Below are positions 1 through 64,000 of a stretch of 64,000 nt of DNA, in pieces. Origin of the DNA: Cloacibacillus evryensis DSM 19522 (GTDB lineage: Bacteria; Synergistota; Synergistia; Synergistales; Synergistaceae). A model generated the notes under the pieces. The model was not told where the DNA came from, searched no databases, and saw only the letters and a program-made list of their open reading frames with translations. Every line of letters starts with the position of its first letter. The stretch's first letter is position 1. A program made the position numbers and the translations under genes. The stretch spans positions 1,851,283-1,915,282 of the forward strand of contig NZ_KK073872.1 of NCBI RefSeq assembly GCF_000585335.1, in the 5' to 3' direction.

Positions 1-264
1 GGCATAGACGAATGCCTCTTTTTCCCTCTCGCTGAGCCCCTCGACGGTGATTATAGTCTTGCCGGCCGCCCTTTTCGTCGACATTATACAGGAACGCGTC
101 GCCTTGCCGTCCACGATGATCGTGCAGGTACCGCAGGCGCCCTCGCTGCAGCCGTCCTTTACGGAACGCAGCCCGAGATCGTCGCGCAAAAAGCGCAGCA
201 GCGGCTTATCCTGCGCGGTCTCATAGACTCTGCCGTTCACAGTAAAACTGTATAACTCTTCCAT
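1..264 (-). CDS. 2Fe-2S domain of a molybdenum hydroxylase / xanthine dehydrogenase-type enzyme (partial)
   Basis: The gene runs off the left edge; only its first 88 codons are present. The N-terminus is a plant-type 2Fe-2S ferredoxin domain with the xanthine-dehydrogenase motif CSEGACGTC at about residues 39-47 and a further Cys at about 59. It starts at ATG 264 with an AAGGGGAG ribosome site about 9 nt upstream. It lies 44 bp downstream of ygfK on the same strand. In known ygfK clusters this position is taken by a selenium-dependent molybdenum hydroxylase (XdhD-like) acting on purines, so that is the likely identity. Whether a molybdopterin domain is fused downstream cannot be seen. Confidence 0.85.
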   Translation of the reverse strand, partial: MEELYSFTVNGRVYETAQDKPLLRFLRDDLGLRSVKDGCSEGACGTCTIIVDGKATRSCIMSTKRAAGKTIITVEGLSEREKEAFVYA

Positions 265-308
265 TTTGTGACTCTCCCCTTCTTTATTAGCAGTCAGGGC
301 TGTTTTTT

Positions 309-3300
309 TTACCTTACGCGGGAGTTTCCTTCCGCCTGGGCAAGAGGCAGATGTTCCTCCGCCGCCGCAATGAGCGAGATCACCTCGGCGGGAAGCTTTT
401 CCGCAAGATACTCTTTGCCGCCCCTGTATTCCGTTCCGTCCAGCCGCACCAGATAACCGCCCTCCACCGCCGCGTAGCCGGAGTTTTCACTGTCGGCAAA
501 GTCCCGCTCGCCGGCGAAGTAGGTGAATTTATCTTTATACGGGGCGCTGTTCCAGGGACAGAAGGTCTCGCAGTTGCCGCACTCGTTGCACATAAGGTCG
601 ACGTGTATGATCTGCGGACGCCCAGCCGCGTCGTCCACCACGACGTTGGCGCGGTTCGGGCATACGTCGGCGCAGTTTTCGCAAATGACGGAACATTCGA
701 GGCAGCGTTTCGCCTCGTCTTTTGGCTCGCCGGGAGCGGCAAGCAGCCCCTTCTTGGCACAGGCCGATTCGGCGCTGCCGCTGTCGGCCGCGGCCGCGTC
801 ATAAGGGGCAAGCCCCTCCGCGCGCGTTATCGCGTCGGCGGCCGCCCTCGCGTCGGCGATCGCCTCGACCACCGTCGCCGGGCCGCGGCGCGCGTCGCCG
901 ATGACATAGACGTTGGCTGCGCTCGCGGACGTATCCTCTCCGCAGACCGCACGCCCTCTGTCGTCGACGGCAAGACCGTTGCCGATGAAGAATTCACTCT
1001 CCACGTCCTCGCCGACCGCCGTGATCACCGTGTCCGCCGGTATCTCGACGGTCTCCGCCGTCTCGACGGGACGGCGGCGTCCGGAGGCGTCCGGCTCTCC
1101 CAACCTCATGCGCGCGCAGAAGAGCGCCCCGTCGCGGAAGGCCTTCGGCGCGAGCAGCTCGCGGAATACGACGCCATCTTTCAGCGCCAGTTCAAGCTCT
1201 TCAAGGTCCGCGGGCATATAGGCCTTTGTCCGCCGGTAGATGAGGCTGACACGCTGGACCCCGGGGACCCGTTTCGCGGCGCGCGCGGCGTCCATCGCCG
1301 TGTTGCCGCCGCCGATGACCGCCACATACTCTCCCAGCTCGCCGCACTCGCCGTTTTTAAATCTTTCAAGAAAGTCGAAGACGTCGGTCGTCTCACCTTC
1401 GTCAAGCTCGAGTTTTCCATGCTTCCAGGCGCCGTTGGCAAGCACCACATATTTATATCCGGCCTTTTTAAGTTCGGCGACGCTGTACCGCGGAGCGTTG
1501 GCGACAAATTCGGCCCCGTAGGCCGAAACGATATCAAGGTCCTTGTTTACCGCCTCGGCGCCGATCCGGAAATCCGGGATGATGCGGCTGACTACGCCGC
1601 CAAAGCGGTCGCTCTTCTCAAAGACCGTCGCCTTTATCCCGCTGCGGCCAAGAAAAAACGCCGCCGCCATGCCGGCCGGGCCCGCGCCTATTACCGCGGC
1701 CTTCGCTTCGCTCCGCGCTTTGGGACGCGGGAGCTCTTTCATCGCTTCGGCGATCCCCTTTTCCGCGCAGAGGAGCTTGACGGCGCGTATCTCCACCGAC
1801 TCGTCGTAGAAGCCGCGCGTGCAGCCGTTCATGCAGCGGTGGCTGCATATCGTGCCGGTGATAAACGGCAGCGGGTTCTTATCAAGTATGACGGAGAGCG
1901 CCTCTTTAAATCGCCCCGCCCCCGCGAGCCTGACATACTCCGGCACATTTTGCCTAATCGGGCAGCCCTCCTCACAGGGGGCGATGAAGCAGTCCGTCAG
2001 GGGGACGGGCCTCTTTATCTTTCTGTCAGGAGCGGCCTTCGCAGGCTTTCTATATTTGGGGGAGAGCGACGCCAGCTCCGAAAGTTTTTTGATCTTTTCG
2101 TTGTCAACGCCGCCAAACGGCGCGCATCCGCGAGAGTCATACTCGTCGGCAAGCTGTTTCATCCTCTGATAACCGCCTGGCTTCAACAGAGTGGTGGCGA
2201 TCGTGACCGGCCAAATGCCGGCGCCGTAGAGCAAGGAAATATTTTCCGCATCAGCGCCGCCAGACCACGAGATGCGCAGCTTTCCGCCAAAGTCGTTCGA
2301 AAAACGCCGCGCCGTCTCAAGTGTCAGCGGGAAGAGCGCGCGTCCTGACATGTACATCTCATCGCCGTCCATCACGTCGTTGGGATTATCTACCGGGAAG
2401 GTGTTAGTCAGCTTTACGCCGAACCTTAGGCCGTTGGCCGCCGCTTTTGACGAGAGGCGTTCTATCATCGGCACGGCGTCGGCGTACTGCAGATCGTCAA
2501 GGAAGTGGTGGTCGTCGAATCGCATGTAAGAGAAGCCCAGTGCATCCATCTTCGCGCGGGCGTATTCGTATCCGAGAAGCGTCGGATTGCACTTAATAAA
2601 GGTATTGAGCCTCTTCTCGTCAAGAAGATACGAGGCGATGCGTTCGATCTCCTGCGGCGGACAGCCGTGGAGCGTAGAGAGGGTTATCGAGCCGCAGACT
2701 CTGGGAGAGATGGCTTTGACGTAGCCTTCGTCGATGTTCTTGAAGTTTTTCAGATTCGCGAGCGTCCAGCTTTCGCACTCTTTCCAGACATCCGTTTCGC
2801 CGGCATCCTTCAGCCCTTCAATAAAGGAGTCGATCTTTTCGGATCGGATGCCTTCGAGATCATAGCCGACGCTCATATTGAACATGAATCCGTCCGGCGC
2901 GCCGAGGGAGAACTCCCGGGAGATCAGCTTCAAGATGTACCAGGCTTTGACATATTCGTCCAGCGCCTGCGGCACGCGAAGCTCGGTGGACCACTCGACG
3001 TTGTAACACTCGTCGCGCGCGTCGATGCACGGCTTGGAGACCGGCAGGTCCTCGCCGTCAAGCGTCTGTACCGTCTTCAGCTCAAAAAAACGCGAACCCG
3101 CGAAATAGGCGGCGACGATATTTTGGGTCAGCTGCGTGTGCGGCCCCGCCGCCGGACCGAAGGGCGTTTCGATCTTCTCATCAAGAAAGTCCAACGCCGC
3201 CCCTTTAGCCCTGTACGGAAAACGCACGCCAAAGATACCCTTATCGTCTTTCATATCCGCAAGGATCCAATTCATCAATGTCCCAAAGGGAATGGGAGTC

Positions 3301-3314
3301 ATTCGGTCGCTCAT
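309..3314 (-). CDS. ygfK: YgfK, putative selenate reductase / purine-cluster flavoprotein
   Basis: A 1001-residue protein, the usual YgfK length. The N-terminal ~450 residues resemble a dihydropyrimidine/dihydroorotate dehydrogenase barrel. A GltD-like part follows, with Cys clusters (CEEGCPIRQ and CSHRCMNGC), an FAD dinucleotide fold (VIGAGPAGMAAAFFLG) and an NAD(P) fold (VIGGGNTAMDAARAAKR). Near the C-terminus are two 4Fe-4S-type clusters (CSVICENCADVCP and CNECGNCETFCP). It probably passes electrons to or from the molybdenum hydroxylase encoded just downstream. Start at ATG 3314 is chosen because AGGAGG lies 8 nt upstream; a longer frame to 3380 has no ribosome site. Its substrate is not established from sequence. 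Confidence 0.93.
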   Translation of the reverse strand: MSDRMTPIPFGTLMNWILADMKDDKGIFGVRFPYRAKGAALDFLDEKIETPFGPAAGPHTQLTQNIVAAYFAGSRFFELKTVQTLDGEDLPVSKPCIDARDECYNVEWSTELRVPQALDEYVKAWYILKLISREFSLGAPDGFMFNMSVGYDLEGIRSEKIDSFIEGLKDAGETDVWKECESWTLANLKNFKNIDEGYVKAISPRVCGSITLSTLHGCPPQEIERIASYLLDEKRLNTFIKCNPTLLGYEYARAKMDALGFSYMRFDDHHFLDDLQYADAVPMIERLSSKAAANGLRFGVKLTNTFPVDNPNDVMDGDEMYMSGRALFPLTLETARRFSNDFGGKLRISWSGGADAENISLLYGAGIWPVTIATTLLKPGGYQRMKQLADEYDSRGCAPFGGVDNEKIKKLSELASLSPKYRKPAKAAPDRKIKRPVPLTDCFIAPCEEGCPIRQNVPEYVRLAGAGRFKEALSVILDKNPLPFITGTICSHRCMNGCTRGFYDESVEIRAVKLLCAEKGIAEAMKELPRPKARSEAKAAVIGAGPAGMAAAFFLGRSGIKATVFEKSDRFGGVVSRIIPDFRIGAEAVNKDLDIVSAYGAEFVANAPRYSVAELKKAGYKYVVLANGAWKHGKLELDEGETTDVFDFLERFKNGECGELGEYVAVIGGGNTAMDAARAAKRVPGVQRVSLIYRRTKAYMPADLEELELALKDGVVFRELLAPKAFRDGALFCARMRLGEPDASGRRRPVETAETVEIPADTVITAVGEDVESEFFIGNGLAVDDRGRAVCGEDTSASAANVYVIGDARRGPATVVEAIADARAAADAITRAEGLAPYDAAAADSGSAESACAKKGLLAAPGEPKDEAKRCLECSVICENCADVCPNRANVVVDDAAGRPQIIHVDLMCNECGNCETFCPWNSAPYKDKFTYFAGERDFADSENSGYAAVEGGYLVRLDGTEYRGGKEYLAEKLPAEVISLIAAAEEHLPLAQAEGNSRVR

Positions 3315-3525
3315 GCCAGAAACCTCCTGTGCTATGATTGTATTGACGTTAACATAAAAAAAATTTTTAGATATCGGCATTTCATGTTATGTAAAAAGAA
3401 CGCTCGTCTGTCATTATTATTTTGTGCTTCAATCTGCTCAACTTGATTCTAGCACATATAAAATGAAAAGCAATAGATTCTTCAAAAAAATTTTTAGAAT
3501 TTCAAAAAATTTTTTAGAAAAATGC

Positions 3526-3553
3526 TTGACTACGGAAATTATTGTGCTATATT
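3526..3553 (+). promoter_or_regulatory. Sigma-70-type promoter for the regulator-ygeXYW operon
   Basis: TTGACT at 3526-3531 and TATATT at 3548-3553 are separated by 16 bp, about 60 nt before the likely start codon of the YheO-type regulator. The surrounding divergent spacer is very AT-rich and contains three copies of the word AAAAAATTTTTAGA (near 3357, 3486 and 3506), in the same orientation. Confidence 0.5.
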
Positions 3554-3614
3554 CAATACATACAGACAAAATAGGTAATTATAAATTTAGTCCAACTTGA
3601 AAGTAGATGATTAC

Positions 3615-4259
3615 ATGCAGGATACGTCAGCTGTAGACTTCATGAAACGACTCGCAAAAGGACTCGCCGCGCAGTTCGGCGAAGATTGTGAGATAGTCAT
3701 ACATGACCTCGAGTCCGAAAACAGAGACAACACGATCGTCGCCATCGAGAACGGACACGTTACCCACCGCGAAGTGGGCGGCGGCCCGTCGCATATCGTT
3801 CTTGAAGCCCTCAAAACCCCGGCCGAGAAGCTTGAGGACCATTACGATTATCTTACAAAAACTTCCGACGGACGCCTGATAAAATCTTCTTCCATATATA
3901 TAAGGGACGATGGAGGGAAGCCGGTCGGCATCTTCTGCATAAACTACGACATCACCAAGTTCGCGATGGCGGAATCGACGATGAAGAATTTTCTGCATGT
4001 CGCGCCGCAAAGCGAGGAACCGGAGCGCATCCCGCAGAACGTGAACGAGCTGCTCGACGAACTGATCGACAACGCCGTGCGGCACGTCGGAAAACCGGTG
4101 CCGATGATGAAAAAGGCCGATAAGATAAAGGCTGTCCAATATCTGAAAAACAACGGAGCCTTTCAAATACTCAAATCGGGCGACCGCGTCTGCAAGCTGT
4201 TTAAGATCTCAAAGTTCACGCTTTACAACTATATAGATTCCATGGAACCGGAAAGTTAA
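3615..4259 (+). CDS. YheO-like PAS-domain transcriptional regulator
   Basis: A 214-residue protein with an N-terminal YheO-type PAS domain (residues ~10-125; HDLESENRDNTIVAIENGHV region) and a C-terminal helix-turn-helix of the same family (residues ~155-210, ending KLFKISKFTLYNYIDSME). Such regulators probably sense a small ligand through the PAS fold. It is divergent from ygfK and is the first gene before dpaL, ygeY and ygeW (25 bp gap to dpaL), so it is the likely local regulator of purine/diaminopropionate catabolism. A TTG at 3597 in the same frame could also be the start; neither has a strong ribosome site. Confidence 0.85.
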   Translation: MQDTSAVDFMKRLAKGLAAQFGEDCEIVIHDLESENRDNTIVAIENGHVTHREVGGGPSHIVLEALKTPAEKLEDHYDYLTKTSDGRLIKSSSIYIRDDGGKPVGIFCINYDITKFAMAESTMKNFLHVAPQSEEPERIPQNVNELLDELIDNAVRHVGKPVPMMKKADKIKAVQYLKNNGAFQILKSGDRVCKLFKISKFTLYNYIDSMEPES

Positions 4260-4284
4260 TCCATATTACGAAGGAGCGGCTGAT

Positions 4285-5493
4285 ATGAATAGTATCAAAT
4301 GGATCGAGAACAAAATGCCCAGGACAGAGGACAAAGAGCTCGAAATAATGGCTCTTTGCAACGTGAAGGCCGCGCGCGCCTTCCACGAAAGTTTCCCGCA
4401 GTATAAGGTGACGCCCCTGGCGGAGCTGAAAGAGCTGGCAAAGCTCTATGGGATCGACAAGCTGTGTGTCAAGGACGAGTCCTACCGCTTCGGCCTCAAC
4501 GCCTTCAAGGTGCTCGGCGGCTCCTTCGCGATGGCGCGCTATATTTCAAAGCTGACGGGACGTTCCATCGAAGAGCTCACCTACGACGTGCTCACCTCGC
4601 CGGAGCTTAAAAAAGAGGCCGGAGATATCACTTTCTTCAGCGCCACCGACGGCAATCACGGGCGCGGCGTCGCCTGGGCGGCAAACAAGCTAGGCCAGAA
4701 ATCGGTGATAATGATGCCGAAGGGCTCGCAGAAAGCGCGCTTCGACAATATCCGCAAAGAGGGCGCGGTGACGACGATAGAGGAATTCAACTACGACGAC
4801 TGCGTGCGCAAAGCCGCAAAGGCCGCGAGCGAAACGCCGGGCGGCGTGATCGTCCAGGATACCGCCTGGGAGGGCTACGAAGAGATACCGGCCTGGATCA
4901 TGCAGGGCTACGGCACGATGGCGCTGGAGGCGGACCGGCAATTTGAAGAGGCGGCAAATGAACCGCCGACGCATGTGTTCGTGCAGGCCGGAGTCGGCTC
5001 GCTAGCGGGAGCCGTCGTCGGCTACTTCGCAAATAAGTATCCCCATGCGGCGCCTACCTTCGTCGTCGTCGAATCAGACCAGGCAGACTGCCTCTACAAA
5101 TCGGCCTGCGCCGGAGACGGCGGCATCCGCATAGTCGACGGCGACATGCAGACGATCATGGCGGGGCTTGCCTGCGGCGAGCCGAACACCTCGTCATGGC
5201 AGATACTGAAGGACAAAGTCTCGGTATTCGTCTCGGTACCGGATTGGGTGGCGGCAAACGGCATGCGCGTCCTCGGCGCGCCGATCAAGGGAGACCCCCG
5301 CGTCATTTCAGGCGAATCGGGCGCGGCGCCCGCCGGGTTCCTCTACTCGCTGATGACCGACGAGGGGCTGGCTCCGCTGCGCGGGAAGCTCGGCATCAAT
5401 GAAAAATCACGCATCCTCCTCTTCTCCACCGAAGGGGATACGGACCCGGAGAATTACCGCCGCGTCGTCTGGGAGGGCGCCAACGAAAAATAA
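4285..5493 (+). CDS. dpaL: Diaminopropionate ammonia-lyase
   Basis: A 402-residue PLP enzyme of fold type II, the YgeX/DpaL family, which converts 2,3-diaminopropionate to pyruvate and two ammonia. The lysine that binds PLP is in RFGLNAFKVLGGSFA (about K75), and the phosphate-binding region is SATDGNHGRGVAWAA. Length matches the family. Start ATG 4285 follows AAGGAG at a good distance. It is followed by ygeY and ygeW, the same order as in the Escherichia coli ygeWXY group; this gene set has been linked to anaerobic purine (urate) breakdown by gut bacteria. Confidence 0.95.
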   Translation: MNSIKWIENKMPRTEDKELEIMALCNVKAARAFHESFPQYKVTPLAELKELAKLYGIDKLCVKDESYRFGLNAFKVLGGSFAMARYISKLTGRSIEELTYDVLTSPELKKEAGDITFFSATDGNHGRGVAWAANKLGQKSVIMMPKGSQKARFDNIRKEGAVTTIEEFNYDDCVRKAAKAASETPGGVIVQDTAWEGYEEIPAWIMQGYGTMALEADRQFEEAANEPPTHVFVQAGVGSLAGAVVGYFANKYPHAAPTFVVVESDQADCLYKSACAGDGGIRIVDGDMQTIMAGLACGEPNTSSWQILKDKVSVFVSVPDWVAANGMRVLGAPIKGDPRVISGESGAAPAGFLYSLMTDEGLAPLRGKLGINEKSRILLFSTEGDTDPENYRRVVWEGANEK

Positions 5494-5556
5494 ACGGGAC
5501 ACGCGCTTCAAAAGATATTCGATACATAAACAATATTTTTGTCAGGAGGGTATATT

Positions 5557-6867
5557 ATGGATTTCAACGCGGTAAAAAAAGCGGCCGAAGGCTGCAAGGC
5601 TGATATGACAAAGTTCCTGCGCGACCTCGTCGCGATCCCCGGCGAGAGCTGCGGCGAAGAGGGCGTCGTAAAGCGCATCGCCCAGGAGATGGAAAAGGTT
5701 GGATTTGACAAGGTGGAGATCGACCCGATGGGCAACGTCCTCGGTTACATGGGCGGCGGCAGGACGCTCATCGGCTACGACGCCCACATCGACACCGTCG
5801 GCCTCGGCGAGCTTTCAAACTGGAAGTTCGACCCGTACGAGGGATATGAGAACGATACGGAGATCGGCGGACGCGGCGCCAGCGACCAGCTCGGAGGCAT
5901 CGTCTCCGCGGTATACGGCGCCAAGGTCATGAAGGATCTCGGGCTTCTCTCCGACAAGTACCGCGTGCTGGTTACGGGAACGGTGCAGGAGGAGGACTGC
6001 GACGGCCTCTGCTGGCAGTACATCATCAACGAGGATAAAGTCCGTCCGGAGTTCGTCGTCTCCACCGAGCCGACCGACGGCGGCATCTACCGCGGACAGC
6101 GCGGACGCATGGAGATACGCGTCGACGTAAAGGGCGTCTCCTGCCACGGTTCGGCCCCCGAACGCGGCGACAACGCGATCTATAAGATGGCCGACATCCT
6201 TCAGGACGTACGCGCCCTCAACGAAAACGACGCCGCTGACGACAAAACCGTCAAGGGCCTCGCGAAGATGCTCGAAGAAAAATACAACCCCGAATGGCGC
6301 GAAGCTAATTTCCTTGGGCGCGGCACCGTCACCGTCTCCGAAATATTCTTCACCTCGCCGAGCCGCTGCGCCGTCGCCGACTCATGCTCCGTCTCCCTGG
6401 ACCGCCGCATGACGGCGGGCGAGACGTGGGAAAGCTGCCTTGACGAGATCCGCGCGCTGCCGGCGGTCAGGAAATACGGCGACGACGTGACAGTCTCAAT
6501 GTACGAATATTCCCGCCCCTCCTACAAGGGACTCGTCTATCCCATCGAGTGCTACTTCCCCACCTGGGTCATCCCGGAGGACCACAAGGTCACCAGAGCT
6601 CTTGAAGAGGCCTACAAAAACCTTTACGGCGCCGCGCGCGTCGGCGCGGAGGAGACTCTCGCCATGAGGACGGCACGGCCGTTGACGGACAAATGGACCT
6701 TCTCCACGAACGGCGTCTCCATCATGGGGCGCAACGGCATCCCCTGCATCGGCTTCGGCCCGGGGGCGGAGGCCCAGGCCCACGCGCCGAACGAAAAGAC
6801 ATGGAAGCAGGATCTCGTGACCTGCGCCGCCGTCTACGCGGCGCTGCCGGAACTTTATTGCAAATAA
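5557..6867 (+). CDS. ygeY: YgeY family M20-type metallohydrolase
   Basis: A 436-residue member of the M20 dinuclear zinc hydrolases (YgeY, named for its link to selenium-dependent hydroxylase clusters). Visible metal and catalytic motifs are [10 protein letters not shown] (His and catalytic Asp), [10 protein letters not shown] (catalytic Glu and metal Glu) and [17 protein letters not shown]. It probably hydrolyses an amide or ureido intermediate between the purine and diaminopropionate. Start ATG 5557 has CAGGAGGG 6-8 nt upstream; an upstream TTG (5539) overlaps that site and is less likely. Confidence 0.93.
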
Positions 6868-6898
6868 GCCACAAATAAAAAATCAGGAGGATAATATA

Positions 6899-8095
6899 AT
6901 GCCGCTTATGGAAAAATATATAAACACTCTGAACGGGCTCGATTTCTCCGGTATGTACAACAACGACTTCTTCCTCACCTGGGAGAAGACGCGCGGCGAA
7001 CTCGACGCGGTATTCACGGTCGCCGACGCGCTGCGCACGCTGCGCGAAAACAACGTCTCTTCACGTATCTTCGACAGCGGGCTCGCGATCTCGCTCTTCC
7101 GCGACAACTCGACGCGCACCCGTTTTTCCTTCGCCTCGGCCTCCAACCTTCTCGGCCTTGAGGTGCAGGATCTCGACGAGGGCAAGTCACAGGTCGCGCA
7201 CGGGGAGACCGTCCGCGAGACGGCAAACATGATCTCCTTCATGGCCGACGTCATCGGCATCCGCGACGATATGTACATCGGCAAGGGCAACGCCTATATG
7301 CACCAGATCGTCAACGCCGTCAAAGAGGGCTTTGAAGACGGCATCCTCGAGCAGCGCCCGACTCTCGTCAATCTCCAGTGCGACATCGACCACCCTACGC
7401 AGACCATGGCAGACACTCTCCACGTCATCCGCGAGATGGGCGGCGTGGAAAACCTCAGGGGCAAAAAGGTGGCGATGACCTGGGCCTATTCCCCCTCCTA
7501 CGGCAAACCCCTCTCTGTGCCGCAGGGCGTTATCGGCCTGATGACGCGCTTCGGCATGGAGGTCGTGCTCGCCCATCCCGAGGGATATGAGGTGATGGAA
7601 GAGGTCGAAGAGGTGGCGAAGAAGAACGCCGCGGCCTCGGGCGGCTCCTTCCGCAAGACGAATAATATGGCGGAGGCCTTCGAGGGCGCGGACATCGTCT
7701 ATCCTAAGAGCTGGGCCCCCTTCAAGGCGATGGAAAAGCGCACGAACCTCTACGGCGCCGGCGATTTTGACGGGATCAAGACCCTTGAAAAGGAGCTGCT
7801 CACGCAGAACGCTAACCATAAAGACTGGGAATGCACCGAGGAGATGATGAGGAGCACGAAAAACGGCAAGGCTCTCTACCTCCACTGCCTGCCCGCCGAC
7901 ATCTCCGGCGTGAGCTGCAAAGAGGGCGAAGTGGCGGGCTCCGTATTCGACCGCTACCGCGTGCCGCTCTACAAAGAGGCCAGCTTCAAGCCCTACATCA
8001 TCGCGGCGATGATCTTCCTCAGCAAAATGAAAGACCCCCAGGCCGCGCTTGCCGCTCTGGAGAAGAGAGGCCGCGCGCGCCAGTTCATGAGATAA
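6899..8095 (+). CDS. ygeW: YgeW family carbamoyltransferase
   Basis: A 398-residue knotted aspartate/ornithine-carbamoyltransferase homologue. The carbamoyl-phosphate motif is FRDNSTRTRF at ~residues 64-73 and the second-domain motif is LHCLPADI at ~330. YgeW is a transcarbamylase whose natural substrate has not been settled; next to DpaL and YgeY it most likely releases carbamoyl phosphate from a carbamoylated intermediate, giving ATP with a carbamate kinase. Start ATG 6899 has AGGAGG 8 nt upstream. It is the last gene of the operon, before a strong terminator. Confidence 0.93.
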   Translation: MPLMEKYINTLNGLDFSGMYNNDFFLTWEKTRGELDAVFTVADALRTLRENNVSSRIFDSGLAISLFRDNSTRTRFSFASASNLLGLEVQDLDEGKSQVAHGETVRETANMISFMADVIGIRDDMYIGKGNAYMHQIVNAVKEGFEDGILEQRPTLVNLQCDIDHPTQTMADTLHVIREMGGVENLRGKKVAMTWAYSPSYGKPLSVPQGVIGLMTRFGMEVVLAHPEGYEVMEEVEEVAKKNAAASGGSFRKTNNMAEAFEGADIVYPKSWAPFKAMEKRTNLYGAGDFDGIKTLEKELLTQNANHKDWECTEEMMRSTKNGKALYLHCLPADISGVSCKEGEVAGSVFDRYRVPLYKEASFKPYIIAAMIFLSKMKDPQAALAALEKRGRARQFMR

Positions 8096-8157
8096 AAAAC
8101 CCATTTTTCCCACGGAGCGCCAATGGGCTTAAAGCGGCCGCTTCGTTGAGATATTTA

Positions 8158-8206
8158 AATTTTCGGCAGAAATGCGACGGCGTCGTATTTCTGCCGAAAA
8201 TTTTTT
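8158..8206. terminator. Bidirectional intrinsic terminator
   Basis: A near-perfect inverted repeat (TTTTCGGCAGAAAT...ATTTCTGCCGAAAA, tetranucleotide loop region GGCG) with flanking A and T runs. It sits between the convergent ygeW and BTAD-regulator genes and can stop transcription from both sides. Confidence 0.85.
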
Positions 8207-8258
8207 GAGCGCATGTATCACATACAAAGGCCGCGGGCTACGGCGTAGATGGCTGCCG

Positions 8259-11249
8259 TCAAAGCCCCAGCTCTTTTCTTATGCGTTCGGCACGGTGCGC
8301 AGCCCCGAAATCCTCATAAAGTTTTACCGCGGCTTCGGCGTAATAGTCCCAGGGTCTGTCAAGATAGTCTGTGACGGCCGGCGACGATCCCGCCGCCAGT
8401 TTGCCCACCCAGCCCTTTGCCATAAACTGGGCGGCGCACCAGCTCTTTTTGCCGATCGCCGAGAGGAAGTCGGCCTTTTCAAGAGAGGCCACAGCCTCCC
8501 CAAAATCTCCGCGCCGCGCGTCGCATATCGCTTTGAGGCTGTAGAGGATAGAGCTGCAATGGCCGCCGCGCGAGCTTTCAAAGAGGGAGACGCCGTCGCC
8601 TATGTAGCGGGCGGCGAGCTTCCAGTCGCCGAGGTCGAGCGCGGCGTCCGCCGCGTGCGCGCAGAAATGGCTGCGTCCCCAGAAGAGCCCCGCCCGCCGG
8701 CAGCGCTCTATGCAGTATTCAAACCGCGTCAGCGCAAACGAGCTTTCCCCGCGCCACTGGCGCATCTCTCCGATGTAGCAGGTGGGCGCGAGAAGGTTCA
8801 GCGTGTAAAATTTCCCCGTCAGCTCAAGCCCCTCAAAGACCTTGATCGATTCGCGGAATATCCTTTCCGCCTCCTCATAGTCCCCCTCTATCAGGCTCGC
8901 CATGCCGATCAGCCTCAGGGCGAGGCCGACATGGTTTTCCTTTCGCAGCCCGCGCGCGAGGGCGAGGATCTTCTTTCCCTCCGCGCCGAGCTCCGCGCTC
9001 CTGTCGGTCTGCAGGTAGTGGTGCGCGATATCCTCAAGGCAGTGCATCGCCGTCTCGTCATAGCCGCCCTCTTCGGCTATCCGCAGCGCGGAGTCCGTCA
9101 AGCGGCGTCCCTGTTCATACTCGCCCCAGTTGATCTTGTAGCCGCCGTACATTTCGAGATAAGAGGCTTCAAGCCGGCGCAGCTCCGATTCTCCGGAGAC
9201 CTCCTCGGCTCCGCAGCTCTGGAGTATATCGCGTATCCTGCCGAACTTGGCCTCCGTCTCCTCCCTGCCGCTGAAGGGCAGCGAGCATTTTAGCAGGACG
9301 GCGTCCCTTATCATCGGGAAGAGGATGTGGTTCAGGTTTATATGGAAGCTCATCTCCCGCAGATATTGCTCAAGGACCGCCCTCTTTTCTCCCGCCATGC
9401 TGTGATGATGGCGCAGCATCGCGGAGAGCGCGGGGCTCCATATATGGGGCGAATAGTGCCGCTTCAATATTTCGGCAATACGCCGGTGCAGCTGTTTCCT
9501 CTTAAAACCGGGGATCGCGTCGTAAACGCACTCCCGCACGTTAACGTGGATAAAATCGACGCAGTAGTCGTCGTTTTCCTTCACTTCGCATATCAGTCCC
9601 CGCCGCAGCAGTTCTTCCGCGTCGGCGGTTATCAGCCCAGGGTCTTCGCCAATGAGCATGGCGAGATCCTCGACAGACGCGGGAGCGCCGAAAACGGAGA
9701 GCGCGGAGAGCATTTCGCGCTGCGGCGGCGAAAGTTCGTCCATCCGGCTCATGATAAGCCCTCTGAGGCCGTCCCGGCACTCGGCGCCGCTGTTGCCGCG
9801 CAGTATCCGCACCATCTCGGCGAGAAGCAGCGGCATCCCCTCGCTCTCGCGCATGAAGTAATCAGCGCCTCTCGTCCTCAGCACCTCGTCGGAGAGAAAG
9901 GCACGGCAAAAACGCAGCACCTCTTCGCCGGTGAAGGGCATGAGGCGCATCTGCATAAAGTTCCGCGCGGGGACGGGTTTTATGTTATAGATCATCTTGA
10001 TTATCGCTTCGGCGCTCTCCGGGCGGCTCGTCATGAAGATCACGGCCGGCACGCGCAGCTCGGGGAGGAAGACGCGCAAGAGGTCAAGCGACTGCGCGTC
10101 GAACCAGTGCATATCCTCAAATATGAAAAAGAGCGGCTTGCCCCTGTACAGGCGGGCCGAAAGTCCGGCAAGCGCCTTTCCCACGGCGAAAATGTCACGT
10201 TCAGGGATGAGCGGGGTACCGCGGCAATCCTCTCCGGAGATGCCGTAGAAGTGGCGCGAGAGGACGGAGAGCGTCCCCGCATCGACCGCCATGTTTTCCT
10301 CCCGGAAACGCTCGACAAGGCGCACGGCAATATTGTTCCACGATGAGTAGGGGAATTTTTCGCCGATCGACATCGGGCAGGCGGAGAAGACATCGCCCCT
10401 CTCCTCCGACAGGAGTTCCGTAACGTAATTTACGAGCGCCGTCTTCCCCACGCCCGCCTCTCCGTGTATGAAAAAGAGCGGCATACGCCCCTCCGGAGCG
10501 GACGCCATATCGATGATCTTACGCACCTCTCTGTCGCGGCAGCAAAAACATTGTCCCGAACCGCCGCCGCGCGGCGATTCCGCAAGAAGCTCCTGCTCAA
10601 GGCGGCGCAGCCGCAGCCCGGGTTTCACGCCCAGCTCCCTCTCCAGCCTTTCGCAAAAGGTCCGGCAGAGGGAGAGGGCTTTGACAGCCTGCCCCTCTTT
10701 TATGTGAAGTTCTAGCAGCCCGGCCATGCTCTCCTCGTCGCAGGGATCGAGCTCAAGTAGCGCGGAGAGTATCCCGCGGCGCTCACTCTCTGCCCCCTCG
10801 CTTCCGAGAGAGGCGAGCCGCGTCCGCAGGAGGCCGGAGACCTCGTCTCTGATCCGCTTGCGCGAACCGGCGAGCCACTCGCAGAAATCGGCCGAATCCA
10901 CCGACTCAAAACCGAGAAGAGGCTCCTCGAATACCACGGAAGGTATCTCGGCGGAGAGGTCGAGTCCGCCCAGGTCGGTCTCGAAATCCGTAAGGTTGAG
11001 ATATCCGCGCTCGGCGGAAAAATTATGGGGCAGCGTCTTCCGCAGCAGATAGACGGCGTTGCGCATGTTGCCCGATGCCTGCCGCTCGTCGCGGTCTCCC
11101 CAGAATAGGCACTTGACCCGCTCCTTTGAACGGCGGCCCTCGACGGCAAGGTAAAAGACGACGGCCTCCGCCTTTTTAAAGGGCATCGCCAGCCGTTCGC
11201 CGTCCAGCTCGATATAGGCCTCGCCGAGAAGATGCAGCTTCAATCTCAA
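8259..11249 (-). CDS. BTAD-domain ATPase transcriptional regulator (SARP/LuxR-ATPase type)
   Basis: A 996-residue regulator. Residues ~1-95 form a winged-helix-like region, ~100-225 a bacterial transcriptional activation (BTAD, TPR-like) domain, and ~240-480 a STAND/AAA ATPase with Walker A GEAGVGKTALV and a Walker B-like LFFIFEDMHW. The C-terminal half is helical repeats of TPR character. Such proteins are ATP-dependent activators of catabolic or secondary pathways. It is divergent from urocanate hydratase across a 170-235 bp AT-rich spacer, so control of hutU is a reasonable but unproven guess. Start ATG 11249 lacks a strong Shine-Dalgarno sequence. Confidence 0.85.
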   Translation of the reverse strand: MRLKLHLLGEAYIELDGERLAMPFKKAEAVVFYLAVEGRRSKERVKCLFWGDRDERQASGNMRNAVYLLRKTLPHNFSAERGYLNLTDFETDLGGLDLSAEIPSVVFEEPLLGFESVDSADFCEWLAGSRKRIRDEVSGLLRTRLASLGSEGAESERRGILSALLELDPCDEESMAGLLELHIKEGQAVKALSLCRTFCERLERELGVKPGLRLRRLEQELLAESPRGGGSGQCFCCRDREVRKIIDMASAPEGRMPLFFIHGEAGVGKTALVNYVTELLSEERGDVFSACPMSIGEKFPYSSWNNIAVRLVERFREENMAVDAGTLSVLSRHFYGISGEDCRGTPLIPERDIFAVGKALAGLSARLYRGKPLFFIFEDMHWFDAQSLDLLRVFLPELRVPAVIFMTSRPESAEAIIKMIYNIKPVPARNFMQMRLMPFTGEEVLRFCRAFLSDEVLRTRGADYFMRESEGMPLLLAEMVRILRGNSGAECRDGLRGLIMSRMDELSPPQREMLSALSVFGAPASVEDLAMLIGEDPGLITADAEELLRRGLICEVKENDDYCVDFIHVNVRECVYDAIPGFKRKQLHRRIAEILKRHYSPHIWSPALSAMLRHHHSMAGEKRAVLEQYLREMSFHINLNHILFPMIRDAVLLKCSLPFSGREETEAKFGRIRDILQSCGAEEVSGESELRRLEASYLEMYGGYKINWGEYEQGRRLTDSALRIAEEGGYDETAMHCLEDIAHHYLQTDRSAELGAEGKKILALARGLRKENHVGLALRLIGMASLIEGDYEEAERIFRESIKVFEGLELTGKFYTLNLLAPTCYIGEMRQWRGESSFALTRFEYCIERCRRAGLFWGRSHFCAHAADAALDLGDWKLAARYIGDGVSLFESSRGGHCSSILYSLKAICDARRGDFGEAVASLEKADFLSAIGKKSWCAAQFMAKGWVGKLAAGSSPAVTDYLDRPWDYYAEAAVKLYEDFGAAHRAERIRKELGL

Positions 11250-11484
11250 CCTCTTTCCCCCATCCTCAAATTTTATCCGACCATGAATAAATTTTTAATT
11301 TATGATGTCAAATAAATATAAAAAATTTGTCAAAAGCGCGAAAAATTCAATTCGCCGCGAAATCAAGCGGGGAAAACCCGCGCCTCTATTTTACACAAAT
11401 TTTATACGCAGAGGTTAGATTGTGAGCAGCCAAAATAAAAATCCCCGCGCCTCTGCCGCGGAGGTATTACAGGAGGTCATAAAG

Positions 11485-13503
11485 ATGATGGACAACAGGT
11501 CGCTTGAAGACGCGATGAAAGTCAGGCTGGAATTTCCCGACGGACTGCCGCGGAAGAAGGAGTTTGATCCGCAGTACCGCCGCGCGCCGAACCGCGTTTA
11601 CACGCTCAACGAAAAGGAGACGGTGCTCGCGCTGAAGAACGCGCTGCGCTATATCCCGGAAGAGTACCACGCGGAGATCGCCCCCGAATTCCTTGAGGAG
11701 CTGCGCACGCGCGGACGTATCTACGGCTACCGCTTCCGCCCCGAAGGTAAATTATACGGAAAGCCGATCGGCGAATATAAAAGCGGCTGTATCGAGGGCA
11801 AGGCCTTTCAGGTGATGATCGACAACAACCTTGACTTCGACGTCGCGCTTTACCCCTACGAGCTCGTCACCTACGGCGAAACGGGGCAGGTCTGCCAGAA
11901 CTGGATGCAGTATCTCCTGATAAAAAAATATCTTGAGATATTGACGCCGGACCAGACTCTCGTCCTTGAATCGGGCCATCCGCTCGGCCTCTTCAAATCA
12001 TCCCCCACCGCGCCGCGCGTGATGCTCACCAACGGCCTGATGGTCGGCCTCTTTGACAATCAGGAGGAGTGGCACCGCGCGATGCAGCTCGGCGTCTCGA
12101 ATTACGGACAGATGACGGCGGGCGGCTGGATGTACATCGGGCCGCAGGGCATCGTCCACGGCACCTACAACACGATCCTCAACGCGGGCCGCATCAAGTT
12201 CGGCGCGCAGGGCGGCGAACTCAAAGGCAGGCTCTACGTCACCTCCGGCCTCGGCGGCATGAGCGGCGCGCAGCCCAAGGCGGCGGACATCGCCGGCTGT
12301 GTATCGATAACCGCCGAAGTGGATCTGTCGCGGATCGAAACGCGCCATGAACAGGGGTGGGTCAGAAGGATCGCCGGGTCGCCGGAAGAGGCCTTTAAGA
12401 TGGCGAAGGAAGAGACAGCCGGCGGCGAAGTCAGCTCGATCGCCTTCCACGGCAACATCGTCGATCTGCTGCAGTATGCCGTCGACCATAACGTCGCCAT
12501 CGACCTGCTCTCCGACCAGACGAGCTGCCACGCCGCCTATGACGGCGGATACTGCCCTGCCGGCATTACCTTTGAGGAGCGCACGCGGCTGCTCAAGGAA
12601 GAACCGGAAAAATTCCGCCTGCTCGTCGACAGGACGCTCAGAAAACATTTTGAACTGATAAAGATACTTGTAGACCGCGGCAGCTACTTCTTCGACTACG
12701 GCAACTCCTTCCTGCGCGCCGTCTACGACGCTGGCGTCAAAGAGGTGGCGAAGAACGGCGCCGATACCCATGACGGCTTCATCTTCCCAAGCTATGTGGA
12801 AGACATCATGGGACCGCTGCTCTTCGACTACGGTTACGGCCCCTTCCGCTGGTGCTGCCTCTCGAGAGAGCCGCAGGACCTGCACAAGACCGACATGGCG
12901 GCGATGGAGTGCATCGACCCGAACCGGCGTTTCCAGGACCGCGACAACTGGACGTGGATCCGCGACGCGGAGAAAAACCGGCTCGTCGTCGGCACCCAGT
13001 GCCGCATCCTCTACCAGGACGCGGAGGGACGCATCCGCATTGCGCTCAAATTCAACGAGATGGTGCGTAACGGAGAGATCGGCCCGGTGATGCTCGGGCG
13101 CGACCATCACGACGTCTCCGGCACCGACTCACCCTACCGCGAGACGGCAAACATCAAGGACGGCAGCAACATCATGGCCGACATGGCGACGTTATGCTAC
13201 GCGGGAAACGCGGCGCGCGGCATGAGCCTCGTGGCGCTGCACAACGGCGGCGGCGTGGGTATAGGCAGATCGATCAACGGAGGCTTCGGCCTCGTGCTTG
13301 ACGGCTCTTACCGCGTCGACGAAACGATCAGGAGCGCGATGAACTGGGACGTGATGAGCGGCGTGGCAAGGCGCGCCTGGGCACGGAACGACGGCGCGCT
13401 CGAAGTCTCGGCGGCCTTCAACGGCGGCCGCACCGGGCAGCACATCACTCTGCCCTATCTCGCGGACGAAAAGTTCCTCACCGAACTTGTGGCAAAACGG
13501 TAA
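11485..13503 (+). CDS. hutU: Urocanate hydratase
   Basis: A 672-residue NAD-dependent lyase converting urocanate to imidazolonepropionate in histidine degradation. Recognisable family segments are TAGGWMYIGPQGIVHGT, TSGLGGMSGAQPKAADIAGC, GPFRWCCLSREPQDLHKTD (catalytic region Cys) and the NAD-region HNGGGVGIGRSINGGFG. It is the longer urocanase form. ATG 11485 is chosen because AGGAGG lies 8 nt upstream and the protein then begins where family members begin; an in-frame GTG at 11422 with GAGG upstream would add 21 residues and cannot be excluded. No other hut genes are in the window. Confidence 0.93.
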   Translation: MMDNRSLEDAMKVRLEFPDGLPRKKEFDPQYRRAPNRVYTLNEKETVLALKNALRYIPEEYHAEIAPEFLEELRTRGRIYGYRFRPEGKLYGKPIGEYKSGCIEGKAFQVMIDNNLDFDVALYPYELVTYGETGQVCQNWMQYLLIKKYLEILTPDQTLVLESGHPLGLFKSSPTAPRVMLTNGLMVGLFDNQEEWHRAMQLGVSNYGQMTAGGWMYIGPQGIVHGTYNTILNAGRIKFGAQGGELKGRLYVTSGLGGMSGAQPKAADIAGCVSITAEVDLSRIETRHEQGWVRRIAGSPEEAFKMAKEETAGGEVSSIAFHGNIVDLLQYAVDHNVAIDLLSDQTSCHAAYDGGYCPAGITFEERTRLLKEEPEKFRLLVDRTLRKHFELIKILVDRGSYFFDYGNSFLRAVYDAGVKEVAKNGADTHDGFIFPSYVEDIMGPLLFDYGYGPFRWCCLSREPQDLHKTDMAAMECIDPNRRFQDRDNWTWIRDAEKNRLVVGTQCRILYQDAEGRIRIALKFNEMVRNGEIGPVMLGRDHHDVSGTDSPYRETANIKDGSNIMADMATLCYAGNAARGMSLVALHNGGGVGIGRSINGGFGLVLDGSYRVDETIRSAMNWDVMSGVARRAWARNDGALEVSAAFNGGRTGQHITLPYLADEKFLTELVAKR

Positions 13504-13513
13504 TACTTTCTGA

Positions 13514-13547
13514 CGGGGACGGGGCTCCGTAACGGCGCCCGTCCCCG
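13514..13547 (+). terminator. Intrinsic terminator-like hairpin after hutU
   Basis: CGGGGACGGG (13514-13523) pairs perfectly with CCCGTCCCCG (13538-13547), 10 nt after the hutU stop codon. The T-run is weak. Confidence 0.55.
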
Positions 13548-13638
13548 CATCTTATATCGCGGCGCGCCGGTTCCAACAGAGGCGTTGAGGACAGGCGGCG
13601 GCGATAAAAAATAGCTTTCAGGAAAGTGAGGCGGCAGC

Positions 13639-14316
13639 GTGGCAAATCTAAACTATTATGCGGAGAGACTCAACGCGGAGAGGCTGCGCCAGGTATACGA
13701 GACGAAGCTGCCGCGCGTCGCCGAATACCTGCAGAGAGAGATAGACTTCGTGCGGAGCCGTCTGAAAAAGAGTGACTGCGTCCTTGAAATTGCCGCCGGA
13801 TATGGCCGGATCATGAGGGAGATCGCGTCTGGCGTCAAAAGCGTGACCGGCATCGATATTTCGGAGAAAAACGTCGCCTACGGCAAGGAATACCTCAAGA
13901 ATACGAAGAACGCCGGACTCCTGGTCATGGACGCGCACCGCCTTGATATGCCCGGGCAGTTTGACGCCGCGTTATGTCTACAGAACGGTCTCTCCGCGGT
14001 AAGGGCGAACGAGCCGGAGGCTTTCGCCGCCAAGGTGCTGAAGGTATTGAAAGCGGGAGGTACCGCCTATTTCAGCACATATCATCCGAAATTCTGGGAA
14101 CAGAGGGTCGCGTGGTTCAAGGAACAGGCCGCCAAAGGCCTGCTGGGCGAATTGGATATGAAAAAGACGAAAGACGGCGTCATCGTCTGCAAAGACGGCT
14201 TCCGCGCGACGGCGCACCCGCGCGGAACTCTTGAAGAGATCGGGCGTTCAACGGGATGCGAATGGCAAATATTTGAGGTGGATGATTCAAGCCTGTTTCT
14301 GGTGATCAAAAAATAA
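13639..14316 (+). CDS. Class I SAM-dependent methyltransferase
   Basis: A 225-residue Rossmann-fold methyltransferase. Motif I is VLEIAAGYGRIMREIA (~residues 50-65), followed by VTGIDISEKNV (acidic residue binding the ribose) and ALCLQNGLSAV (motif IV region). The substrate cannot be told. It starts at GTG 13639 after AAAGTGAGG. It is the first gene of a short cassette with a YciI-like protein and an SDR dehydrogenase (gaps of about 36 bp), suggesting co-transcription. Confidence 0.85.
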   Translation: MANLNYYAERLNAERLRQVYETKLPRVAEYLQREIDFVRSRLKKSDCVLEIAAGYGRIMREIASGVKSVTGIDISEKNVAYGKEYLKNTKNAGLLVMDAHRLDMPGQFDAALCLQNGLSAVRANEPEAFAAKVLKVLKAGGTAYFSTYHPKFWEQRVAWFKEQAAKGLLGELDMKKTKDGVIVCKDGFRATAHPRGTLEEIGRSTGCEWQIFEVDDSSLFLVIKK

Positions 14317-14352
14317 TATCCAAGTGATACATCGTGAAGGAGGGGCTTCGCC

Positions 14353-14646
14353 ATGTTCATAGTCATCACAAAATATGTCAAGGATATCGAAGAGGTGGAC
14401 CGCTGGCTGCCGGCGCACTCCGCCTTTCTCGACAGGTATTACGCGCGTAAGAAGATCATCTTCTCCGGACGCCGGAATCCGCGCACCGGCGGCGCGATAC
14501 TTTTCAGCGTAGATGAAAGAGCCGAGCTGGATGCCATACTCGCGGAGGATCCCTTCAGAATAAACGGCGTAACGGAATGCGAGGTCTGCGAGATCATCCC
14601 GACAAAATACGACGAGGCCTTTGCCATATTCGCCGAGAGGGCATAG
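14353..14646 (+). CDS. YciI-like (ferredoxin-like fold) protein
   Basis: A 97-residue protein of the YciI family, with MFIVITKYVKDIEEVDRWLPAHSAFLDRYY at the start; the conserved His (H at ~24) and an Asp/Arg pair match putative active-site residues of the family. Members are small dimeric enzymes or domains of largely unknown reaction, some acting in catabolism of aromatic compounds. Start ATG 14353 has AAGGAGG 8-9 nt upstream. It lies between a methyltransferase and an SDR oxidoreductase. Confidence 0.8.
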   Translation: MFIVITKYVKDIEEVDRWLPAHSAFLDRYYARKKIIFSGRRNPRTGGAILFSVDERAELDAILAEDPFRINGVTECEVCEIIPTKYDEAFAIFAERA

Positions 14647-14681
14647 GACAGTAACTTTTCCTTATAAAGGAGGCGCGAAAG

Positions 14682-15485
14682 ATGAACGGCGGAAAGCTAT
14701 TCTCACTTGAGGGCAAAAACGCCTTTGTCACGGGCGGAGCGCGCGGCCTCGGCTTCGCGATGGCCTGCGGGCTCGCCGAGGCGGGCGCGGCGGTATTTTT
14801 TAACGCGAGGAGCGAAAAGTCCGTCGCCGAAGGCCTGACGGCCTACCGGCGCAGGGGCGTCGAAGCACGGGGATATCCGTGCGACGTCACCGATGAAGAG
14901 GCTGTCGCGGCGCTTTTCTCCAATCTTTGCGGCGAATACGGCGCGATAGATATTCTCGTCAATAACGCCGGAATAATCAACCGCACGCCGATGACGGAGA
15001 TGAGTGCGGAGGAGTTCCGCCGGGTAGTCGATACGGACCTCACAGGCCCCTTTATCGCCGCAAAGTCCATTATCCCGCTAATGATCAAAAGGGGCGGCGG
15101 AAAGATAATCAATGTCTGCGGCATCATGAGCGAAGTCGGCAGGGAGACCGCGGCGGCATACGCCTCCGCGAAGGGCGGCCTGAAGATGCTCACAAAAAAT
15201 ATTGCCGCGGAATATGGCGGCTGCAACATCCAGTGCAACGGCATCGGCCCCGGCTACATGGCGACCGCGCTGAACGAGTCGCTGCGAGAAAAGATGCCGG
15301 ACGGTACGATAAATCCCTTCGACCGCTTCATCCGCGCCCAAACCCCCGCGGGACGCTGGGGCGACGCGGCGGGAGATCTGGTCGGACCGGTCGTCTTTCT
15401 GGCCTCCAAAGCCTCGGATTTTGTAAACGGTCAAATATTGTATGTAGACGGCGGCTTTCTGTCATACCTAGGACGAAGCTGCTGA
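14682..15485 (+). CDS. SDR family oxidoreductase (gluconate 5-dehydrogenase-like)
   Basis: A 267-residue short-chain dehydrogenase. The cofactor motif is VTGGARGLGFAMACGLA (~residues 15-31), the structural motif ILVNNAGI, and the catalytic residues are Ser in CGIMSEVGR (probably) and Tyr-Lys in AYASAKGG. The C-terminal YVDGG motif is intact. Overall it is closest in feel to gluconate 5-dehydrogenase/3-oxoacyl-ACP reductase members; the substrate is not known. Start ATG 14682 has AAGGAGG upstream. It is the last gene of the cassette. Confidence 0.88.
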   Translation: MNGGKLFSLEGKNAFVTGGARGLGFAMACGLAEAGAAVFFNARSEKSVAEGLTAYRRRGVEARGYPCDVTDEEAVAALFSNLCGEYGAIDILVNNAGIINRTPMTEMSAEEFRRVVDTDLTGPFIAAKSIIPLMIKRGGGKIINVCGIMSEVGRETAAAYASAKGGLKMLTKNIAAEYGGCNIQCNGIGPGYMATALNESLREKMPDGTINPFDRFIRAQTPAGRWGDAAGDLVGPVVFLASKASDFVNGQILYVDGGFLSYLGRSC

Positions 15486-15590
15486 ATAACCGCTGGCATA
15501 AAGAACATGGTGTTAATTAGAACATGTTTCAGAAATTTTAGAATCGTTATTTTTAATTTATAAAATTAAGTTAATTAGACATTTAATCAG

Positions 15591-15619
15591 TTTACATTTA
15601 TAAATACGAGGCTTAAAAT
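15591..15619 (+). promoter_or_regulatory. Probable promoter of the liv operon
   Basis: TTTACA at 15591-15596 and TAAAAT at 15614-15619 are separated by 17 bp, about 45 nt before livH. They lie in the 175-bp AT-rich spacer after the SDR gene, which otherwise holds nothing coding. Confidence 0.45.
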
Positions 15620-15661
15620 ATATACATCACCTAATCCTTCTTATGAGGGGATGTTTTGCAT

Positions 15662-16525
15662 ATGGAATTGTTTATCGAACAGTTTCTGAACGGTTTGGGG
15701 GCGGGGGCGATGTACGCTCTCATAACGCTTGGCCTCGCTCTCATCTATGGGGTCATGAAGATACTCCACGTCGCGCACGCCTCAGTCTATACAGCCGGAG
15801 CTTACATGGGGCTCTATATCTTCCTCTCGACGGGCAGCGTGCTGATCGCAGTGATCGTGAGCATGGCTTTCTGCTCGCTCCTCGGAGTGCTCATAGAGCG
15901 CTATATCTATTACCCGCTGCTGAAATATCCTCCATACGTGCCGCTTATAAGCAGCATCGCGCTGCTTATCGCGATCGAAGAGCTTTGCCGGCTTGTCGCG
16001 GGGCCGGAGGTGCGCACCTTTTCCGCCGCGCTCCCTTTTCCCTCTGCCGTGGTCTGCGGCGTAACGATCTCGTCCACGCTCATGGCCGTCTACTGCCTCA
16101 CCGTGGTGATCCTCATCGCGCTCTGGCTGCTGATGACTAAGACCGAGCTGGGGCTTGCCATGCGGGCGGTCGCGCAGGATATGGAGACGGCGGCCTCGCT
16201 TGGCGTCAACACCCAGCGCACGGTGGCTCTGACTTTCGTCATCGGCTCCGCGATCGCGGCGATCGCCGGCATTCTGATGGGCATTTATTATAATCAGGTC
16301 TATCCGATGATGGGCGAAGTCCCAGCCTACAAGACTCTGGCGCTCATCGTTGTGGGAGGCATGGGCTCGGTGCCCGGCGCGGTGCTCGCTTCGCTGCTGC
16401 TCGGCCTCGGCGAGACCTTCCTCATCGGCTACGCCAACATCCCGATGCCGCGCGACGCGCTGGCTTTCATCGCGATGATAATCATCCTCATGTGGAAGCC
16501 CACCGGGCTCCTCGGCAAACGGTAA
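15662..16525 (+). CDS. livH: Branched-chain amino acid ABC transporter permease LivH
   Basis: A 287-residue inner-membrane permease of the LivH family with about eight hydrophobic segments and the family features NGLGAGAMYALITLGLALIYG near the N-terminus and VVGGMGSVPGAVLASLLLGL near the C-terminus. It forms the translocation pore with LivM. ATG 15662 is favoured over a TTG six bases earlier; GAGGGG lies 11 nt upstream. First gene of a complete livHMGFK operon that imports branched-chain or related amino acids. Confidence 0.93.
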   Translation: MELFIEQFLNGLGAGAMYALITLGLALIYGVMKILHVAHASVYTAGAYMGLYIFLSTGSVLIAVIVSMAFCSLLGVLIERYIYYPLLKYPPYVPLISSIALLIAIEELCRLVAGPEVRTFSAALPFPSAVVCGVTISSTLMAVYCLTVVILIALWLLMTKTELGLAMRAVAQDMETAASLGVNTQRTVALTFVIGSAIAAIAGILMGIYYNQVYPMMGEVPAYKTLALIVVGGMGSVPGAVLASLLLGLGETFLIGYANIPMPRDALAFIAMIIILMWKPTGLLGKR

Positions 16526-16536
16526 GGGGCCGCGTT

Positions 16537-17439
16537 ATGGAAAGCTACATACTGAACGTGGCAACGCAGATAATAATCCAGGCGATCGCGGCCTACGGGC
16601 TTAACGTCATCGTCGGCAACGCGGGACAGATCTCGCTCGGCCATGCCGCCTTCGTCGGCATCGGCGCCTACTCCGCCGCGATGCTGACCACCGCCGCGGG
16701 ATTCAGCTTCTGGCAGTCGCTGCCGGTCTCGGTGCTCATTGTCGCGGCCGTCGGGCTGCTCTGCGGACTGCCAAGCCTGCGCGTGAAAGAAGACTTCCTC
16801 GCTATCACGACGATCGGCATAAACTTTATCGTGGTGGCGATATTTCAGTACACCCCCGCGCTCGGCGGCGCGCTCGGCATCGGCGGCATCCCGCGCGCGA
16901 GGTTCTTCGGCACGGCGCTGAAGGCTCCGGGTTATTTCGCGCTCTGCCTTGCTTTTCTTGTGGTCACGATGGCGGCCTGCCGGTTCTTCACCCGGTCGTG
17001 GAGCGGACTTTCCTGCTTCGCGGTGCGTGAGGACGAGATGGCGGCCTCCAGCATGGGAGTCTCGCCCGTGCGCGCGAAACTGACGGCCTTCGTCCTCGGC
17101 ACGGCGCTCGCGGGACTCTCCGGCGTGCTTTACGCGCATTATATGCGTTTCATAAGCGCCGACTCGTTCACCTTTCCCTTCTCCGTCACACTGCTTTCGA
17201 TCGTCGTCGCCGGCGGCCTCGGCACCTTCTGGGGGCCGTTGGTGGGAGCCGTCATCCTGGGAGTGCTGCCGGAGGTATTCAGACCCCTGGTCAACTATCG
17301 AATGTTCCTCTACGCCATGCTTCTCCTGCTGATGATACGATTCATGCCAGGCGGCATCCTCGGCGGTTCAACGGTAATGTCCATAAAGAACCTGACGTCA
17401 GGAAAGAAGGGGGCGAAGGGAGGTGCCAAGGTTGAGTGA
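16537..17439 (+). CDS. livM: Branched-chain amino acid ABC transporter permease LivM
   Basis: A 300-residue permease of the LivM family: the early segment AYGLNVIVGNAGQISLGHAAFVGIGAY and the EAA-like cytoplasmic loop SCFAVREDEMAASSMGVSP are typical. It partners LivH. Start ATG 16537 lies 11 bp after the livH stop, with AAGGGG overlapping the end of livH. Its end overlaps the start of livG, pointing to translational coupling. Confidence 0.93.
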   Translation: MESYILNVATQIIIQAIAAYGLNVIVGNAGQISLGHAAFVGIGAYSAAMLTTAAGFSFWQSLPVSVLIVAAVGLLCGLPSLRVKEDFLAITTIGINFIVVAIFQYTPALGGALGIGGIPRARFFGTALKAPGYFALCLAFLVVTMAACRFFTRSWSGLSCFAVREDEMAASSMGVSPVRAKLTAFVLGTALAGLSGVLYAHYMRFISADSFTFPFSVTLLSIVVAGGLGTFWGPLVGAVILGVLPEVFRPLVNYRMFLYAMLLLLMIRFMPGGILGGSTVMSIKNLTSGKKGAKGGAKVE

Positions 17440-18208
17440 GATCATCCTCGAGGTAAAAAACCTGTCAATAAACTTCGGCGGCCTGAAAGCGGTGGACAGC
17501 GTGAGCTTTGAGATAAAGCGAGGCGAGATACTCGGCCTGCTGGGGCCGAACGGAGCCGGAAAGACCACCTGCTTCAACATGATATCCGGAGTCTATAAAC
17601 CAACGGATGGAGAGATACTTCTGAACGGCATGAAGACAAACGGACTCCCTCCGTACAGGATGGCGGCGCTCGGCGTCGGCAGGACCTTTCAGGTGGTAAA
17701 ACCATTCAGCGGGCTGTCGGTTCTGGACAATGTGATCGTCGCCCTCGGAATGATGAAATACGGCAGCTTCCGTCTTTCGTGGAAATTCTGGAACACGGAG
17801 GAGAGCCGCCTGCAGGCGACGGACATCCTACGGAGGGTCGGACTGGCTGACAAAGCCCTTATCAAGGCCGCGCTGCTGCCGCTCGGCAATCTGCGCAAGC
17901 TGGAGATAGCCAGAGCGCTCGCGCTCGAACCGAAGCTGCTTCTTCTCGACGAATGCTTCTCCGGCCTAAGGCATGAGGAGATAAAGGCCACGGAAGAACT
18001 GATAATGGGGATACGTGAGGACGGCGTCTCAGTGCTCTTTATCGAACACAACATGCGCGTGGCGATGGGGCTGTCCGACCGAATAGTGGTGCTCGACCAC
18101 GGACGCAAACTCGCGGAGGGCCTGCCCGCCGAGATAAGCGCCGATCCGGCCGTAATCGAGGCATATCTTGGAAAGGGGGACTGCGCCGATGCTGCTGAGC
18201 GTAAGTGA
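17423..18208 (+). CDS. livG: Branched-chain amino acid ABC transporter ATPase LivG
   Basis: A 261-residue ABC ATPase with Walker A GPNGAGKTTC (~residues 42-51) and Walker B-like LLLLDECFSGL. Family tail IEAYLG is present. The signature loop region reads LPLGNLRKLEIARALA, lacking the canonical LSGGQ in the form usual for LivG (YGxQRxLEIARAL), so the local sequence is somewhat divergent. The start could be GTG 17423 or TTG 17432; GGGAGG 8 nt before 17432 favours the latter. It overlaps livM and is overlapped by livF. Confidence 0.9.
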   Translation: MPRLSEIILEVKNLSINFGGLKAVDSVSFEIKRGEILGLLGPNGAGKTTCFNMISGVYKPTDGEILLNGMKTNGLPPYRMAALGVGRTFQVVKPFSGLSVLDNVIVALGMMKYGSFRLSWKFWNTEESRLQATDILRRVGLADKALIKAALLPLGNLRKLEIARALALEPKLLLLDECFSGLRHEEIKATEELIMGIREDGVSVLFIEHNMRVAMGLSDRIVVLDHGRKLAEGLPAEISADPAVIEAYLGKGDCADAAERK

Positions 18209-18893
18209 CATGCGCGTCGCCTACGGCGACATCGAGGCGGTGCACGGCATAAGTTTTGAGGTCGCGCAGGGCGAACTTGTTTCGATAATCGGCGCGAACG
18301 GCGCGGGCAAAACTACGACGCTGCGCGCGCTGATGGGGCTTCAGCCCCTGCGCGCCGGCAAAATAATCTTTGAGGGCCGGGACATAACAAGCCTGCCGGC
18401 GCACAAGAGGTCGGCGATGGGGATAAAGATAGTCCCCGAAAGGGCGCGCTGTTTCCCGCAGCTTTCCGTCTATGAGAATCTCAAAATGGGCGTCTACGGG
18501 ATGCAGTCGAAGCTTGCGGGAAAACTTGCGATGATCTATGAATTATTTCCCATATTAAAAGAACGAAGCACGCAGCTCGCGAGCACCCTCTCCGGCGGCG
18601 AACAGCAGCAGCTCGCGATCGCCCGCGCCCTGGTATCCGAACCTAAGCTGCTCTTTGTGGACGAGGTCTCCATGGGGTTGATGCCGAAGCTGACGGAGCA
18701 GGTCTTCAAGGTGCTGCGCTCGCTTAACCGGGACAAAAATATAACGATCCTGCTCGTTGAACAAAACGCCCTCGCCTCCCTGCGCATCTCCGACAGAGGA
18801 TATGTGCTGGAGACCGGACGTATAAACATATCGGGTTCAAGCGCCGAACTCCTCGCCGACAAGCGGGTGAGAGAGGCGTATTTAGGCGCATAA
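18189..18893 (+). CDS. livF: Branched-chain amino acid ABC transporter ATPase LivF
   Basis: A 234-residue ABC ATPase. Walker A GANGAGKTTT (~residues 36-45), signature LSGGEQQQLAIARAL and Walker B KLLFVDEVSMGL are all intact. The length and the C-terminal REAYLG are those of LivF. Start ATG 18189 lies inside the end of livG, with AAGGGGGA 8 nt upstream. It pairs with LivG to power the LivHM permease. Confidence 0.92.
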   Translation: MLLSVSDMRVAYGDIEAVHGISFEVAQGELVSIIGANGAGKTTTLRALMGLQPLRAGKIIFEGRDITSLPAHKRSAMGIKIVPERARCFPQLSVYENLKMGVYGMQSKLAGKLAMIYELFPILKERSTQLASTLSGGEQQQLAIARALVSEPKLLFVDEVSMGLMPKLTEQVFKVLRSLNRDKNITILLVEQNALASLRISDRGYVLETGRINISGSSAELLADKRVREAYLGA

Positions 18894-18917
18894 AATATAC
18901 CGGAGGTGTTCTGTATC

Positions 18918-20075
18918 ATGAAAAAAAGTTTTAGCGTTTTAATTGCGGCGCTCGCTCTCGCGCTCGTCGTCTTGACCGGCGGCGCGATGGCGGCTGACAC
19001 GATCAAGATCGGCATGCTCGCCCCTCTCACCGGCTTCGCCGCGGCTGACGGTTTCAGCGTTTACGAGTCCGTAAAGATCGCTGTTGACAAGGTGAACAAA
19101 GAGGGCGGATTGCTGGGTAAAAAGGTCGAACTCGTCTGCTACGACGACGCCGCCGACCCGAAACAGTCCGTGCCGCTGGCCAACAAGCTCATCGGCCAGG
19201 ACGGCGTCGCCGCCTTTGTCGCGGGCTCCTACAGCCTTCCGACAAGAGCGGTCTCCACGATATTCAATGACGAAGAGATACCGCTCGTCTCGGCGTACGC
19301 CCTGCACCCTGACATAACAAAGGGCGACTACACCTTCCGCAACGGCTTCCTCGGAACGGTTGAGGGCAAGGGCGCGGCGTACACGGCGGTGAAGCTCCTC
19401 AAGGCGAAAAAGATCGCCCTCATCGTCAGCGACAACGACTTTGGCACGACCCTCGCCCAGGGCTTTGACGCGTACCTCGCTAAGCACCCCGAGGCAAAGA
19501 TCGTCTCTCAGCAGAAGTATCCGATGAGTGAAAAGGATTTCAAACCCTACCTTTCAAAGATGAAGGCGGCCAATCCTGACGTCGTATTCTTCAGCGGCTA
19601 CTACTTCCAGGTGGGACCGGCGATGAAACAGGCACAGGAGATGGGCATCAAAGTGCAGTTCATCGGAGAAGAGGGCGCCGATTCCCCGAAGACCACCGAG
19701 ATAGCGGGCAAAGCTTCCGAAGGGCTCATCATCGTGACAAACCTCAACCGCGACGACAAACGCAAAGAGGTGCAGGAATTCCTCGCCACATACCGCAAGC
19801 TGCACAAGATAGAACCTGACATGGTCGGAGCGTCGGCCTACGACGCCTTCATGCTGCTAGTGAACGCCATCAAGCAGGCCAAGACCACGGACGGCCCCGC
19901 GGTGGCAAAGGCGCTCGCGGCGACGAAAAACTATAACGGCCTCACGGGAGTGATCAGCGGCTTCACGCCCGAGGGCGAAGTCGTCAAACCGGTGCAGATA
20001 CAGATAGTGAAGGACGGAAAGTTCCGTTACTATGGAGTAGTGACCGATAAAGAGATCATCACGCCAGGCAAATAA
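18918..20075 (+). CDS. livK: Branched-chain amino acid ABC transporter substrate-binding protein
   Basis: A 385-residue periplasmic binding protein of the LivJ/LivK (type 1) family. Residues ~1-25 form a signal peptide (KKSF, a hydrophobic stretch, then GGAMAADT with probable cleavage after AMA). Mature-domain landmarks are IKIGMLAPLTG, KVNKEGGLLGKKVELVCYDDAADPKQ and VFFSGYYFQVGPAMKQAQEMG. Start ATG 18918 has CGGAGG 10 nt upstream. Last gene of the liv operon, before a strong terminator. Confidence 0.93.
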   Translation: MKKSFSVLIAALALALVVLTGGAMAADTIKIGMLAPLTGFAAADGFSVYESVKIAVDKVNKEGGLLGKKVELVCYDDAADPKQSVPLANKLIGQDGVAAFVAGSYSLPTRAVSTIFNDEEIPLVSAYALHPDITKGDYTFRNGFLGTVEGKGAAYTAVKLLKAKKIALIVSDNDFGTTLAQGFDAYLAKHPEAKIVSQQKYPMSEKDFKPYLSKMKAANPDVVFFSGYYFQVGPAMKQAQEMGIKVQFIGEEGADSPKTTEIAGKASEGLIIVTNLNRDDKRKEVQEFLATYRKLHKIEPDMVGASAYDAFMLLVNAIKQAKTTDGPAVAKALAATKNYNGLTGVISGFTPEGEVVKPVQIQIVKDGKFRYYGVVTDKEIITPGK

Positions 20076-20092
20076 GAAACCTCAGTCAAAAA

Positions 20093-20130
20093 AATTCCCG
20101 CGCGGATATTCAGACATCCGTGCGGGAATT
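20093..20130. terminator. Bidirectional terminator between livK and the antiporter gene
   Basis: AATTCCCGCGCGGAT (20093-20107) pairs with ATCCGTGCGGGAATT (20116-20130), one G-T wobble, flanked by A-run on the left and T-run on the right. It serves the convergent livK and NhaC-type genes. Confidence 0.85.
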
Positions 20131-20156
20131 TTGTATCCAGCAACAAAATTTGATTC

Positions 20157-21464
20157 TTAGTAAATGACGAGCGCTCCGATCATCGCGGCAATGAATATCG
20201 GGATATTGTAGTGCAGGAAGGTCGGCACACAGGTATCCCAGATATGATTATGCTGGCCGTCGGCGTTCAGTCCCGAGGTAGGGCCTAGCGTCGAATCGGA
20301 GGCCGGAGAACCGGCGTCGCCGAGAGCCGCGGCGGCCGCGATCAGGCAGGTGGTGGCGCCGATGGAGAAACCTAGCTGCGCCGCAAGCGGGCAATAGATC
20401 GCGGCGATGACGGGGATCGTGCCGAACGAGGTGCCGATGCCCATAGTCACGAGAAGACCGACCGCGAGCATGAGGAAAGCGCCCCAGAAGCGGCTGCCGC
20501 CGACAACGCCGACGACGCTTGATACGAGAGTGTCAACGGATTTCGTTTCACGCAGGACATTTCCGTAGCCCGCCGCGATAAGCATGACGAAGGCGATAAG
20601 TCCCATTATCTCAAGGCCGCCCATAAAGGTGCTGTCGATATCCTTCCATTCGATAGTGCGCGTAAGTATCATCACGATGATGGCGGCGAGGGCGCCGAGA
20701 GGCAAAGAGCCCGTCATGAGCTGCGCGGCAAAGGCCACGATGATGGCGAGGAAGGCAAGAACGTGCGTCCGCGTGAATTTCTCCTCCGGCAGGTCCATAT
20801 TGGCGCCGATGATCGGCTTGTTCTCATAGATGCGCGGCTTCCGGTAGGAAATGTGGAGCGCGATGAGAAGCCCGGCAATCATACCCGCTCCGATTATCCA
20901 CGTATAATGGAAGACTCCGGCCTTTGCGATCTCCATTCCGTTGCGTCCCATCTCGCTGGAGACTATTCCGTGGAAGATGAGCCCGAAGCCGACGGGAAGC
21001 GCGATGTATGGTGCTTTGAGGCCGAAGGTGAGCGCGCAGGCCGCCGCGCGGCGGTCCATTTTAAGTTCGTTGAAGAGCAGAAGCAGGGGCGGTATGAGGA
21101 TCGGAATAAACGCGATATGGACGGGAACAAGGTTCTGTGACATACAGGCGATGACCACCAGGATATAGAGAAGAATGTACTTTCTCCCCTTAACGACTTT
21201 CGCTATCTTCTTGCAGGCGATCGAGGCGATGCCGGTCTGCCCTATCGCGACAGCGAAGGTCCCGAGCAGAAAATAGGCGAGCGCGGTCTCGGCGTTGCCG
21301 CCCATACCGCTGATTAGAGTCCCCATCGTGTCGGAGATATTCATCCCCGCGCTGAGCCCCGCAACCAGCGCCGCGATGAGAAGAGCAAGTACAATGTTGA
21401 GGTTCAATAGGCAGAGCGCGATCATCACAATGACAGAAATAACTACTGGGTTCATTAAAATCAT
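20157..21464 (-). CDS. NhaC/YuiF-type Na+/H+ antiporter family transporter
   Basis: A 435-residue membrane protein of the ion-transporter superfamily, with about 11-12 hydrophobic segments. Family hallmarks are GTSFGTIPVIAAIYCPLA and the C-terminal DAGSPASDSTLGPTSGLNADGQHNH. This branch (YuiF-like) is annotated as Na+/H+ antiporter but some members are thought to carry amino acids such as histidine; the hutU gene elsewhere in the window makes histidine possible but is not evidence. Start ATG 21464 has AGGAGG 7 nt upstream; the longer frame to 21494 has none. Confidence 0.85.
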   Translation of the reverse strand: MILMNPVVISVIVMIALCLLNLNIVLALLIAALVAGLSAGMNISDTMGTLISGMGGNAETALAYFLLGTFAVAIGQTGIASIACKKIAKVVKGRKYILLYILVVIACMSQNLVPVHIAFIPILIPPLLLLFNELKMDRRAAACALTFGLKAPYIALPVGFGLIFHGIVSSEMGRNGMEIAKAGVFHYTWIIGAGMIAGLLIALHISYRKPRIYENKPIIGANMDLPEEKFTRTHVLAFLAIIVAFAAQLMTGSLPLGALAAIIVMILTRTIEWKDIDSTFMGGLEIMGLIAFVMLIAAGYGNVLRETKSVDTLVSSVVGVVGGSRFWGAFLMLAVGLLVTMGIGTSFGTIPVIAAIYCPLAAQLGFSIGATTCLIAAAAALGDAGSPASDSTLGPTSGLNADGQHNHIWDTCVPTFLHYNIPIFIAAMIGALVIY

Positions 21465-21803
21465 CAGGTTTCCTCCTGTTTGTTTGATTTGCATTGATAT
21501 ATATCCTTGCCGGCCTGAATAATATACCTCAATAATTTATATAAGTCTATATTACATTTTACTTTTTATTAAAATACTAATGACCTCATATATACCGTAA
21601 ATAAAAACTATAATCGCATATATAATTTACTTTCTAACTATAAAATTTTTAAGCTATGTATATATAATTTTTGACACTTTTATTTATAGTAAGTATATTA
21701 ATATAAGAACGCTTTAATCAAATAAATTGATGTTGCGCCCCATGATAGGCGAGGCATAGGGCAGTCCTCGTGTCATAGCGGTTCGGCGTCAGTACGCAAA
21801 GCG
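21465..21803. other. AT-rich intergenic region
   Basis: About 340 bp without a gene between the antiporter start and the end of the ABC exporter operon. The only clear signal is a plus-strand promoter-like pair at 21671-21699; its downstream stretch to 21800 codes for nothing recognisable. Confidence 0.6.
21671..21699 (+). promoter_or_regulatory. Orphan sigma-70-type promoter
   Basis: TTGACA at 21671-21676, 17-bp spacer, TATATT at 21694-21699. It points towards the 3' end of the minus-strand ABC gene and has no gene to drive, so it may make an antisense or small RNA, or be a chance match in AT-rich DNA. Confidence 0.35.
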
Positions 21804-23699
21804 TCATTCCAGTTCAAAAGCTCCGGTGTAAAGCCGATAATACTGCCCCTTCTGCGCGAGCAGCTCTTCGTGGCTGCCGCGTTCTATGATCCGTCCATGC
21901 TCCAGCACGATGATAACGTCGGCGTTTTTTACCGTGGAGAGCCGGTGCGCGATGACGAAAACGGTCCTCCCCTCCATCAGCGCGTCCATGCCGCGCTGGA
22001 CGATGGCCTCCGTCCTGGTGTCAATGGAGGAGGTAGCCTCGTCAAGTATCATCACGGGCGGATCGGCGACGGCGGCCCTGGCGATGGAGATCAGCTGACG
22101 CTGCCCCTGCGAAAGGTTGGCGCCGTTGCCGAAGAGCGTCGTCCGGTAACCATCAGGCAGACGCGTGATAAAATCGTCCGCGCCGGCCAGCCTGGCCGCG
22201 GCGGCGCATTCTCCGTCAGCGGCGTCAAGCCTTCCGTAACGGATGTTGTCCATGACTGTCCCGGTAAAGAGGCTGGTATCCTGCAGAACGACGCCCACCG
22301 CGCGCCGAAGGTCGCTTTTTCTGATCCTGCCTATGTCTATTCCGTCGTAACTGATAGTGCCGTCGGCAATATCGTAAAAGCGGTTGAGCAGATTCGTGAT
22401 GGTGGTTTTACCCGCGCCGGTAGCGCCGACGAAAGCCACCTTCTGCCCCGGTTTCGCGCAGAGCGTGATACCGTGCAGTATCTTTTTTCCCTTTTCATAT
22501 TCAAAATCCACCTCCGAGAGACGTATGTCGCCGGTCAGCTTGGTATAGGAGGATCTTCCGCCAGCCGCGCCGGGAGATCTCCACGCCCAGACGCCGGTGC
22601 GTCCGCCGCATTCCGTGAGCCCGCCGTCTCCCCCTTCGCGGACGTTGACGAGCGTCACGCAGCCGCCGTCCGGCTCCGGGCGTTCATCCATCATCTCAAA
22701 GATACGTCTGGCGCCCGCGAGCCCCGCAACGACGGCGTTGATCTGATGCGTTACCTGGTTGATGTTGCCGACGAACTGTTTGGTCATGTTGAGAAAGGGC
22801 ACTACGATGCTGATGCTCAGGGCCAACCCGGAGAAGCTGACGTTCGGCGCGTTGAAAATGAGCAGGGCGCCTCCGGTCAGTGCGACGGCGACATAGAGGA
22901 TGTTGCCGATGTTGTTGAGGATCGGGCCAAGAATGTTGGCGTACCTATTGGCGCGTTCCGATTCCGTAAACAGTTCGTCGTTCAGCCTGTCAAAATCGGC
23001 TTTGCTTTCTTCCTCGTGGCAGAAGACTTTAACGACCTTCTGCCCGTTCATGATCTCTTCCGTCAGTCCCTCGACCCTGCCAAGAGCGGTCTGCTGCCGG
23101 AAGAAGTGCCTCGCGGAACCTCCGCCGACCTTCTTCGTGACGAAGTACATGACCAGCGTTCCCAGCAGCACCACCAGCGTCAGCCACAGGCAGTAGTAGA
23201 GCATTATCGCAAGGACCGTCGCGACTGTGACCGAAGAGACGAGCAGCTGCGGGAAGCTCTGAGAGATCATTTGGCGCAGCGTGTCAATATCGTTCGTGTA
23301 ACGGCTCATGATGTCGCCGTGGTCATTGGCGTCAAAGTATTGGACGGGAAGACTCTGCATGTCGCCAAACATCCTTACGCGCAGCTTTTTCAGCGTCCCC
23401 TGTGTCATGACGGCCATCATCCGGCTGAATGTGAAGGAGGCGGCCAGAGAGATTGCATAGAGCACTATAAGAACGGCGACGATCCTAAGTATCCCTGCTC
23501 CGGCGGCGTTCCAGTCCCCGCTTTCCCAGCTTCCCTCCACGATGGCGATAGCTTTCTGCATAAAGACGGCGGGCAGGGCGCCCACCGCCGCGCTGGCCGC
23601 GATGCAGACTGCCGCGGCCGGCAGCATGAGCGGATAGAAATCCCGCATCGTTTTCAGCAGGCGCGCGGCGGTCCGCCAGTTAACGCCGTTATTCTTCAT
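21804..23699 (-). CDS. ABC exporter, second half (transmembrane plus ATPase domain)
   Basis: A 631-residue fused permease/ATPase. Six membrane helices fill residues ~15-330; the ATPase has Walker A GATGAGKTTI, signature NLSQGQRQLISIARA and Walker B VMILDEATSSIDTRT. Between the membrane and ATPase domains lies a Gly-rich insert of about 40 residues (VREGGDGGLTECGG...), not normal for the family. It starts at ATG 23699, overlapping the preceding half-exporter by 11 bp, so the two form a heterodimer. Probably a drug/lipid/peptide exporter under MarR control; the cargo is unknown. Confidence 0.9.
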   Translation of the reverse strand: MKNNGVNWRTAARLLKTMRDFYPLMLPAAAVCIAASAAVGALPAVFMQKAIAIVEGSWESGDWNAAGAGILRIVAVLIVLYAISLAASFTFSRMMAVMTQGTLKKLRVRMFGDMQSLPVQYFDANDHGDIMSRYTNDIDTLRQMISQSFPQLLVSSVTVATVLAIMLYYCLWLTLVVLLGTLVMYFVTKKVGGGSARHFFRQQTALGRVEGLTEEIMNGQKVVKVFCHEEESKADFDRLNDELFTESERANRYANILGPILNNIGNILYVAVALTGGALLIFNAPNVSFSGLALSISIVVPFLNMTKQFVGNINQVTHQINAVVAGLAGARRIFEMMDERPEPDGGCVTLVNVREGGDGGLTECGGRTGVWAWRSPGAAGGRSSYTKLTGDIRLSEVDFEYEKGKKILHGITLCAKPGQKVAFVGATGAGKTTITNLLNRFYDIADGTISYDGIDIGRIRKSDLRRAVGVVLQDTSLFTGTVMDNIRYGRLDAADGECAAAARLAGADDFITRLPDGYRTTLFGNGANLSQGQRQLISIARAAVADPPVMILDEATSSIDTRTEAIVQRGMDALMEGRTVFVIAHRLSTVKNADVIIVLEHGRIIERGSHEELLAQKGQYYRLYTGAFELE

Positions 23700-25434
23700 C
23701 CGTATCACCGGCCCTGTTCTGAAAATTATAGATGTCGCGATAGATATCATTCTCCGCCAGGAGCTCGGCATGAGTCCCCGCGGCACTGATGGAACCGCGG
23801 TCCATGACGATGATCCTGTCGGCATCCTGCACGGAAGTGATGCGCTGCGCGATGATGATCTTCGTCGTTTCCGGCATATACTCCCGCAATGCCTTCCTGA
23901 TCGCCGCGTCGGTCCTGGTATCGACGGCGCTGGTGGAATCGTCAAGTATCAGTATTTTGGGCTTTTTCAGCAGCGCCCTCGCGATGCACAGGCGCTGTTT
24001 TTGCCCGCCGGAAACGTTGGTCCCGCCCTGTTCGATATGCGTGTCGTAACCGCGCGGCAGCCGCGCGATAAATTCGTCCGCGCAGGCCATCCGGCAGGCG
24101 GCCTTTATTTCCTCGTCGGTCGCTTCCTTGCCTCCCCAGAGCAGGTTTTCTTTGACGGTACCGGAGAAAAGAACATTCTTCTGCAGCACGACCGCAACCT
24201 GATTACGCAGCGTTTCAAGATCGTAGCTCCTTACGTCCGCTCCGCCGACCTTTACGACGCCCTCAGTAGCGTCGTAAAGCCGCGGGATCAGCTGGATCAG
24301 CGTAGATTTGGAGGAACCGGTGCCGCCGATGATGCCGACTGTCTCCCCCGAACCGATCCGCAGGTCAATATTTGAAAGGGCCATGCGCTTCGCTTCAGAA
24401 GAATATTTAAAGCTGACTCCTTCGAAAGAGACCGATCCGTCGGCCACGCCGTACAAAGGGGCTTTCGGATTTTCAAGCGAGCTTTTTTCCGTGAGGACCT
24501 CCACGATGCGTTTTCCCGACTCGTCCGCCATGACGATCATCACAAAAACCATAGATAACATCATCAGGCTATTCAGCATCATAAAGCTATAGGTAAGCAG
24601 CGCGGAAAACTGCCCAACATCAAGCCCGGCCGCACGGGTGACGATGATCGTACGCGAACCGAACAGAAGGACGAATATCATGACGGCGTACATGCAGAAC
24701 TGCATCAGCGGACCGTTCAGCGCCAGGATCAGTTCCGCCTTCGTGAAATCGCGGCAGACATCCTCTGCCGCCGCGGTAAATTTTTCGAGTTCGTACTCCT
24801 CCCTTACGAATGATTTTACGACGCGGATGCCTTTCACATTCTCCTGGATCGAACTGTTCAGCTTGTCATATTTTTTAAAGACCTTTTTGAAGAGCGGCAT
24901 TGTTTTGCGGATGACAAGCACCAGTCCAAAGGCAAGAAGGGGAACGGCAAAAAGGAATATCCACGCCATTCGCCCGCCCATCACGAAGGCCATCACAAAG
25001 GCGAATATGAGCATCAGCGGCGAACGGATGGCCATGCGGATGAGCATCATGTAGGCATTCTGCACATTGGTGACATCCGTGGTCATGCGCGTGACCAGTG
25101 AAGAGGCCATAAATTTATCGATGTTTTCAAATGAGTATCTCTGAATGCTGTAAAACATATCCTTGCGGAGGTTGCGGGCAAGGCCGCAGGAGGCAGTGGC
25201 GCAGGCGGCTCCGGCTGCGGCGCCGAAAAACAGCGACAATACGGAGCAGGCGCCCAAGGCGGCGCCGCAAAGGATGACCTCACCGATATCGCAGCCATTC
25301 TTGATCTTATTGATCAATATCGCGATGACAAATGGAATGATACATTCCATCGCAACCTCCAGGGAGACGAGGATAGGCGTGACGATCGATAACCTCTTGT
25401 ACTCCCTGATACTTTTGGCAAGTTCCCTGATCAT
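23689..25434 (-). CDS. ABC exporter, first half (transmembrane plus ATPase domain)
   Basis: A 581-residue fused permease/ATPase. Membrane region ~residues 10-310; the ATPase has Walker A GGTGSSKSTLIQ (Ser in place of the usual Gly in GxGKS), signature NVSGGQKQRLCIARA and Walker B ILILDDSTSAVDTRT. The Asp-Asp at the Walker B end (LILDDS) replaces the catalytic Glu, so this half carries the degenerate ATP site typical of heterodimeric exporters. Start ATG 25434 has AAAGGA about 12 nt upstream. It follows the MarR gene by 53 bp. Confidence 0.9.
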   Translation of the reverse strand: MIRELAKSIREYKRLSIVTPILVSLEVAMECIIPFVIAILINKIKNGCDIGEVILCGAALGACSVLSLFFGAAAGAACATASCGLARNLRKDMFYSIQRYSFENIDKFMASSLVTRMTTDVTNVQNAYMMLIRMAIRSPLMLIFAFVMAFVMGGRMAWIFLFAVPLLAFGLVLVIRKTMPLFKKVFKKYDKLNSSIQENVKGIRVVKSFVREEYELEKFTAAAEDVCRDFTKAELILALNGPLMQFCMYAVMIFVLLFGSRTIIVTRAAGLDVGQFSALLTYSFMMLNSLMMLSMVFVMIVMADESGKRIVEVLTEKSSLENPKAPLYGVADGSVSFEGVSFKYSSEAKRMALSNIDLRIGSGETVGIIGGTGSSKSTLIQLIPRLYDATEGVVKVGGADVRSYDLETLRNQVAVVLQKNVLFSGTVKENLLWGGKEATDEEIKAACRMACADEFIARLPRGYDTHIEQGGTNVSGGQKQRLCIARALLKKPKILILDDSTSAVDTRTDAAIRKALREYMPETTKIIIAQRITSVQDADRIIVMDRGSISAAGTHAELLAENDIYRDIYNFQNRAGDTDEE

Positions 25435-25487
25435 AAATACTGATGTTCCTTTCAAGGGCGGCGTTTCCGGCGGGAGTTGCGCGGCCC

Positions 25488-25979
25488 CTATTTCCTAATT
25501 TGCATACCGCGCGATCCGTGTGGGCCGTCAAAGCCGGACGGGGCAACCAGTTCGGCGTCATTTTCAACGCCCTCCCAATGCACGAGCATCCTGCCCAGCA
25601 GCTCGTGCAGGATGCCAAGTTCTTCTTCGGAAAAACACGACATCATGCGCTCCGCCTGCCTGCCGTATCTCATTCGCAGATATTTTCCCCGCTCTATCCC
25701 TTCCGCCGTCAGCTTCAATACGATATGCCTCCCGTCACGGCTGCTCCTTACCCTCTCGAGCAGCCCGCCGGCCTCCATCTTGATGATGATCTCACTGAGC
25801 GACCCCGACTGTATCCCCAGCTGGTCCTGAAGTTCACGCTGGAGCATTTCCGGCTGTTCCAGAAGGGCCGTAAGCACGCGCATCTGCCCGCCCTTGCTGT
25901 CAAAGCGGTGGTAGAGATAATGGCCGCTCATACACAACTGAGCCAGGACCTGATGCGATATAGGCCAATCCAGTTTCAT
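25488..25979 (-). CDS. MarR family transcriptional regulator
   Basis: A 163-residue winged-helix regulator; the recognition region is LQRELQDQLGIQSGSLSEIIIKMEAGGLLERVRSSRDGRHIVLKLT, with the wing Asp-Gly-Arg motif. It is the first gene of the ABC exporter operon and probably represses it until a toxic compound binds. Start ATG 25979 has AAGGAGG 10 nt upstream. A perfect 14-bp palindrome over its own -35 box supports autorepression. Confidence 0.9.
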   Translation of the reverse strand: MKLDWPISHQVLAQLCMSGHYLYHRFDSKGGQMRVLTALLEQPEMLQRELQDQLGIQSGSLSEIIIKMEAGGLLERVRSSRDGRHIVLKLTAEGIERGKYLRMRYGRQAERMMSCFSEEELGILHELLGRMLVHWEGVENDAELVAPSGFDGPHGSRGMQIRK

Positions 25980-26007
25980 GAGATGACCGCCTCCTTCGTT
26001 TTTTGTA

Positions 26008-26045
26008 ATTTTAGCGTTTAAACAAAAATTGTCAAGGTACCTTGA
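26008..26045 (-). promoter_or_regulatory. MarR-ABC operon promoter with palindromic operator
   Basis: On the minus strand TTGACA (26030-26035) and TAAAAT (26008-26013) are separated by 16 bp. The perfect palindrome TCAAGGTACCTTGA (26032-26045) covers the -35 box, the expected place for a MarR-type repressor site. Confidence 0.65.
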
Positions 26046-26130
26046 TATTTTTGGTATTGTCGTTTCCTACGACATCGCCGCGTTCAGGAAAGGCGGCGGA
26101 CGGTATCTAACATACGAAGCGCCGGGCGAT

Positions 26131-26868
26131 TTATATCATATTCTGCATGTGGCAGCCGCCGAGCTGGTAGTACAGACACTTTCTGCCGCTGCAGGGCGTG
26201 CAGGCACGGGCGGTCGTCGTTGTCTCGTTATCCGCCGACCCAAGCGCTATAAGAGAGCACTGCGTCTTCCCAGGCCGAAAGAACGCGCCGCCGGGCACGC
26301 TCACGCCGATAAGTTTTTCCGTATCGCCCGTCTTTGATATATTTTCTAAAAGATCTTTCGACAGACTTCCCATCCCGGGGTAGAATTCACCGTTGATATA
26401 TAGATTATCACGGTGCGCGCATTCGTCTTTTAGCCAACGGATAAGCTGATCGTGCATCGCATGGAGCGCGATGGAACCTGCGATGTCCAACAGAAAGCCC
26501 GTTATTGTATTTTCTTTATCCGACGACAGCAGGCCCGCCTCTTTCTCAAGACCGGGGCCGATCGTCCATACCATCATTGCGGCCTTTGCAACAGAATCGT
26601 TCGTTTTCACGATGCCTGCGCCGAACTTTTCCTCGGCGTCCGCCGCCGGCATGAAGACGACGCGGGCCGCCGGGCGCAGAAGCTTTTCAGCGGCTTCATT
26701 CTCCCAGTAGTTTAAGAACTCGTCCAGCCCGATTTTTTCTTTGAGCCCTCTCCGCGTGTAAAATTTTTCAAGCGCGGAAAGGTCCGCTTTTAACGGAGGC
26801 CCTTCGGCGTTTAGTATTTTTTCAGGCGTTTCGTCCGCCGACGAATATAAGATGTTTATTCTTTTCAT
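26131..26868 (-). CDS. MetH-activation-domain-like protein linked to corrinoid methyltransferases
   Basis: A 245-residue protein resembling the SAM-binding activation domain of vitamin B12-dependent methionine synthase: the YPGMGSLSKDLLENI segment and FFRPGKTQCSLIALG match the domain's order, and it ends with a Cys cluster CTPCSGRKCLYYQLGGC that could bind metal. Such stand-alone forms accompany corrinoid demethylase operons and probably help reductive reactivation of cob(II)alamin. It follows the reductive activator gene by 26 bp. Start ATG 26868 has GGAGG 11 nt upstream. Exact role is inferred. Confidence 0.78.
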   Translation of the reverse strand: MKRINILYSSADETPEKILNAEGPPLKADLSALEKFYTRRGLKEKIGLDEFLNYWENEAAEKLLRPAARVVFMPAADAEEKFGAGIVKTNDSVAKAAMMVWTIGPGLEKEAGLLSSDKENTITGFLLDIAGSIALHAMHDQLIRWLKDECAHRDNLYINGEFYPGMGSLSKDLLENISKTGDTEKLIGVSVPGGAFFRPGKTQCSLIALGSADNETTTTARACTPCSGRKCLYYQLGGCHMQNMI

Positions 26869-26894
26869 TGCCCGGCGCGCCTCCCGTTCGCAAA

Positions 26895-28508
26895 TCAAAA
26901 GCCCATTGCGGCGACAAACCGCTCCTGAAAATCCGCCAGCGCAGAAAGTTCCACGTACTGCATCTTTTTAGCCGCCTCAAGCGTCCTTGCGTAAAAATCC
27001 GCGGACGCCAGCGCCATGCTTGCGCCCAGGCCGGACGTATTTTTCACGCTTCGTATCTTGTTTCTGTCAACGTTGGGCAAGAGCCCCACGGCGACGGCGC
27101 TTTCAATGTTTATGTTGTTTCCAAAAGCGCCTGCCAGGCAAACTTCCTCAAGCCGGGAGCTTGTGATCCCTTCCCGTTCAAGCATCGCCCCGATGCCGAC
27201 TTTTATCGCCCCTACCGCAAGCTGCACCTCGCGAATATCCTTTTGCGTCAAATAAACGGGGTTCCGGCCGTCTGTCAGCAGCAGCTGCGCCATCCCGCCC
27301 TCCGCGCGGCACATCCTCTTTCCGATCAGCGGAGCCGCCGCCTTATCCGGAGAGTTGAACCTCCCGCCGCGGCCAATAACGCCCTCGCGGAGCGCCAACG
27401 CCACCGCGTCGATGAGCCCCGAGCCGCACAGCCCTTTAGGGGCTGCGCCGCCGATGGTCCGGCAAATGATATCGCCGTCAAGGACACGGACAGACTCGAC
27501 AGCGCCGCCGCATGCGCGCATGCCGTATTTGATCCTGGCTCCTTCGAGCGCCGGTCCGGCCGCCGCGGCGCAGCAGTACATCCCTTTTGAATTTCCGATA
27601 ACGATCTCATTGTTTGTGCCGATATCAACGAGGAGGCGCATCGTATCTTCCGTATCCATATTTAACGCGGCCGCGCCCGCGACTATATCCGCGCCGACAT
27701 ACCCCGCGACATTCGGCAACATCTTTATCATGCCAGCTTTGTTTATTTTTATGCCGACGTCCGAGGCGGGAAAGGGCGGACGGACGAGGAACTCCGGCCT
27801 GTACGGGCTGTGCCCGATGCTTTTTGGCGAGACTCCGCAGAACAGATGTTCCATCACCGTATTGCCCGCTATCGTAATTTCCGTTATATCATCTATTTGA
27901 ATGCCGCTTCGGCGGGCCAAAAGCCCGATATTCCCGTTCATTTCTTTAACGAGCGTTTGCTGCGCGGCGCAAAGGCGCTCTTTCGATTCAGAGGAGAATG
28001 CGATCCTTGAAATGACGTCGTCACCGAAACGCACCTGCGGGTTGACGAAGGCGATCTTATTCATTTCTATGTGAGATTCGAGGTCGAAAAGATATAAAAC
28101 GACCGTAGTTGTGCCGATGTCGACGGAGACGCCGCAGCCATGGGAGCCGGGACGCCAGTCTTCTATCGGGCGGGAAAAACCGTCGAGTATTTTATTGCCC
28201 TCGCTCCCCGCCCTGTCTATGACGAACACAGTACCGTCCGCAGCGATCTGCGCGCAGCACGCAAGACGAACGCCGTTTTTCAGCCCGTCTTCACCGAGGA
28301 CGTCCTTTTCTCTCTGCGTCGGCGGCGACAGCGGGTCGAGCCCGCGCACCGTCTTCACTCTGCACTTTCCGCAGATCCCGGCGCCTCCGCAGTGCCGGCC
28401 GATCTCCGCGCCAGCCTCAGCCGCAGCGTCGGCAAGCGACTCCCCCGCCTTTACGTACGCGGTGATATTATCCGGCTGAAAGACTATTCTGTATTTTCTG
28501 TCGGGCAT
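26895..28508 (-). CDS. Corrinoid reductive activator (RACE/RamA-like, ASKHA domain with 2Fe-2S)
   Basis: A 537-residue protein. Residues ~1-95 are a ferredoxin-like 2Fe-2S domain (HCGGAGICGKCRV with a later LACC), and the rest is the ASKHA-fold ATPase region (GVSVDIGTTTVVLYLFDLES, LLVDIGTNNEIVIGN, LAGAFGNNI). Family members use ATP to reduce inactive Co(II) corrinoid proteins to Co(I). The partner is most likely the corrinoid protein at 31.8-32.5 kb. Start ATG 28508 has GGAGG 11 nt upstream; 36 extra in-frame bases upstream are probably untranslated. Confidence 0.9.
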   Translation of the reverse strand: MPDRKYRIVFQPDNITAYVKAGESLADAAAEAGAEIGRHCGGAGICGKCRVKTVRGLDPLSPPTQREKDVLGEDGLKNGVRLACCAQIAADGTVFVIDRAGSEGNKILDGFSRPIEDWRPGSHGCGVSVDIGTTTVVLYLFDLESHIEMNKIAFVNPQVRFGDDVISRIAFSSESKERLCAAQQTLVKEMNGNIGLLARRSGIQIDDITEITIAGNTVMEHLFCGVSPKSIGHSPYRPEFLVRPPFPASDVGIKINKAGMIKMLPNVAGYVGADIVAGAAALNMDTEDTMRLLVDIGTNNEIVIGNSKGMYCCAAAAGPALEGARIKYGMRACGGAVESVRVLDGDIICRTIGGAAPKGLCGSGLIDAVALALREGVIGRGGRFNSPDKAAAPLIGKRMCRAEGGMAQLLLTDGRNPVYLTQKDIREVQLAVGAIKVGIGAMLEREGITSSRLEEVCLAGAFGNNINIESAVAVGLLPNVDRNKIRSVKNTSGLGASMALASADFYARTLEAAKKMQYVELSALADFQERFVAAMGF

Positions 28509-28637
28509 TGAAGTCCGTACCTCCGAACGTTGAACTATCGGCAAATACTTTATTTTACATTTTCTGCGGCATGGTTTCTCGCGATGCGTAACAATGCCGG
28601 GAGCCCGGCTGTTTTCAAAACAGGCGAATAACTATGG

Positions 28638-29297
28638 CTAAAAAACCTTCTTAAGCGTTTTGCTGACGGCTATTTCGAAAACCTGATTGATGTGCTTACG
28701 CATCAAATCCTGGGCTTCCAAAACTTGTTTGCTCCGTATCAGCTTTACGATCTCACGGTGCTCGTTTACCGAAGCGGGCGTGAATTTGTGCGGCGTGCCC
28801 ATCCATGAGAGGCGCTGCAGTTTTTCTATGGTGTTCACGAGCTGTTCGAGCAATATTGGGTTTCCCGTGATCTGTGCGAGATACAGATGAAACTCTTCGT
28901 TTGATTCGGTTTGTTTTGAATGCTTCGCGGCTTCCGGAGACGTCTCCTGCCCTTCCGCCAAAAACTCAAGATGATCAAGCTGTTCTTTTTCGGCATATTG
29001 GGCGGCATAATAGATATTGGCGTTTTCCAGCACCGATCGAAACTGGAAAAGGTTGCGCATATCTTCCAGCGTGATTTCGCTTACCATATATCCTTTGTGC
29101 GGGAACACCTTAACGAGCCCGTCATGTTTAAGCAGAGAGAGCGCTCCCCTTACGCTTGTCGGGCTTGCGTCGTAGATTTCCGAAATCTGACGTTCCGTAA
29201 GGAATTCTCCCGGTTTCATGCGAAGCCCAATGATATCCTGCCTCAACGATTCATATATTTGCGTTACAAGGTCGCTCTTCTTCGTTCTGCCGCCCAT
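28638..29297 (-). CDS. GntR family regulator (FCD/FadR subfamily)
   Basis: A 219-residue regulator: N-terminal winged helix (IYESLRQDIIGLRMKPGEFLTERQISEIYDASPTSVRGALSLLKHDG, ~residues 14-60) and a helical FCD ligand domain with metal-type His/Asp residues. It sits between the aminotransferase and the corrinoid activator gene, inside the demethylation locus. A palindrome shared by the two nearby catabolic promoters, and a partial copy just ahead of this gene, make it the obvious candidate to bind them. Start ATG 29297 has GAGGTGG upstream. Confidence 0.9.
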   Translation of the reverse strand: MGGRTKKSDLVTQIYESLRQDIIGLRMKPGEFLTERQISEIYDASPTSVRGALSLLKHDGLVKVFPHKGYMVSEITLEDMRNLFQFRSVLENANIYYAAQYAEKEQLDHLEFLAEGQETSPEAAKHSKQTESNEEFHLYLAQITGNPILLEQLVNTIEKLQRLSWMGTPHKFTPASVNEHREIVKLIRSKQVLEAQDLMRKHINQVFEIAVSKTLKKVF

Positions 29298-29309
29298 GCT
29301 TTTCCACCT

Positions 29310-29325
29310 CAGTAAGTATTCAGAG
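29310..29325 (-). promoter_or_regulatory. Partial copy of the shared operator ahead of gntR
   Basis: The plus-strand sequence CAGTAAGTATTCAGAG keeps the first 11 bases of the full operator CAGTAAGTATTTACTG found at 39070-39085. It lies 12 bp before the gntR start codon and touches its ribosome site, which suits autoregulation. The second half-site is poor. Confidence 0.35.
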
Positions 29326-29464
29326 AGTATCCGGATTTATATTCTCACAAGAGGCGGGCAGGTGTCAAGCCGCCGTTCCTTCAACCTTGCCGCACTCCGC
29401 CCGCTAATCCGCCCGGACGCCGGCCGTATGAATACTCCGCCGCCTCGTTCTATTTGCGCCCGCA

Positions 29465-30643
29465 CTAACGCAGGCCGTCGACGGCCTCTTTTATCCTGCG
29501 CATACCTTCTTCGATATAATCATATTCCCGGCAGTAAGCGATGCGGATGTGCCCCGCGGCTCCAAACACCTCTCCCGGAACGACGGAGACGCCGGCGTTT
29601 TCCAAAAGCCACGAGCAGAACTTGAATCCGTCCATATTAAGCGAAGATATCCTGGGGAACGCATAGAATGCTCCGGCCGGCTTGATCGCCTCAAACCCCT
29701 CTATTCGCCCGATCCATTGCGCGACCATATCGCGGCGCCGCCCGTATTCGGCGATCATCTTTTTTACGTCGCCGTCGGCATGCGCGAATGCGGCCGCGAC
29801 TCCGGCCTGTGCAAAAGAATTGGCGCAGGTCGTAAGGTTCTGATGACATTTATTGAGGTATGGCGTCATTTCTTCCGGCGACACGGCCCAACCTATGCGC
29901 CATCCCGTCATCGACCATGTTTTTGAGGCGGCCGAGACCGTAACTGTACGTTCTTCCATTCCTTTAAAGCTGCCGATGCTGACATGCTCGCCCTCATAAA
30001 GGAACTTTTCGTAACATTCGTCGGAGATAACAAGGAGGTCTTTGGAGATTGCTAACGCCGCTATTTCTTCAAGGTTGCCGCGCGTCAGCACCGCTCCGCT
30101 TGGATTATTCGGGGTGTTGATCAATATGGCTTTTGTCCTGGGCGTTATCGCCTCTGCGATATCGTCCACGCTCAGCGCAAAACCTCTTTCCATTGAGGTC
30201 GGGACATTGACCATGACGGCTCCGGTCAAGGCGATCTCGTCGGCGTATGCGGAAAAATACGGGGACGGCACGATTATTTCGTCGCCCGGGTCAAGGATCG
30301 TCAGCAGCGAGGCGGTGATCGCCTCCATCGCGCCGTTGGTGATCACGACGCCGCGCTGCGCGTTGGCCTGCATGTTGTTTTCTCTGCGGTATTTTTCCGC
30401 CACGGCCTCGCGCAGCTCTTCGGTTCCCTGCATATTTGTGTAGTGGACGTCTCCGGAGTCAAGCGCGGATTTTACCGCCTCTTTTGCGCACGCCGGTGAA
30501 TCGAAATCCGGCCTGCCTATTTCCATATGAATTATGCTTCTGCCCTCTTTTTCAAGCTCATTCGCGCGGGAGAGTATTTCGCGGATCCCGCCGCTCATCT
30601 TTATCGAAGACATCCGTTTGTTCGGGAACTTAACGCTTGTCAT
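29465..30643 (-). CDS. PLP-dependent aminotransferase, class I/II
   Basis: A 392-residue fold-type I aminotransferase (AspC/AlaA-like). The PLP lysine is in VSAASKTWSMTGWRIGWAV (~K238); other landmarks are NTPNNPSGAVLTRGNL and the substrate carboxylate-binding Arg near the C-terminus (IRIAYCREY). It lies 97 bp downstream of the UroD-type methyltransferase gene at the end of the demethylation operon, so it probably processes the amino acid left after demethylation/dehydration. Start ATG 30643 has AAGGAG upstream. Substrate unknown. Confidence 0.9.
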   Translation of the reverse strand: MTSVKFPNKRMSSIKMSGGIREILSRANELEKEGRSIIHMEIGRPDFDSPACAKEAVKSALDSGDVHYTNMQGTEELREAVAEKYRRENNMQANAQRGVVITNGAMEAITASLLTILDPGDEIIVPSPYFSAYADEIALTGAVMVNVPTSMERGFALSVDDIAEAITPRTKAILINTPNNPSGAVLTRGNLEEIAALAISKDLLVISDECYEKFLYEGEHVSIGSFKGMEERTVTVSAASKTWSMTGWRIGWAVSPEEMTPYLNKCHQNLTTCANSFAQAGVAAAFAHADGDVKKMIAEYGRRRDMVAQWIGRIEGFEAIKPAGAFYAFPRISSLNMDGFKFCSWLLENAGVSVVPGEVFGAAGHIRIAYCREYDYIEEGMRRIKEAVDGLR

Positions 30644-30739
30644 CTCATATCTCCTTCTAACTTCGCATAAACTATCGCGTTTTGCGAAGCGAAAAAAGCT
30701 CTGCGCCAGGCGCGTCGGAAGCTCGGCGGCGCGCCTGTG

Positions 30740-31759
30740 CTACATGTTCTTGTTTGTATAAAATTCGTCTACAGCGTTAAAGAACGCGTCGATGTTGTCC
30801 CAGCTGCTCTGCGCCGGGATGTCGCATCCGGACGATATGACGAAGTTCGGGAACTGCCAGCACTCGTCGAGCACGCGCAGAGTGTCCTCGCGGATCGATT
30901 CCGGCGTGCCGTTGCGGAACTGCGAGGCGGGGTCTATGTTGCCCATCGCGATCACGTCGGGCGGAAGTAGCTCCATCATTTTTTTCATTGAGATGGAATT
31001 TCCGAAATGGTACGCGGAAGCGTTCAGCCGAAGCAGCGAATCCGTCATTTTCACCACGGAAGCCCCGCAGTTATGATAAATAACGGCAAAATCGTCGTCC
31101 TTGACGGCGTCTATGATCTCTTTGACATACGGCTCCGAGAATTTTTTTGCAAGGCCGGGAGAGAGTAGCCCCGTCAGCGGCTCCGCCATAACGATCCCGT
31201 TTGCGCCGGCGTCTTTGTATGCCTGTGAATACTTTATAAGGAACTGTACGGTTTTTTTCAGCACCGTGTGCATAATTTCAGGGTTCTCGATGCACATCAT
31301 CATGGCCGTCGTCACGTCCACAAGGCGCCCCGCAAGCGAGAAGGGGCCGATAATGCCGGCAAAGACGGGGCGGTCGGTTATCAGGCCGCATGCTTTGGAG
31401 ATGCCGTCTATATAGCACCCCGTGCGGAACGCGCCCACTTCGGGCACTTTTAAAGCGTCCGCGTCCTCCTGTGATTTTACCAACGCGCCGATAACGGTAG
31501 GGACTTCGTCGTCAAAAAAGCGCACGGTCGATCCAAACGCCTCCGCCTCGACGGAAAGATCCATCATGCTGACCGACGCGGAGGTGTCGAGCCTGTCCGC
31601 GATCATCTTCATGCCCTTTGCCTGCAGTTCGCTCCTGCCGATGAGTTCCGTCACGCTTATGCCCATCAACGACGTTGAGGGGAACGACAGCACCGGCATC
31701 GACTTTTTTCTCTTGACTCCTATTTGATCGTTTAACCATTCCTGTATAAGTTTCGACAT
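30740..31759 (-). CDS. UroD-family corrinoid methyltransferase (MtaA/MtbA-like)
   Basis: A 339-residue uroporphyrinogen-decarboxylase-fold protein of the methyltransferase branch: it has a probable zinc site (YHNCG, His and Cys at ~240, and SSGCDIP with a third Cys at ~312), as in MtaA/MtbA. It would take the methyl group from the corrinoid protein and pass it to an acceptor; in bacteria this is probably a folate or other thiol, not coenzyme M. Start ATG 31759 is 9 nt after GGGAGG; ATG 31768 abuts that site. It lies 67 bp after the corrinoid protein gene. Confidence 0.85.
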   Translation of the reverse strand: MSKLIQEWLNDQIGVKRKKSMPVLSFPSTSLMGISVTELIGRSELQAKGMKMIADRLDTSASVSMMDLSVEAEAFGSTVRFFDDEVPTVIGALVKSQEDADALKVPEVGAFRTGCYIDGISKACGLITDRPVFAGIIGPFSLAGRLVDVTTAMMMCIENPEIMHTVLKKTVQFLIKYSQAYKDAGANGIVMAEPLTGLLSPGLAKKFSEPYVKEIIDAVKDDDFAVIYHNCGASVVKMTDSLLRLNASAYHFGNSISMKKMMELLPPDVIAMGNIDPASQFRNGTPESIREDTLRVLDECWQFPNFVISSGCDIPAQSSWDNIDAFFNAVDEFYTNKNM

Positions 31760-31825
31760 TTTAGACATCCTCCCTGCATATATGATATAAAAATTTATCG
31801 TCGCGGCGCGGCCGCGCTTAATATT

Positions 31826-32458
31826 TTATTTTACGCCGAGCAGTTCTTTCGCGACGGAAACCGCGGAGGTCGCGTCGGAAGAATAATGCGCGCCTATCCT
31901 GGCGGCGAACGCCGGAGAGATCGGAGCGCCGCCGACCATTACCTGCACTTTGCCGTCAAGCCCCTCGCCTTTGATATCCTCTATGACCTCTCTCATTTTA
32001 TCCATCGTCGTCGTCAGCATGGCCGACATGGCGAGTATGTCGGGATTTTCCTCTTTTATCCTGGCGATGATTTCCTTTGAGCTCTTGTCGACGCCCATGT
32101 TCACCACCTGGAACCCTGCGCCCTCAAGCATCATCTGCACCAGTTTCAACCCTATATCGTGCAGGTCGCCTTCGACGGTCACGGCAAGTACCTTTCCACA
32201 GGAAACGATGCCGGCATCCTTAAGATATGGAAAAAGGTATTCGACGCCCGCCTGAAGAGTCTTAGCCGACATCAACACTTCGGGAACGAACATTTCTCCG
32301 TCCTTGAAGAGCACGCCGACTTCCGTCATTCCGGCGATCAGGCCCTGCTTTAAAATTTCCCCGGCCTGAATATTTTCATCGATTGCCTGCCTGCACAGCT
32401 CTTTCACTTCACCTGGCTCTCCGTCCATAACGGCGCCGGATATTTCTTCTAAAATCAT
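31826..32458 (-). CDS. Corrinoid (B12-binding) methyl carrier protein
   Basis: A 210-residue two-domain protein: a helical cap (residues ~1-85) and a cobalamin-binding Rossmann domain with the lower-ligand motif EGDLHDIG (~residues 104-111), SAML and GGAPIS signatures. It is of the MttC/MtbC type and would accept a methyl group from the MttB homologue encoded 79 bp upstream, then present it to the UroD-type methyltransferase. Start ATG 32458 has AAGGAG upstream. High confidence in family, moderate in partner. Confidence 0.93.
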   Translation of the reverse strand: MILEEISGAVMDGEPGEVKELCRQAIDENIQAGEILKQGLIAGMTEVGVLFKDGEMFVPEVLMSAKTLQAGVEYLFPYLKDAGIVSCGKVLAVTVEGDLHDIGLKLVQMMLEGAGFQVVNMGVDKSSKEIIARIKEENPDILAMSAMLTTTMDKMREVIEDIKGEGLDGKVQVMVGGAPISPAFAARIGAHYSSDATSAVSVAKELLGVK

Positions 32459-32537
32459 ATTTTCTATCTCCTTTCACATATATTTTTCGCGGCGGCGGAA
32501 ACAACAGGTATCCAAGGCCAAAATAATTTTACAGGCA

Positions 32538-34043
32538 TTATCTTTCGCTCCAGATTTTTCCGGCGTCAGGCGGCATGTCCGGGAATTCCTTCCTTATTGC
32601 CTCCTCGATGTCGGGGTCGATCGGGAGCGGTTTATGGTTTGCCAGGATATCCCTAGCTATTTCGTTCGCTTTTTTGAGATACGAGGGAGACCCTGCCTCC
32701 TGCCACGTCGAAAAAGTTTTTCTGTCCGAAAGTTTGGGATAAAAGAATTCGGAGCGCATATACTGCATGGTTATCGGATCTTCAAGGAAGACACCGCCAT
32801 GTCCCTGTTTTTTTATGGATTCAAAGCCCAGGGTCTCCTCGTTGACCTCGATCCCGCGAAGTACTCGTTTGGCCATTGCAGTATATTCATTGGCCATCAC
32901 GTAAGCTTCATAGGAGAGATTTAAGCCGCTTTCTATCAGCCCGAACGTGCCATGCGCAAAATTGGCTCCCGACATGGACTGAAACATATCCCCCACGGCG
33001 ATTTCCATTCCGCACTGCGCGTCGACGACCTTTGCATCGCTGTGCCCGCAGGTCGTATAGCTGGGGATATTATGCCAGTGCGCTATCTGGTTCGCCGCAC
33101 AGTTCTGTATCCATCCTTCGACGGAGGCAAATGTGAACTCCCCCGTCCTGTGGTCCATGCTGACGGGAACGGCCGAATAAAAACACGGATGGCCGGCCTT
33201 CGCGAGCTGCACCGTTATGATTGTCATCAAAGCTTCAACATTGCAGAGAACAAGCTGAGAAGCCAGCGTGCCTGGACAGGTCGTGCCAAGCGTCGGGGCG
33301 GACGGCGAGGCGACGGGGAAGCCGTATTTTACGGATTCAAGCAATGTCTCGGTCCATTTCCCATCCATGATCAGAGGGCTGATGACGCCGCATACAAGCG
33401 TAAAGAACGGCCTTTCACGGCTTGCGCCTTCCTGCCCCAATATCATGTTGCAGAGCTTATATAATTTGGAAACGCTGGACGGCCTATAGATGCCCACAGA
33501 CAGATGCTTTGACGAATTCTTCGCCATCGTGAAGGCCCTGACGATATCGGAATCTTCCCTCTTGACGTCGATTTCATGGGGATAACAGCAAACCTGGACG
33601 ATGTCGGCATTCTCAAGGGCGTCGCAAAGGCGGGTGCCCGCCGCCAGATCATACAGCGTCGACTCGCGCCTCTCGCCCGTTTCAAGATCGGTGACGGTGA
33701 CCGCCTCGCCGGCCGTGGCATTATAGACACGTGAACCTCCCTGAAGAATATTGTGCCTTGGGTCTCTGCCGTATTGAGTGAATTCCTTTGGGGCCGCGGC
33801 GATGCAATAATCTACGATCTCCTTGCCTATCTTGCATATTCCGGTATTCTCGTCTACTACCGCCCCGGCCTTGCGCCACAGCTCTCTTGCCGGCGCGGAT
33901 TTTATACAGACGCCCACTTCCTCAAATATTTTCAGGGACGTGTTATGTATTTCCTCAATTTGCCCCTCTGTGAGAGGACGGTAAATATTTCCCTCATAGA
34001 CAATTTTCTCGGCGCTTGCCCGCATTTTTGACCTTCGCATCAT
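32538..34043 (-). CDS. MttB-superfamily methyltransferase without pyrrolysine
   Basis: A 501-residue member of the trimethylamine methyltransferase family. The frame has no internal amber codon, so it is a non-pyrrolysine member like the glycine betaine (MtgB), proline betaine (MtpB) and carnitine (MtcB) demethylases. Recognisable parts are RPLTEGQIEEIHNTSLKIFEEVGV near the N-terminus and SGANFAHGTFGLIESGLNLSYEAYVMANE around residue 375. It probably demethylates a quaternary amine on to the corrinoid protein. Its operon mates (aconitase X, RidA, aminotransferase) suggest a hydroxylated amino-acid betaine. Start ATG 34043 has AAAGGA upstream. Confidence 0.9.
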   Translation of the reverse strand: MMRRSKMRASAEKIVYEGNIYRPLTEGQIEEIHNTSLKIFEEVGVCIKSAPARELWRKAGAVVDENTGICKIGKEIVDYCIAAAPKEFTQYGRDPRHNILQGGSRVYNATAGEAVTVTDLETGERRESTLYDLAAGTRLCDALENADIVQVCCYPHEIDVKREDSDIVRAFTMAKNSSKHLSVGIYRPSSVSKLYKLCNMILGQEGASRERPFFTLVCGVISPLIMDGKWTETLLESVKYGFPVASPSAPTLGTTCPGTLASQLVLCNVEALMTIITVQLAKAGHPCFYSAVPVSMDHRTGEFTFASVEGWIQNCAANQIAHWHNIPSYTTCGHSDAKVVDAQCGMEIAVGDMFQSMSGANFAHGTFGLIESGLNLSYEAYVMANEYTAMAKRVLRGIEVNEETLGFESIKKQGHGGVFLEDPITMQYMRSEFFYPKLSDRKTFSTWQEAGSPSYLKKANEIARDILANHKPLPIDPDIEEAIRKEFPDMPPDAGKIWSER

Positions 34044-34077
34044 ATATTGTCCTTTCTAAAGACAACTCGGCAAAATA

Positions 34078-34476
34078 CTAAACGTTTTTGTCTTCGTTTG
34101 ATCGATCCAGCGCGACCACGGCACAAAGTTCAAGTCTCAGGCCGAGATATATTTCCTTCGCAATAGTGGCGACCCTCGCCGGATAGCCGTTTGGAAAATA
34201 CTTGGCATACGTGCTGCTGAAACCGGGAAAATCGTCGTTTGACAAAAGAATGACCTGAGTAAAGAGTACATCGTCAAGACCAGCGCCCAGCTTTTCTACA
34301 ACTTTCTTAAGGTTGTCAAGCGCCCTGGCGGTTTCTTCTTCTATTGTTCCCCGCACCGGCTGATTATTTTCGTCAAGACTCATCTGCCCTGAAATAAAGG
34401 CAACCCCATTGGCATACGCGACGTCAGAATAGGTCTTCCCAGACCAGTCGGAAAGATTCAATACTTTTTTCATCAT
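34078..34476 (-). CDS. RidA family (imine/enamine deaminase) protein
   Basis: A 132-residue RidA/YjgF homologue. The conserved Arg that binds the carboxylate of imino acids is in NGYPARVATIAKE (~R107), and VAFISGQMSLDENN and the C-terminal LELCAVVALD are family features. RidA hydrolyses 2-aminoacrylate and related enamines/imines, which fits a locus with a dehydratase (aconitase X) acting on amino acids. Start ATG 34476 has GGAGG 10 nt upstream. It lies between the aconitase X small subunit and mttB. Confidence 0.92.
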   Translation of the reverse strand: MMKKVLNLSDWSGKTYSDVAYANGVAFISGQMSLDENNQPVRGTIEEETARALDNLKKVVEKLGAGLDDVLFTQVILLSNDDFPGFSSTYAKYFPNGYPARVATIAKEIYLGLRLELCAVVALDRSNEDKNV

Positions 34477-34517
34477 TAGAGATATACCTCCATTGTATTA
34501 TTTGTAAATACCTTCAT

Positions 34518-34940
34518 CTAATTTTTTCTCCATACTTCGACAGTTCCCTTTTCACCGTCGATTACAAGCCGGTCGCCGTCATGTATGACGGAAAAAGGAT
34601 CCGGCTGCTTGACACAGACCGCGGGCGTATTGGTAGTTACAAGCGCCACTCCTACCCTTGTGTCAACGTTTTTAAGCACCCACCCTTTGGGCGAATGACC
34701 GTTGGCCTTCAATGCGGTGAAATGGCAAGACCATCCGACTGAGCCTTTCCCTCCCGGCACCACAAGGATCATGCCCGCCACGGATTCGCCCCTGTGTATG
34801 TTGTCTTTTTCGATAATGAGCCCTTCGCTTGTAATGCCGGACCATCCGGCGATACTGTCCGGCAGGACCATTGCGCGGCCTTCGACCTTGCCGTCAATCA
34901 GAGCTCTTCCCGTAAGAGAAGCTATCAGTTTTTCGTCCAT
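34518..34940 (-). CDS. Aconitase X small (swivel, DUF126) subunit
   Basis: A 140-residue swivelling-domain subunit of aconitase X. The motif GGKGSVGWSCHF at ~residues 60-71 includes the Ser that is catalytic in characterised members. Known enzymes dehydrate cis-3-hydroxy-L-proline (bacteria) or mevalonate 5-phosphate (archaea). Start ATG 34940 has GGAGG 7 nt upstream and lies 4 bp after the large subunit stop codon. Together with the large subunit it should form the heterodimer. Confidence 0.88.
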   Translation of the reverse strand: MDEKLIASLTGRALIDGKVEGRAMVLPDSIAGWSGITSEGLIIEKDNIHRGESVAGMILVVPGGKGSVGWSCHFTALKANGHSPKGWVLKNVDTRVGVALVTTNTPAVCVKQPDPFSVIHDGDRLVIDGEKGTVEVWRKN

Positions 34941-34944
34941 GATC

Positions 34945-36252
34945 TTACCTCCAAAAACCGTCCAGCGCCGCCGCAAGGCACTTCATCGGCTCGCCGAAGT
35001 ATGTGTTGATCGATTTGTCGTAACAGGGCGGCATACAATATGAAAGTTTGATCGAATCAAAGACCACGCCCAATCGCTCTCCGATAAGTTTCTCCTTTGT
35101 CTCCGGATACTCAAACACATAGCAGGGACACGAACCGGCAAGCAGATTTCCGCCCGCCGCCTCTATAAGTTTGGTAAATCCGCACCTGTCGGCCTGCGCT
35201 TTGACGCTGTAGGTCGTCCATATATGAAGATGCACCCACGGCGCGACTTTCTTTCCCTTAAGCGCCATGGCGGCGTCTTTTATCTCGTAGATAGAATAAT
35301 GCGGGCAGCCCAAATTGACAGAACCTACTTTGCCGCTCGCCGGCGAACAGAATTTTGCACGGGCTTCGTCAATATCACGCTGAACGATATGGAAAGACGG
35401 CGACGCGTCGGCGGCGGCCATACTGCCGAAAGCGGCCTCGAGAGTGGGGGCTTCCGGCGTGATCCCGAGGACGTGGCACATGTCTATATCGCTGACCACC
35501 GCCAGAGGGGCGGAAAAATGTTTGAATTTATCAAGATCCAGATCATCAAAAGAACCGATCAGCACAGGGACGGACGACTTGGGCGCGATGCTGCCGACCA
35601 CATAGCCGAGCAGTTCCCATTCAGTATGTGTATTGATAGGACAATCAACATAGACGCGGCAGGTGCCGATGCGATTTTCAGCGACATGCCTGCCGTATTT
35701 CGGCGTCCGCCCGCAAATCGCCGCCCAGAAACTGGCCTCGATCCCCTCGGGATTGCCGCAGGCGCCAAACAGGGAATTGCATAATAAAACGTTTGACGAT
35801 TCCGTCGTTATAAAGTGCTGCCCCTTAAGAGGTATCCAGCCTGTCAAATACGGAGCGCAGGTCGACGTCCTCACGGCGCCGGCATCCGCGAGGTAACCGA
35901 CATAATCTTCGTTCATTTTATAATCTTTTTCGTTGATCCAAAGCTGCCGATAACTATCGGCATCCAACGGTTCCACTCAGGTCTGCGTCATACATTCGGG
36001 AGAGAAAGAATCGAGTGGGATAGTTTCTTTACACGCCATATTCATCGCGCAGAAGTTGTCCTTCACGTCATCGTTGCCGGCCGCTTTTAAATATTCATGC
36101 GCGCCTCCGAATATAGTAGCCATAGAGACTTTGCACAGTTCCTCCACTCCAAGAACTTTCGCGTAGCGGCAAATATTTTCTATCGCTTTTTGCTTCATTG
36201 GGCCATATTTGCCAATCAACATATCGTTTTCATAATCGCTTAATTTAAGCAT
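34945..36252 (-). CDS. Aconitase X large (catalytic) subunit with in-frame UGA; candidate selenoprotein
   Basis: The reading frame from ATG 36252 to 34945 gives 436 codons, normal for this subunit, but codon 92 (35979-35977) is TGA. Both sides belong to one family: before it, KLSDYENDMLIGKYGPMKQ and IPLDSFSPECM; after it, VRTSTCAPYLTG, ESSNVLLCNSLFGACGNPEG, CPINTHTEW and AGSCPCYVFEYP. No ribosome site precedes the GTG right after the TGA, so separate initiation of the second part is unlikely. A hairpin 15 nt downstream fits a bacterial SECIS element, so UGA may encode selenocysteine. The alternatives are a nonsense mutation or a sequencing error. First gene of the demethylation operon. Confidence 0.7.
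35946..35961 (-). promoter_or_regulatory. Candidate bacterial SECIS hairpin
   Basis: On the coding (minus) strand GCCGAT-AGTT-ATCGGC forms a perfect 6-bp stem with a 4-nt loop; a T-A pair extends it to 7 bp, and a G-C/G-T pair follows beyond one A-G mismatch. The stem begins 15 nt and the loop 21 nt after the in-frame TGA (35979-35977). The loop has G at its second position. These values match published bacterial SECIS search rules (loop 16-37 nt from UGA, G among the first two loop bases). Confidence 0.5.
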
Positions 36253-36365
36253 CGGATCATCACCCCATCTTGTCGGTCAGCACCATGCGGAAGGCATACC
36301 GCGAACTGCTTGTGCTGTAATTCACATTAAAATTGTCGCATTTAAACTTGCCCCGTGTAAACATT

Positions 36366-36412
36366 CACTAAGTATTTACTGATTATTCTACGCATATCGG
36401 CTATTTTGTCAA
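36366..36412 (-). promoter_or_regulatory. Promoter and operator of the aconitase X/demethylation operon
   Basis: Minus-strand TTGACA (36407-36412), 16-bp spacer, TAGAAT (36385-36390), then the imperfect palindrome CAGTAAATACTTAGTG (36381-36366) at the expected transcription start. About 115 bp upstream of the start codon at 36252. The same arrangement recurs at 39070-39116. Confidence 0.7.
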
Positions 36413-36443
36413 TAGTGAAAATCTTAATATGCCTCGTGCTGCG

Positions 36444-37010
36444 TTAAAACGTTCTCTTTACGGTGCAGCCGTCCGCTGGCAACGGAACGTAGTAGATTTT
36501 TTTGCCCTCTTCCGGCTCTCCGAAGAAGGCCACGTGATAGGGGCGGTAGACGCTCTTTATCTCCGCGGGCTCAAGTGAAAAATTCCCTCCCACGCGCCGG
36601 CGCAGTATCCTGCGCGCGAGCGCGTTGCCGCGCGTTACAAGTTCCGCGTCCGAAAAATCAGAGCGCTGCAAAGATTCTTCCGCTATCTCCGTTTCCGCGG
36701 TCTCGACGCCTCTGCCGTCGTAATATGAAACGCCGCATGTCGAACCGTTCGCGATCATCATTATTTTGCTCTTACGCGGCTTCGCCTCTTTCTTGAACAG
36801 CTTTCCGAGAAGCGGCGGCTTTGCCGTTATTTCAAAGGTGATGAGCCTGTTTTCTATGTAGATCGTCTTCATAACGATTTCCTGATCTTCGCGTTGTCCG
36901 CCGCTTGTCAGGCGCGTTATGAAGCGCGCGATGAGGCCGTTTCTTTTGCGCGCCTCGCGCTTCGCCTCTTCCATGCTCAGCTTTATAGGAAAAGAGGTAA
37001 TGACCGCCAT
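36444..37010 (-). CDS. Hypothetical protein downstream of symporter
   Basis: A 188-residue soluble protein without a recognised domain. It begins MAVITSFPIKLSMEEAKREARKR and is rich in Lys/Arg in its middle (GKLFKKEAKPRKSK); there is no signal peptide or membrane helix. It is the last gene of the symporter operon, 18 bp after the 80-residue membrane protein. The position suggests an accessory role for the transporter or a substrate-specific function, but nothing in the sequence shows it. Confidence 0.6.
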   Translation of the reverse strand: MAVITSFPIKLSMEEAKREARKRNGLIARFITRLTSGGQREDQEIVMKTIYIENRLITFEITAKPPLLGKLFKKEAKPRKSKIMMIANGSTCGVSYYDGRGVETAETEIAEESLQRSDFSDAELVTRGNALARRILRRRVGGNFSLEPAEIKSVYRPYHVAFFGEPEEGKKIYYVPLPADGCTVKRTF

Positions 37011-37028
37011 CGTTCCGCCCTTTCTGCC

Positions 37029-37271
37029 CTACTTGCGCGTGCCGCGCGAGAACGAGATCACCTGGAATATGTACTTCAGGAATACCCACGTGGTGACGAG
37101 CATCGCGCTGTACGGCAGCAACCTGCCCAGCACGATATCGACGTCGTGGATCATGCTCCATCCGATGAGTACCGCCTCCACAATGTACGCGAGGCAGAAC
37201 ATCCCGTCCATACCGAACCATGATATTCTAAGGTCGTCGTTTATTTCGTTTTTCATTTCGTTATTTGCCAT
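37029..37271 (-). CDS. Small membrane protein downstream of symporter
   Basis: An 80-residue protein with two hydrophobic segments (~residues 18-42 and ~48-70: GMFCLAYIVEAVLIGWSMI and LLPYSAMLVTTWVFLKYIF) after a charged, Asn/Glu-rich N-terminus. It follows the symporter gene by 15 bp on the same strand, a common arrangement for small transporter subunits. No family recognised. Start ATG 37271 has GGGAGG upstream. Confidence 0.7.
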   Translation of the reverse strand: MANNEMKNEINDDLRISWFGMDGMFCLAYIVEAVLIGWSMIHDVDIVLGRLLPYSAMLVTTWVFLKYIFQVISFSRGTRK

Positions 37272-37286
37272 AATATGTGCCTCCCG

Positions 37287-38699
37287 TCAGCATCTGATAG
37301 CTTTTTTATCGATTTCGGTATCTTCGCCGAACCTGCTGCCTATCGCCCAGAAGAGGAACGAGAGCGGCAATGATACGAGTATCGGCTCAAGCACGCCGAA
37401 GCTTTCCGATATCGTTACCGGCCAGAGCGAGAGCGCCGCGAAGGAAAGGCATCCCGCCGCCATCGAAAGCAGCCCCGCCGCCTTGGTCTTTTTCCCGCCG
37501 TACATCAGCGCCATCAGCACGGGGACGAAACCGGTGGACATCCATAGACTGATGAGGAAGACAAAGGCGTCGTACACGAGCGTAAAACGGAAGGCGAGCG
37601 CGAGGCCGATAACTCCAAGGATGCCGGCGCCGGCGCGGCTCAGGTTCACAAGTTTTTTATCGCTGAGTTCCTCTTTCGCAAAAATTCTGGCATAGATATC
37701 CTTCGCGAGAGTCGTTCCTCCGATGAGGTAGTAGCTGTCGAGTGTGGAAATTATCGCCCCGAAGAGCCCGATGACGAAGAAGGCGCGTATCCCTACGGGA
37801 AGTTCAGAGAGCACCATCTGGACGTAGGCAAGTTCCGGCTGTACTCCGGGGTATTTGACGTGCACCGCCATTCCCGCCATACTCGTCACTGCGTCGAATA
37901 CGAGCCAGAGACAGAAGCAGGTGAGCATCGCGCGGCGGCCGGTCTTCGCCGAGTTGCTCGCCGAAAAACGCTGATAGAAACATGGGTCGGCGTATACGTT
38001 GATGCAGAGCAGCACGAGCATCAACGCCTTTGAGAAAGTCATTCCAGCGACCGGGTGCGTAAAGGATGGGGCCGTCGCCGCGCGTATGCCTGCCATGCCG
38101 CCGACGCTGTCGTAAATCTGCGGGAATACCATACAGACGCTCATCAGCATGAAGAAAAAGAAGATCATATCGGTGACGGCGACGCCCATCAGGCCGCCGA
38201 GGCAGGTCAGCGCGATCGTCAGAACGACGACAATGATGCCGAGGAGGACCTTATTGACGCCCCAGGCCGCCTCGCCGATGAAGCCAGTCGCCGTTATCTC
38301 GCCCAGCTGCGAGCAGTACATAAAGAGGAATATAGAGGCGACGATCGCGGCCGTCTTGCCGTAGGCGTGGGCGATGACGTCGGGGATCGTCACGTCGGAA
38401 CGCACGTGGATGCGCGGCCCGACCCACAGAGCGAGAGGAAAGCGGACCGCGTGCGCGCCGATCGACCAGATGAACCATGTCGCCATGCCAAAGACAGAGG
38501 CGTAGCCGATGGTGCCCACAACGCCGACGCCGCCGTACCAGGAAGCGACGAGCGTGCCGACCACAAGCGACCAGGGAAGGCTTCTGTTCGCGAGATAATA
38601 GCTCTCCATGTCCGTGATCGACTTTGAGAAATAGTAGCCTATCCAAAGAACGGCGATCACGGTAAATACGATAACGATGTTGTCGATGCCGGTTAACAT
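37287..38699 (-). CDS. Sodium:solute symporter (SSS family)
   Basis: A 470-residue, about 13-helix Na+-coupled transporter of the SSS family (relatives carry proline, pantothenate, betaines or carboxylates). Family segments include LVVGTLVASWYGGVGVVGTIGYAS and the helix with FVIGLFGAIISTLDSYYLIGGTTLAKD. Its promoter region carries the same promoter plus operator as the demethylation operon (39070-39116), so it is probably the importer for that operon's substrate. Start ATG 38699 has AAAGGAG upstream. Confidence 0.92.
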   Translation of the reverse strand: MLTGIDNIVIVFTVIAVLWIGYYFSKSITDMESYYLANRSLPWSLVVGTLVASWYGGVGVVGTIGYASVFGMATWFIWSIGAHAVRFPLALWVGPRIHVRSDVTIPDVIAHAYGKTAAIVASIFLFMYCSQLGEITATGFIGEAAWGVNKVLLGIIVVVLTIALTCLGGLMGVAVTDMIFFFFMLMSVCMVFPQIYDSVGGMAGIRAATAPSFTHPVAGMTFSKALMLVLLCINVYADPCFYQRFSASNSAKTGRRAMLTCFCLWLVFDAVTSMAGMAVHVKYPGVQPELAYVQMVLSELPVGIRAFFVIGLFGAIISTLDSYYLIGGTTLAKDIYARIFAKEELSDKKLVNLSRAGAGILGVIGLALAFRFTLVYDAFVFLISLWMSTGFVPVLMALMYGGKKTKAAGLLSMAAGCLSFAALSLWPVTISESFGVLEPILVSLPLSFLFWAIGSRFGEDTEIDKKAIRC

Positions 38700-38739
38700 G
38701 AATCCAACACTCCTTTTTGAGCGCCCTAGAGGCGCTCCT

Positions 38740-38817
38740 TTAGATTTTTTCTATCGAAATGGCGCCGACGGGGCAGTTGCTGCCGCAGATGGTGCAGCCC
38801 CAGCAGTCCTTTTCTTC
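38740..38817 (-). pseudogene. Remnant of a 4Fe-4S ferredoxin domain
   Basis: Twenty-five codons ending in TAA encode DCWGCTICGSNCPVGAISIE, a complete CxxCxxCxxxCP cluster motif. An in-frame TAA (38818-38820) lies three codons before the motif and no start codon separates them, so the 5' end is lost or shifted. It sits just upstream of the symporter in the same transcript. A hairpin (GAGCGCC/GGCGCTC, 38719-38737) separates the two. Confidence 0.6.
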
Positions 38818-39069
38818 TTAAAAATAAAATCGACAGAGCAGTAACAAATTCTTAATAATTACACGGTCAGGCTGCCAGCGACATAAATTACATTAAAGTT
38901 GTCAAAACTATGCCGTACCATAATTTGCGTATCCATTGAAACTATGTTTCTGTAATGACCGTTATATAGAGTTATTGAATCCATAATTTTAAATAAGCTG
39001 ATGGACCGACCTCTAGCTCCCATTTAAGCCCCGACCTCTCATTTTTATTTAAGCCGGCCAATAAATATG

Positions 39070-39116
39070 CAGTAAGTATTTACTGATTATTTTACACGTA
39101 ATTGCCGCCTTGTCAA
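39070..39116 (-). promoter_or_regulatory. Promoter and operator of the symporter operon
   Basis: Minus-strand TTGACA (39111-39116), 16-bp spacer, TAAAAT (39089-39094), then the perfect palindrome CAGTAAATACTTACTG (39085-39070). The layout and about 45 of the surrounding bases match the promoter at 36366-36412, marking a shared regulon. Confidence 0.7.
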
Positions 39117-39194
39117 TAGCGGCGATCTTATTCTTGCGCAGAGGCTGACAGCATGGGATCGTTGACGGGGAGCGACGGCAATATGAAGCTAAAA

Positions 39195-39231
39195 AATGAG
39201 CGGCCCCCGCTTCTGCCGGATGCCGCTCATT
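39195..39231 (-). terminator. Intrinsic terminator of the 5-oxoprolinase operon
   Basis: AATGAGCGGC (39195-39204) pairs with GCCGCTCATT (39222-39231); on the minus strand the stem is followed by TTTTTTAG. It lies downstream of the DUF1445 gene. Confidence 0.75.
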
Positions 39232-39332
39232 GAGTCTATAGGACGGTAAAAGCGCCGCGGGCGCTCTTACCGGAAAATCGTTTTTGGGGTGTGGGCCGCA
39301 AATCGCGTTTTTTGACGGCGGCCTCTCGCGGC

Positions 39333-40142
39333 TTAAAACACCGCGTAGTCTACGTCCTTCGGGTCTCCGATGAACATGTAGCCGGGAGCGTGGGTGATCG
39401 CGAAGGGCGGTTTGCTCTTCATGAGCACCGCCTGCGGCGTCACTCCGCAGGCCCAGAAGACGGGCGTTTCGCCCTCGCGGATCTCCACCGCGTCTCCGAA
39501 ATCAGGCTTGCCCACATCCTTGATGCCGATAGCCGCCGGGTCGCCTATGTGGACGGGCGCGCCGTGGACGGCGGGGAACCTGCCAGTCGAGAGCACGGCC
39601 TTCGGCACCTGCGCGTGCTTGACGGGGCGCATGCTGACGACCATCGGGCCGCTGAGCCGTCCGGCGGGCTGGTTCTGGATGTTCGTTATGTACATCGGCA
39701 CGTTGCAGTTCATATCGATGTGGCGGATGGGGATGCCGGCCTCGAGCAGCGCGCCCTCAAAGCTGAATGAGCAGCCGAGCAGGAAGGCGACGAGGTCCTC
39801 TTTCCAGTATTTTTTAACGTCGGCCGGCTCGTCGACAAGCTCGCCATTTTCCCAGACGCGGTACTTCGGGATGTCGGTGCGCACGTCGGAGCCGGGGGCG
39901 ATGAGCTTCGCCTCCCACTGGCCCGGCTCGGTGATGTCGAGGATCGGGCAGGGCTTCGGATTGCGCTGGGCGAAGACGAGGAAATCATAAGCCCATTCCT
40001 TGGGCAGGACGATCATGTTCGCCTGCACGTGGCAGTGGCAGAGTCCCGAAGTCGGATAGACCCATTCCTCTTCGCGGATCAGCCGGCGCATCTCTTTCGG
40101 GTGCGTGGAATAAAAGGGCGTTACATCAAATGGCAGCGTCAT
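39333..40142 (-). CDS. DUF1445/YcsI family protein (putative hydro-lyase, D-glutamate cyclase-like)
   Basis: A 269-residue member of the YcsI family; the segments YVEF-like [34 protein letters not shown] and [32 protein letters not shown] are typical. Family members are annotated as putative hydro-lyases, and a mitochondrial relative is D-glutamate cyclase, which forms 5-oxo-D-proline. This fits its position as the last gene of a 5-oxoprolinase operon; its start overlaps the pxpA stop by 4 bp. Confidence 0.88.
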
Positions 40143-40912
40143 CCCAGTACGACCTCCTTCAAATTGGTAACTTTAACACCGGCGGCCTCGAGCGCCGCGC
40201 GGACGGCTTTCGCCATTTCGACGGCTTCGGGCGTGTCGCCGTGCATACAGATCGACTGCGGGCGGAAGCTGACGACCGTGCCGTCCACCGCTTCGACGGT
40301 CCCTTCCGTGACCATGCGCACGACGCGCTTCGCGGCGGCGTCGACGTCATGGATGATCGCGCCCGGCTGCGAGCGCGGCACGAGCGAACCGTCGGGCATG
40401 TAGCCGCGGTCTGCGAAGGCCTCCGCCGCGAAGGGCACGCCGAGTTCTTTGGCGGCTTTTTCAAATTCCGAGTTCGCGAGCCCCATGAGGATGATATCTT
40501 CGCCGGCGTCTTTGACGGCCTGCGCGATCGCCTTCGCGAGCGCTGGGTCTTTCGCGGCCTGATTGTACATCGCGCCGTGCGGCTTCACATGCTGCAGTTT
40601 GAGGCCGTTGGCTTCACAGAAGGCTTTGAGCGCGCCGACCTGATAGAGGCAGTCGGCGTATTCTTCGTCAGGCGTACACTTCATGTTCCGGCGCCCGAAG
40701 CCGACGAGGTCGGGATATCCGGGGTGCGCGCCGGCCGCCACTCCCTTTTCGGCGCAGGTCTTGAGCGTCTTTTTCATCACCAGCGGGTCGCCGGCGTGAA
40801 AGCCGCAGGCGACGTTCGCCGAGGTCACGGCGCACATTACCGCCGCGTCGTCGCCCATTTTGTAGGCGCCGAAGCTCTCTCCGATATCGCTGTTAAGGTC
40901 TACTTTGTACAT
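40139..40912 (-). CDS. pxpA: 5-oxoprolinase subunit PxpA
   Basis: A 257-residue LamB/YcsF family protein, the PxpA subunit of prokaryotic ATP-dependent 5-oxoprolinase, which opens 5-oxoproline (pyroglutamate) to glutamate with PxpB and PxpC. Family motifs are [18 protein letters not shown] at the N-terminus, [11 protein letters not shown] and [11 protein letters not shown]. Start ATG 40912 has GGAGTGA upstream, 17 bp after pxpC. Confidence 0.95.
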
Positions 40913-40929
40913 GGCAGGTCACTCCTTTT

Positions 40930-41991
40930 CTATATCTCTTCACAGGTTATTTCGTATGTCTTTCCGTTTAGCGTGATCTTGAAGCGCCCAGACATGGACG
41001 GCTGCACCGTCTGAGGGCTGCGTGAGACATACGAAAGGCGCAGTTCTCCGGCACGTTTTACGGCGTCGGCGATTTTTTGCTGCTCCGCCACGCCTTCAGC
41101 CACCGAGGCCTCGCGGAAGGTTACCTTCATACCCGGCATCTTCTGCACGAGCGCCTCAATCGAAAGCGGCGTGAGGACGCCTATCTTCGTGTAGCCTCCC
41201 GTCGTCTGGCGGTCGGCAAGCATGATTATCGGCATTCCGTGGCCTGGTATCTGCACCGCGCCAAGCGGTATGCCGTCGGAGACTATGTCCGCGCCCTTTT
41301 CAGTGTGTTCGATCTTGGGTCCCTCAAGGCGGCAGCCCATTCTGTCGGATTCAGCCGTGATCAGGTATTCCGATTCAAAAAGCAGCTTCCGGCCCTCTTC
41401 CGTAAAAGCGTCCCGCTGCAATCCCGTGATCACCGCCAGCGGCGCCTCGGCCGCGGCGGCGGGGGTCAATCCGGCGGACAGACGGAAGCCGCCGAGCCGC
41501 TTCCAGAGCGGCGCGGGCTCCCCCGTCTTTATGACGTCGCCGCTTTTAAGGGCGCGCCCCTCCACCCCGCCGATCTTCGCACGCATGTAGGTGGTGCGGC
41601 TGTTCATAACTACCGGGACATCCACGCCGCCCGCAAAGCATAGATTGCCGCGGCAGCCGGCGCCCTTCGGCCCGGTAAACGAAACGACGTCGCCGTCGTT
41701 AAGCACGACGGCCTGCCACGATCCCACCGCCCTGCCGTTGACCGAGAAGCCGAGGTCGGCTCCGGCAAAGACCGCCGCGCCGCCGCCGCTTACCTCGATC
41801 TCCGGGCCGAGCAGCGTCACTTCGAGCGCCGCCGCTCCCTCGGGGTTACCCAGCATCGCGTTGCCGATCCGGAGCGCTGGAAGGTCCATCGCCCCCGCGA
41901 CGGGGACGCCGCTGGACTGATATCCCCAGCGTCCGAGGTCCTGCACGGAGGTCAGCATCCCGGCCTTTTTTATTGTCAGTTCCATAGTCAT
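40930..41991 (-). CDS. pxpC: 5-oxoprolinase subunit PxpC (KipA-type, biotin-dependent carboxyltransferase family)
   Basis: A 353-residue protein. The typical start SVQDLGRWGYQSSGVPVAGAMD and the later MLADRQTTGGYTKIG are family marks of PxpC/KipA. It joins PxpB to form the part of 5-oxoprolinase that uses ATP/phosphorylated intermediate. ATG 41991 overlaps the pxpB stop as ATGA, with GGAGG upstream; a second ATG six bases on is equally possible. Confidence 0.94.
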   Translation of the reverse strand: MTMELTIKKAGMLTSVQDLGRWGYQSSGVPVAGAMDLPALRIGNAMLGNPEGAAALEVTLLGPEIEVSGGGAAVFAGADLGFSVNGRAVGSWQAVVLNDGDVVSFTGPKGAGCRGNLCFAGGVDVPVVMNSRTTYMRAKIGGVEGRALKSGDVIKTGEPAPLWKRLGGFRLSAGLTPAAAAEAPLAVITGLQRDAFTEEGRKLLFESEYLITAESDRMGCRLEGPKIEHTEKGADIVSDGIPLGAVQIPGHGMPIIMLADRQTTGGYTKIGVLTPLSIEALVQKMPGMKVTFREASVAEGVAEQQKIADAVKRAGELRLSYVSRSPQTVQPSMSGRFKITLNGKTYEITCEEI

Positions 41992-42731
41992 TTCGCCTCC
42001 GTTATCACGGGCTTGTAGGTACCCGCGGCCACTTCGGCCTCGATTTTTTTGTATTCCTCTTCCGTGACGGGAACGAAGCGCACCTCATAGCCGGCTTCGA
42101 TGAGCGTCGGGCGCGAGGCCTCCGGCGTGAAGAGGCGCAGCGGCGTGCGTCCGATGAGCTGCCAGCCGCCCGGGCTGTCTATCGGATAGATGCCCGTCTG
42201 TTTTCCCGCGATGCCGACGCTGCCGCCTTTGATGACGGTGCGCGGATTGGTGAGCCGCGGCGTCGCGATCGTTTCATCCATGCCTCCGAGGTAGGCGAAA
42301 CCGGGCATGAATCCGATCATATAGCAGTGACACGGCTTTGCGCTGTGCCGTTTGATCACTTCTTCCTCTGTGATCCCCGCATTTTCGGCCACGTTCGCGA
42401 TATCCGGGCCGTATTCGCCGCCGTAGCACACGGGTATGGATATCTCGGTATGAACCGCCCCCGCCTCTTCCCCGCCGTATACTGGCGCGGCCTTCGCCTC
42501 GTTTATAACCTCTTCCGCGCTTACCGCCACGGGATCAAAATAGACTGCCAGCGACCGGTAGGTCGGAAGGCACTCAACGATAGGGATATTTTTCTGATTC
42601 AGAAGATGTTTCTTTAGATTCATGACTGCGTCATTCGCGCCGCGGTCTATCTCGTCCGCGAACTCGATAACGACGCACGATTCGCCCGCATTGAGATATT
42701 TTGGTTCGTCCACATATATTGCCACCGACAT
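41988..42731 (-). CDS. pxpB: 5-oxoprolinase subunit PxpB (KipI-type)
   Basis: A 247-residue protein of the KipI/PxpB family with VCYGGEYGPDIANVAE, GFMPGFAYLGGMD, GSVGIAGKQTGIYP and SPGGWQLIGRTPL. It works with PxpC and PxpA. The start is uncertain: ATG 42731 lies very near AAAGGGG, and an in-frame GTG at 42725 has better spacing (8 nt). First gene after the NRAMP terminator. Confidence 0.94.
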   Translation of the reverse strand: MSVAIYVDEPKYLNAGESCVVIEFADEIDRGANDAVMNLKKHLLNQKNIPIVECLPTYRSLAVYFDPVAVSAEEVINEAKAAPVYGGEEAGAVHTEISIPVCYGGEYGPDIANVAENAGITEEEVIKRHSAKPCHCYMIGFMPGFAYLGGMDETIATPRLTNPRTVIKGGSVGIAGKQTGIYPIDSPGGWQLIGRTPLRLFTPEASRPTLIEAGYEVRFVPVTEEEYKKIEAEVAAGTYKPVITEAK

Positions 42732-42745
42732 CACCCCTTTACGTA

Positions 42746-42771
42746 AAAGAGGAGCGCTATGGCTCCTCTTT
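42746..42771 (-). terminator. Terminator between NRAMP-like gene and pxpB
   Basis: AAAGAGGAGC pairs perfectly with GCTCCTCTTT around a 6-nt loop, and a T-run follows on the minus strand. It may be leaky, letting some transcripts reach the pxp genes. Confidence 0.75.
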
Positions 42772-42798
42772 AATTTTACATCCTAACCCGGCTTTCAG

Positions 42799-43995
42799 CT
42801 ATGAGAAGAGCTTCAGTATTCCGGTGAAGGACTTCGCGCCCATCCAAGCCGTAAAGGCGACCATGATCCAGCCGAGGACCGTAAGCACCATCGGGTGGCG
42901 GTAGCCTTCGCCGATGATCTTTTTGTTATAGGCGGCAAGCAGCACCACGCCAAGCGACACCGGAAGTATCAACCCATTGACGGAGCCGGCAAAGATAAGC
43001 AGTTTGACGGGGTTTCCCATCGTGGCGAATATCGCCGTCGACACGCAGATGAAGCCCATTATCCAGTAACGGTTGTAAGCTTCGACCTGCTTGAAAAGAG
43101 TGCGCAGGAAAGATATCGAGGTGTACGACGCGCCGACCACCGACGTTACCGCCGCGCACCAGAGGATGACGCCGAATATACGGTATCCAAGCTGCCCCGC
43201 GCCGATGAGGAATGCTGACGCGGGCGGGTTTTTGGGGTCCAGCGCCACGCCGGTAGCGACCACGCCCAGGATGGCGAGGAAGAGCAGGTAGCGCATAATG
43301 CCCGTGATCCCGATCGCGGTGACGGAACCGTGCGTGATCTTATCGATGTTGCTCACGCCCGTTATGTTCGCGTCGATGATGCGGTGCGCGCCGGCGAAGG
43401 TGATGTAGCCGCCGACCGTGCCGCCGACCAGCGTGAGGATCGTCAGCCAGTCTATCGTTGAGGGAAGGACCGTCTCTTTAAGCGCCAGGCCGACGGGCGG
43501 GGCCGTCTTGACGACCATGAAGGCGACCATCGCCAGCATGATTATGCCGAGCACCTTCGTAAACATGTCCATCGCCTTGCCAGCCTCTTTGTTGACAAAA
43601 AGACCGATCGCCACGAGCGCGCTGACGATCGCGCCGGGCACGAAAGGTACGCCGCAGATCACGTTGAGTCCCATCGCCGCGCCGCCGACGTTGCCGATGT
43701 TAAATACAAGTCCGCCGATGGCTACCAATATGGCGAGAAAGTAGCCAAGTCCCGGGAAGACTTCGTTCGCCACGTCCTGAGCGCGTTTTCCCGATACGCC
43801 GAGGATGCGCCAGATGTTCATCTGCACGACTACGTCGATGAGAATAGATACGACGATCGCGAAAGCGAAAGCCGCCTTCAATTTGTCAGTGAAAACGGCC
43901 GTCTGTGTCAAGAACCCCGGTCCGATAGCCGAAGTCGCCATCAAAAATGCCGCGCCGATAAGTACGCTTGCTACAGATTCCTTTTTTTCCGCCAT
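42799..43995 (-). CDS. NRAMP-family transporter (YcsG-like)
   Basis: A 398-residue membrane protein with about 11 helices. The N-terminus SAIGPGFLTQTAVF is the NRAMP-type helix 1, but the canonical metal motif DPGN is replaced (IGPGF), so it may not carry divalent metals. In Bacillus subtilis a homologue (YcsG) lies within the ycsF-ycsI-kip operon, the same company as here, so it may import 5-oxoproline or a related acid. Start ATG 43995 has AGGAGG 9 nt upstream; a longer frame to 44100 is not supported. Confidence 0.85.
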   Translation of the reverse strand: MAEKKESVASVLIGAAFLMATSAIGPGFLTQTAVFTDKLKAAFAFAIVVSILIDVVVQMNIWRILGVSGKRAQDVANEVFPGLGYFLAILVAIGGLVFNIGNVGGAAMGLNVICGVPFVPGAIVSALVAIGLFVNKEAGKAMDMFTKVLGIIMLAMVAFMVVKTAPPVGLALKETVLPSTIDWLTILTLVGGTVGGYITFAGAHRIIDANITGVSNIDKITHGSVTAIGITGIMRYLLFLAILGVVATGVALDPKNPPASAFLIGAGQLGYRIFGVILWCAAVTSVVGASYTSISFLRTLFKQVEAYNRYWIMGFICVSTAIFATMGNPVKLLIFAGSVNGLILPVSLGVVLLAAYNKKIIGEGYRHPMVLTVLGWIMVAFTAWMGAKSFTGILKLFS

Positions 43996-44136
43996 TTTTG
44001 TTACCTCCTGTGAGATTTTGATAAAACCCTTCATTAATATACACGCAAAAAAGTTGCTATAAATATTTGGACTAATGAAAAAATTAACGAGGCCATTCAA
44101 CCGCTTTTTTCGCCGCCATCCGCTTTGTTTTATGCG

Positions 44137-44175
44137 CGGTGTGCGGATTCCGCACTATGTAATATGCGCACACCG
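44137..44175. promoter_or_regulatory. Nested inverted repeats in divergent spacer
   Basis: CGGTGTGCG (44137-44145) and CGCACACCG (44167-44175) form an outer inverted repeat, and GTGCGGA-T-TCCGCAC (44141-44155) an overlapping inner one, so two alternative structures compete. They lie between the NRAMP-like gene and the TolB-like gene and could be an operator. Confidence 0.4.
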
Positions 44176-44233
44176 TTGGAATAGTGCTAAAATCGCACTC
44201 TAGGATTTCAATTATTTTAGAGGGAGTGGAAGC

Positions 44234-45172
44234 ATGAAAAAATTCACGGTATTACTGACAGTATTTTTCTCCCTGCTTGCGGCAGCCGGGCCGTGTGCGG
44301 CTGGGAAAATAGCCTTTCTGCGCATGGAGGGCGGCGCTTTTTACATCTGCTGCGCCGACAGCGACGGCAAAAAAGTCACGCGTTTGGCCGAGGGCTATGA
44401 CCCTGAGATCTCACCGGACGGCGCGACCGTAGCTTACACGCGTTATGATAAAAATGGCGGCAGGTTCATCGCCCTATATGACGTCGCGGCGAAAAAAACA
44501 CGGACGATCAAAGGGCTGCCCGGCAGCAACAGCTACGGCCCGCGCTGGTCGCGGGACGGCGCGTGTCTGCTTTACAGCCGTTTCGCGGACGGTAAAAGGT
44601 GGCTGCCCGAGATATACGACTTGAGTTCAAAGAAATACAAGACGCTGGGGCAAAAGGAGAAAAGGGCGGAATTTTTCGGCCCCTTCTGGCCGGAGGGCAG
44701 AGGCTTCGTCTCCGCCTTCGACTTTGAGAACGTCTATAAAATTTCCACGGCGGACGGTACGGTCCGTGAAAAACTGCCGATGAAAAAGCTCCTGCCCTCT
44801 GACGACGCCATTATCAGCAGCGCGGTAAGGATGTCGGCGTCGCCTGACGGCGCGATGTGGCTCATTTCGGCCGAAACAGGAGGTGAAAGGTGCGCCTTCT
44901 GCACATCGTCCGGAAGCCCGGAGGGAATAAAGGGGGCGCTCTACCTCTATCATCCCGAGACGGGAATAAGCGAGCGCCTCAAAGCAGGCGGCCTCTGCGT
45001 GGCGGACGCCGCGTGGCTCAATGCGGAAGAGATCGTCTTTTCCGCGCACTCACCAGAAGAGAAAAGAGCGTCGAAAACAGCCAACCTTTATGACATTTAC
45101 GCGATGAAGCTCAATGGGGAAAAGCCGCGCAAAATCATCAGCCGCGGCAGCAGTGTCAGCGCTTCGAAATAA
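44234..45172 (+). CDS. Secreted TolB-like beta-propeller protein
   Basis: A 312-residue protein with a signal peptide (residues ~1-23, cleavage near PCAAG-K) and repeats of the PD40/WD40-like type: EGYDPEISPDGATVAYTRYD, GPRWSRDGACLLYSRF and MSASPDGAMWLIS. It probably folds as a beta-propeller in the periplasm. No enzymatic motif was seen; TolB itself is longer and has another domain, so the role is unknown. Start ATG 44234 has GAGGGAG 8 nt upstream. It is convergent with rpoN. Confidence 0.75.
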   Translation: MKKFTVLLTVFFSLLAAAGPCAAGKIAFLRMEGGAFYICCADSDGKKVTRLAEGYDPEISPDGATVAYTRYDKNGGRFIALYDVAAKKTRTIKGLPGSNSYGPRWSRDGACLLYSRFADGKRWLPEIYDLSSKKYKTLGQKEKRAEFFGPFWPEGRGFVSAFDFENVYKISTADGTVREKLPMKKLLPSDDAIISSAVRMSASPDGAMWLISAETGGERCAFCTSSGSPEGIKGALYLYHPETGISERLKAGGLCVADAAWLNAEEIVFSAHSPEEKRASKTANLYDIYAMKLNGEKPRKIISRGSSVSASK

Positions 45173-45203
45173 AATTTCCCGACCGGCGGCCGGACGGCGC
45201 GGA

Positions 45204-46433
45204 TCAGCGCCGGCAGGCCGCCTTTATCTTCGCGCTGTGCCAGGCTACCGTGCGCGTCGGCAGTCCGAGGCGTTCGCCGATCTCGCGGTTTGTCAGCCCG
45301 CGCGCGCGCATCGCGGCTATCTCTGTACGCAGTGACGCGATGCTGAAGTTTTTATCCGCCGCGGCGGCCCGTGAGAAGAATACCCTCATCGGATAGCTCG
45401 TCCCCCTTATAAGGCAGGCGGTATTCTGCATCGCCCGATAAAGCGTCGAGGTATGCAGCGAGAGCGCCGCGGCGGCATCTCCGTATGTCAGCGGCTTCGG
45501 CGGGAGCGAGGGCGTCATGATCTTTTCCCGCTGCACGGAGAGGAGGAAGAGCGCGGCGCGCAGCAGAGTGCGGTAGCGCATGCCCAGCTTTTTGAGCGTC
45601 TCTCTCGCTGCGCGCCATTCTCCGCGCAGCCATTTTTCCCTCAACAGTTCGCCGGAAAAGTTCTCGAACTCGTCAAAGCAGTTCTCCACCAGCGGCATAT
45701 TTTCCACGATGAGCCGCGGCGTTATCTTTTCGCCCGCAATGACAAACTCTATATCGGGGACCGTGAAAGCCGTCTGCGCGAAATTTTTACCGGGAGCGGG
45801 GTCGAGGCCGCGCAAAAGCCGCAGCGCCGATTCAATTTGATCTTTGCCGAGCCCGCGAGAGCTGCCCCACTCATCCGCGCGTCCGGAAAGCAAAGCGTCG
45901 CTCCCCTCGGAGAGCAGCCTCCAGGCCGGGCTTCCCTCCAGGCCGGCGCGTTTCATCTGTATCAGCAATGACTCTTTAAGGCCGGCGGCGAAGAGGCCGG
46001 CCGGCTCCACATAGTCCTGCAAACTCTTTATAAACCGGCGGGCCTCTTCATCGCCGATACCGGCCAGAGCGGCGGCCTCTTCCGGCGTGCTGTTCAAAAA
46101 GCCACGCCCGTCAAGCAGGGCGCTCCAAAACGCCGGACTCGCGGCGGCTCCGGTAAACGAGGCAAAGCCGGGGCAGACGCATATCTGCGGGTGCAGGGCG
46201 GCGTCTATCGAAGGATTTTCGGCGATATTTTCATAGAAATCCTCGAAATCTTCTATCCTTGAGGAAGAGCCTCGGGGCGGTGAAAACCTGATCAGCGCGT
46301 TATCCCCCGCCAGCGTACGGCAAAGCCCGGTGAGCTCGGCGGCCGGCGCGAGCAGCAAATTCCCGCCGAGAAAAGCTTTCGGCGAAAGCTTATGCGCGCC
46401 GTGTATTCTATGCAGCAGTTTCAGTTCATTCAA
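45204..46433 (-). CDS. rpoN: Divergent RNA polymerase sigma-54 factor
   Basis: A 409-residue RpoN homologue. The core-binding middle and the DNA-binding region are recognisable (PLTYGDAAAALSLHTSTLYRAM; the usual form has LHESTVSRA). The C-terminal RpoN box reads PTRTVAWHSAKIK, clearly degenerate next to ARRTVAKYRE, and the N-terminal activator-contact region is short and not Gln-rich (HKLSPKAFLGGNLLL). It overlaps the NtrC-type gene by 8 bp as the last gene of a symporter-kinase-regulator operon, so it may serve that system in particular. The window cannot show whether another rpoN exists. Confidence 0.88.
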   Translation of the reverse strand: MNELKLLHRIHGAHKLSPKAFLGGNLLLAPAAELTGLCRTLAGDNALIRFSPPRGSSSRIEDFEDFYENIAENPSIDAALHPQICVCPGFASFTGAAASPAFWSALLDGRGFLNSTPEEAAALAGIGDEEARRFIKSLQDYVEPAGLFAAGLKESLLIQMKRAGLEGSPAWRLLSEGSDALLSGRADEWGSSRGLGKDQIESALRLLRGLDPAPGKNFAQTAFTVPDIEFVIAGEKITPRLIVENMPLVENCFDEFENFSGELLREKWLRGEWRAARETLKKLGMRYRTLLRAALFLLSVQREKIMTPSLPPKPLTYGDAAAALSLHTSTLYRAMQNTACLIRGTSYPMRVFFSRAAAADKNFSIASLRTEIAAMRARGLTNREIGERLGLPTRTVAWHSAKIKAACRR

Positions 46434-47781
46434 GACCGTGTCTCTGCATCCTCCGTATCAGGGAGAAACGCGAGATGCCAAGGCAGGCGGCTGCCTGCGT
46501 GCGGTTGCCGCCGCATTTGGCGAGCGCGGCGGTGATGAGTTCCCTTTCCACTCGGTCAAGCGTTTCGCTCAGCGACACTCCGCCGTCGCCGGCACGAGTC
46601 TCCTGAACCATCCCGACAGGGTGGGCGTCAAGCACCTCCATCGGCAGATCCGAAAGGCGCACGAACGAATCCGTCTGGCTGCGCAGGATCAGTATCCGCT
46701 CGATCATATTGCGCAGCTCGCGCACATTTCCCGGCCAGGGATAGCTCATAAAGACCTCCTGCACCTCCTCCGTCAGTTCGGGGACCGGTTTGTTCATCCT
46801 CTTAGAGCAGTCGCCGAGGAAATAAGAGGCCAGCTCAAGGATGTCCTTTCCGCGCTCGCGCAGAGGGGGCAGCTTTATCGGTATCACCGATATCCTGAAA
46901 TAGAGGTCCCTGCGAAAGCTCTCTTCTTTGACCTTTTTCTCAAGGTCGAGGCAGGTGGCGCAGATGAGCTTGAGGCTGATCTTCTTCTCCTTCGTGCTTC
47001 CAAGCGGCCTTATCGTGCGCTGGTCTATGAAGCGGAAGAGCTTCGTCTGCAAAGAGAGCGGGAGGTCGCCTATCTCGTCGAGAAAAAGCGTGCCCTTGTC
47101 GGCGACCTCGATCAGCCCCGGCTTGTTTGAGTCGGCGCCGGTGTAGGCACCCTTCGCGTAACCGAAAAGCTCCGCCTCCAGCAGCGCCTCCGGGATCGCC
47201 GAACAGTTGACGGCGACAAATTCCCCCTGGCAGTTGGAAGAGCGGTGGATCATCCTCGCGGCGACCTCCTTTCCGGTGCCGCTTTCGCCTGTGAGAAGCA
47301 CCGTCACATCCTGATAGGGAGCCAGCTTCAGCAGCGTTTCGCTGACCTTTTCCATCGCCGGAGAAGAGCCGAGCAGCAGGTTCGGCTCGTCGGCCATCAT
47401 CACTTCGGCCTGATTCTGCAGCTGTATCGACTCAAAGGCGCGCGTCACCATATTCATCGCCGCGTCGAGCGGAAATGGCTTGTCGAGATAATTATAGGCT
47501 CCCTGCCGAATCGCTTTGACCACGAGGCTCGAATCGCCGAAAGCAGTCATCATCACCACGCGGCAGCGCGGCGCGACCTTGAGGATCATCGGCAGCATAT
47601 CGAGGCCGTTCCCGTCGGGAAGGCACTGGTCAAGGAATATCAACGACGGGATCTCGGCGTTGAGCGCCTCCTGCAGCTCGCGTATCGCGAAAATACACTT
47701 TGCGCTATAACCCTTTTTCTCAAAGGCTTTTTTCAGGCCGTTGGCAAGATTGACCTCGTCGTCAACTATCCAGATGCTCAT
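46426..47781 (-). CDS. NtrC-family sigma-54-dependent response regulator
   Basis: A 451-residue regulator. Receiver domain at residues ~1-120 (phospho-acceptor D51 in LIFLDQCLPDG), AAA+ domain ~145-380 with Walker A GESGTGKE, the sigma-54 contact loop GAYTGA and Walker B-type GTLFLDEIGDLP, then a Fis-type helix-turn-helix (GNRTQAAACLGISRFSLIRR). GAYTGA instead of GAFTGA is a common variant. It overlaps the kinase gene by 20 bp and rpoN by 8 bp. Confidence 0.95.
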   Translation of the reverse strand: MSIWIVDDEVNLANGLKKAFEKKGYSAKCIFAIRELQEALNAEIPSLIFLDQCLPDGNGLDMLPMILKVAPRCRVVMMTAFGDSSLVVKAIRQGAYNYLDKPFPLDAAMNMVTRAFESIQLQNQAEVMMADEPNLLLGSSPAMEKVSETLLKLAPYQDVTVLLTGESGTGKEVAARMIHRSSNCQGEFVAVNCSAIPEALLEAELFGYAKGAYTGADSNKPGLIEVADKGTLFLDEIGDLPLSLQTKLFRFIDQRTIRPLGSTKEKKISLKLICATCLDLEKKVKEESFRRDLYFRISVIPIKLPPLRERGKDILELASYFLGDCSKRMNKPVPELTEEVQEVFMSYPWPGNVRELRNMIERILILRSQTDSFVRLSDLPMEVLDAHPVGMVQETRAGDGGVSLSETLDRVERELITAALAKCGGNRTQAAACLGISRFSLIRRMQRHGLE

Positions 47782-49090
47782 AATCTCTTCCTCCGTGCTG
47801 TAATTTCAGATAAATTTTAAACGTCGTTCCGTTCGGGGAGCTCTCAAACGAGAGCGCGCCGCCCAGCCCCTCCACTATCCTCTGCACGATACTGAGGCCA
47901 AGTCCAGTGCCATCTTTTTTAGTGGTAAAGAAGGGGTCGAATATTCTGTGCTCGATATCAGGAGAGATTCCGGGGCCTGTGTCGGAGACCATTATCATGC
48001 CCATCCTTTCCTCCCCGCGCCGCGCCGGCGCATAGCCGATAGTGACGGTCAGCGCCATATCGGTCCCGCCTTTCAGCGGCGACATCGACTGCATCGCGTT
48101 AAGGGCAAGGTTCATGACCAACTGGCGCAGCAGTTCGCCGTCCGCCATAACGGTAACGTCCTGCGCGGTGCTGTGCAGCATCAGCCGCACATTATACTTC
48201 TGAGCCAGCGAGCCGAGCATCGCCCCGCTCCAGGGGAGAAGGTCGTCCAGCTTCACCGGCGTAATGACGGTCGGGCGCGGACGCACGAACGAAAGAAGCT
48301 GCATCACGATATTATTGAGCCTGTCGATCTCGCTGCCGAGGACGGCGATCTGCTCCCTGGCGTCCGCCGCTTCCTCGCCGCCGTCTTCCCCCGCGAGCCT
48401 CTCGATCTCGTCGCGCAGCAGATCTGTCTGTATCCGCATACTTGCGAGAGGGTTGCGTATCTCGTGCGCCAGCCCCGATATCATCTCGCCAAGCGCCGCG
48501 AGACGGTCCATGCGGCTTACCTGCCGCTGCACCTCGCGCCATCGCTCAAGCTGTGACGACATATTATTGAAGCTGTCGACAAGTTCATGAAACTCATAAG
48601 GGGAAAGAGCCGTCTGCGGTATCCTTACGGAGACCCCGCCGGCGACCTCTTTGCACATCCAGGTAAGCCGGCGCAGCGGCCTTGTCAGCACATAAGAGAT
48701 GAATACGGCAAGCTCCACGGCGATGATGAGCCCAAGCATACCGACAAGTATCAGGTAGCGCTCCTCTTCGACCATGTCGACATAGATAGACTGGAAGTTG
48801 GAGACAAAACCATGCTTCGCGCCTCCGCTCCGTATGACGAGCGACGGGACTTCGCCCTCGGCCGCTTTGCGCCAGTATGGACCGAGCTCCTGCGTTATCA
48901 CCTCGGCGCTGTATCTGAGATCGTAGTCCGTCATCAGCCGGTTCAGCCGCTCGGCGGATTCGGCGGCGGCGGAAAGCTTGTCGCTGTAACTCTGGTGAAG
49001 GCGCGCGCCGAGCATCAGCAGCACCATCGACAGCGCAAGCAGCAGGAATATCCATTTCATAAGGGTCTCAAGACTTACTCTGTGAGACAT
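47762..49090 (-). CDS. Membrane sensor histidine kinase
   Basis: A 442-residue kinase of the NtrB/DctB type. Membrane helix at ~10-30, a short ~80-residue external part, second helix at ~112-135, HAMP linker, phospho-acceptor H209 in GLAHEIRNPLASM, and an ATPase domain with NLALNAMQS (N box), SDTGPGISP (G1) and GTGLGLSIVQRI (G2). It overlaps the symporter gene by 16 bp and the response regulator by 20 bp, so all are made together. The signal is probably the symporter substrate or its transport state. Confidence 0.93.
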   Translation of the reverse strand: MSHRVSLETLMKWIFLLLALSMVLLMLGARLHQSYSDKLSAAAESAERLNRLMTDYDLRYSAEVITQELGPYWRKAAEGEVPSLVIRSGGAKHGFVSNFQSIYVDMVEEERYLILVGMLGLIIAVELAVFISYVLTRPLRRLTWMCKEVAGGVSVRIPQTALSPYEFHELVDSFNNMSSQLERWREVQRQVSRMDRLAALGEMISGLAHEIRNPLASMRIQTDLLRDEIERLAGEDGGEEAADAREQIAVLGSEIDRLNNIVMQLLSFVRPRPTVITPVKLDDLLPWSGAMLGSLAQKYNVRLMLHSTAQDVTVMADGELLRQLVMNLALNAMQSMSPLKGGTDMALTVTIGYAPARRGEERMGMIMVSDTGPGISPDIEHRIFDPFFTTKKDGTGLGLSIVQRIVEGLGGALSFESSPNGTTFKIYLKLQHGGRDYEHLDS

Positions 49091-50487
49091 CTTTTTGACC
49101 TCATAAACTTCGCGGCCGCAAAAACTAAATATTCTCCGGCAAGCACGATAAGCATCGCGTACTCCGGTTCGATGCGGAAGCCGAAGACCAGCAGGAACTG
49201 CATCATGACCGCAACGGTGAGCACGGCGAATAATATCTCCTTAACGATGAGGCGCGGCGTAAAGAGCGGATAAAAATAGGCGATCGCGACGAGCGTCCAG
49301 CTTATCGTGCCAAGCCTTATATAACCGGGCAGTCCGGCGTGACTCAGCATCAGCGCGATAGAGGCGATGAGGGTGATCGCGATGCGGTTGATAAAGAGAA
49401 AACGTTCCTCCTGAAAGGGCCGCAGCTCGTTTTCGTCCCTCTTCATCGGCACCAGGTCGTAACAAAGCGAACAGGCGGCAAGCAGAAGCTGCGAATTAGC
49501 CGTGCTCACCGCCGCCGCGATGACGCAGACGAGCAGCAGCATACCGGCGACGGGCGGAAGAAACTGCGCCAGTTTGGCAAAGGCCATCGTCTCCTCGAAA
49601 TTGCCGATCAACGGATATTTCAGGCGGCAGACCATAATAAAAAACGTCAGGCAGAGATATATCCAGCCGACCACGTAAGGCGACAGCGCAAGCATACCGT
49701 AGGCCTCGCGCCGGCTGCGGCAGGCGATTATCCTTATCATATACTGCGGATTGGTCGCCACGCCCAGCCCCCAGACAAGCATCATCGCGAAAGCGGAAAA
49801 TATTTCAGAGAGGGAGAAATCATTGAGCGAAAGCGTGGTGCTCTCGGCCCGGAATACCTCGCGGGCCGCGGCGAGGCTGAAGCCCTCGGGCAGGCAAAAC
49901 CAGGCGGCGACGCTCACCCCTAAGATTATCAGCAGTAAATTCAGCGTGTCGCTGCGAACGACGGAAAAGTAACCGCCAAAGGTCGTGTAAAGCACAAAAA
50001 GGTAGATCAACGAGGTCGCCGCGAATCCCTGCGGTATCTCAAGCATATACGAGACGATGACGCCGAAGGCGCGGAACTGGATGACGAGATATACGACATA
50101 GAGAAATATCATCGTGAGCGCGACAAGCCTGCGCACGCGGACGTCGCCGTAGCGCTTCTCAAGCCATTCGGGCAGGGAGGCTACGCGCGCCACCCGCAGC
50201 CGCCTCACGACAAAAGGAAAAAACAGCAGACCGATCATCCAGCCGTTGACCGAAGCCCAAAAAGCGACATATCCAGAGCGGTAAAACCACATGCCGAAGC
50301 CGACAAGCGAGAGCGGGCTCATCCACGTCGCGCAGAAGGTGGCAAGCGTCGGAAAAAGAGCAACCTTCATATCTCCCAGATAAAAGGATTTTTTCGTCTC
50401 CTTCCACGCAAAAGACTGCCCTGTCAGCAAAATGATCGACACCGTGTAAGCCCCGAAAGCCACAAGGTAATAGATAAGCGGCGACAT
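49075..50487 (-). CDS. Sodium:solute symporter (SSS family) of the two-component operon
   Basis: A 470-residue multi-helix Na+-coupled transporter, with WMSPLSLVGFGMWFYRSGY and the later VCVIAAAVSTANSQLLLAACSL segment typical of SSS proteins. Its ATG (50487) shares its A with the stop codon of a 30-residue gene (TGATG), with no good ribosome site of its own, so translation is coupled. The longer frame to 50601 is not supported. It may also act as a sensor for the overlapping kinase. Confidence 0.92.
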   Translation of the reverse strand: MSPLIYYLVAFGAYTVSIILLTGQSFAWKETKKSFYLGDMKVALFPTLATFCATWMSPLSLVGFGMWFYRSGYVAFWASVNGWMIGLLFFPFVVRRLRVARVASLPEWLEKRYGDVRVRRLVALTMIFLYVVYLVIQFRAFGVIVSYMLEIPQGFAATSLIYLFVLYTTFGGYFSVVRSDTLNLLLIILGVSVAAWFCLPEGFSLAAAREVFRAESTTLSLNDFSLSEIFSAFAMMLVWGLGVATNPQYMIRIIACRSRREAYGMLALSPYVVGWIYLCLTFFIMVCRLKYPLIGNFEETMAFAKLAQFLPPVAGMLLLVCVIAAAVSTANSQLLLAACSLCYDLVPMKRDENELRPFQEERFLFINRIAITLIASIALMLSHAGLPGYIRLGTISWTLVAIAYFYPLFTPRLIVKEILFAVLTVAVMMQFLLVFGFRIEPEYAMLIVLAGEYLVFAAAKFMRSKRCLTE

Positions 50488-50579
50488 CAGCGGGAGCCGC
50501 GCCTGAGAAAGTGGACGATCACGCCCGGCGCCACCGTCAATATAATAAAGACTATCCAGATAAAGGTGCTGAGCCTCAT
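50487..50579 (-). CDS. Symporter small accessory protein (30 residues)
   Basis: A very short gene encoding 30 residues: MRLSTFIWIVFIILTVAPGV forms one membrane helix, and the C-terminus HFLRRGSR is basic. GGAGGAGC lies 8 nt upstream of ATG 50579, a strong initiation signal, and the stop codon overlaps the symporter start (TGATG). Short single-helix proteins encoded directly ahead of SSS symporters are known as symporter small accessory proteins. It is missed by ordinary gene-length cut-offs. Confidence 0.75.
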   Translation of the reverse strand: MRLSTFIWIVFIILTVAPGVIVHFLRRGSR

Positions 50580-50693
50580 CAGTCGCTCCTCCACGGGGCA
50601 TAAATTAAGCCGTTCGCAAACTAGCCGATGCCCTCGGTATGTAGTAATATAACTATTATAATATCTCTAGTGGAAATTTGGAGGCTTCTCAAA

Positions 50694-50882
50694 ATGGCAA
50701 AACAGCAGCCCGAGGGCGTATATCTTTACATAAATGACAGCGGCGAGCGGTTCATCGCCATAATAGACGCCTTTGGCATGGCAAACATGCTTCCCTGGAT
50801 GCAGCCGGGAGAGACCGACAATATAATCGAAAAAAGCTGGAACCTGACCGGCGACTTCATCAAACTGAGAATATCGGAGTAA
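50694..50882 (+). CDS. Hypothetical small protein
   Basis: A 62-residue soluble protein with VYLYINDSGERFIAIIDAFG and an acidic, aromatic C-terminal half; no recognised domain or signal peptide. GGAGG lies 10 nt upstream of ATG 50694, which supports expression. It is divergent from the symporter operon and is followed by two stem-loops. Function unknown. Confidence 0.6.
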   Translation: MAKQQPEGVYLYINDSGERFIAIIDAFGMANMLPWMQPGETDNIIEKSWNLTGDFIKLRISE

Positions 50883-50894
50883 CGCGGCGCCGCA

Positions 50895-50940
50895 GTTAAG
50901 CCCGAAAAAGTGGTTTAAAAACACACTTTTTCGGACTTAA
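50895..50940 (+). terminator. Stem-loop after the small gene
   Basis: TTAAGCCCGAAAAAGTG pairs with CACTTTTTCGGACTTAA across a short A-rich loop, one mismatch. It lies 12 nt after the stop codon of the 62-residue gene. Confidence 0.6.
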
Positions 50941-50961
50941 CGGTGACATATCGACAAAAAT

Positions 50962-50996
50962 CCCCCGTTCCGTCATTTCTCTTTCTGGAACGGGGG
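50962..50996. terminator. Bidirectional terminator before pgi 3' end
   Basis: CCCCCGTTCC (50962-50971) pairs with GGAACGGGGG (50987-50996), with A-rich and T-rich flanks. It serves pgi (minus) and the plus-strand small gene. Confidence 0.8.
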
Positions 50997-51019
50997 CGGT
51001 ATTTTTATCGCGGCTGAAA

Positions 51020-52372
51020 TTAAAGCGCCTCGATCCTCTCCGCGGAAATCTTTTTGAACCATTCGCCGACCTCTTCGGCGTCCTTTTCGTAGCCCTCGCG
51101 GCCCATCAGGCCATAGGTGTATTTCTTGCCCTGTTCGACGCCGGGCTGGTCGAAGGGATCGATGCCCATCATGCGGCCCGTGATCGCCGTCAGGTATTCA
51201 TAGAAGAAGACCAGCGCGCCGAGAGTCTCTTCGTCGAGTTTTTCAAGTTCTATCCAGATCAGCGGATGGCCGGACTTCACGATCGCCGCCGCGGTGCTCT
51301 TCGCCTCAAGGTTCAGCATCGCGCCGATGCCCTGCCCGTCAAGATATTTGAGCGGAGCTAAGGCCTCGTGCTCTATCGCCGGCACGACGGCTTCCGGGCC
51401 GTGGTCTTTGAGGGCTACCAGCGTGAAGAGTTTGTCGTCGGGACCCTCTGTGTAAAGCTGCACCTGCGAGTGCTGGTCGATCGCGCCGAGCGCGCGCACC
51501 GGCGTCGTGCCGAGCCCATTTTTGCCGAGGCTCTCGGCCCACAGCTGCGCGTACCACTCCGCAAAGTAGGCCATTTTGCTTGAATAGGGCATCAGGACGG
51601 ACATCGGGCGATTCTCCCTCTCATGCAGCAGGTGGATGGCGGCTAACTTGAGGGCGGGGTTATCATCGAAAGAACGTTCCTCCGTGAGGAACTTTTTCAT
51701 CGCGGCGGCTCCCGCAAGCAGCGCCGGCGCGTCGATGCCGAGAGCGGCGGCGGTGACGAGCCCAGCCGGGCAAAGCACGGAATAACGGCCGCCGACCGAG
51801 GCGGGAAGCTCCATCACACGGCACCGCGAGCCGCCCGCGAAGGCGCGGAAGATGCCCCTCTCCGGGTCCGTTATTACAAGGATGTCGGCGTCGCTTTGTC
51901 CGTTTTTCAGCAGCCGGTCGCGGTACCAGAGGAACTGCGTCATCGTCTCCGCGGTGGCGCCCGATTTGCTGACGCCGACGAGCGCCGTGCGGCCGCTTTT
52001 TACGCGTTCCCAGATCGAAAGAGTTTTGTCTGGATCGGGATTGTCCGCAAGATAGAACTTCGGCTTCCGCGCGCTCTCGTTGTAAAAACCGTCCAGGAGC
52101 GCCTGGTTCAGCATCAGGTTCCCCAACGCGGAGCCGCCTATGCCGACCTGTATCACGCTGTCATAACCGGCAAGCCAGCGGGCCGTCGACTCTATATCCT
52201 CAACGGGAGAGTCCGGCAGCGTCATCCAGCCATGTCCCGCCGTGCCGGACGGGGTCTCCGCGAGCCAGCGCTGCGCCGCAAGCGCCGCCGCGCCGAAATC
52301 ATCCTTCAGCTTCGCAAATGTCGTTGTGCTCCTGCCCAATGATGCGCCAAATGAAAATGAAATTTTTTTCAT
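51020..52372 (-). CDS. pgi: Glucose-6-phosphate isomerase
   Basis: A 450-residue isomerase interconverting glucose 6-phosphate and fructose 6-phosphate. The sugar-phosphate-binding segment is ALVGVSKSGATAETMTQFLW, and QVGIGGSALGNLMLNQAL and the C-terminal GVEQGKKYTYGLMGR are family signatures. Length is typical of the short bacterial type. Start ATG 52372 has only a weak GGAAGG site. It stands alone, ending at a bidirectional terminator. Confidence 0.95.
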   Translation of the reverse strand: MKKISFSFGASLGRSTTTFAKLKDDFGAAALAAQRWLAETPSGTAGHGWMTLPDSPVEDIESTARWLAGYDSVIQVGIGGSALGNLMLNQALLDGFYNESARKPKFYLADNPDPDKTLSIWERVKSGRTALVGVSKSGATAETMTQFLWYRDRLLKNGQSDADILVITDPERGIFRAFAGGSRCRVMELPASVGGRYSVLCPAGLVTAAALGIDAPALLAGAAAMKKFLTEERSFDDNPALKLAAIHLLHERENRPMSVLMPYSSKMAYFAEWYAQLWAESLGKNGLGTTPVRALGAIDQHSQVQLYTEGPDDKLFTLVALKDHGPEAVVPAIEHEALAPLKYLDGQGIGAMLNLEAKSTAAAIVKSGHPLIWIELEKLDEETLGALVFFYEYLTAITGRMMGIDPFDQPGVEQGKKYTYGLMGREGYEKDAEEVGEWFKKISAERIEAL

Positions 52373-52511
52373 CCAAAAACACCGGCCTTCCGCTTAGATA
52401 TGAACAAAAAAATAATGACAACAGGGCTTTAGCCTGCTGCCATTATGATATACCAATTCTCTATTTTTTTCACTCGCCGGAGGCTCTCAAAAGTGTAAAG
52501 GCAAGCGGTTT

Positions 52512-52757
52512 TTAGGAGATCAGGTTGTTTTCCTTGAGGACGGCTTCAAGCTCACTTGGATTGTAGCCGACGACGAACTTGTCGCCGACGGTGGTGACGG
52601 GAACGCCCATCTGCTTCGTCTTTTTCACAAGCTCCATTGCGGCCGCCCTGTCCGTGGAAACGTTGACCGGCGTATATTTCACGCCGAGCTTATCAAGGTA
52701 TTCCTTTACTTTTGTGCACCAGGGGCATGTATCTGTCGAATAAACTTTAACTTCCAT
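52512..52757 (-). CDS. Glutaredoxin-family protein
   Basis: An 81-residue thioredoxin-fold protein with the CPWC active site at ~residues 11-14, a cis-Pro in MGVPVTTVGDK, and the GYNPSELEAVL segment of NrdH/glutaredoxin-like proteins. It probably reduces small-molecule or protein disulfides. Start ATG 52757 has AAGGAG 8 nt upstream; a start nine bases earlier is inside the spacer and less likely. Confidence 0.9.
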   Translation of the reverse strand: MEVKVYSTDTCPWCTKVKEYLDKLGVKYTPVNVSTDRAAAMELVKKTKQMGVPVTTVGDKFVVGYNPSELEAVLKENNLIS

Positions 52758-53036
52758 AAAAGTCACTCCTTAACGTTATTTTAAAATTGTTTCACTTACG
52801 CTATTATACCTCATAACTCCATAATATTCCCTCGCATAAAAGGCAGATATTTTTCCGGTAAAAACCGCCTCCGCCGCGTCCGTACCAATCCGTAAAAAAT
52901 TCTTTTACGGTTGGTTTATCCTTTTATGCTTGGGCACATTGCATTATTTACGAAATTGCGCTAAATTTATACGCAGTTTGCGTAAATCGGGTTATGAAGC
53001 ATCGATTGCTCTTTACATTCTTAGAGGAGGTACATC

Positions 53037-53882
53037 ATGTTCAAAATCGTATCAAAGCAAAAGCTTGCGCCGAAAGAATTCGACATCTGGGTCGAAGCTC
53101 CGCGCATCGCCGACCACGCGAAGGCGGGACAATTCGTCGTACTGCGCGTCAATGACAATGGAGAGAGAATACCGCTCACCATCGCCGATTATGACACCGA
53201 AAAGGGGCTTATCCGCCTCATCTTCCAGGTCGTCGGCAAGACGACCGCGGCGATGTCGGGCCTCAATGTCGGCGACTGCATCCAGGACATCTCCGGCCCT
53301 CTCGGCTCGCCGAGCGAGATCGAGAACTACGGCACGGTCCTCATGGTCGGAGGCGGCGTAGGCATCGCGGCCCTCTACCCCATCATCAAAGCCCTCAAGC
53401 TCGCCGGCAACAAAGTCATCACCATCCTCGGCGGACGCACCTCGGACCTCGTCATCATGAAAGACGAATGCCGTAAGTATTCCGACGAACTCATCATCAC
53501 CACCGACGACGGCTCCGAAGGCATGAAGGGCGTCGTCACCGAAGCGATGAAGATGGTGGTCGAGCGCGGCGACAAGATCGACCGTTCATGGTGCATCGGC
53601 CCCTCGATCATGATGAAATTCGGCACCAAGGCCGCGAAAGAACTCGGCCTGCCGATATGGGTGTCGCTCAACCCCCTGATGGTCGACGGCACAGGCATGT
53701 GCGGCTGCTGCCGCGTAACGGTCGACGGCAAAATATTCTTCGCCTGCGTCGACGGTCCTGAATTTGATGGGCACAAGGTCAACTGGGACGAGTTCATGAG
53801 CCGCCTCCGTCAGTATAAAGATGAAGAAAAAATCTCAATGGAAAAATATGAAGCAGAAGTAGGTGAACCGACATGGCTGTAA
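53037..53882 (+). CDS. nfnA: Ferredoxin-NADP reductase subunit alpha (NfnA-type)
   Basis: A 281-residue FAD/NAD- and 2Fe-2S-binding subunit like dihydroorotate dehydrogenase electron-transfer subunit PyrK. Flavin motif RIPLTIADYD (~40-49), nucleotide fold LMVGGGVGIAALYPI (~103), and the C-terminal iron-sulfur Cys set (GTGMCGCCRV...FACVDGPEF). With NfnB it couples NADH, ferredoxin and NADPH by electron bifurcation. Start ATG 53037 has AGGAGG 6 nt upstream. A short inverted repeat TACGCA-GTT-TGCGTA (52970-52984) in the upstream spacer may be regulatory. Confidence 0.9.
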   Translation: MFKIVSKQKLAPKEFDIWVEAPRIADHAKAGQFVVLRVNDNGERIPLTIADYDTEKGLIRLIFQVVGKTTAAMSGLNVGDCIQDISGPLGSPSEIENYGTVLMVGGGVGIAALYPIIKALKLAGNKVITILGGRTSDLVIMKDECRKYSDELIITTDDGSEGMKGVVTEAMKMVVERGDKIDRSWCIGPSIMMKFGTKAAKELGLPIWVSLNPLMVDGTGMCGCCRVTVDGKIFFACVDGPEFDGHKVNWDEFMSRLRQYKDEEKISMEKYEAEVGEPTWL

Positions 53883-55285
53883 CATTCTCAAAGTGGAAGA
53901 CCCCCATCAAAGAGCAGGACGCCGAAGTACGCAAAGGCAACTTCGGCGAAGTCTGCCTCGGCTACTCCCTCGAAGAGGGACAGATAGAGGCGGGACGCTG
54001 CCTGCAGTGCAAGACGAAGCCCTGCGTCGCCGGCTGCCCTGTCAAGATAGACATCCCCGCCTTCATCAAATGCGTCAAAGAGGGCGACATGGCCGGAGCC
54101 GCCGAAGTAATGGACAAATACACCAACCTCCCCGCCGTCTGCGGCCGCGTATGCCCGCAGGAGTCACAATGCGAAGGCCTCTGCACAGTCGGCAAAATGA
54201 AAGACTTTGAGCCCGTCGCGATCGGCAAACTCGAACGCCTCGTCGCCGACTGGAAATACGCGCAGGAAAACATGCAGAGCAAAGTTTACGAAGGCGAAAA
54301 GAAAGGCAAAGTCGCGGTAGTCGGCTCCGGCCCCTCGAGCCTCACAGTCGCGGGCGACCTTGCGAAAATGGGTTACGAAGTGAAGATCTTCGAGGCCCTC
54401 CACGCGGCAGGCGGCGTCCTCATCTACGGCATCCCTGAATTCCGACTCCCCAAAAAGATCGTCAAAATGGAGATCGAGGCGATGCAGAAACTCGGCGTAG
54501 ACATCGAATGCAACGTAGTCGTCGGCAAGACGATCACCATGCAGGAGATCATGGAAGAATACGACGCCTGCTACATAGCGGTCGGCGCGGGAGCCCCGCA
54601 CTTCCAGGGAGTGCCCGGCACGACGCTCAACGGCGTCTACTCCGCCTCCGAATACCTCACGAGGATCAACCTCATGCACGGTTATGAATTCCCGAAATTC
54701 GACACCCCCGCGAAAAAGGCGAAAAAAGTCGTAGTCATCGGCGGCGGCAACGTCGCGATGGACGCCGCGCGTTCCGCGAAACGCTTGGGAGCCGAAGAAG
54801 TGACGGTAGCCTACCGCCGTTCGCTCGCCGAACTTCCCGCTCGTATCGAAGAATACCACCACGCCGTTGAAGAAGGCATCATCTTCAACTGGCTGACGAA
54901 CCCGACCGAATACGTAGACGACGGCAGCGGGCAGCTCAAAGGCGTCAAATGCATCAAAATGGAACTCGGCGAACCCGACGCCTCCGGCAGACGCCGTCCC
55001 GTCCCCGTGGAAGGCAGTGAATTCTTCATCGAGGCGGACTGCGCGATCGAAGCCATCGGACAGGGCTCTAACAAAGTGCTGCTCTCCACCTTCCCCGAAA
55101 TGAAACTCAACAAATGGGGTTACATAGAAGCCGACGAAAAGACCGGAGCGACCTCCGTCCCCGGAGTATTCGCTGGCGGAGACATCGTCACCGGAGCGGC
55201 CACCGTCATCCTCGCGATGGGCGCCGGCAAGGACGCCGCCGTCGCCATCGATAAGTACATCACGGAGAAGAAAGCCGCGAAGTAA
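53873..55285 (+). CDS. nfnB: NADPH-dependent glutamate synthase-like subunit NfnB (GltD family)
   Basis: A 470-residue flavoprotein: N-terminal 4Fe-4S region (CLQCKTKPCVAGCPV and CGRVCPQESQCEGLC), FAD fold VVGSGPSSLTVAGDLA and NAD(P) fold VIGGGNVAMDAARSAKR, with the closing GGDIVTGAATVILAMGAGK. It overlaps nfnA by 10 bp, the usual NfnAB pairing; often mis-named glutamate synthase small subunit (GltA), but no large synthase subunit is nearby. Start ATG 53873. Confidence 0.92.
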   Translation: MAVTFSKWKTPIKEQDAEVRKGNFGEVCLGYSLEEGQIEAGRCLQCKTKPCVAGCPVKIDIPAFIKCVKEGDMAGAAEVMDKYTNLPAVCGRVCPQESQCEGLCTVGKMKDFEPVAIGKLERLVADWKYAQENMQSKVYEGEKKGKVAVVGSGPSSLTVAGDLAKMGYEVKIFEALHAAGGVLIYGIPEFRLPKKIVKMEIEAMQKLGVDIECNVVVGKTITMQEIMEEYDACYIAVGAGAPHFQGVPGTTLNGVYSASEYLTRINLMHGYEFPKFDTPAKKAKKVVVIGGGNVAMDAARSAKRLGAEEVTVAYRRSLAELPARIEEYHHAVEEGIIFNWLTNPTEYVDDGSGQLKGVKCIKMELGEPDASGRRRPVPVEGSEFFIEADCAIEAIGQGSNKVLLSTFPEMKLNKWGYIEADEKTGATSVPGVFAGGDIVTGAATVILAMGAGKDAAVAIDKYITEKKAAK

Positions 55286-55332
55286 TAAAATCGGCGTTTA
55301 TAAAAATCGGCGCGAATAAGCACCGTATGCGT

Positions 55333-55402
55333 CATAAGCCGGCCCCTGAGTGTCCTCGCCGTATGGAGAATACGGCTCCGGTACTCAGAGGCCGGCTTAT
55401 TT
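55333..55402 (+). terminator. Large nested hairpin after nfnB
   Basis: ATAAGCCGGCC...CTGAGT pairs with ACTCAG...GGCCGGCTTAT over about 17 bp with one mismatch, enclosing a second small hairpin CCGTAT/ATACGG. T-rich sequence follows only loosely. It separates nfnB from the convergent VIT1-type gene. Confidence 0.65.
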
Positions 55403-55500
55403 AGCCTACGGCACTTCTTCGCGTCGATTTTTTGTTATTATGCAAAACTGCTATCGTTGATTTCCCTTGGGAGAGGGGAAAGATAAACTGCGATTTACCG

Positions 55501-56364
55501 TTACATGGAGATCCCCAGCAGCCTCTGCGCCCCCCAGCCGATGAGGAAGGAGAGCCCGGCGACGCCGAAGCTGATGCAGATCATCTCTCTAAAGGCGGGC
55601 GTGAAGGGCTCCTTGCGCACCACCGAAACATAGAAGGTGAACAGCATGATGACGATGGCGGCGTTGAGAAGGCATCCGGCGAGCGCGAACAGCGGGGAGC
55701 CGATAAAAGCATAGGGCACGAGCAGCATACAGACGGCAAACATGTAGGCGATGCCAGTATAGACGGCGGCCTTCAGCGGATGATGTTCCCCGGGGTCGTT
55801 CTTCTTCGCCAGATACTCGGAGGCCGCCATTGAAAGCGTCGCGGCGCTTCCCGTGATAAATCCCGCCATGCAGATGACCGCGGTATTGCCAAGCGCGAAG
55901 GTGAAACCGGCAAGCGCTCCCGTCAGTTCGACAAGCGCGTCGTTGATGCCGAGCACCATCGAGCTGATATACTTGAGCCGTTCATCGTCGACCATCGCGA
56001 TAAGCTCGCGTTCGTGTTCCTCCTCCTCTTTGTATATATCAAGAGCCTCGGGCACATCTTCCGCGATCCGCGCATACTCCACCTGCGCCGCCTCTTCTCC
56101 TGCCTCCATTAAGTTGATGACAAAGGTCAGGCCGAAAAGCAGCCCGCAGATACGGTAGAACAATATCTTAAATACGCCGGGCTTCGGCGTGCATCCCGTA
56201 TAACGGCTCCAGATATCGGCGTGTTTTCCCTCTTCGGCCGATATCTTCGCCAGCACACGAGCGTTGTCTCCCTTGGCGCGGCGCGCCATATGCGCGTAAA
56301 TGACATGTTCCGTAACTTCGTTGAGCTGCATGGTCCTGATCGCTTCAAGCACATCTTTGTTCAT
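55501..56364 (-). CDS. Ferritin-like/VIT1 iron-transport fusion protein
   Basis: A 287-residue protein. Residues ~1-130 are a rubrerythrin/ferritin-like helical domain with metal-ligand Glu/His residues (NEVTEHVIYAHMARR, EEGKHADIW, EEEHERELI); the rest is a VIT1/CCC1 membrane domain of about five helices (GINDALVELTGALAGFTFAL). Fusions of this sort (MbfA-type) export or sequester Fe2+/Mn2+. It ends at the nested hairpin. Start ATG 56364; the upstream ribosome site is weak. Confidence 0.88.
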   Translation of the reverse strand: MNKDVLEAIRTMQLNEVTEHVIYAHMARRAKGDNARVLAKISAEEGKHADIWSRYTGCTPKPGVFKILFYRICGLLFGLTFVINLMEAGEEAAQVEYARIAEDVPEALDIYKEEEEHERELIAMVDDERLKYISSMVLGINDALVELTGALAGFTFALGNTAVICMAGFITGSAATLSMAASEYLAKKNDPGEHHPLKAAVYTGIAYMFAVCMLLVPYAFIGSPLFALAGCLLNAAIVIMLFTFYVSVVRKEPFTPAFREMICISFGVAGLSFLIGWGAQRLLGISM

Positions 56365-56475
56365 AATAAAGACACCGCCATATCATATTTTTAACAGATC
56401 CTTAACTGCGGGCTATTGACCTCATCCGGGATGTCTCCCTATAATGCGGCAGTCACATCTTAAGGAGGATCTCTA

Positions 56476-56836
56476 GTGGGTAAATATGCCGTTCTTATCT
56501 GCGCCCTCTATTATATAGCGGCCTTGCTCCTTTCATCATGTTTCTTTCGGATTTTATCTAAAGGTATGAAGAACTATTGCCTAGCCAATGCGTCCTATCA
56601 CTGCCTTTATATCGGATATAAGCAAAGCCTCGGGCAAGGCAAAGGCGCTGCTAAAAGCGATATCCAGAGCCGAAGGGGTCACGGCACGTATCGAGATCGC
56701 GCTTTACCCAAATGACGGGGGAACCTTTGAAGAGTTGTACGATAACGCCGATGTCGCCATGTACAGGGCAAAGGCTAGAGGTGGGAACTGTTATGAGTTT
56801 CATCGCGGAGCAGAAAATTGGTCAGGCTCACATTAG
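56476..56836 (+). pseudogene. Decayed diguanylate cyclase (GGDEF) gene
   Basis: Two overlapping frames together resemble a broken signalling gene. The first, from GTG 56476 with AAGGAGG 8 nt upstream, gives a membrane segment (YAVLICALYYIAALLLSS). The second (56588-56836) encodes the tail of a GGDEF domain: IALYPNDGGTFEELYDNADVAMYRAKARGGN. The GGDEF motif itself and most of the domain are missing, so the gene has lost an internal part and shifted frame. The tail overlaps the end of the MBL hydrolase gene on the other strand. Confidence 0.65.
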
Positions 56837-57750
56837 ACGCCGGCGCTCCTCTCTCTTTCTATCCAGCCCAGATACCCCTTCGCCGACTGGCCGATGAAGA
56901 ATTCTTCTCTTTTTCCGGCCATCTCAGGCATTTTTTCTAGTTTTGCCAACATTGGGTCTTGCGCTTTCAGGGCGCTGACCGCCGCTTCCGGAGATGCTTT
57001 CTCGGGAAGCGAGGATAGTATCTCAAGCCATAGCGCCATCTGATTTCTCGCCGCCTCGAAGACCGCGCGCGCATCCTTCAGGTATCCGGAGTGAGGGAAG
57101 CAGACGAGGTCGATATCTTGCAGGGATAGCAGTTTATTCAGCGAAGCCATGGCGGTGTCGTAAAAGAATTTATGCGGCGTCGCCGGGCGCATAAAGCAGC
57201 CGCCGTCATCAAGGCGGAACCAGCAGCCCGCGGCCTCCCCCGCGAAGAGTATCCTGAAGCCGTCAAGCTCGTAGATGTATGAGCTGTGGTGCGGCGCGTG
57301 TCCCGGCGTATCGATCACGGAAAGGCCGGCGATGCCGCCTTCGATGAGGTTTTCCGCCGGAAGCGGCAGAGGCGTCCCGTATACGTCGCAGAGGCTGCCA
57401 AGGCTCGTCCGGCTGCCAGCTATCAGCTTTGATGGGTCCACAAGGTGCTGACGCCCCTTTTCGGGAGCCAGCACCTTCGTCTCGGGGTGGCAGGCGATAA
57501 ATTGTCCCGCGCCGCCGGAATGGTCCAAATGTATGTGGGTATATATCAGGAAGTCGATCTTATTTTTCCCATGCGCCTCAAGCTGCCGCAGAAGCTCGGG
57601 AACGGCGGAGGCAGGTCCCGTCTCCACAAGGATCGTCTGCCCCCGAACGGCGTCATCGATGAGCCAGCCGTCGAGGAAGGATTCAAAACCTCCGCGCGGT
57701 ATCGGCAGGTTTATTCTGTAAAAGTTTGGAAATATTTCATTCATCGCCAT
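56833..57750 (-). CDS. MBL-fold metallo-hydrolase
   Basis: A 305-residue metallo-beta-lactamase-fold protein with the metal motif YTHIHLDHSGG (~residues 70-80), a further His in DTPGHAPHHSSYIY and Asp/His in the C-terminal half. The long helical C-terminus is as in glyoxalase II-like and related thioester hydrolases. Start ATG 57750 has GGGAG 9 nt upstream. It follows the ABC ATPase gene by 15 bp, so it is probably co-transcribed with the transporter. Substrate unknown. Confidence 0.85.
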   Translation of the reverse strand: MAMNEIFPNFYRINLPIPRGGFESFLDGWLIDDAVRGQTILVETGPASAVPELLRQLEAHGKNKIDFLIYTHIHLDHSGGAGQFIACHPETKVLAPEKGRQHLVDPSKLIAGSRTSLGSLCDVYGTPLPLPAENLIEGGIAGLSVIDTPGHAPHHSSYIYELDGFRILFAGEAAGCWFRLDDGGCFMRPATPHKFFYDTAMASLNKLLSLQDIDLVCFPHSGYLKDARAVFEAARNQMALWLEILSSLPEKASPEAAVSALKAQDPMLAKLEKMPEMAGKREEFFIGQSAKGYLGWIERERSAGV

Positions 57751-57765
57751 TTGCGCACACTCCCT

Positions 57766-58512
57766 TTATTCACCTTCGCCGATGGCCTCCAGCACCTCGT
57801 CTATGAGGCTCTGGAAGGCCGGCGAGCTCCTCGGCCGCGGGTACGGCAGGCCGACTGCAAGCTCGCGCTCCACGCCGCCTTCCCTAAGGACGATGACCCG
57901 CGTCCCCAGCCGCAGCGCTTCGCCGACGTCATGCGTCACCATTATAAAACTCTTTTTTTCTTCAAGGTAGAGGCGTATCAGTTCGCGCTGCATCAGGCGG
58001 CGGGTGAAATAATCCAGCGCCCCCAGCGGCTCGTCGAGCAGTATCAGCGGCGGGTTTTTGATAAGCGCGCGTCCAAGCGCGACACGCTGGGCCATGCCGC
58101 CGGACAGCTGGGTTGGGAGCGCGCCCTCGTAACCCTTCAATCCCACCGTCTCGATCATGCGAAGCGCCGCGCGCCGCAGTTCCTCCCCGCGTTCGCGCGG
58201 CGGACAGGCAAAGATTATATTGTCAAGCGCCGACAGCCACGGCATGAGCCGCGCCTCCTGAAAGACCATCCCCGCCGGCAGCGGGTTCTCCTCCGAGCAT
58301 TCTCTGCCGCGAAAGCGCACGACGCCGGCAGTGGGCTGCTCAAGAGAGGCCAGTATGCGCAGCAGGGTGGTCTTGCCCGAACCGCTCCTGCCGACGACGG
58401 TGACGAATTCGTTCTCCCCTATCTCCAGGGAGACGCCGCGCAGAGCCTCTATCCGCCGCCCCTCTATGTCGTAGCTTTTTAAGACGCTGTCGACCGTAAG
58501 GAAGGACATCAT
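57766..58512 (-). CDS. ABC importer ATPase (nitrate/sulfonate/taurine/ThiZ type)
   Basis: A 248-residue ABC ATPase: Walker A GRSGSGKTTLL (~residues 39-49), Q-loop region VFQEARLMPW, signature LSGGMAQRVALGRAL and Walker B LILLDEPLGALD are intact. The SsuB/TauB family is clear; the transported compound is not. It overlaps the permease gene by 4 bp. No periplasmic binding protein gene is adjacent. Confidence 0.9.
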   Translation of the reverse strand: MMSFLTVDSVLKSYDIEGRRIEALRGVSLEIGENEFVTVVGRSGSGKTTLLRILASLEQPTAGVVRFRGRECSEENPLPAGMVFQEARLMPWLSALDNIIFACPPRERGEELRRAALRMIETVGLKGYEGALPTQLSGGMAQRVALGRALIKNPPLILLDEPLGALDYFTRRLMQRELIRLYLEEKKSFIMVTHDVGEALRLGTRVIVLREGGVERELAVGLPYPRPRSSPAFQSLIDEVLEAIGEGE

Positions 58513-59264
58513 CCCGCACCCTTCAGCGCCCTTGAGAGAAGCACGAAGCCCCAGTCCAGCGCCGCGCCGAGCGCGCCGATCACAAAGATCCCCATCAGCA
58601 CGACATCGGAGCGCGAGAGCTGTTCGGCGTCAAGTATCATATAGCCGAGCCCGGAAGAGGCGGCTACGAGCTCCGCCGCCACAAGCGAGCGCCAACTGTA
58701 GCCCAGTCCGAGCTGCAGCCCCGTGAGGATCGACGGCAGGGCCGCCGGCAGTATCACATGGCGGTAGCGCTCCCAACGGTTGTAGCCGAAGACCCGCGCG
58801 ACCTCGACGAGCTTCGCGTCGCAGCCCCTGATACCTTGCAGCGCGTTGAGAAAGACGGGAAAGAAGGTGGCGAGGATGATGAGGATTATCTTGGGGCTCT
58901 CCCCGATGCCGAACCAGAGGATGAGCATCGGGATCACCGCCATCGGCGGAATATGGCGCAGAAATTCCAGCGTGGGGTCCAGCTGCGCGAGCAGCGGCGG
59001 GAAAGAGCTGCATAAGAGCGCGAGCAAAAGTGCAAGAAGGGCGGAGAGGCCGAAACCCACGGCGATGCGGCTGAGGCTGGCCCATGTATTTTCCTGTAGG
59101 GTCCCGTCTGCAAGCGACGAGACGAAAGCGCGCCACACCGCTCCGGGCGACGGCAGCAGAAAGGTATTCCACCAGCCCGCCGCGGCCCCGTACCACCAGA
59201 AGAAAAGGACGAAGAGGGGGAGCAAAGCTCCGCTTTTCAATATTTTTATCGCAAAGTCTCTCAT
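58509..59264 (-). CDS. ABC importer permease (SsuC/TauC/ThiX type)
   Basis: A 251-residue permease with six hydrophobic segments and the cytoplasmic EAA loop RGCDAKLVEVARVFGYNRWERYRHVILPAALPSILTG. Paired with the ATPase encoded just downstream. The binding protein that would normally accompany it is not next to it. Start ATG 59264; no strong ribosome site. Confidence 0.9.
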   Translation of the reverse strand: MRDFAIKILKSGALLPLFVLFFWWYGAAAGWWNTFLLPSPGAVWRAFVSSLADGTLQENTWASLSRIAVGFGLSALLALLLALLCSSFPPLLAQLDPTLEFLRHIPPMAVIPMLILWFGIGESPKIILIILATFFPVFLNALQGIRGCDAKLVEVARVFGYNRWERYRHVILPAALPSILTGLQLGLGYSWRSLVAAELVAASSGLGYMILDAEQLSRSDVVLMGIFVIGALGAALDWGFVLLSRALKGAG

Positions 59265-59377
59265 CTCATATATAAAATCCCATCGACAAATTTCAGCTAG
59301 TATTGTACCTCCAAAAGCGCGAAAGACACTATAATATTACCGGGTGAAAAATATTATATGATAAGGAAGTGCATAGA

Positions 59378-59938
59378 TTGAGCAAGGTGACATGGAAAGC
59401 GGGGACAATGCTCTATCCACTGCCGCCGGTGATGGTCTCCTGCGGCACGATGGAAAAATCGAATATCATTACGGTGGCCTGGACCGGAACAGTGAATTCC
59501 GAGCCGCCGATGACCTACGTCTCCGTGCGCCCGGAACGCTATTCCTACGGCCTGATAAAGGAGACGGGAGAGTTCGTCATCAACCTCACCACCGACCGGC
59601 TGGTATGGAACGCCGATTTCTGCGGCGTGAAATCCGGACGCGACGTCGATAAATTCGCTCTGCCCGGCCTTACGGCGATCGCGGCGAGCGAGGTGAGCGC
59701 CCCGATGATAGAGGAGAGCCCCGTCAATATCGAATGCCGAGTCGAAAGAAGCATGTTGTTGGGGAGCCACGAAATGTTCCTCGCGAAGATAATCGCCGTC
59801 AACGTCAGCGAAAAGCTGCTCGACGCAAAGGGCGTGCTGCACCTCGAAAAAGCGGGGCTGGCGGCGACGGCGCACGGCAAATACTTCACGCTCGGCCGCC
59901 AGGTGGGAAGCTTCGGATATTCGGTAAAAAAGAGATAA
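59378..59938 (+). CDS. Flavin reductase family (flavoredoxin-like) protein
   Basis: A 186-residue FMN-binding split-barrel protein: PVMVSCGTMEKSNIITVAWTG (residues ~16-36), then PPMTYVSVRPERYSY and FVINLTTDRLVWNADFCG are the family's flavin-binding segments. It probably transfers electrons through FMN. Start TTG 59378 is favoured because AAGGAAG lies 8 nt upstream; a GTG at 59369 overlaps that site. It is followed 13 bp on by a small zinc-ribbon gene. Confidence 0.88.
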   Translation: MSKVTWKAGTMLYPLPPVMVSCGTMEKSNIITVAWTGTVNSEPPMTYVSVRPERYSYGLIKETGEFVINLTTDRLVWNADFCGVKSGRDVDKFALPGLTAIAASEVSAPMIEESPVNIECRVERSMLLGSHEMFLAKIIAVNVSEKLLDAKGVLHLEKAGLAATAHGKYFTLGRQVGSFGYSVKKR

Positions 59939-59951
59939 AGGAGAACCTGCA

Positions 59952-60098
59952 ATGCTTAGATGCGAAATATGCCAGAAACCATTAAAGGAATGCTGCGACC
60001 TCTTCCACGAGGCTGAGGACGAGAACGGAAACAGCGTCGTGATCTGCTACGAATGCGCCGAAGAGCATAAGATCCCCTTCGAGGACGACAACAGTTAG
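59952..60098 (+). CDS. Small zinc-ribbon-like protein
   Basis: A 48-residue protein not normally called because of its size. Two Cys pairs, CEIC near residues 4-7 and CYEC near 32-35, with CC at 14-15, make a probable zinc site; the tail is acidic. AAAGGAG lies about 8 nt upstream of ATG 59952, and it directly follows the flavin reductase gene, so it is likely expressed with it. A terminator follows. Function unknown. Confidence 0.65.
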   Translation: MLRCEICQKPLKECCDLFHEAEDENGNSVVICYECAEEHKIPFEDDNS

Positions 60099-60132
60099 TT
60101 AAACGGGATTTACGTCAATACGGGAAAGATAC

Positions 60133-60172
60133 GCGAGATGGCGTCCGGCTGCTCGACCGGACGCCATCTCGC
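60133..60172 (+). terminator. Intrinsic terminator after the zinc-ribbon gene
   Basis: GCGAGATGGCGTCCGG (60133-60148) pairs perfectly with CCGGACGCCATCTCGC (60157-60172), 16 bp with an 8-nt loop, then TTTC. Confidence 0.75.
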
Positions 60173-60280
60173 TTTCAATAGGGGGAGTTATCTATGTTTG
60201 CCGGAAAATCACTGATCGATCAAAATCATAGGAGATCTTTTACCTGGGCTGACAGCGCGGTCCAGCGCATTACGCTTCCC

Positions 60281-62371
60281 CTAAACGCTGAAAAGCAGCT
60301 CTCCGTAGGTCGGATAGGGCCAGTATTTTTCTCCGACGAAACGCTCTATCTCATCGGCCGCCGAACGCAGCTCGCCCATCACGGGCAGGACCTTGTCGCG
60401 ATAGTAGAAGGCGGACTCCAGTTCGCTTCCGCACTTTTCCGCTCCGGCAAGTATCTCCTCAAGTTTGTTGATATTCACATAAAGCGAATCGGTGAGCGTG
60501 CGCAGATACTTAAGCATGTTGATCTCCATCGCGCAGTCCAGCTCCGGGCAGGCACTCTTGACCGCGACCGCCGTCTCGCTGAGGCGCTTGAGGTAGGTGT
60601 AGGCGGCGGGGATGATATCCTTCCTCACCATCTCGGCCATCGTCAGGGCTTCTATCCTCAGCACCTTGCAGTAGTTCTCAAGGTGCACCTCGCAGCGTGA
60701 ACGCATCTCGACTTCGGTGAAGACCTTATGCTTCGAGAAGAGCGCTACGTTCTTTTCGTCAATATAGTGAGGCAGGGCGTCGGGCGTAGTCTTGTAATTT
60801 GAAAGCCCGCGGCGGGCCGCCTCTTCAAGCCAGGCATCCTCATATCCGTTGCCGTTGAAGATGATGCGCTTGTGTTCGGAAATCGTCTTGATGATGAGGC
60901 CGTTGAGCGCCTCTTTGAAATCCACCGCCCCCTCGAGGACGTCGGCAAACTGTTCAAGTTCGTCGGCGACTATCGTGTTAAGGGCGATGTTCGGCCCCGC
61001 GATCGACTGGCTCGAACCGACCATGCGGAATTCAAACTTGTTGCCTGTGAAGGCAAAGGGAGAGGTGCGGTTGCGGTCCGTAGTATCCTTGCGGAAGAGC
61101 GGCAGCATATCGACGCCGATCTCCATGTGGCTGGCCACCCTGTCCTTATATACCGTCCCCTTCTCGATGGACTCCAAAATATCCATCAGCTCTTCGCCGA
61201 TGAACATCGAGATGACCGCCGGAGGCGCCTCGTTCGCGCCGAGCCTGTGGTCGTTGCCCGCCGTCGCGACGGTCGCGCGCAGCATATCCTGATATTCGTC
61301 CACGCCTTTGATAACGGCGCAGAGGAAGAGCAGGAACTGCGCGTTCTCCGAGGGGGTCTTGCCGGGATCGAGAAGATTGAGGCCGGTATCCGTCGAGAGC
61401 GACCAGTTGACATGCTTGCCGGAGCCGTTGACTTCGGCGAAGGGCTTCTCGTGAAGAAGGCAGACGAGGCCGTGGCGGTCCGCCACCTTCTTCATCAGCT
61501 CCATCGTCAGTTGGTTGTGATCGCAGCCGATGTTGGTATTTGTAAAGATCGGCGCCAGCTCATGCTGCGCGGGGGCGACCTCGTTGTGTTCCGTCTTCGC
61601 GAAGATGCCGAGCTTCCAGAGCTCTTCGTCAAGATCGGCCATAAACTCCGTCACACGCGGGCGGATCGCGCCGAAATAGTGGTCGTCGAGCTCCTGCCCC
61701 TTGGGCGGCTTCGCTCCAAAGAGCGTGCGTCCCGTGAAACGAAGGTCCTTGCGCTTCTTGTAAAGCTCCTTATCGACGAGAAAATACTCCTGCTCCGGTC
61801 CCACAGTGGTGGTGACGCGGGTCACGTCGTTATTGCCGAAGAGCCTCAGAATGCGCAGCGCCTGGACGTTCATGACATCCATCGAGCGCAGCAGCGGCGT
61901 CTTCTTGTCAAGCACCTCCCCGCCGTACGAGCAGAAGACCGTGGGGATGCAGAGGGTGTTTTCCTTTATAAAGGCGTACGATGTCGGGTCCCACGCAGTG
62001 TAGCCTCTCGCCTCAAAGGTGGCGCGCAGTCCTCCCGAGGGGAATGACGAGGCGTCCGGCTCGCCCTTTATAAGCTCCTTGCCGGAAAATTCCATTATCA
62101 CACGTCCGTTGTCAAGCGGCGAAATGAAGCTGTCGTGCTTCTCCGCCGTGATCCCCGTCATCGGCTGGAACCAGTGTGTGAAATGCGTCGCGCCCTTCTC
62201 CACCGCCCAATCCTTCATCGCGTTGGCGACGACGTTCGCGATATCGCGCGCGACCGGCTTGCCCTCGCTGACAGACTTTTTAAGCGCTTTGAAGGTCTCC
62301 TTCGGCAGGCGCTGTTTCATCGTAAAATCATTAAAGACCATCGTACCAAATATCTCTTCTACCTTTATCAT
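60281..62371 (-). CDS. glnN: Glutamine synthetase, type III (GlnN)
   Basis: A 696-residue enzyme, the length of type III glutamine synthetase, making glutamine from glutamate, ammonia and ATP. Active-site segments are [24 protein letters not shown]-like [27 protein letters not shown] and [14 protein letters not shown]. Start ATG 62371 has AAGGAG 8 nt upstream; a GTG nine bases earlier is less well placed. A consensus promoter lies 45 bp upstream. It stands alone, as expected for ammonia assimilation in an amino-acid fermenter. Confidence 0.95.
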
Positions 62372-62414
62372 CACAACCACTCCTTTTCAAAAGGACTTTC
62401 TCCTTAACGCGGAC

Positions 62415-62443
62415 ATATTATCGCAGCTCGCAATAAATGTCAA
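62415..62443 (-). promoter_or_regulatory. Consensus sigma-70 promoter of glnN
   Basis: Minus-strand TTGACA (62438-62443), 17-bp spacer, TAATAT (62415-62420), 44 bp before the glnN start codon. One of the best promoter matches in the window. Confidence 0.7.
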
Positions 62444-62578
62444 TATTTAAGCAGGATATTTTGGGATTTTTTATGCTTAATATGAAATACAATGTACAAA
62501 ATATAGATTATCAATAAAATTAAACAATAAATATATAAACCTAAGCGGATTATATACCCCGGTAAAAAGAAAAATGAT

Positions 62579-62597
62579 GCCCGCCGAAAAGGCGGGC
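62579..62597 (-). terminator. Intrinsic terminator of the prepilin-like gene
   Basis: GCCCGCC (62579-62585), loop GAAAA, GGCGGGC (62591-62597); on the minus strand it is followed by ATCATTTTTCTTTTT. Confidence 0.8.
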
Positions 62598-62641
62598 AGT
62601 TTACTCCAGACCAAAATATTACAAAAATGGAGTTTTATAGG

Positions 62642-63427
62642 TTATTTAAAAGAGTTACCATCGATTATTTTATATGTATGCTCATTGTCATCTTTGTCTT
62701 TTTCAGTTTCTGTGCCAATGGAGACCGTACCTGTTGCAACGTTACTAAAAGATTTATTTTCATAATTGTAGGTCACTTTATAGGCCGTCACATTTGTTGT
62801 TTTTGTAGTTTTCGCAGTCCAATAAATTTCATATGTTTTTTTCTCTTTATTAACATAAATGCGCCATAAATATTGTGACATGTCTATTCCCAACACGGCA
62901 GACAAATCTTGTGTTATAGACTGTCCATAATTTACGCCTTCGGAGTTTAGCGCAAACTTAATTTTATCTTTATTCTTTTCGTTGATAAAGTACTCAGCAG
63001 TGGCATTAAGTACAAGCTTTTTTGAAAAATCAAATACACTGGCTTCGTTCAAGCCAATATCGTCATGTACCGAACAAGTCATTGTTATCCTGTCATCACT
63101 GACAGTAGCAGTATATCTGCCCTTAGCCGGGCATATTCCAGTCACAGTATTATTGTCTTCAACCTTTCCGCGGGTGTTGTCAAAGTTGTTCTTCAGTACA
63201 TATTCCAACGCTGTCTTAATGTCGGCGGATGTGATAGCGCCATGCTCCGCCCTGTATATGTTCAGCGCGGAACGTATCGACCGCCGGTCGGCGACGCATC
63301 TCGTCTCCTCCGCCTTATCCGTCGCGCTGCCGCTGGAGATCATCATCAGACCGGCCAGTATTCCGATCACGATTATCACTATCAACATTTCCACAAGAGT
63401 GAAGGCTTTTCTCGCATCCTTGCGCAT
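62642..63427 (-). CDS. Prepilin-like protein with N-methylation site
   Basis: A 261-residue type IV pilin/pseudopilin-like protein. The short basic leader MRKDARKA is followed by FTLVEMLIVIIVIGILAGL, the class III prepilin signal; cleavage is expected before F. The rest is a polar secreted domain with Lys/Asp/Thr-rich C-terminus (about 240 residues) of no recognised family. The composition is AT-rich next to its neighbours, which suggests recent gain or relaxed selection. Start ATG 63427 has AAGGGGAG 8 nt upstream. No pilus machinery genes are nearby. Confidence 0.82.
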   Translation of the reverse strand: MRKDARKAFTLVEMLIVIIVIGILAGLMMISSGSATDKAEETRCVADRRSIRSALNIYRAEHGAITSADIKTALEYVLKNNFDNTRGKVEDNNTVTGICPAKGRYTATVSDDRITMTCSVHDDIGLNEASVFDFSKKLVLNATAEYFINEKNKDKIKFALNSEGVNYGQSITQDLSAVLGIDMSQYLWRIYVNKEKKTYEIYWTAKTTKTTNVTAYKVTYNYENKSFSNVATGTVSIGTETEKDKDDNEHTYKIIDGNSFK

Positions 63428-63610
63428 ATTTATCACTCCCCTTTTACAAAAATCACGAACATTATAACCCCTATTCTATAGTGATTATAACACGCCGCGC
63501 CCTCATTTACCACACACAGCCCGACTTTTACATCACACCAGAGTCAAAACCATCCGAGCCGTTGCTACAACCGATATTTTTCTCTTATCTGAGCAAAAGG
63601 CTCTGTTATG
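63428..63610. other. Intergenic region between prepilin-like gene and transposase
   Basis: About 180 bp of AT-rich sequence with no open frame worth calling and no clear hairpin. It should contain the end of the insertion element at its right side, but no inverted repeat can be identified because the other end is outside the window. Confidence 0.4.
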
Positions 63611-64000
63611 CTATTTTATCCCCTTAAGAAATCTGTTAAAGACTTCCTGCTTTGGATAAGCATCGTAGAAATCAACGCAAAATGCCTTTTGTATCTTGGC
63701 ATAATCAAGCGCAATCTCGTCTTCGCAGGAAAAAGCAAGTGTGTCGACCTGTTTACCATTGCGCCCTATACGCTTTTTAAACGCCATGCTGCCGCCTACA
63801 TCCAGAAGATGCACAATGCCTCCGCGCAGGACCTGGCAATTCGCCGCTCCAAGTGCCGCCGCTATTCGTTCGGCGGAGATGGCGTCTTCCCCCATTTTTA
63901 GCTGCAGCAGCCTCACTATCAGCAGAGCTGTAAAACAGATAGTGAAATGAGCCAGGATATGCTTCTGCGTGCTTACAAAGACTGGCCTTGCTTCGAGACC
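63611..64000 (-). CDS. IS1634/IS4-superfamily transposase, C-terminal part (partial)
   Basis: The gene enters from the right edge; its last 129 codons are present. The segment HILAHFTICFTALLIVRLLQ followed by LKMGEDAISAERI matches the C-terminal end of IS1634-type DDE transposases. The final helix region and stop codon at 63611 look intact, so the visible part is not decayed. It marks an insertion sequence beside the prepilin-like gene. Confidence 0.75.
   Translation of the reverse strand, partial: GLEARPVFVSTQKHILAHFTICFTALLIVRLLQLKMGEDAISAERIAAALGAANCQVLRGGIVHLLDVGGSMAFKKRIGRNGKQVDTLAFSCEDEIALDYAKIQKAFCVDFYDAYPKQEVFNRFLKGIK

What the first reader, a model, noticed from the sequence alone, without database searches (positions are those of the whole stretch)
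34945..36252. Aconitase X large subunit with an in-frame UGA and a SECIS-like hairpin: candidate new selenoprotein
The frame is open for the full family length except for TGA at codon 92. Family sequence is continuous on both sides. The TGA is followed at 15 nt by a perfect hairpin (GCCGAT-AGTT-ATCGGC, coding strand) whose loop lies 21 nt from the UGA with G as second base, as bacterial SECIS rules require. No ribosome site supports re-initiation at the GTG directly after. Selenocysteine in aconitase X has not been described to my knowledge. The residue lies close to the SPECM segment, near other Cys residues likely to hold the iron-sulfur cluster.
Basis: partly seen in the sequence, partly recalled or inferred. 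Interest (0 to 1): 0.88.

Follow-up and report, generated by a model that had tools for sequence, protein, structure and literature searches.

The report
Likely selenium-containing aconitase X enzyme
A gut-type anaerobic bacterium carries an aconitase-X dehydratase gene whose one internal UGA sits exactly where relatives have an active-site cysteine, so it probably encodes selenocysteine; this would be a new selenium enzyme, but it is known from one genome only and is unproven.

Summary
The aconitase X (AcnX) large-subunit frame at 36252-34945(-) is intact over 435 codons except TGA at codon 92 (35979-35977). The complete genome has tRNA-Sec, SelA, SelB and SelD. At least eight other genes (SelD, seven GrdB) carry UGA with a SECIS hairpin. 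In relatives, column 92 is Cys (48 distinct) or Asp (21); none has a stop. By alignment it equals Asn233 of Agrobacterium AcnX and probably Asn79 of Thermococcus AcnX, an active-site position contacting the Glu that holds the Fe-bound water. All cluster and catalytic residues after the UGA are intact, as is the downstream operon. The hairpin (7 bp, loop AGUU, 21 nt after UGA) is stronger than those of the eight controls and absent from 65 Cys/Asp homologues. It arises in 0.15% of synonymous recodings, but about 2% of ordinary codon positions match it. Caveats: no second UGA homologue was found, the loop lies 3-4 nt further from UGA and lacks the GG of the host's proven elements, and the protein is on a long branch. 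A recent Cys-to-stop mutation (TGY to TGA) or a base error is the main rival. I put selenocysteine at about 0.72.

The parts
34945..36252 (-). Aconitase X large (catalytic) subunit gene, 435 codons, read through UGA at codon 92; ATG start with GGGGTGA upstream
   Evidence: AlphaFold model pLDDT 94, best PDB matches are AcnX structures 7d2r/7cnq/7cnr
35977..35979 (-). In-frame UGA, codon 92, proposed selenocysteine codon; aligned to Cys (48) or Asp (21) in relatives and to Asn233 of A. tumefaciens AcnX
35932..35976 (-). Proposed SECIS: irregular stem beginning right after UGA, -15.9 kcal/mol
35945..35962 (-). Apical 7-bp hairpin UGCCGAU-AGUU-AUCGGCA, loop 21 nt after UGA, -8.9 kcal/mol; loop codon AGT is rare in this genome (4% of Ser)
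34518..34940 (-). Aconitase X small (swivel) subunit, intact, with GWSC motif that I read as the catalytic Ser; its ribosome site GGAGG lies in the last codons of the large subunit
   Evidence: Ser assignment by inspection
34078..34476 (-). RidA / L-PSP family protein (imine deaminase type)
32538..34043 (-). MttB-superfamily methyltransferase without UAG (non-pyrrolysine type)
31826..32458 (-). Methyltransferase corrinoid protein
30740..31768 (-). URO-D/MtbA-like corrinoid methyltransferase
29465..30643 (-). PLP aminotransferase (class I/II)
28638..29297 (-). GntR/FCD regulator
26895..28544 (-). RACo-type corrinoid activation protein

Best explanation
The gene encodes a selenocysteine form of the aconitase X large subunit. 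UGA at codon 92 is decoded by Sec-tRNA-Sec and SelB, directed by the stem-loop just downstream. Sec92 sits in the active site, at the position of Asn233 in A. tumefaciens AcnX (probably Asn79 in T. kodakarensis AcnX), next to the Glu (E151 here) that holds the Fe-bound water of the iron-sulfur cluster. It takes the place of the Cys or Asp found in relatives. Shown here: the frame, the Sec machinery, the Sec/Cys column, the hairpin and intact catalytic residues. Inferred: that the UGA is read as Sec; that Sec tunes or ligates the catalytic iron or acts as acid/base or hydrogen-bond partner in a dehydration; and that the substrate is a hydroxylated, probably N-methylated amino-acid-like compound fed through the MttB/corrinoid operon.
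For: (1) Single complete 3.49-Mb contig with tRNA-Sec (76 bits, over cut-off), SelB (386 bits), SelA beside it, SelD (317 bits) itself with one TGA. (2) Positive controls in the same genome: SelD and seven GrdB genes carry UGA plus SECIS-like hairpins. (3) Column 92 is Cys in 48 and Asp in 21 distinct relatives of its clade; the Cys relatives use TGC 22 and TGT 22 times. (4) Hairpin of -8.9 kcal/mol against -5.6 to -7.5 in the controls, absent in 65 homologues, 0.15% of synonymous recodings, with the loop codon AGT at 4% Ser usage. (5) After the UGA, C132, E151, S152, C316, C375 and K402 are all kept and align with AtAcnX Cys273, Glu292, Ser293, Cys449 (of the S449C mutant), Cys508 and Lys530. 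The high-confidence model matches AcnX crystal structures. (6) Across a long branch (1.36 changes/site) there is no other stop or frameshift, and the drop in identity after the UGA lies within the range of homologues (rank 42 of 50). (7) The downstream genes, starting with the small subunit, are intact.
Against: No UGA homologue among the 80 best relatives in about 85,000 species genomes, 188 genomes of the phylum or 728 genomes of three other orders and one class. The host's proven SECIS loops are GG-containing (GGN in seven of eight) and start 17-18 nt after UGA; here AGUU starts at 21 nt. Hairpins this strong occur at 1.9% of codon positions. TGC/TGT to TGA is one base change, and 41 codons of the gene are one step from TGA, 21 of them Cys. 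Conserved columns after the UGA are kept at 0.89, just below the lowest homologue (0.90), though the seven differences include several conservative ones and none is a cluster ligand or one of the catalytic residues named above.
Confidence: 0.72

Rival explanations
1. Recent nonsense mutation: a Cys-type AcnX gene lost function (or is losing it) by TGY to TGA; the hairpin is coincidence. Ribosomes stop after 91 residues.
For: Cys codons of relatives are one substitution from TGA; UGA is unique to this genome; hairpins as strong occur at about 2% of codon positions; the protein is on a long branch.
Against: It requires a hit on the one active-site column where relatives have Cys or Asp, together with a hairpin of SECIS-like geometry that no homologue has, in a genome rich in working UGA-Sec genes. 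No second lesion exists anywhere in the gene, catalytic residues are intact and the downstream operon is intact.
Confidence: 0.2
2. Assembly or base-calling error: the real codon is TGC or TGT (Cys).
For: A single base separates TGA from TGC/TGT; no reads or second isolate could be checked.
Against: Substitution errors in a closed single-contig genome are rare (general knowledge); the UGA-specific hairpin and its rare loop codon would be unexplained.
Confidence: 0.06
3. Two separate products: a 91-residue fragment and a 343-residue protein started at the GTG right after the UGA or at a later start.
For: GTG directly follows the TGA.
Against: No Shine-Dalgarno sequence before the GTG; the family model runs continuously through the UGA; no relative is split there.
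Confidence: 0.02

Closest known systems
[quoted passage not shown] A. tumefaciens AcnX, PDB 7cnp/7cnq/7d2r; PMC8184944)
   Same: Same fold (Foldseek 1e-31); E151, S152, C132, C375, K402 equal Glu292, Ser293, Cys273, Cys508, Lys530.
   Different: Separate large and small subunits; Sec/Cys/Asp at the Asn233 position; the third cluster Cys is C316, as in the archaeal type. NCBIfam LhpI equivalog cut-off not reached (142 of 700 bits).
Phosphomevalonate dehydratase (AcnX type II; T. kodakarensis 7cnr/7cns, A. pernix; PMC8184944, PMC10040528)
   Same: Two-subunit layout and the same three cluster cysteine sites (Cys110/283/342 type), so a [4Fe-4S] cluster is likely.
   Different: Asn79, which contacts the substrate phosphate, is by inference replaced by Sec/Cys/Asp; the operon is methyltransferase/corrinoid, not isoprenoid.
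Uncharacterised AcnX clade of Clostridia, Synergistota and Desulfobacterota (e.g. L070, L072, L118)
   Same: 42-45% identity over the full length, motif Q[ST][CD]; some lie near MttB or RidA genes.
   Different: Cys or Asp codon in place of UGA and no comparable hairpin.
Known UGA-decoded selenoproteins of the same genome (GrdB, SelD)
   Same: Internal UGA followed at once by a stem-loop with G in the loop.
   Different: Their loops contain GG at +17/18; here AGUU at +21. Their chemistry differs: a dehydratase does no net redox reaction.

Membership tests
Bacterial selenoprotein gene | Host encodes tRNA-Sec, SelA, SelB, SelD | tested here: met
Bacterial selenoprotein gene | In-frame UGA with family sequence continuing on both sides | tested here: met
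Bacterial selenoprotein gene | Homologues with Cys at the UGA column | tested here: met
   48 distinct Cys, 21 Asp
Bacterial selenoprotein gene | Stem-loop immediately downstream with a small G-bearing apical loop (feature as stated in PMC1088965) | tested here: met
   loop and spacing differ from the host's own elements; Rfam SECIS models do not match it, but they also miss three of five control loci
Bacterial selenoprotein gene | UGA conserved in a second species (usual support, not a requirement) | tested here: not met
   PMC12013277 lists new selenoproteins without TGA homologues
Bacterial selenoprotein gene | Selenium in the protein | not testable with these tools
   needs 75Se labelling or mass spectrometry
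Aconitase X | PF04412 match with cluster cysteines and catalytic Glu/Lys, and a swivel subunit PF01989 beside it | tested here: met
cis-3-hydroxyproline dehydratase (type I) | NCBIfam equivalog cut-off and fused swivel domain | tested here: not met
   142 bits against cut-off 700; separate small subunit

The most novel reading that the evidence does not exclude
First selenocysteine-dependent member of the aconitase superfamily: Sec at the active-site position next to the catalytic iron of a dehydratase, used for non-redox chemistry, possibly as a selenolate ligand or acid/base at a [4Fe-4S] cluster, in a methyltransferase/corrinoid operon.
Probability: 0.6. Interest if true: 0.75.

Novelty: new variant of a known kind. 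Interest (0 to 1): 0.63.

Why it matters
Most known selenoproteins do redox chemistry. A Sec residue in the active site of an iron-sulfur dehydratase would open the question of what selenium does there, and the Sec/Cys/Asp exchange at one column makes it testable by point mutants. Such genes are cut in two by standard annotation, so the enzyme would be missed. It also points to an uncharacterised AcnX clade with Cys or Asp where the characterised enzymes have Asn.

Tried and rejected
Rfam RF00031 in the genome gave nothing, and nothing in any control genome either, so it says nothing about bacterial SECIS; Rfam SECIS models on the hairpin gave no match, but they detect only two of five control loci. 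A contig-end fragment in another Synergistota genome (65% over 37 residues) first looked like a closer relative; its sequence is identical to the start of the Cys-type L028 protein, so it is not. Overall folding energy was tried as a test and dropped as unspecific. The idea that the region after the UGA evolves under relaxed constraint was tested and not supported. The idea that Sec replaces a cluster ligand was rejected: the ligands align to C132, C316 and C375. Re-initiation at GTG was rejected for lack of a ribosome site. Other candidate UGA genes near the GrdB loci were scanned; only GrdB and SelD were recognised.

Full report
What is there. The minus-strand frame 36252-34945 encodes an aconitase X large subunit of 435 codons with one internal stop, TGA at codon 92 (35979-35977). 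Pfam AcnX matches through the TGA (residues 2-412, 7.9e-88). The swivel small subunit follows at once (34940-34518), with its ribosome site GGAGG inside the last codons of the large subunit. RidA, an MttB-type methyltransferase, a corrinoid protein, an MtbA-like methyltransferase, a PLP aminotransferase, a GntR regulator and a RACo-type activator come next, all open.

The organism. The window lies in a single-contig genome of 3,488,464 bp. A congeneric genome in the set is 3,585,187 bp long, exactly the length given for Cloacibacillus porcorum CL-84 in PMC12013277, so the genus is very probably Cloacibacillus (inference). That paper reports 18 known and no new selenoproteins for C. porcorum. 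In that genome the only match to our query is an ordinary AcnX paralogue (1.1e-36, no stop).

Sec machinery and controls. tRNA-Sec (76.2 bits, cut-off 47), SelB (386 bits, cut-off 242), SelA directly beside SelB and SelD (317 bits, cut-off 125) are present. SelD carries one in-frame TGA. Of eight GrdB matches, seven have UGA in the motif STUG[ST] or ATUGT, each followed by a hairpin with GG in the loop 17-18 nt after the UGA. UGA is therefore very probably read as Sec in this host.

The column. In A1 (18 sequences) Cys87 and Gln90 are invariant and position 92 is Cys or Asp in every relative. Among relatives from about 85,000 species genomes and the genome searches, distinct sequences have Cys 48, Asp 21, and Leu, His, Thr, Val or Asn in more distant clades; none has a stop there. 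Cys codons are TGC 22 and TGT 22. An alignment with A. tumefaciens AcnX places residue 92 on Asn233, ungapped to the nearly invariant Asp97/Asp238. Cys132, Glu151, Ser152, Cys316, Cys375 and Lys402 fall on Cys273, Glu292, Ser293, Cys449 (of the S449C mutant used), Cys508 and Lys530. PMC8184944 reports that Asn233 hydrogen-bonds Glu292, that Glu292 and Lys530 hold the Fe-bound water, and that in the archaeal enzyme Asn79 contacts the Glu and the substrate phosphate. The step from Asn233 to Asn79 follows that paper; I did not align Tk residue 79 directly. Three cysteines of the archaeal pattern suggest a [4Fe-4S] cluster, as shown for A. pernix (PMC10040528).

The hairpin. UGCCGAU-AGUU-AUCGGCA starts 14 nt after the UGA; the loop starts at 21 nt and G is its second base. 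Stability is -8.9 kcal/mol against -5.6 to -7.5 for the eight controls by the same rule. It tops a longer irregular stem of -15.9 kcal/mol that begins right after the UGA. None of 65 Cys/Asp homologues has a hairpin as stable, and one reaches the weakest control. It arises in 29 of 20,000 synonymous recodings; the loop codon AGT is 4% of Ser codons and TTG 8% of Leu. Limits: 1.9% of CDS codon positions have one as good and 8.5% reach the weakest control; the total folding energy is not special; the loop differs from the host's GG loops and is 3-4 nt further away.

Function or decay. The tree gives the protein a long branch (1.36) with weak placement beside Cys-type sequences. There is no second lesion. 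The pre/post-UGA identity difference is within the range of homologues (rank 42 of 50). Conserved columns are kept at 0.94 before and 0.89 after the UGA, the latter just below the lowest homologue (0.90), without loss of the catalytic residues. Together with the intact operon this argues against old decay. It cannot exclude a very recent mutation or a base error, because no close relative was available.

Mechanism. Most likely the UGA is read as Sec by SelB with the downstream stem-loop. Sec92 would sit beside the catalytic Glu and the open iron of the cluster, where a selenolate could ligate iron, act as acid/base or position water (inference). The operon and the RidA and MttB neighbours suggest catabolism of an N-methylated, hydroxylated amino-acid-like compound, with AcnX producing an enamine/imine that RidA hydrolyses (inference).

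Novelty. Searches of the paper library for selenoprotein together with aconitase X or DUF521, and a look through a 2022 review and the 2025 deep-Sep paper, found no Sec aconitase X. Closed-access papers and preprints were not searchable. An enoyl-CoA hydratase-family selenoprotein is listed in the 2022 review, so a Sec hydratase/dehydratase has a weak precedent.

Verdict. New variant of a known kind: probability about 0.72 for Sec, 0.20 recent nonsense mutation, 0.06 base error, 0.02 split products.

Noticed in passing
G000:C1:1728349-1729275 (L141) and L145-L151: SelD and seven GrdB genes of the same genome carry in-frame UGA with a SECIS-like hairpin; standard ORF calls would truncate them. 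An eighth GrdB-like gene (L152) has Cys in place of Sec.
   Followed up: yes
L021-L036, L061-L121: A whole AcnX clade in Clostridia, Synergistota and Desulfobacterota has Cys or Asp at the active-site position where characterised AcnX enzymes have Asn, and sometimes lies near MttB, corrinoid or RidA genes (L056, L070, L054). No function is known to me; probably a separate dehydratase family.
   Followed up: partly
window 26131-36252: Operon of AcnX, RidA, non-pyrrolysine MttB, corrinoid protein, MtbA-like methyltransferase, PLP aminotransferase, GntR and RACo-type activator: looks like a catabolic route for a betaine-like hydroxy amino acid.
   Followed up: partly
window 39333-44100: D-glutamate cyclase-family protein beside CT_C_D and CT_A_B carboxyltransferase-domain proteins (5-oxoprolinase-like) and an Nramp-like transporter; apparently a separate pyroglutamate-type cluster.
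   Followed up: no
window 36444-37271: Two small ORFs (188 and 80 aa) between the symporter and AcnX without Pfam match.
   Followed up: no
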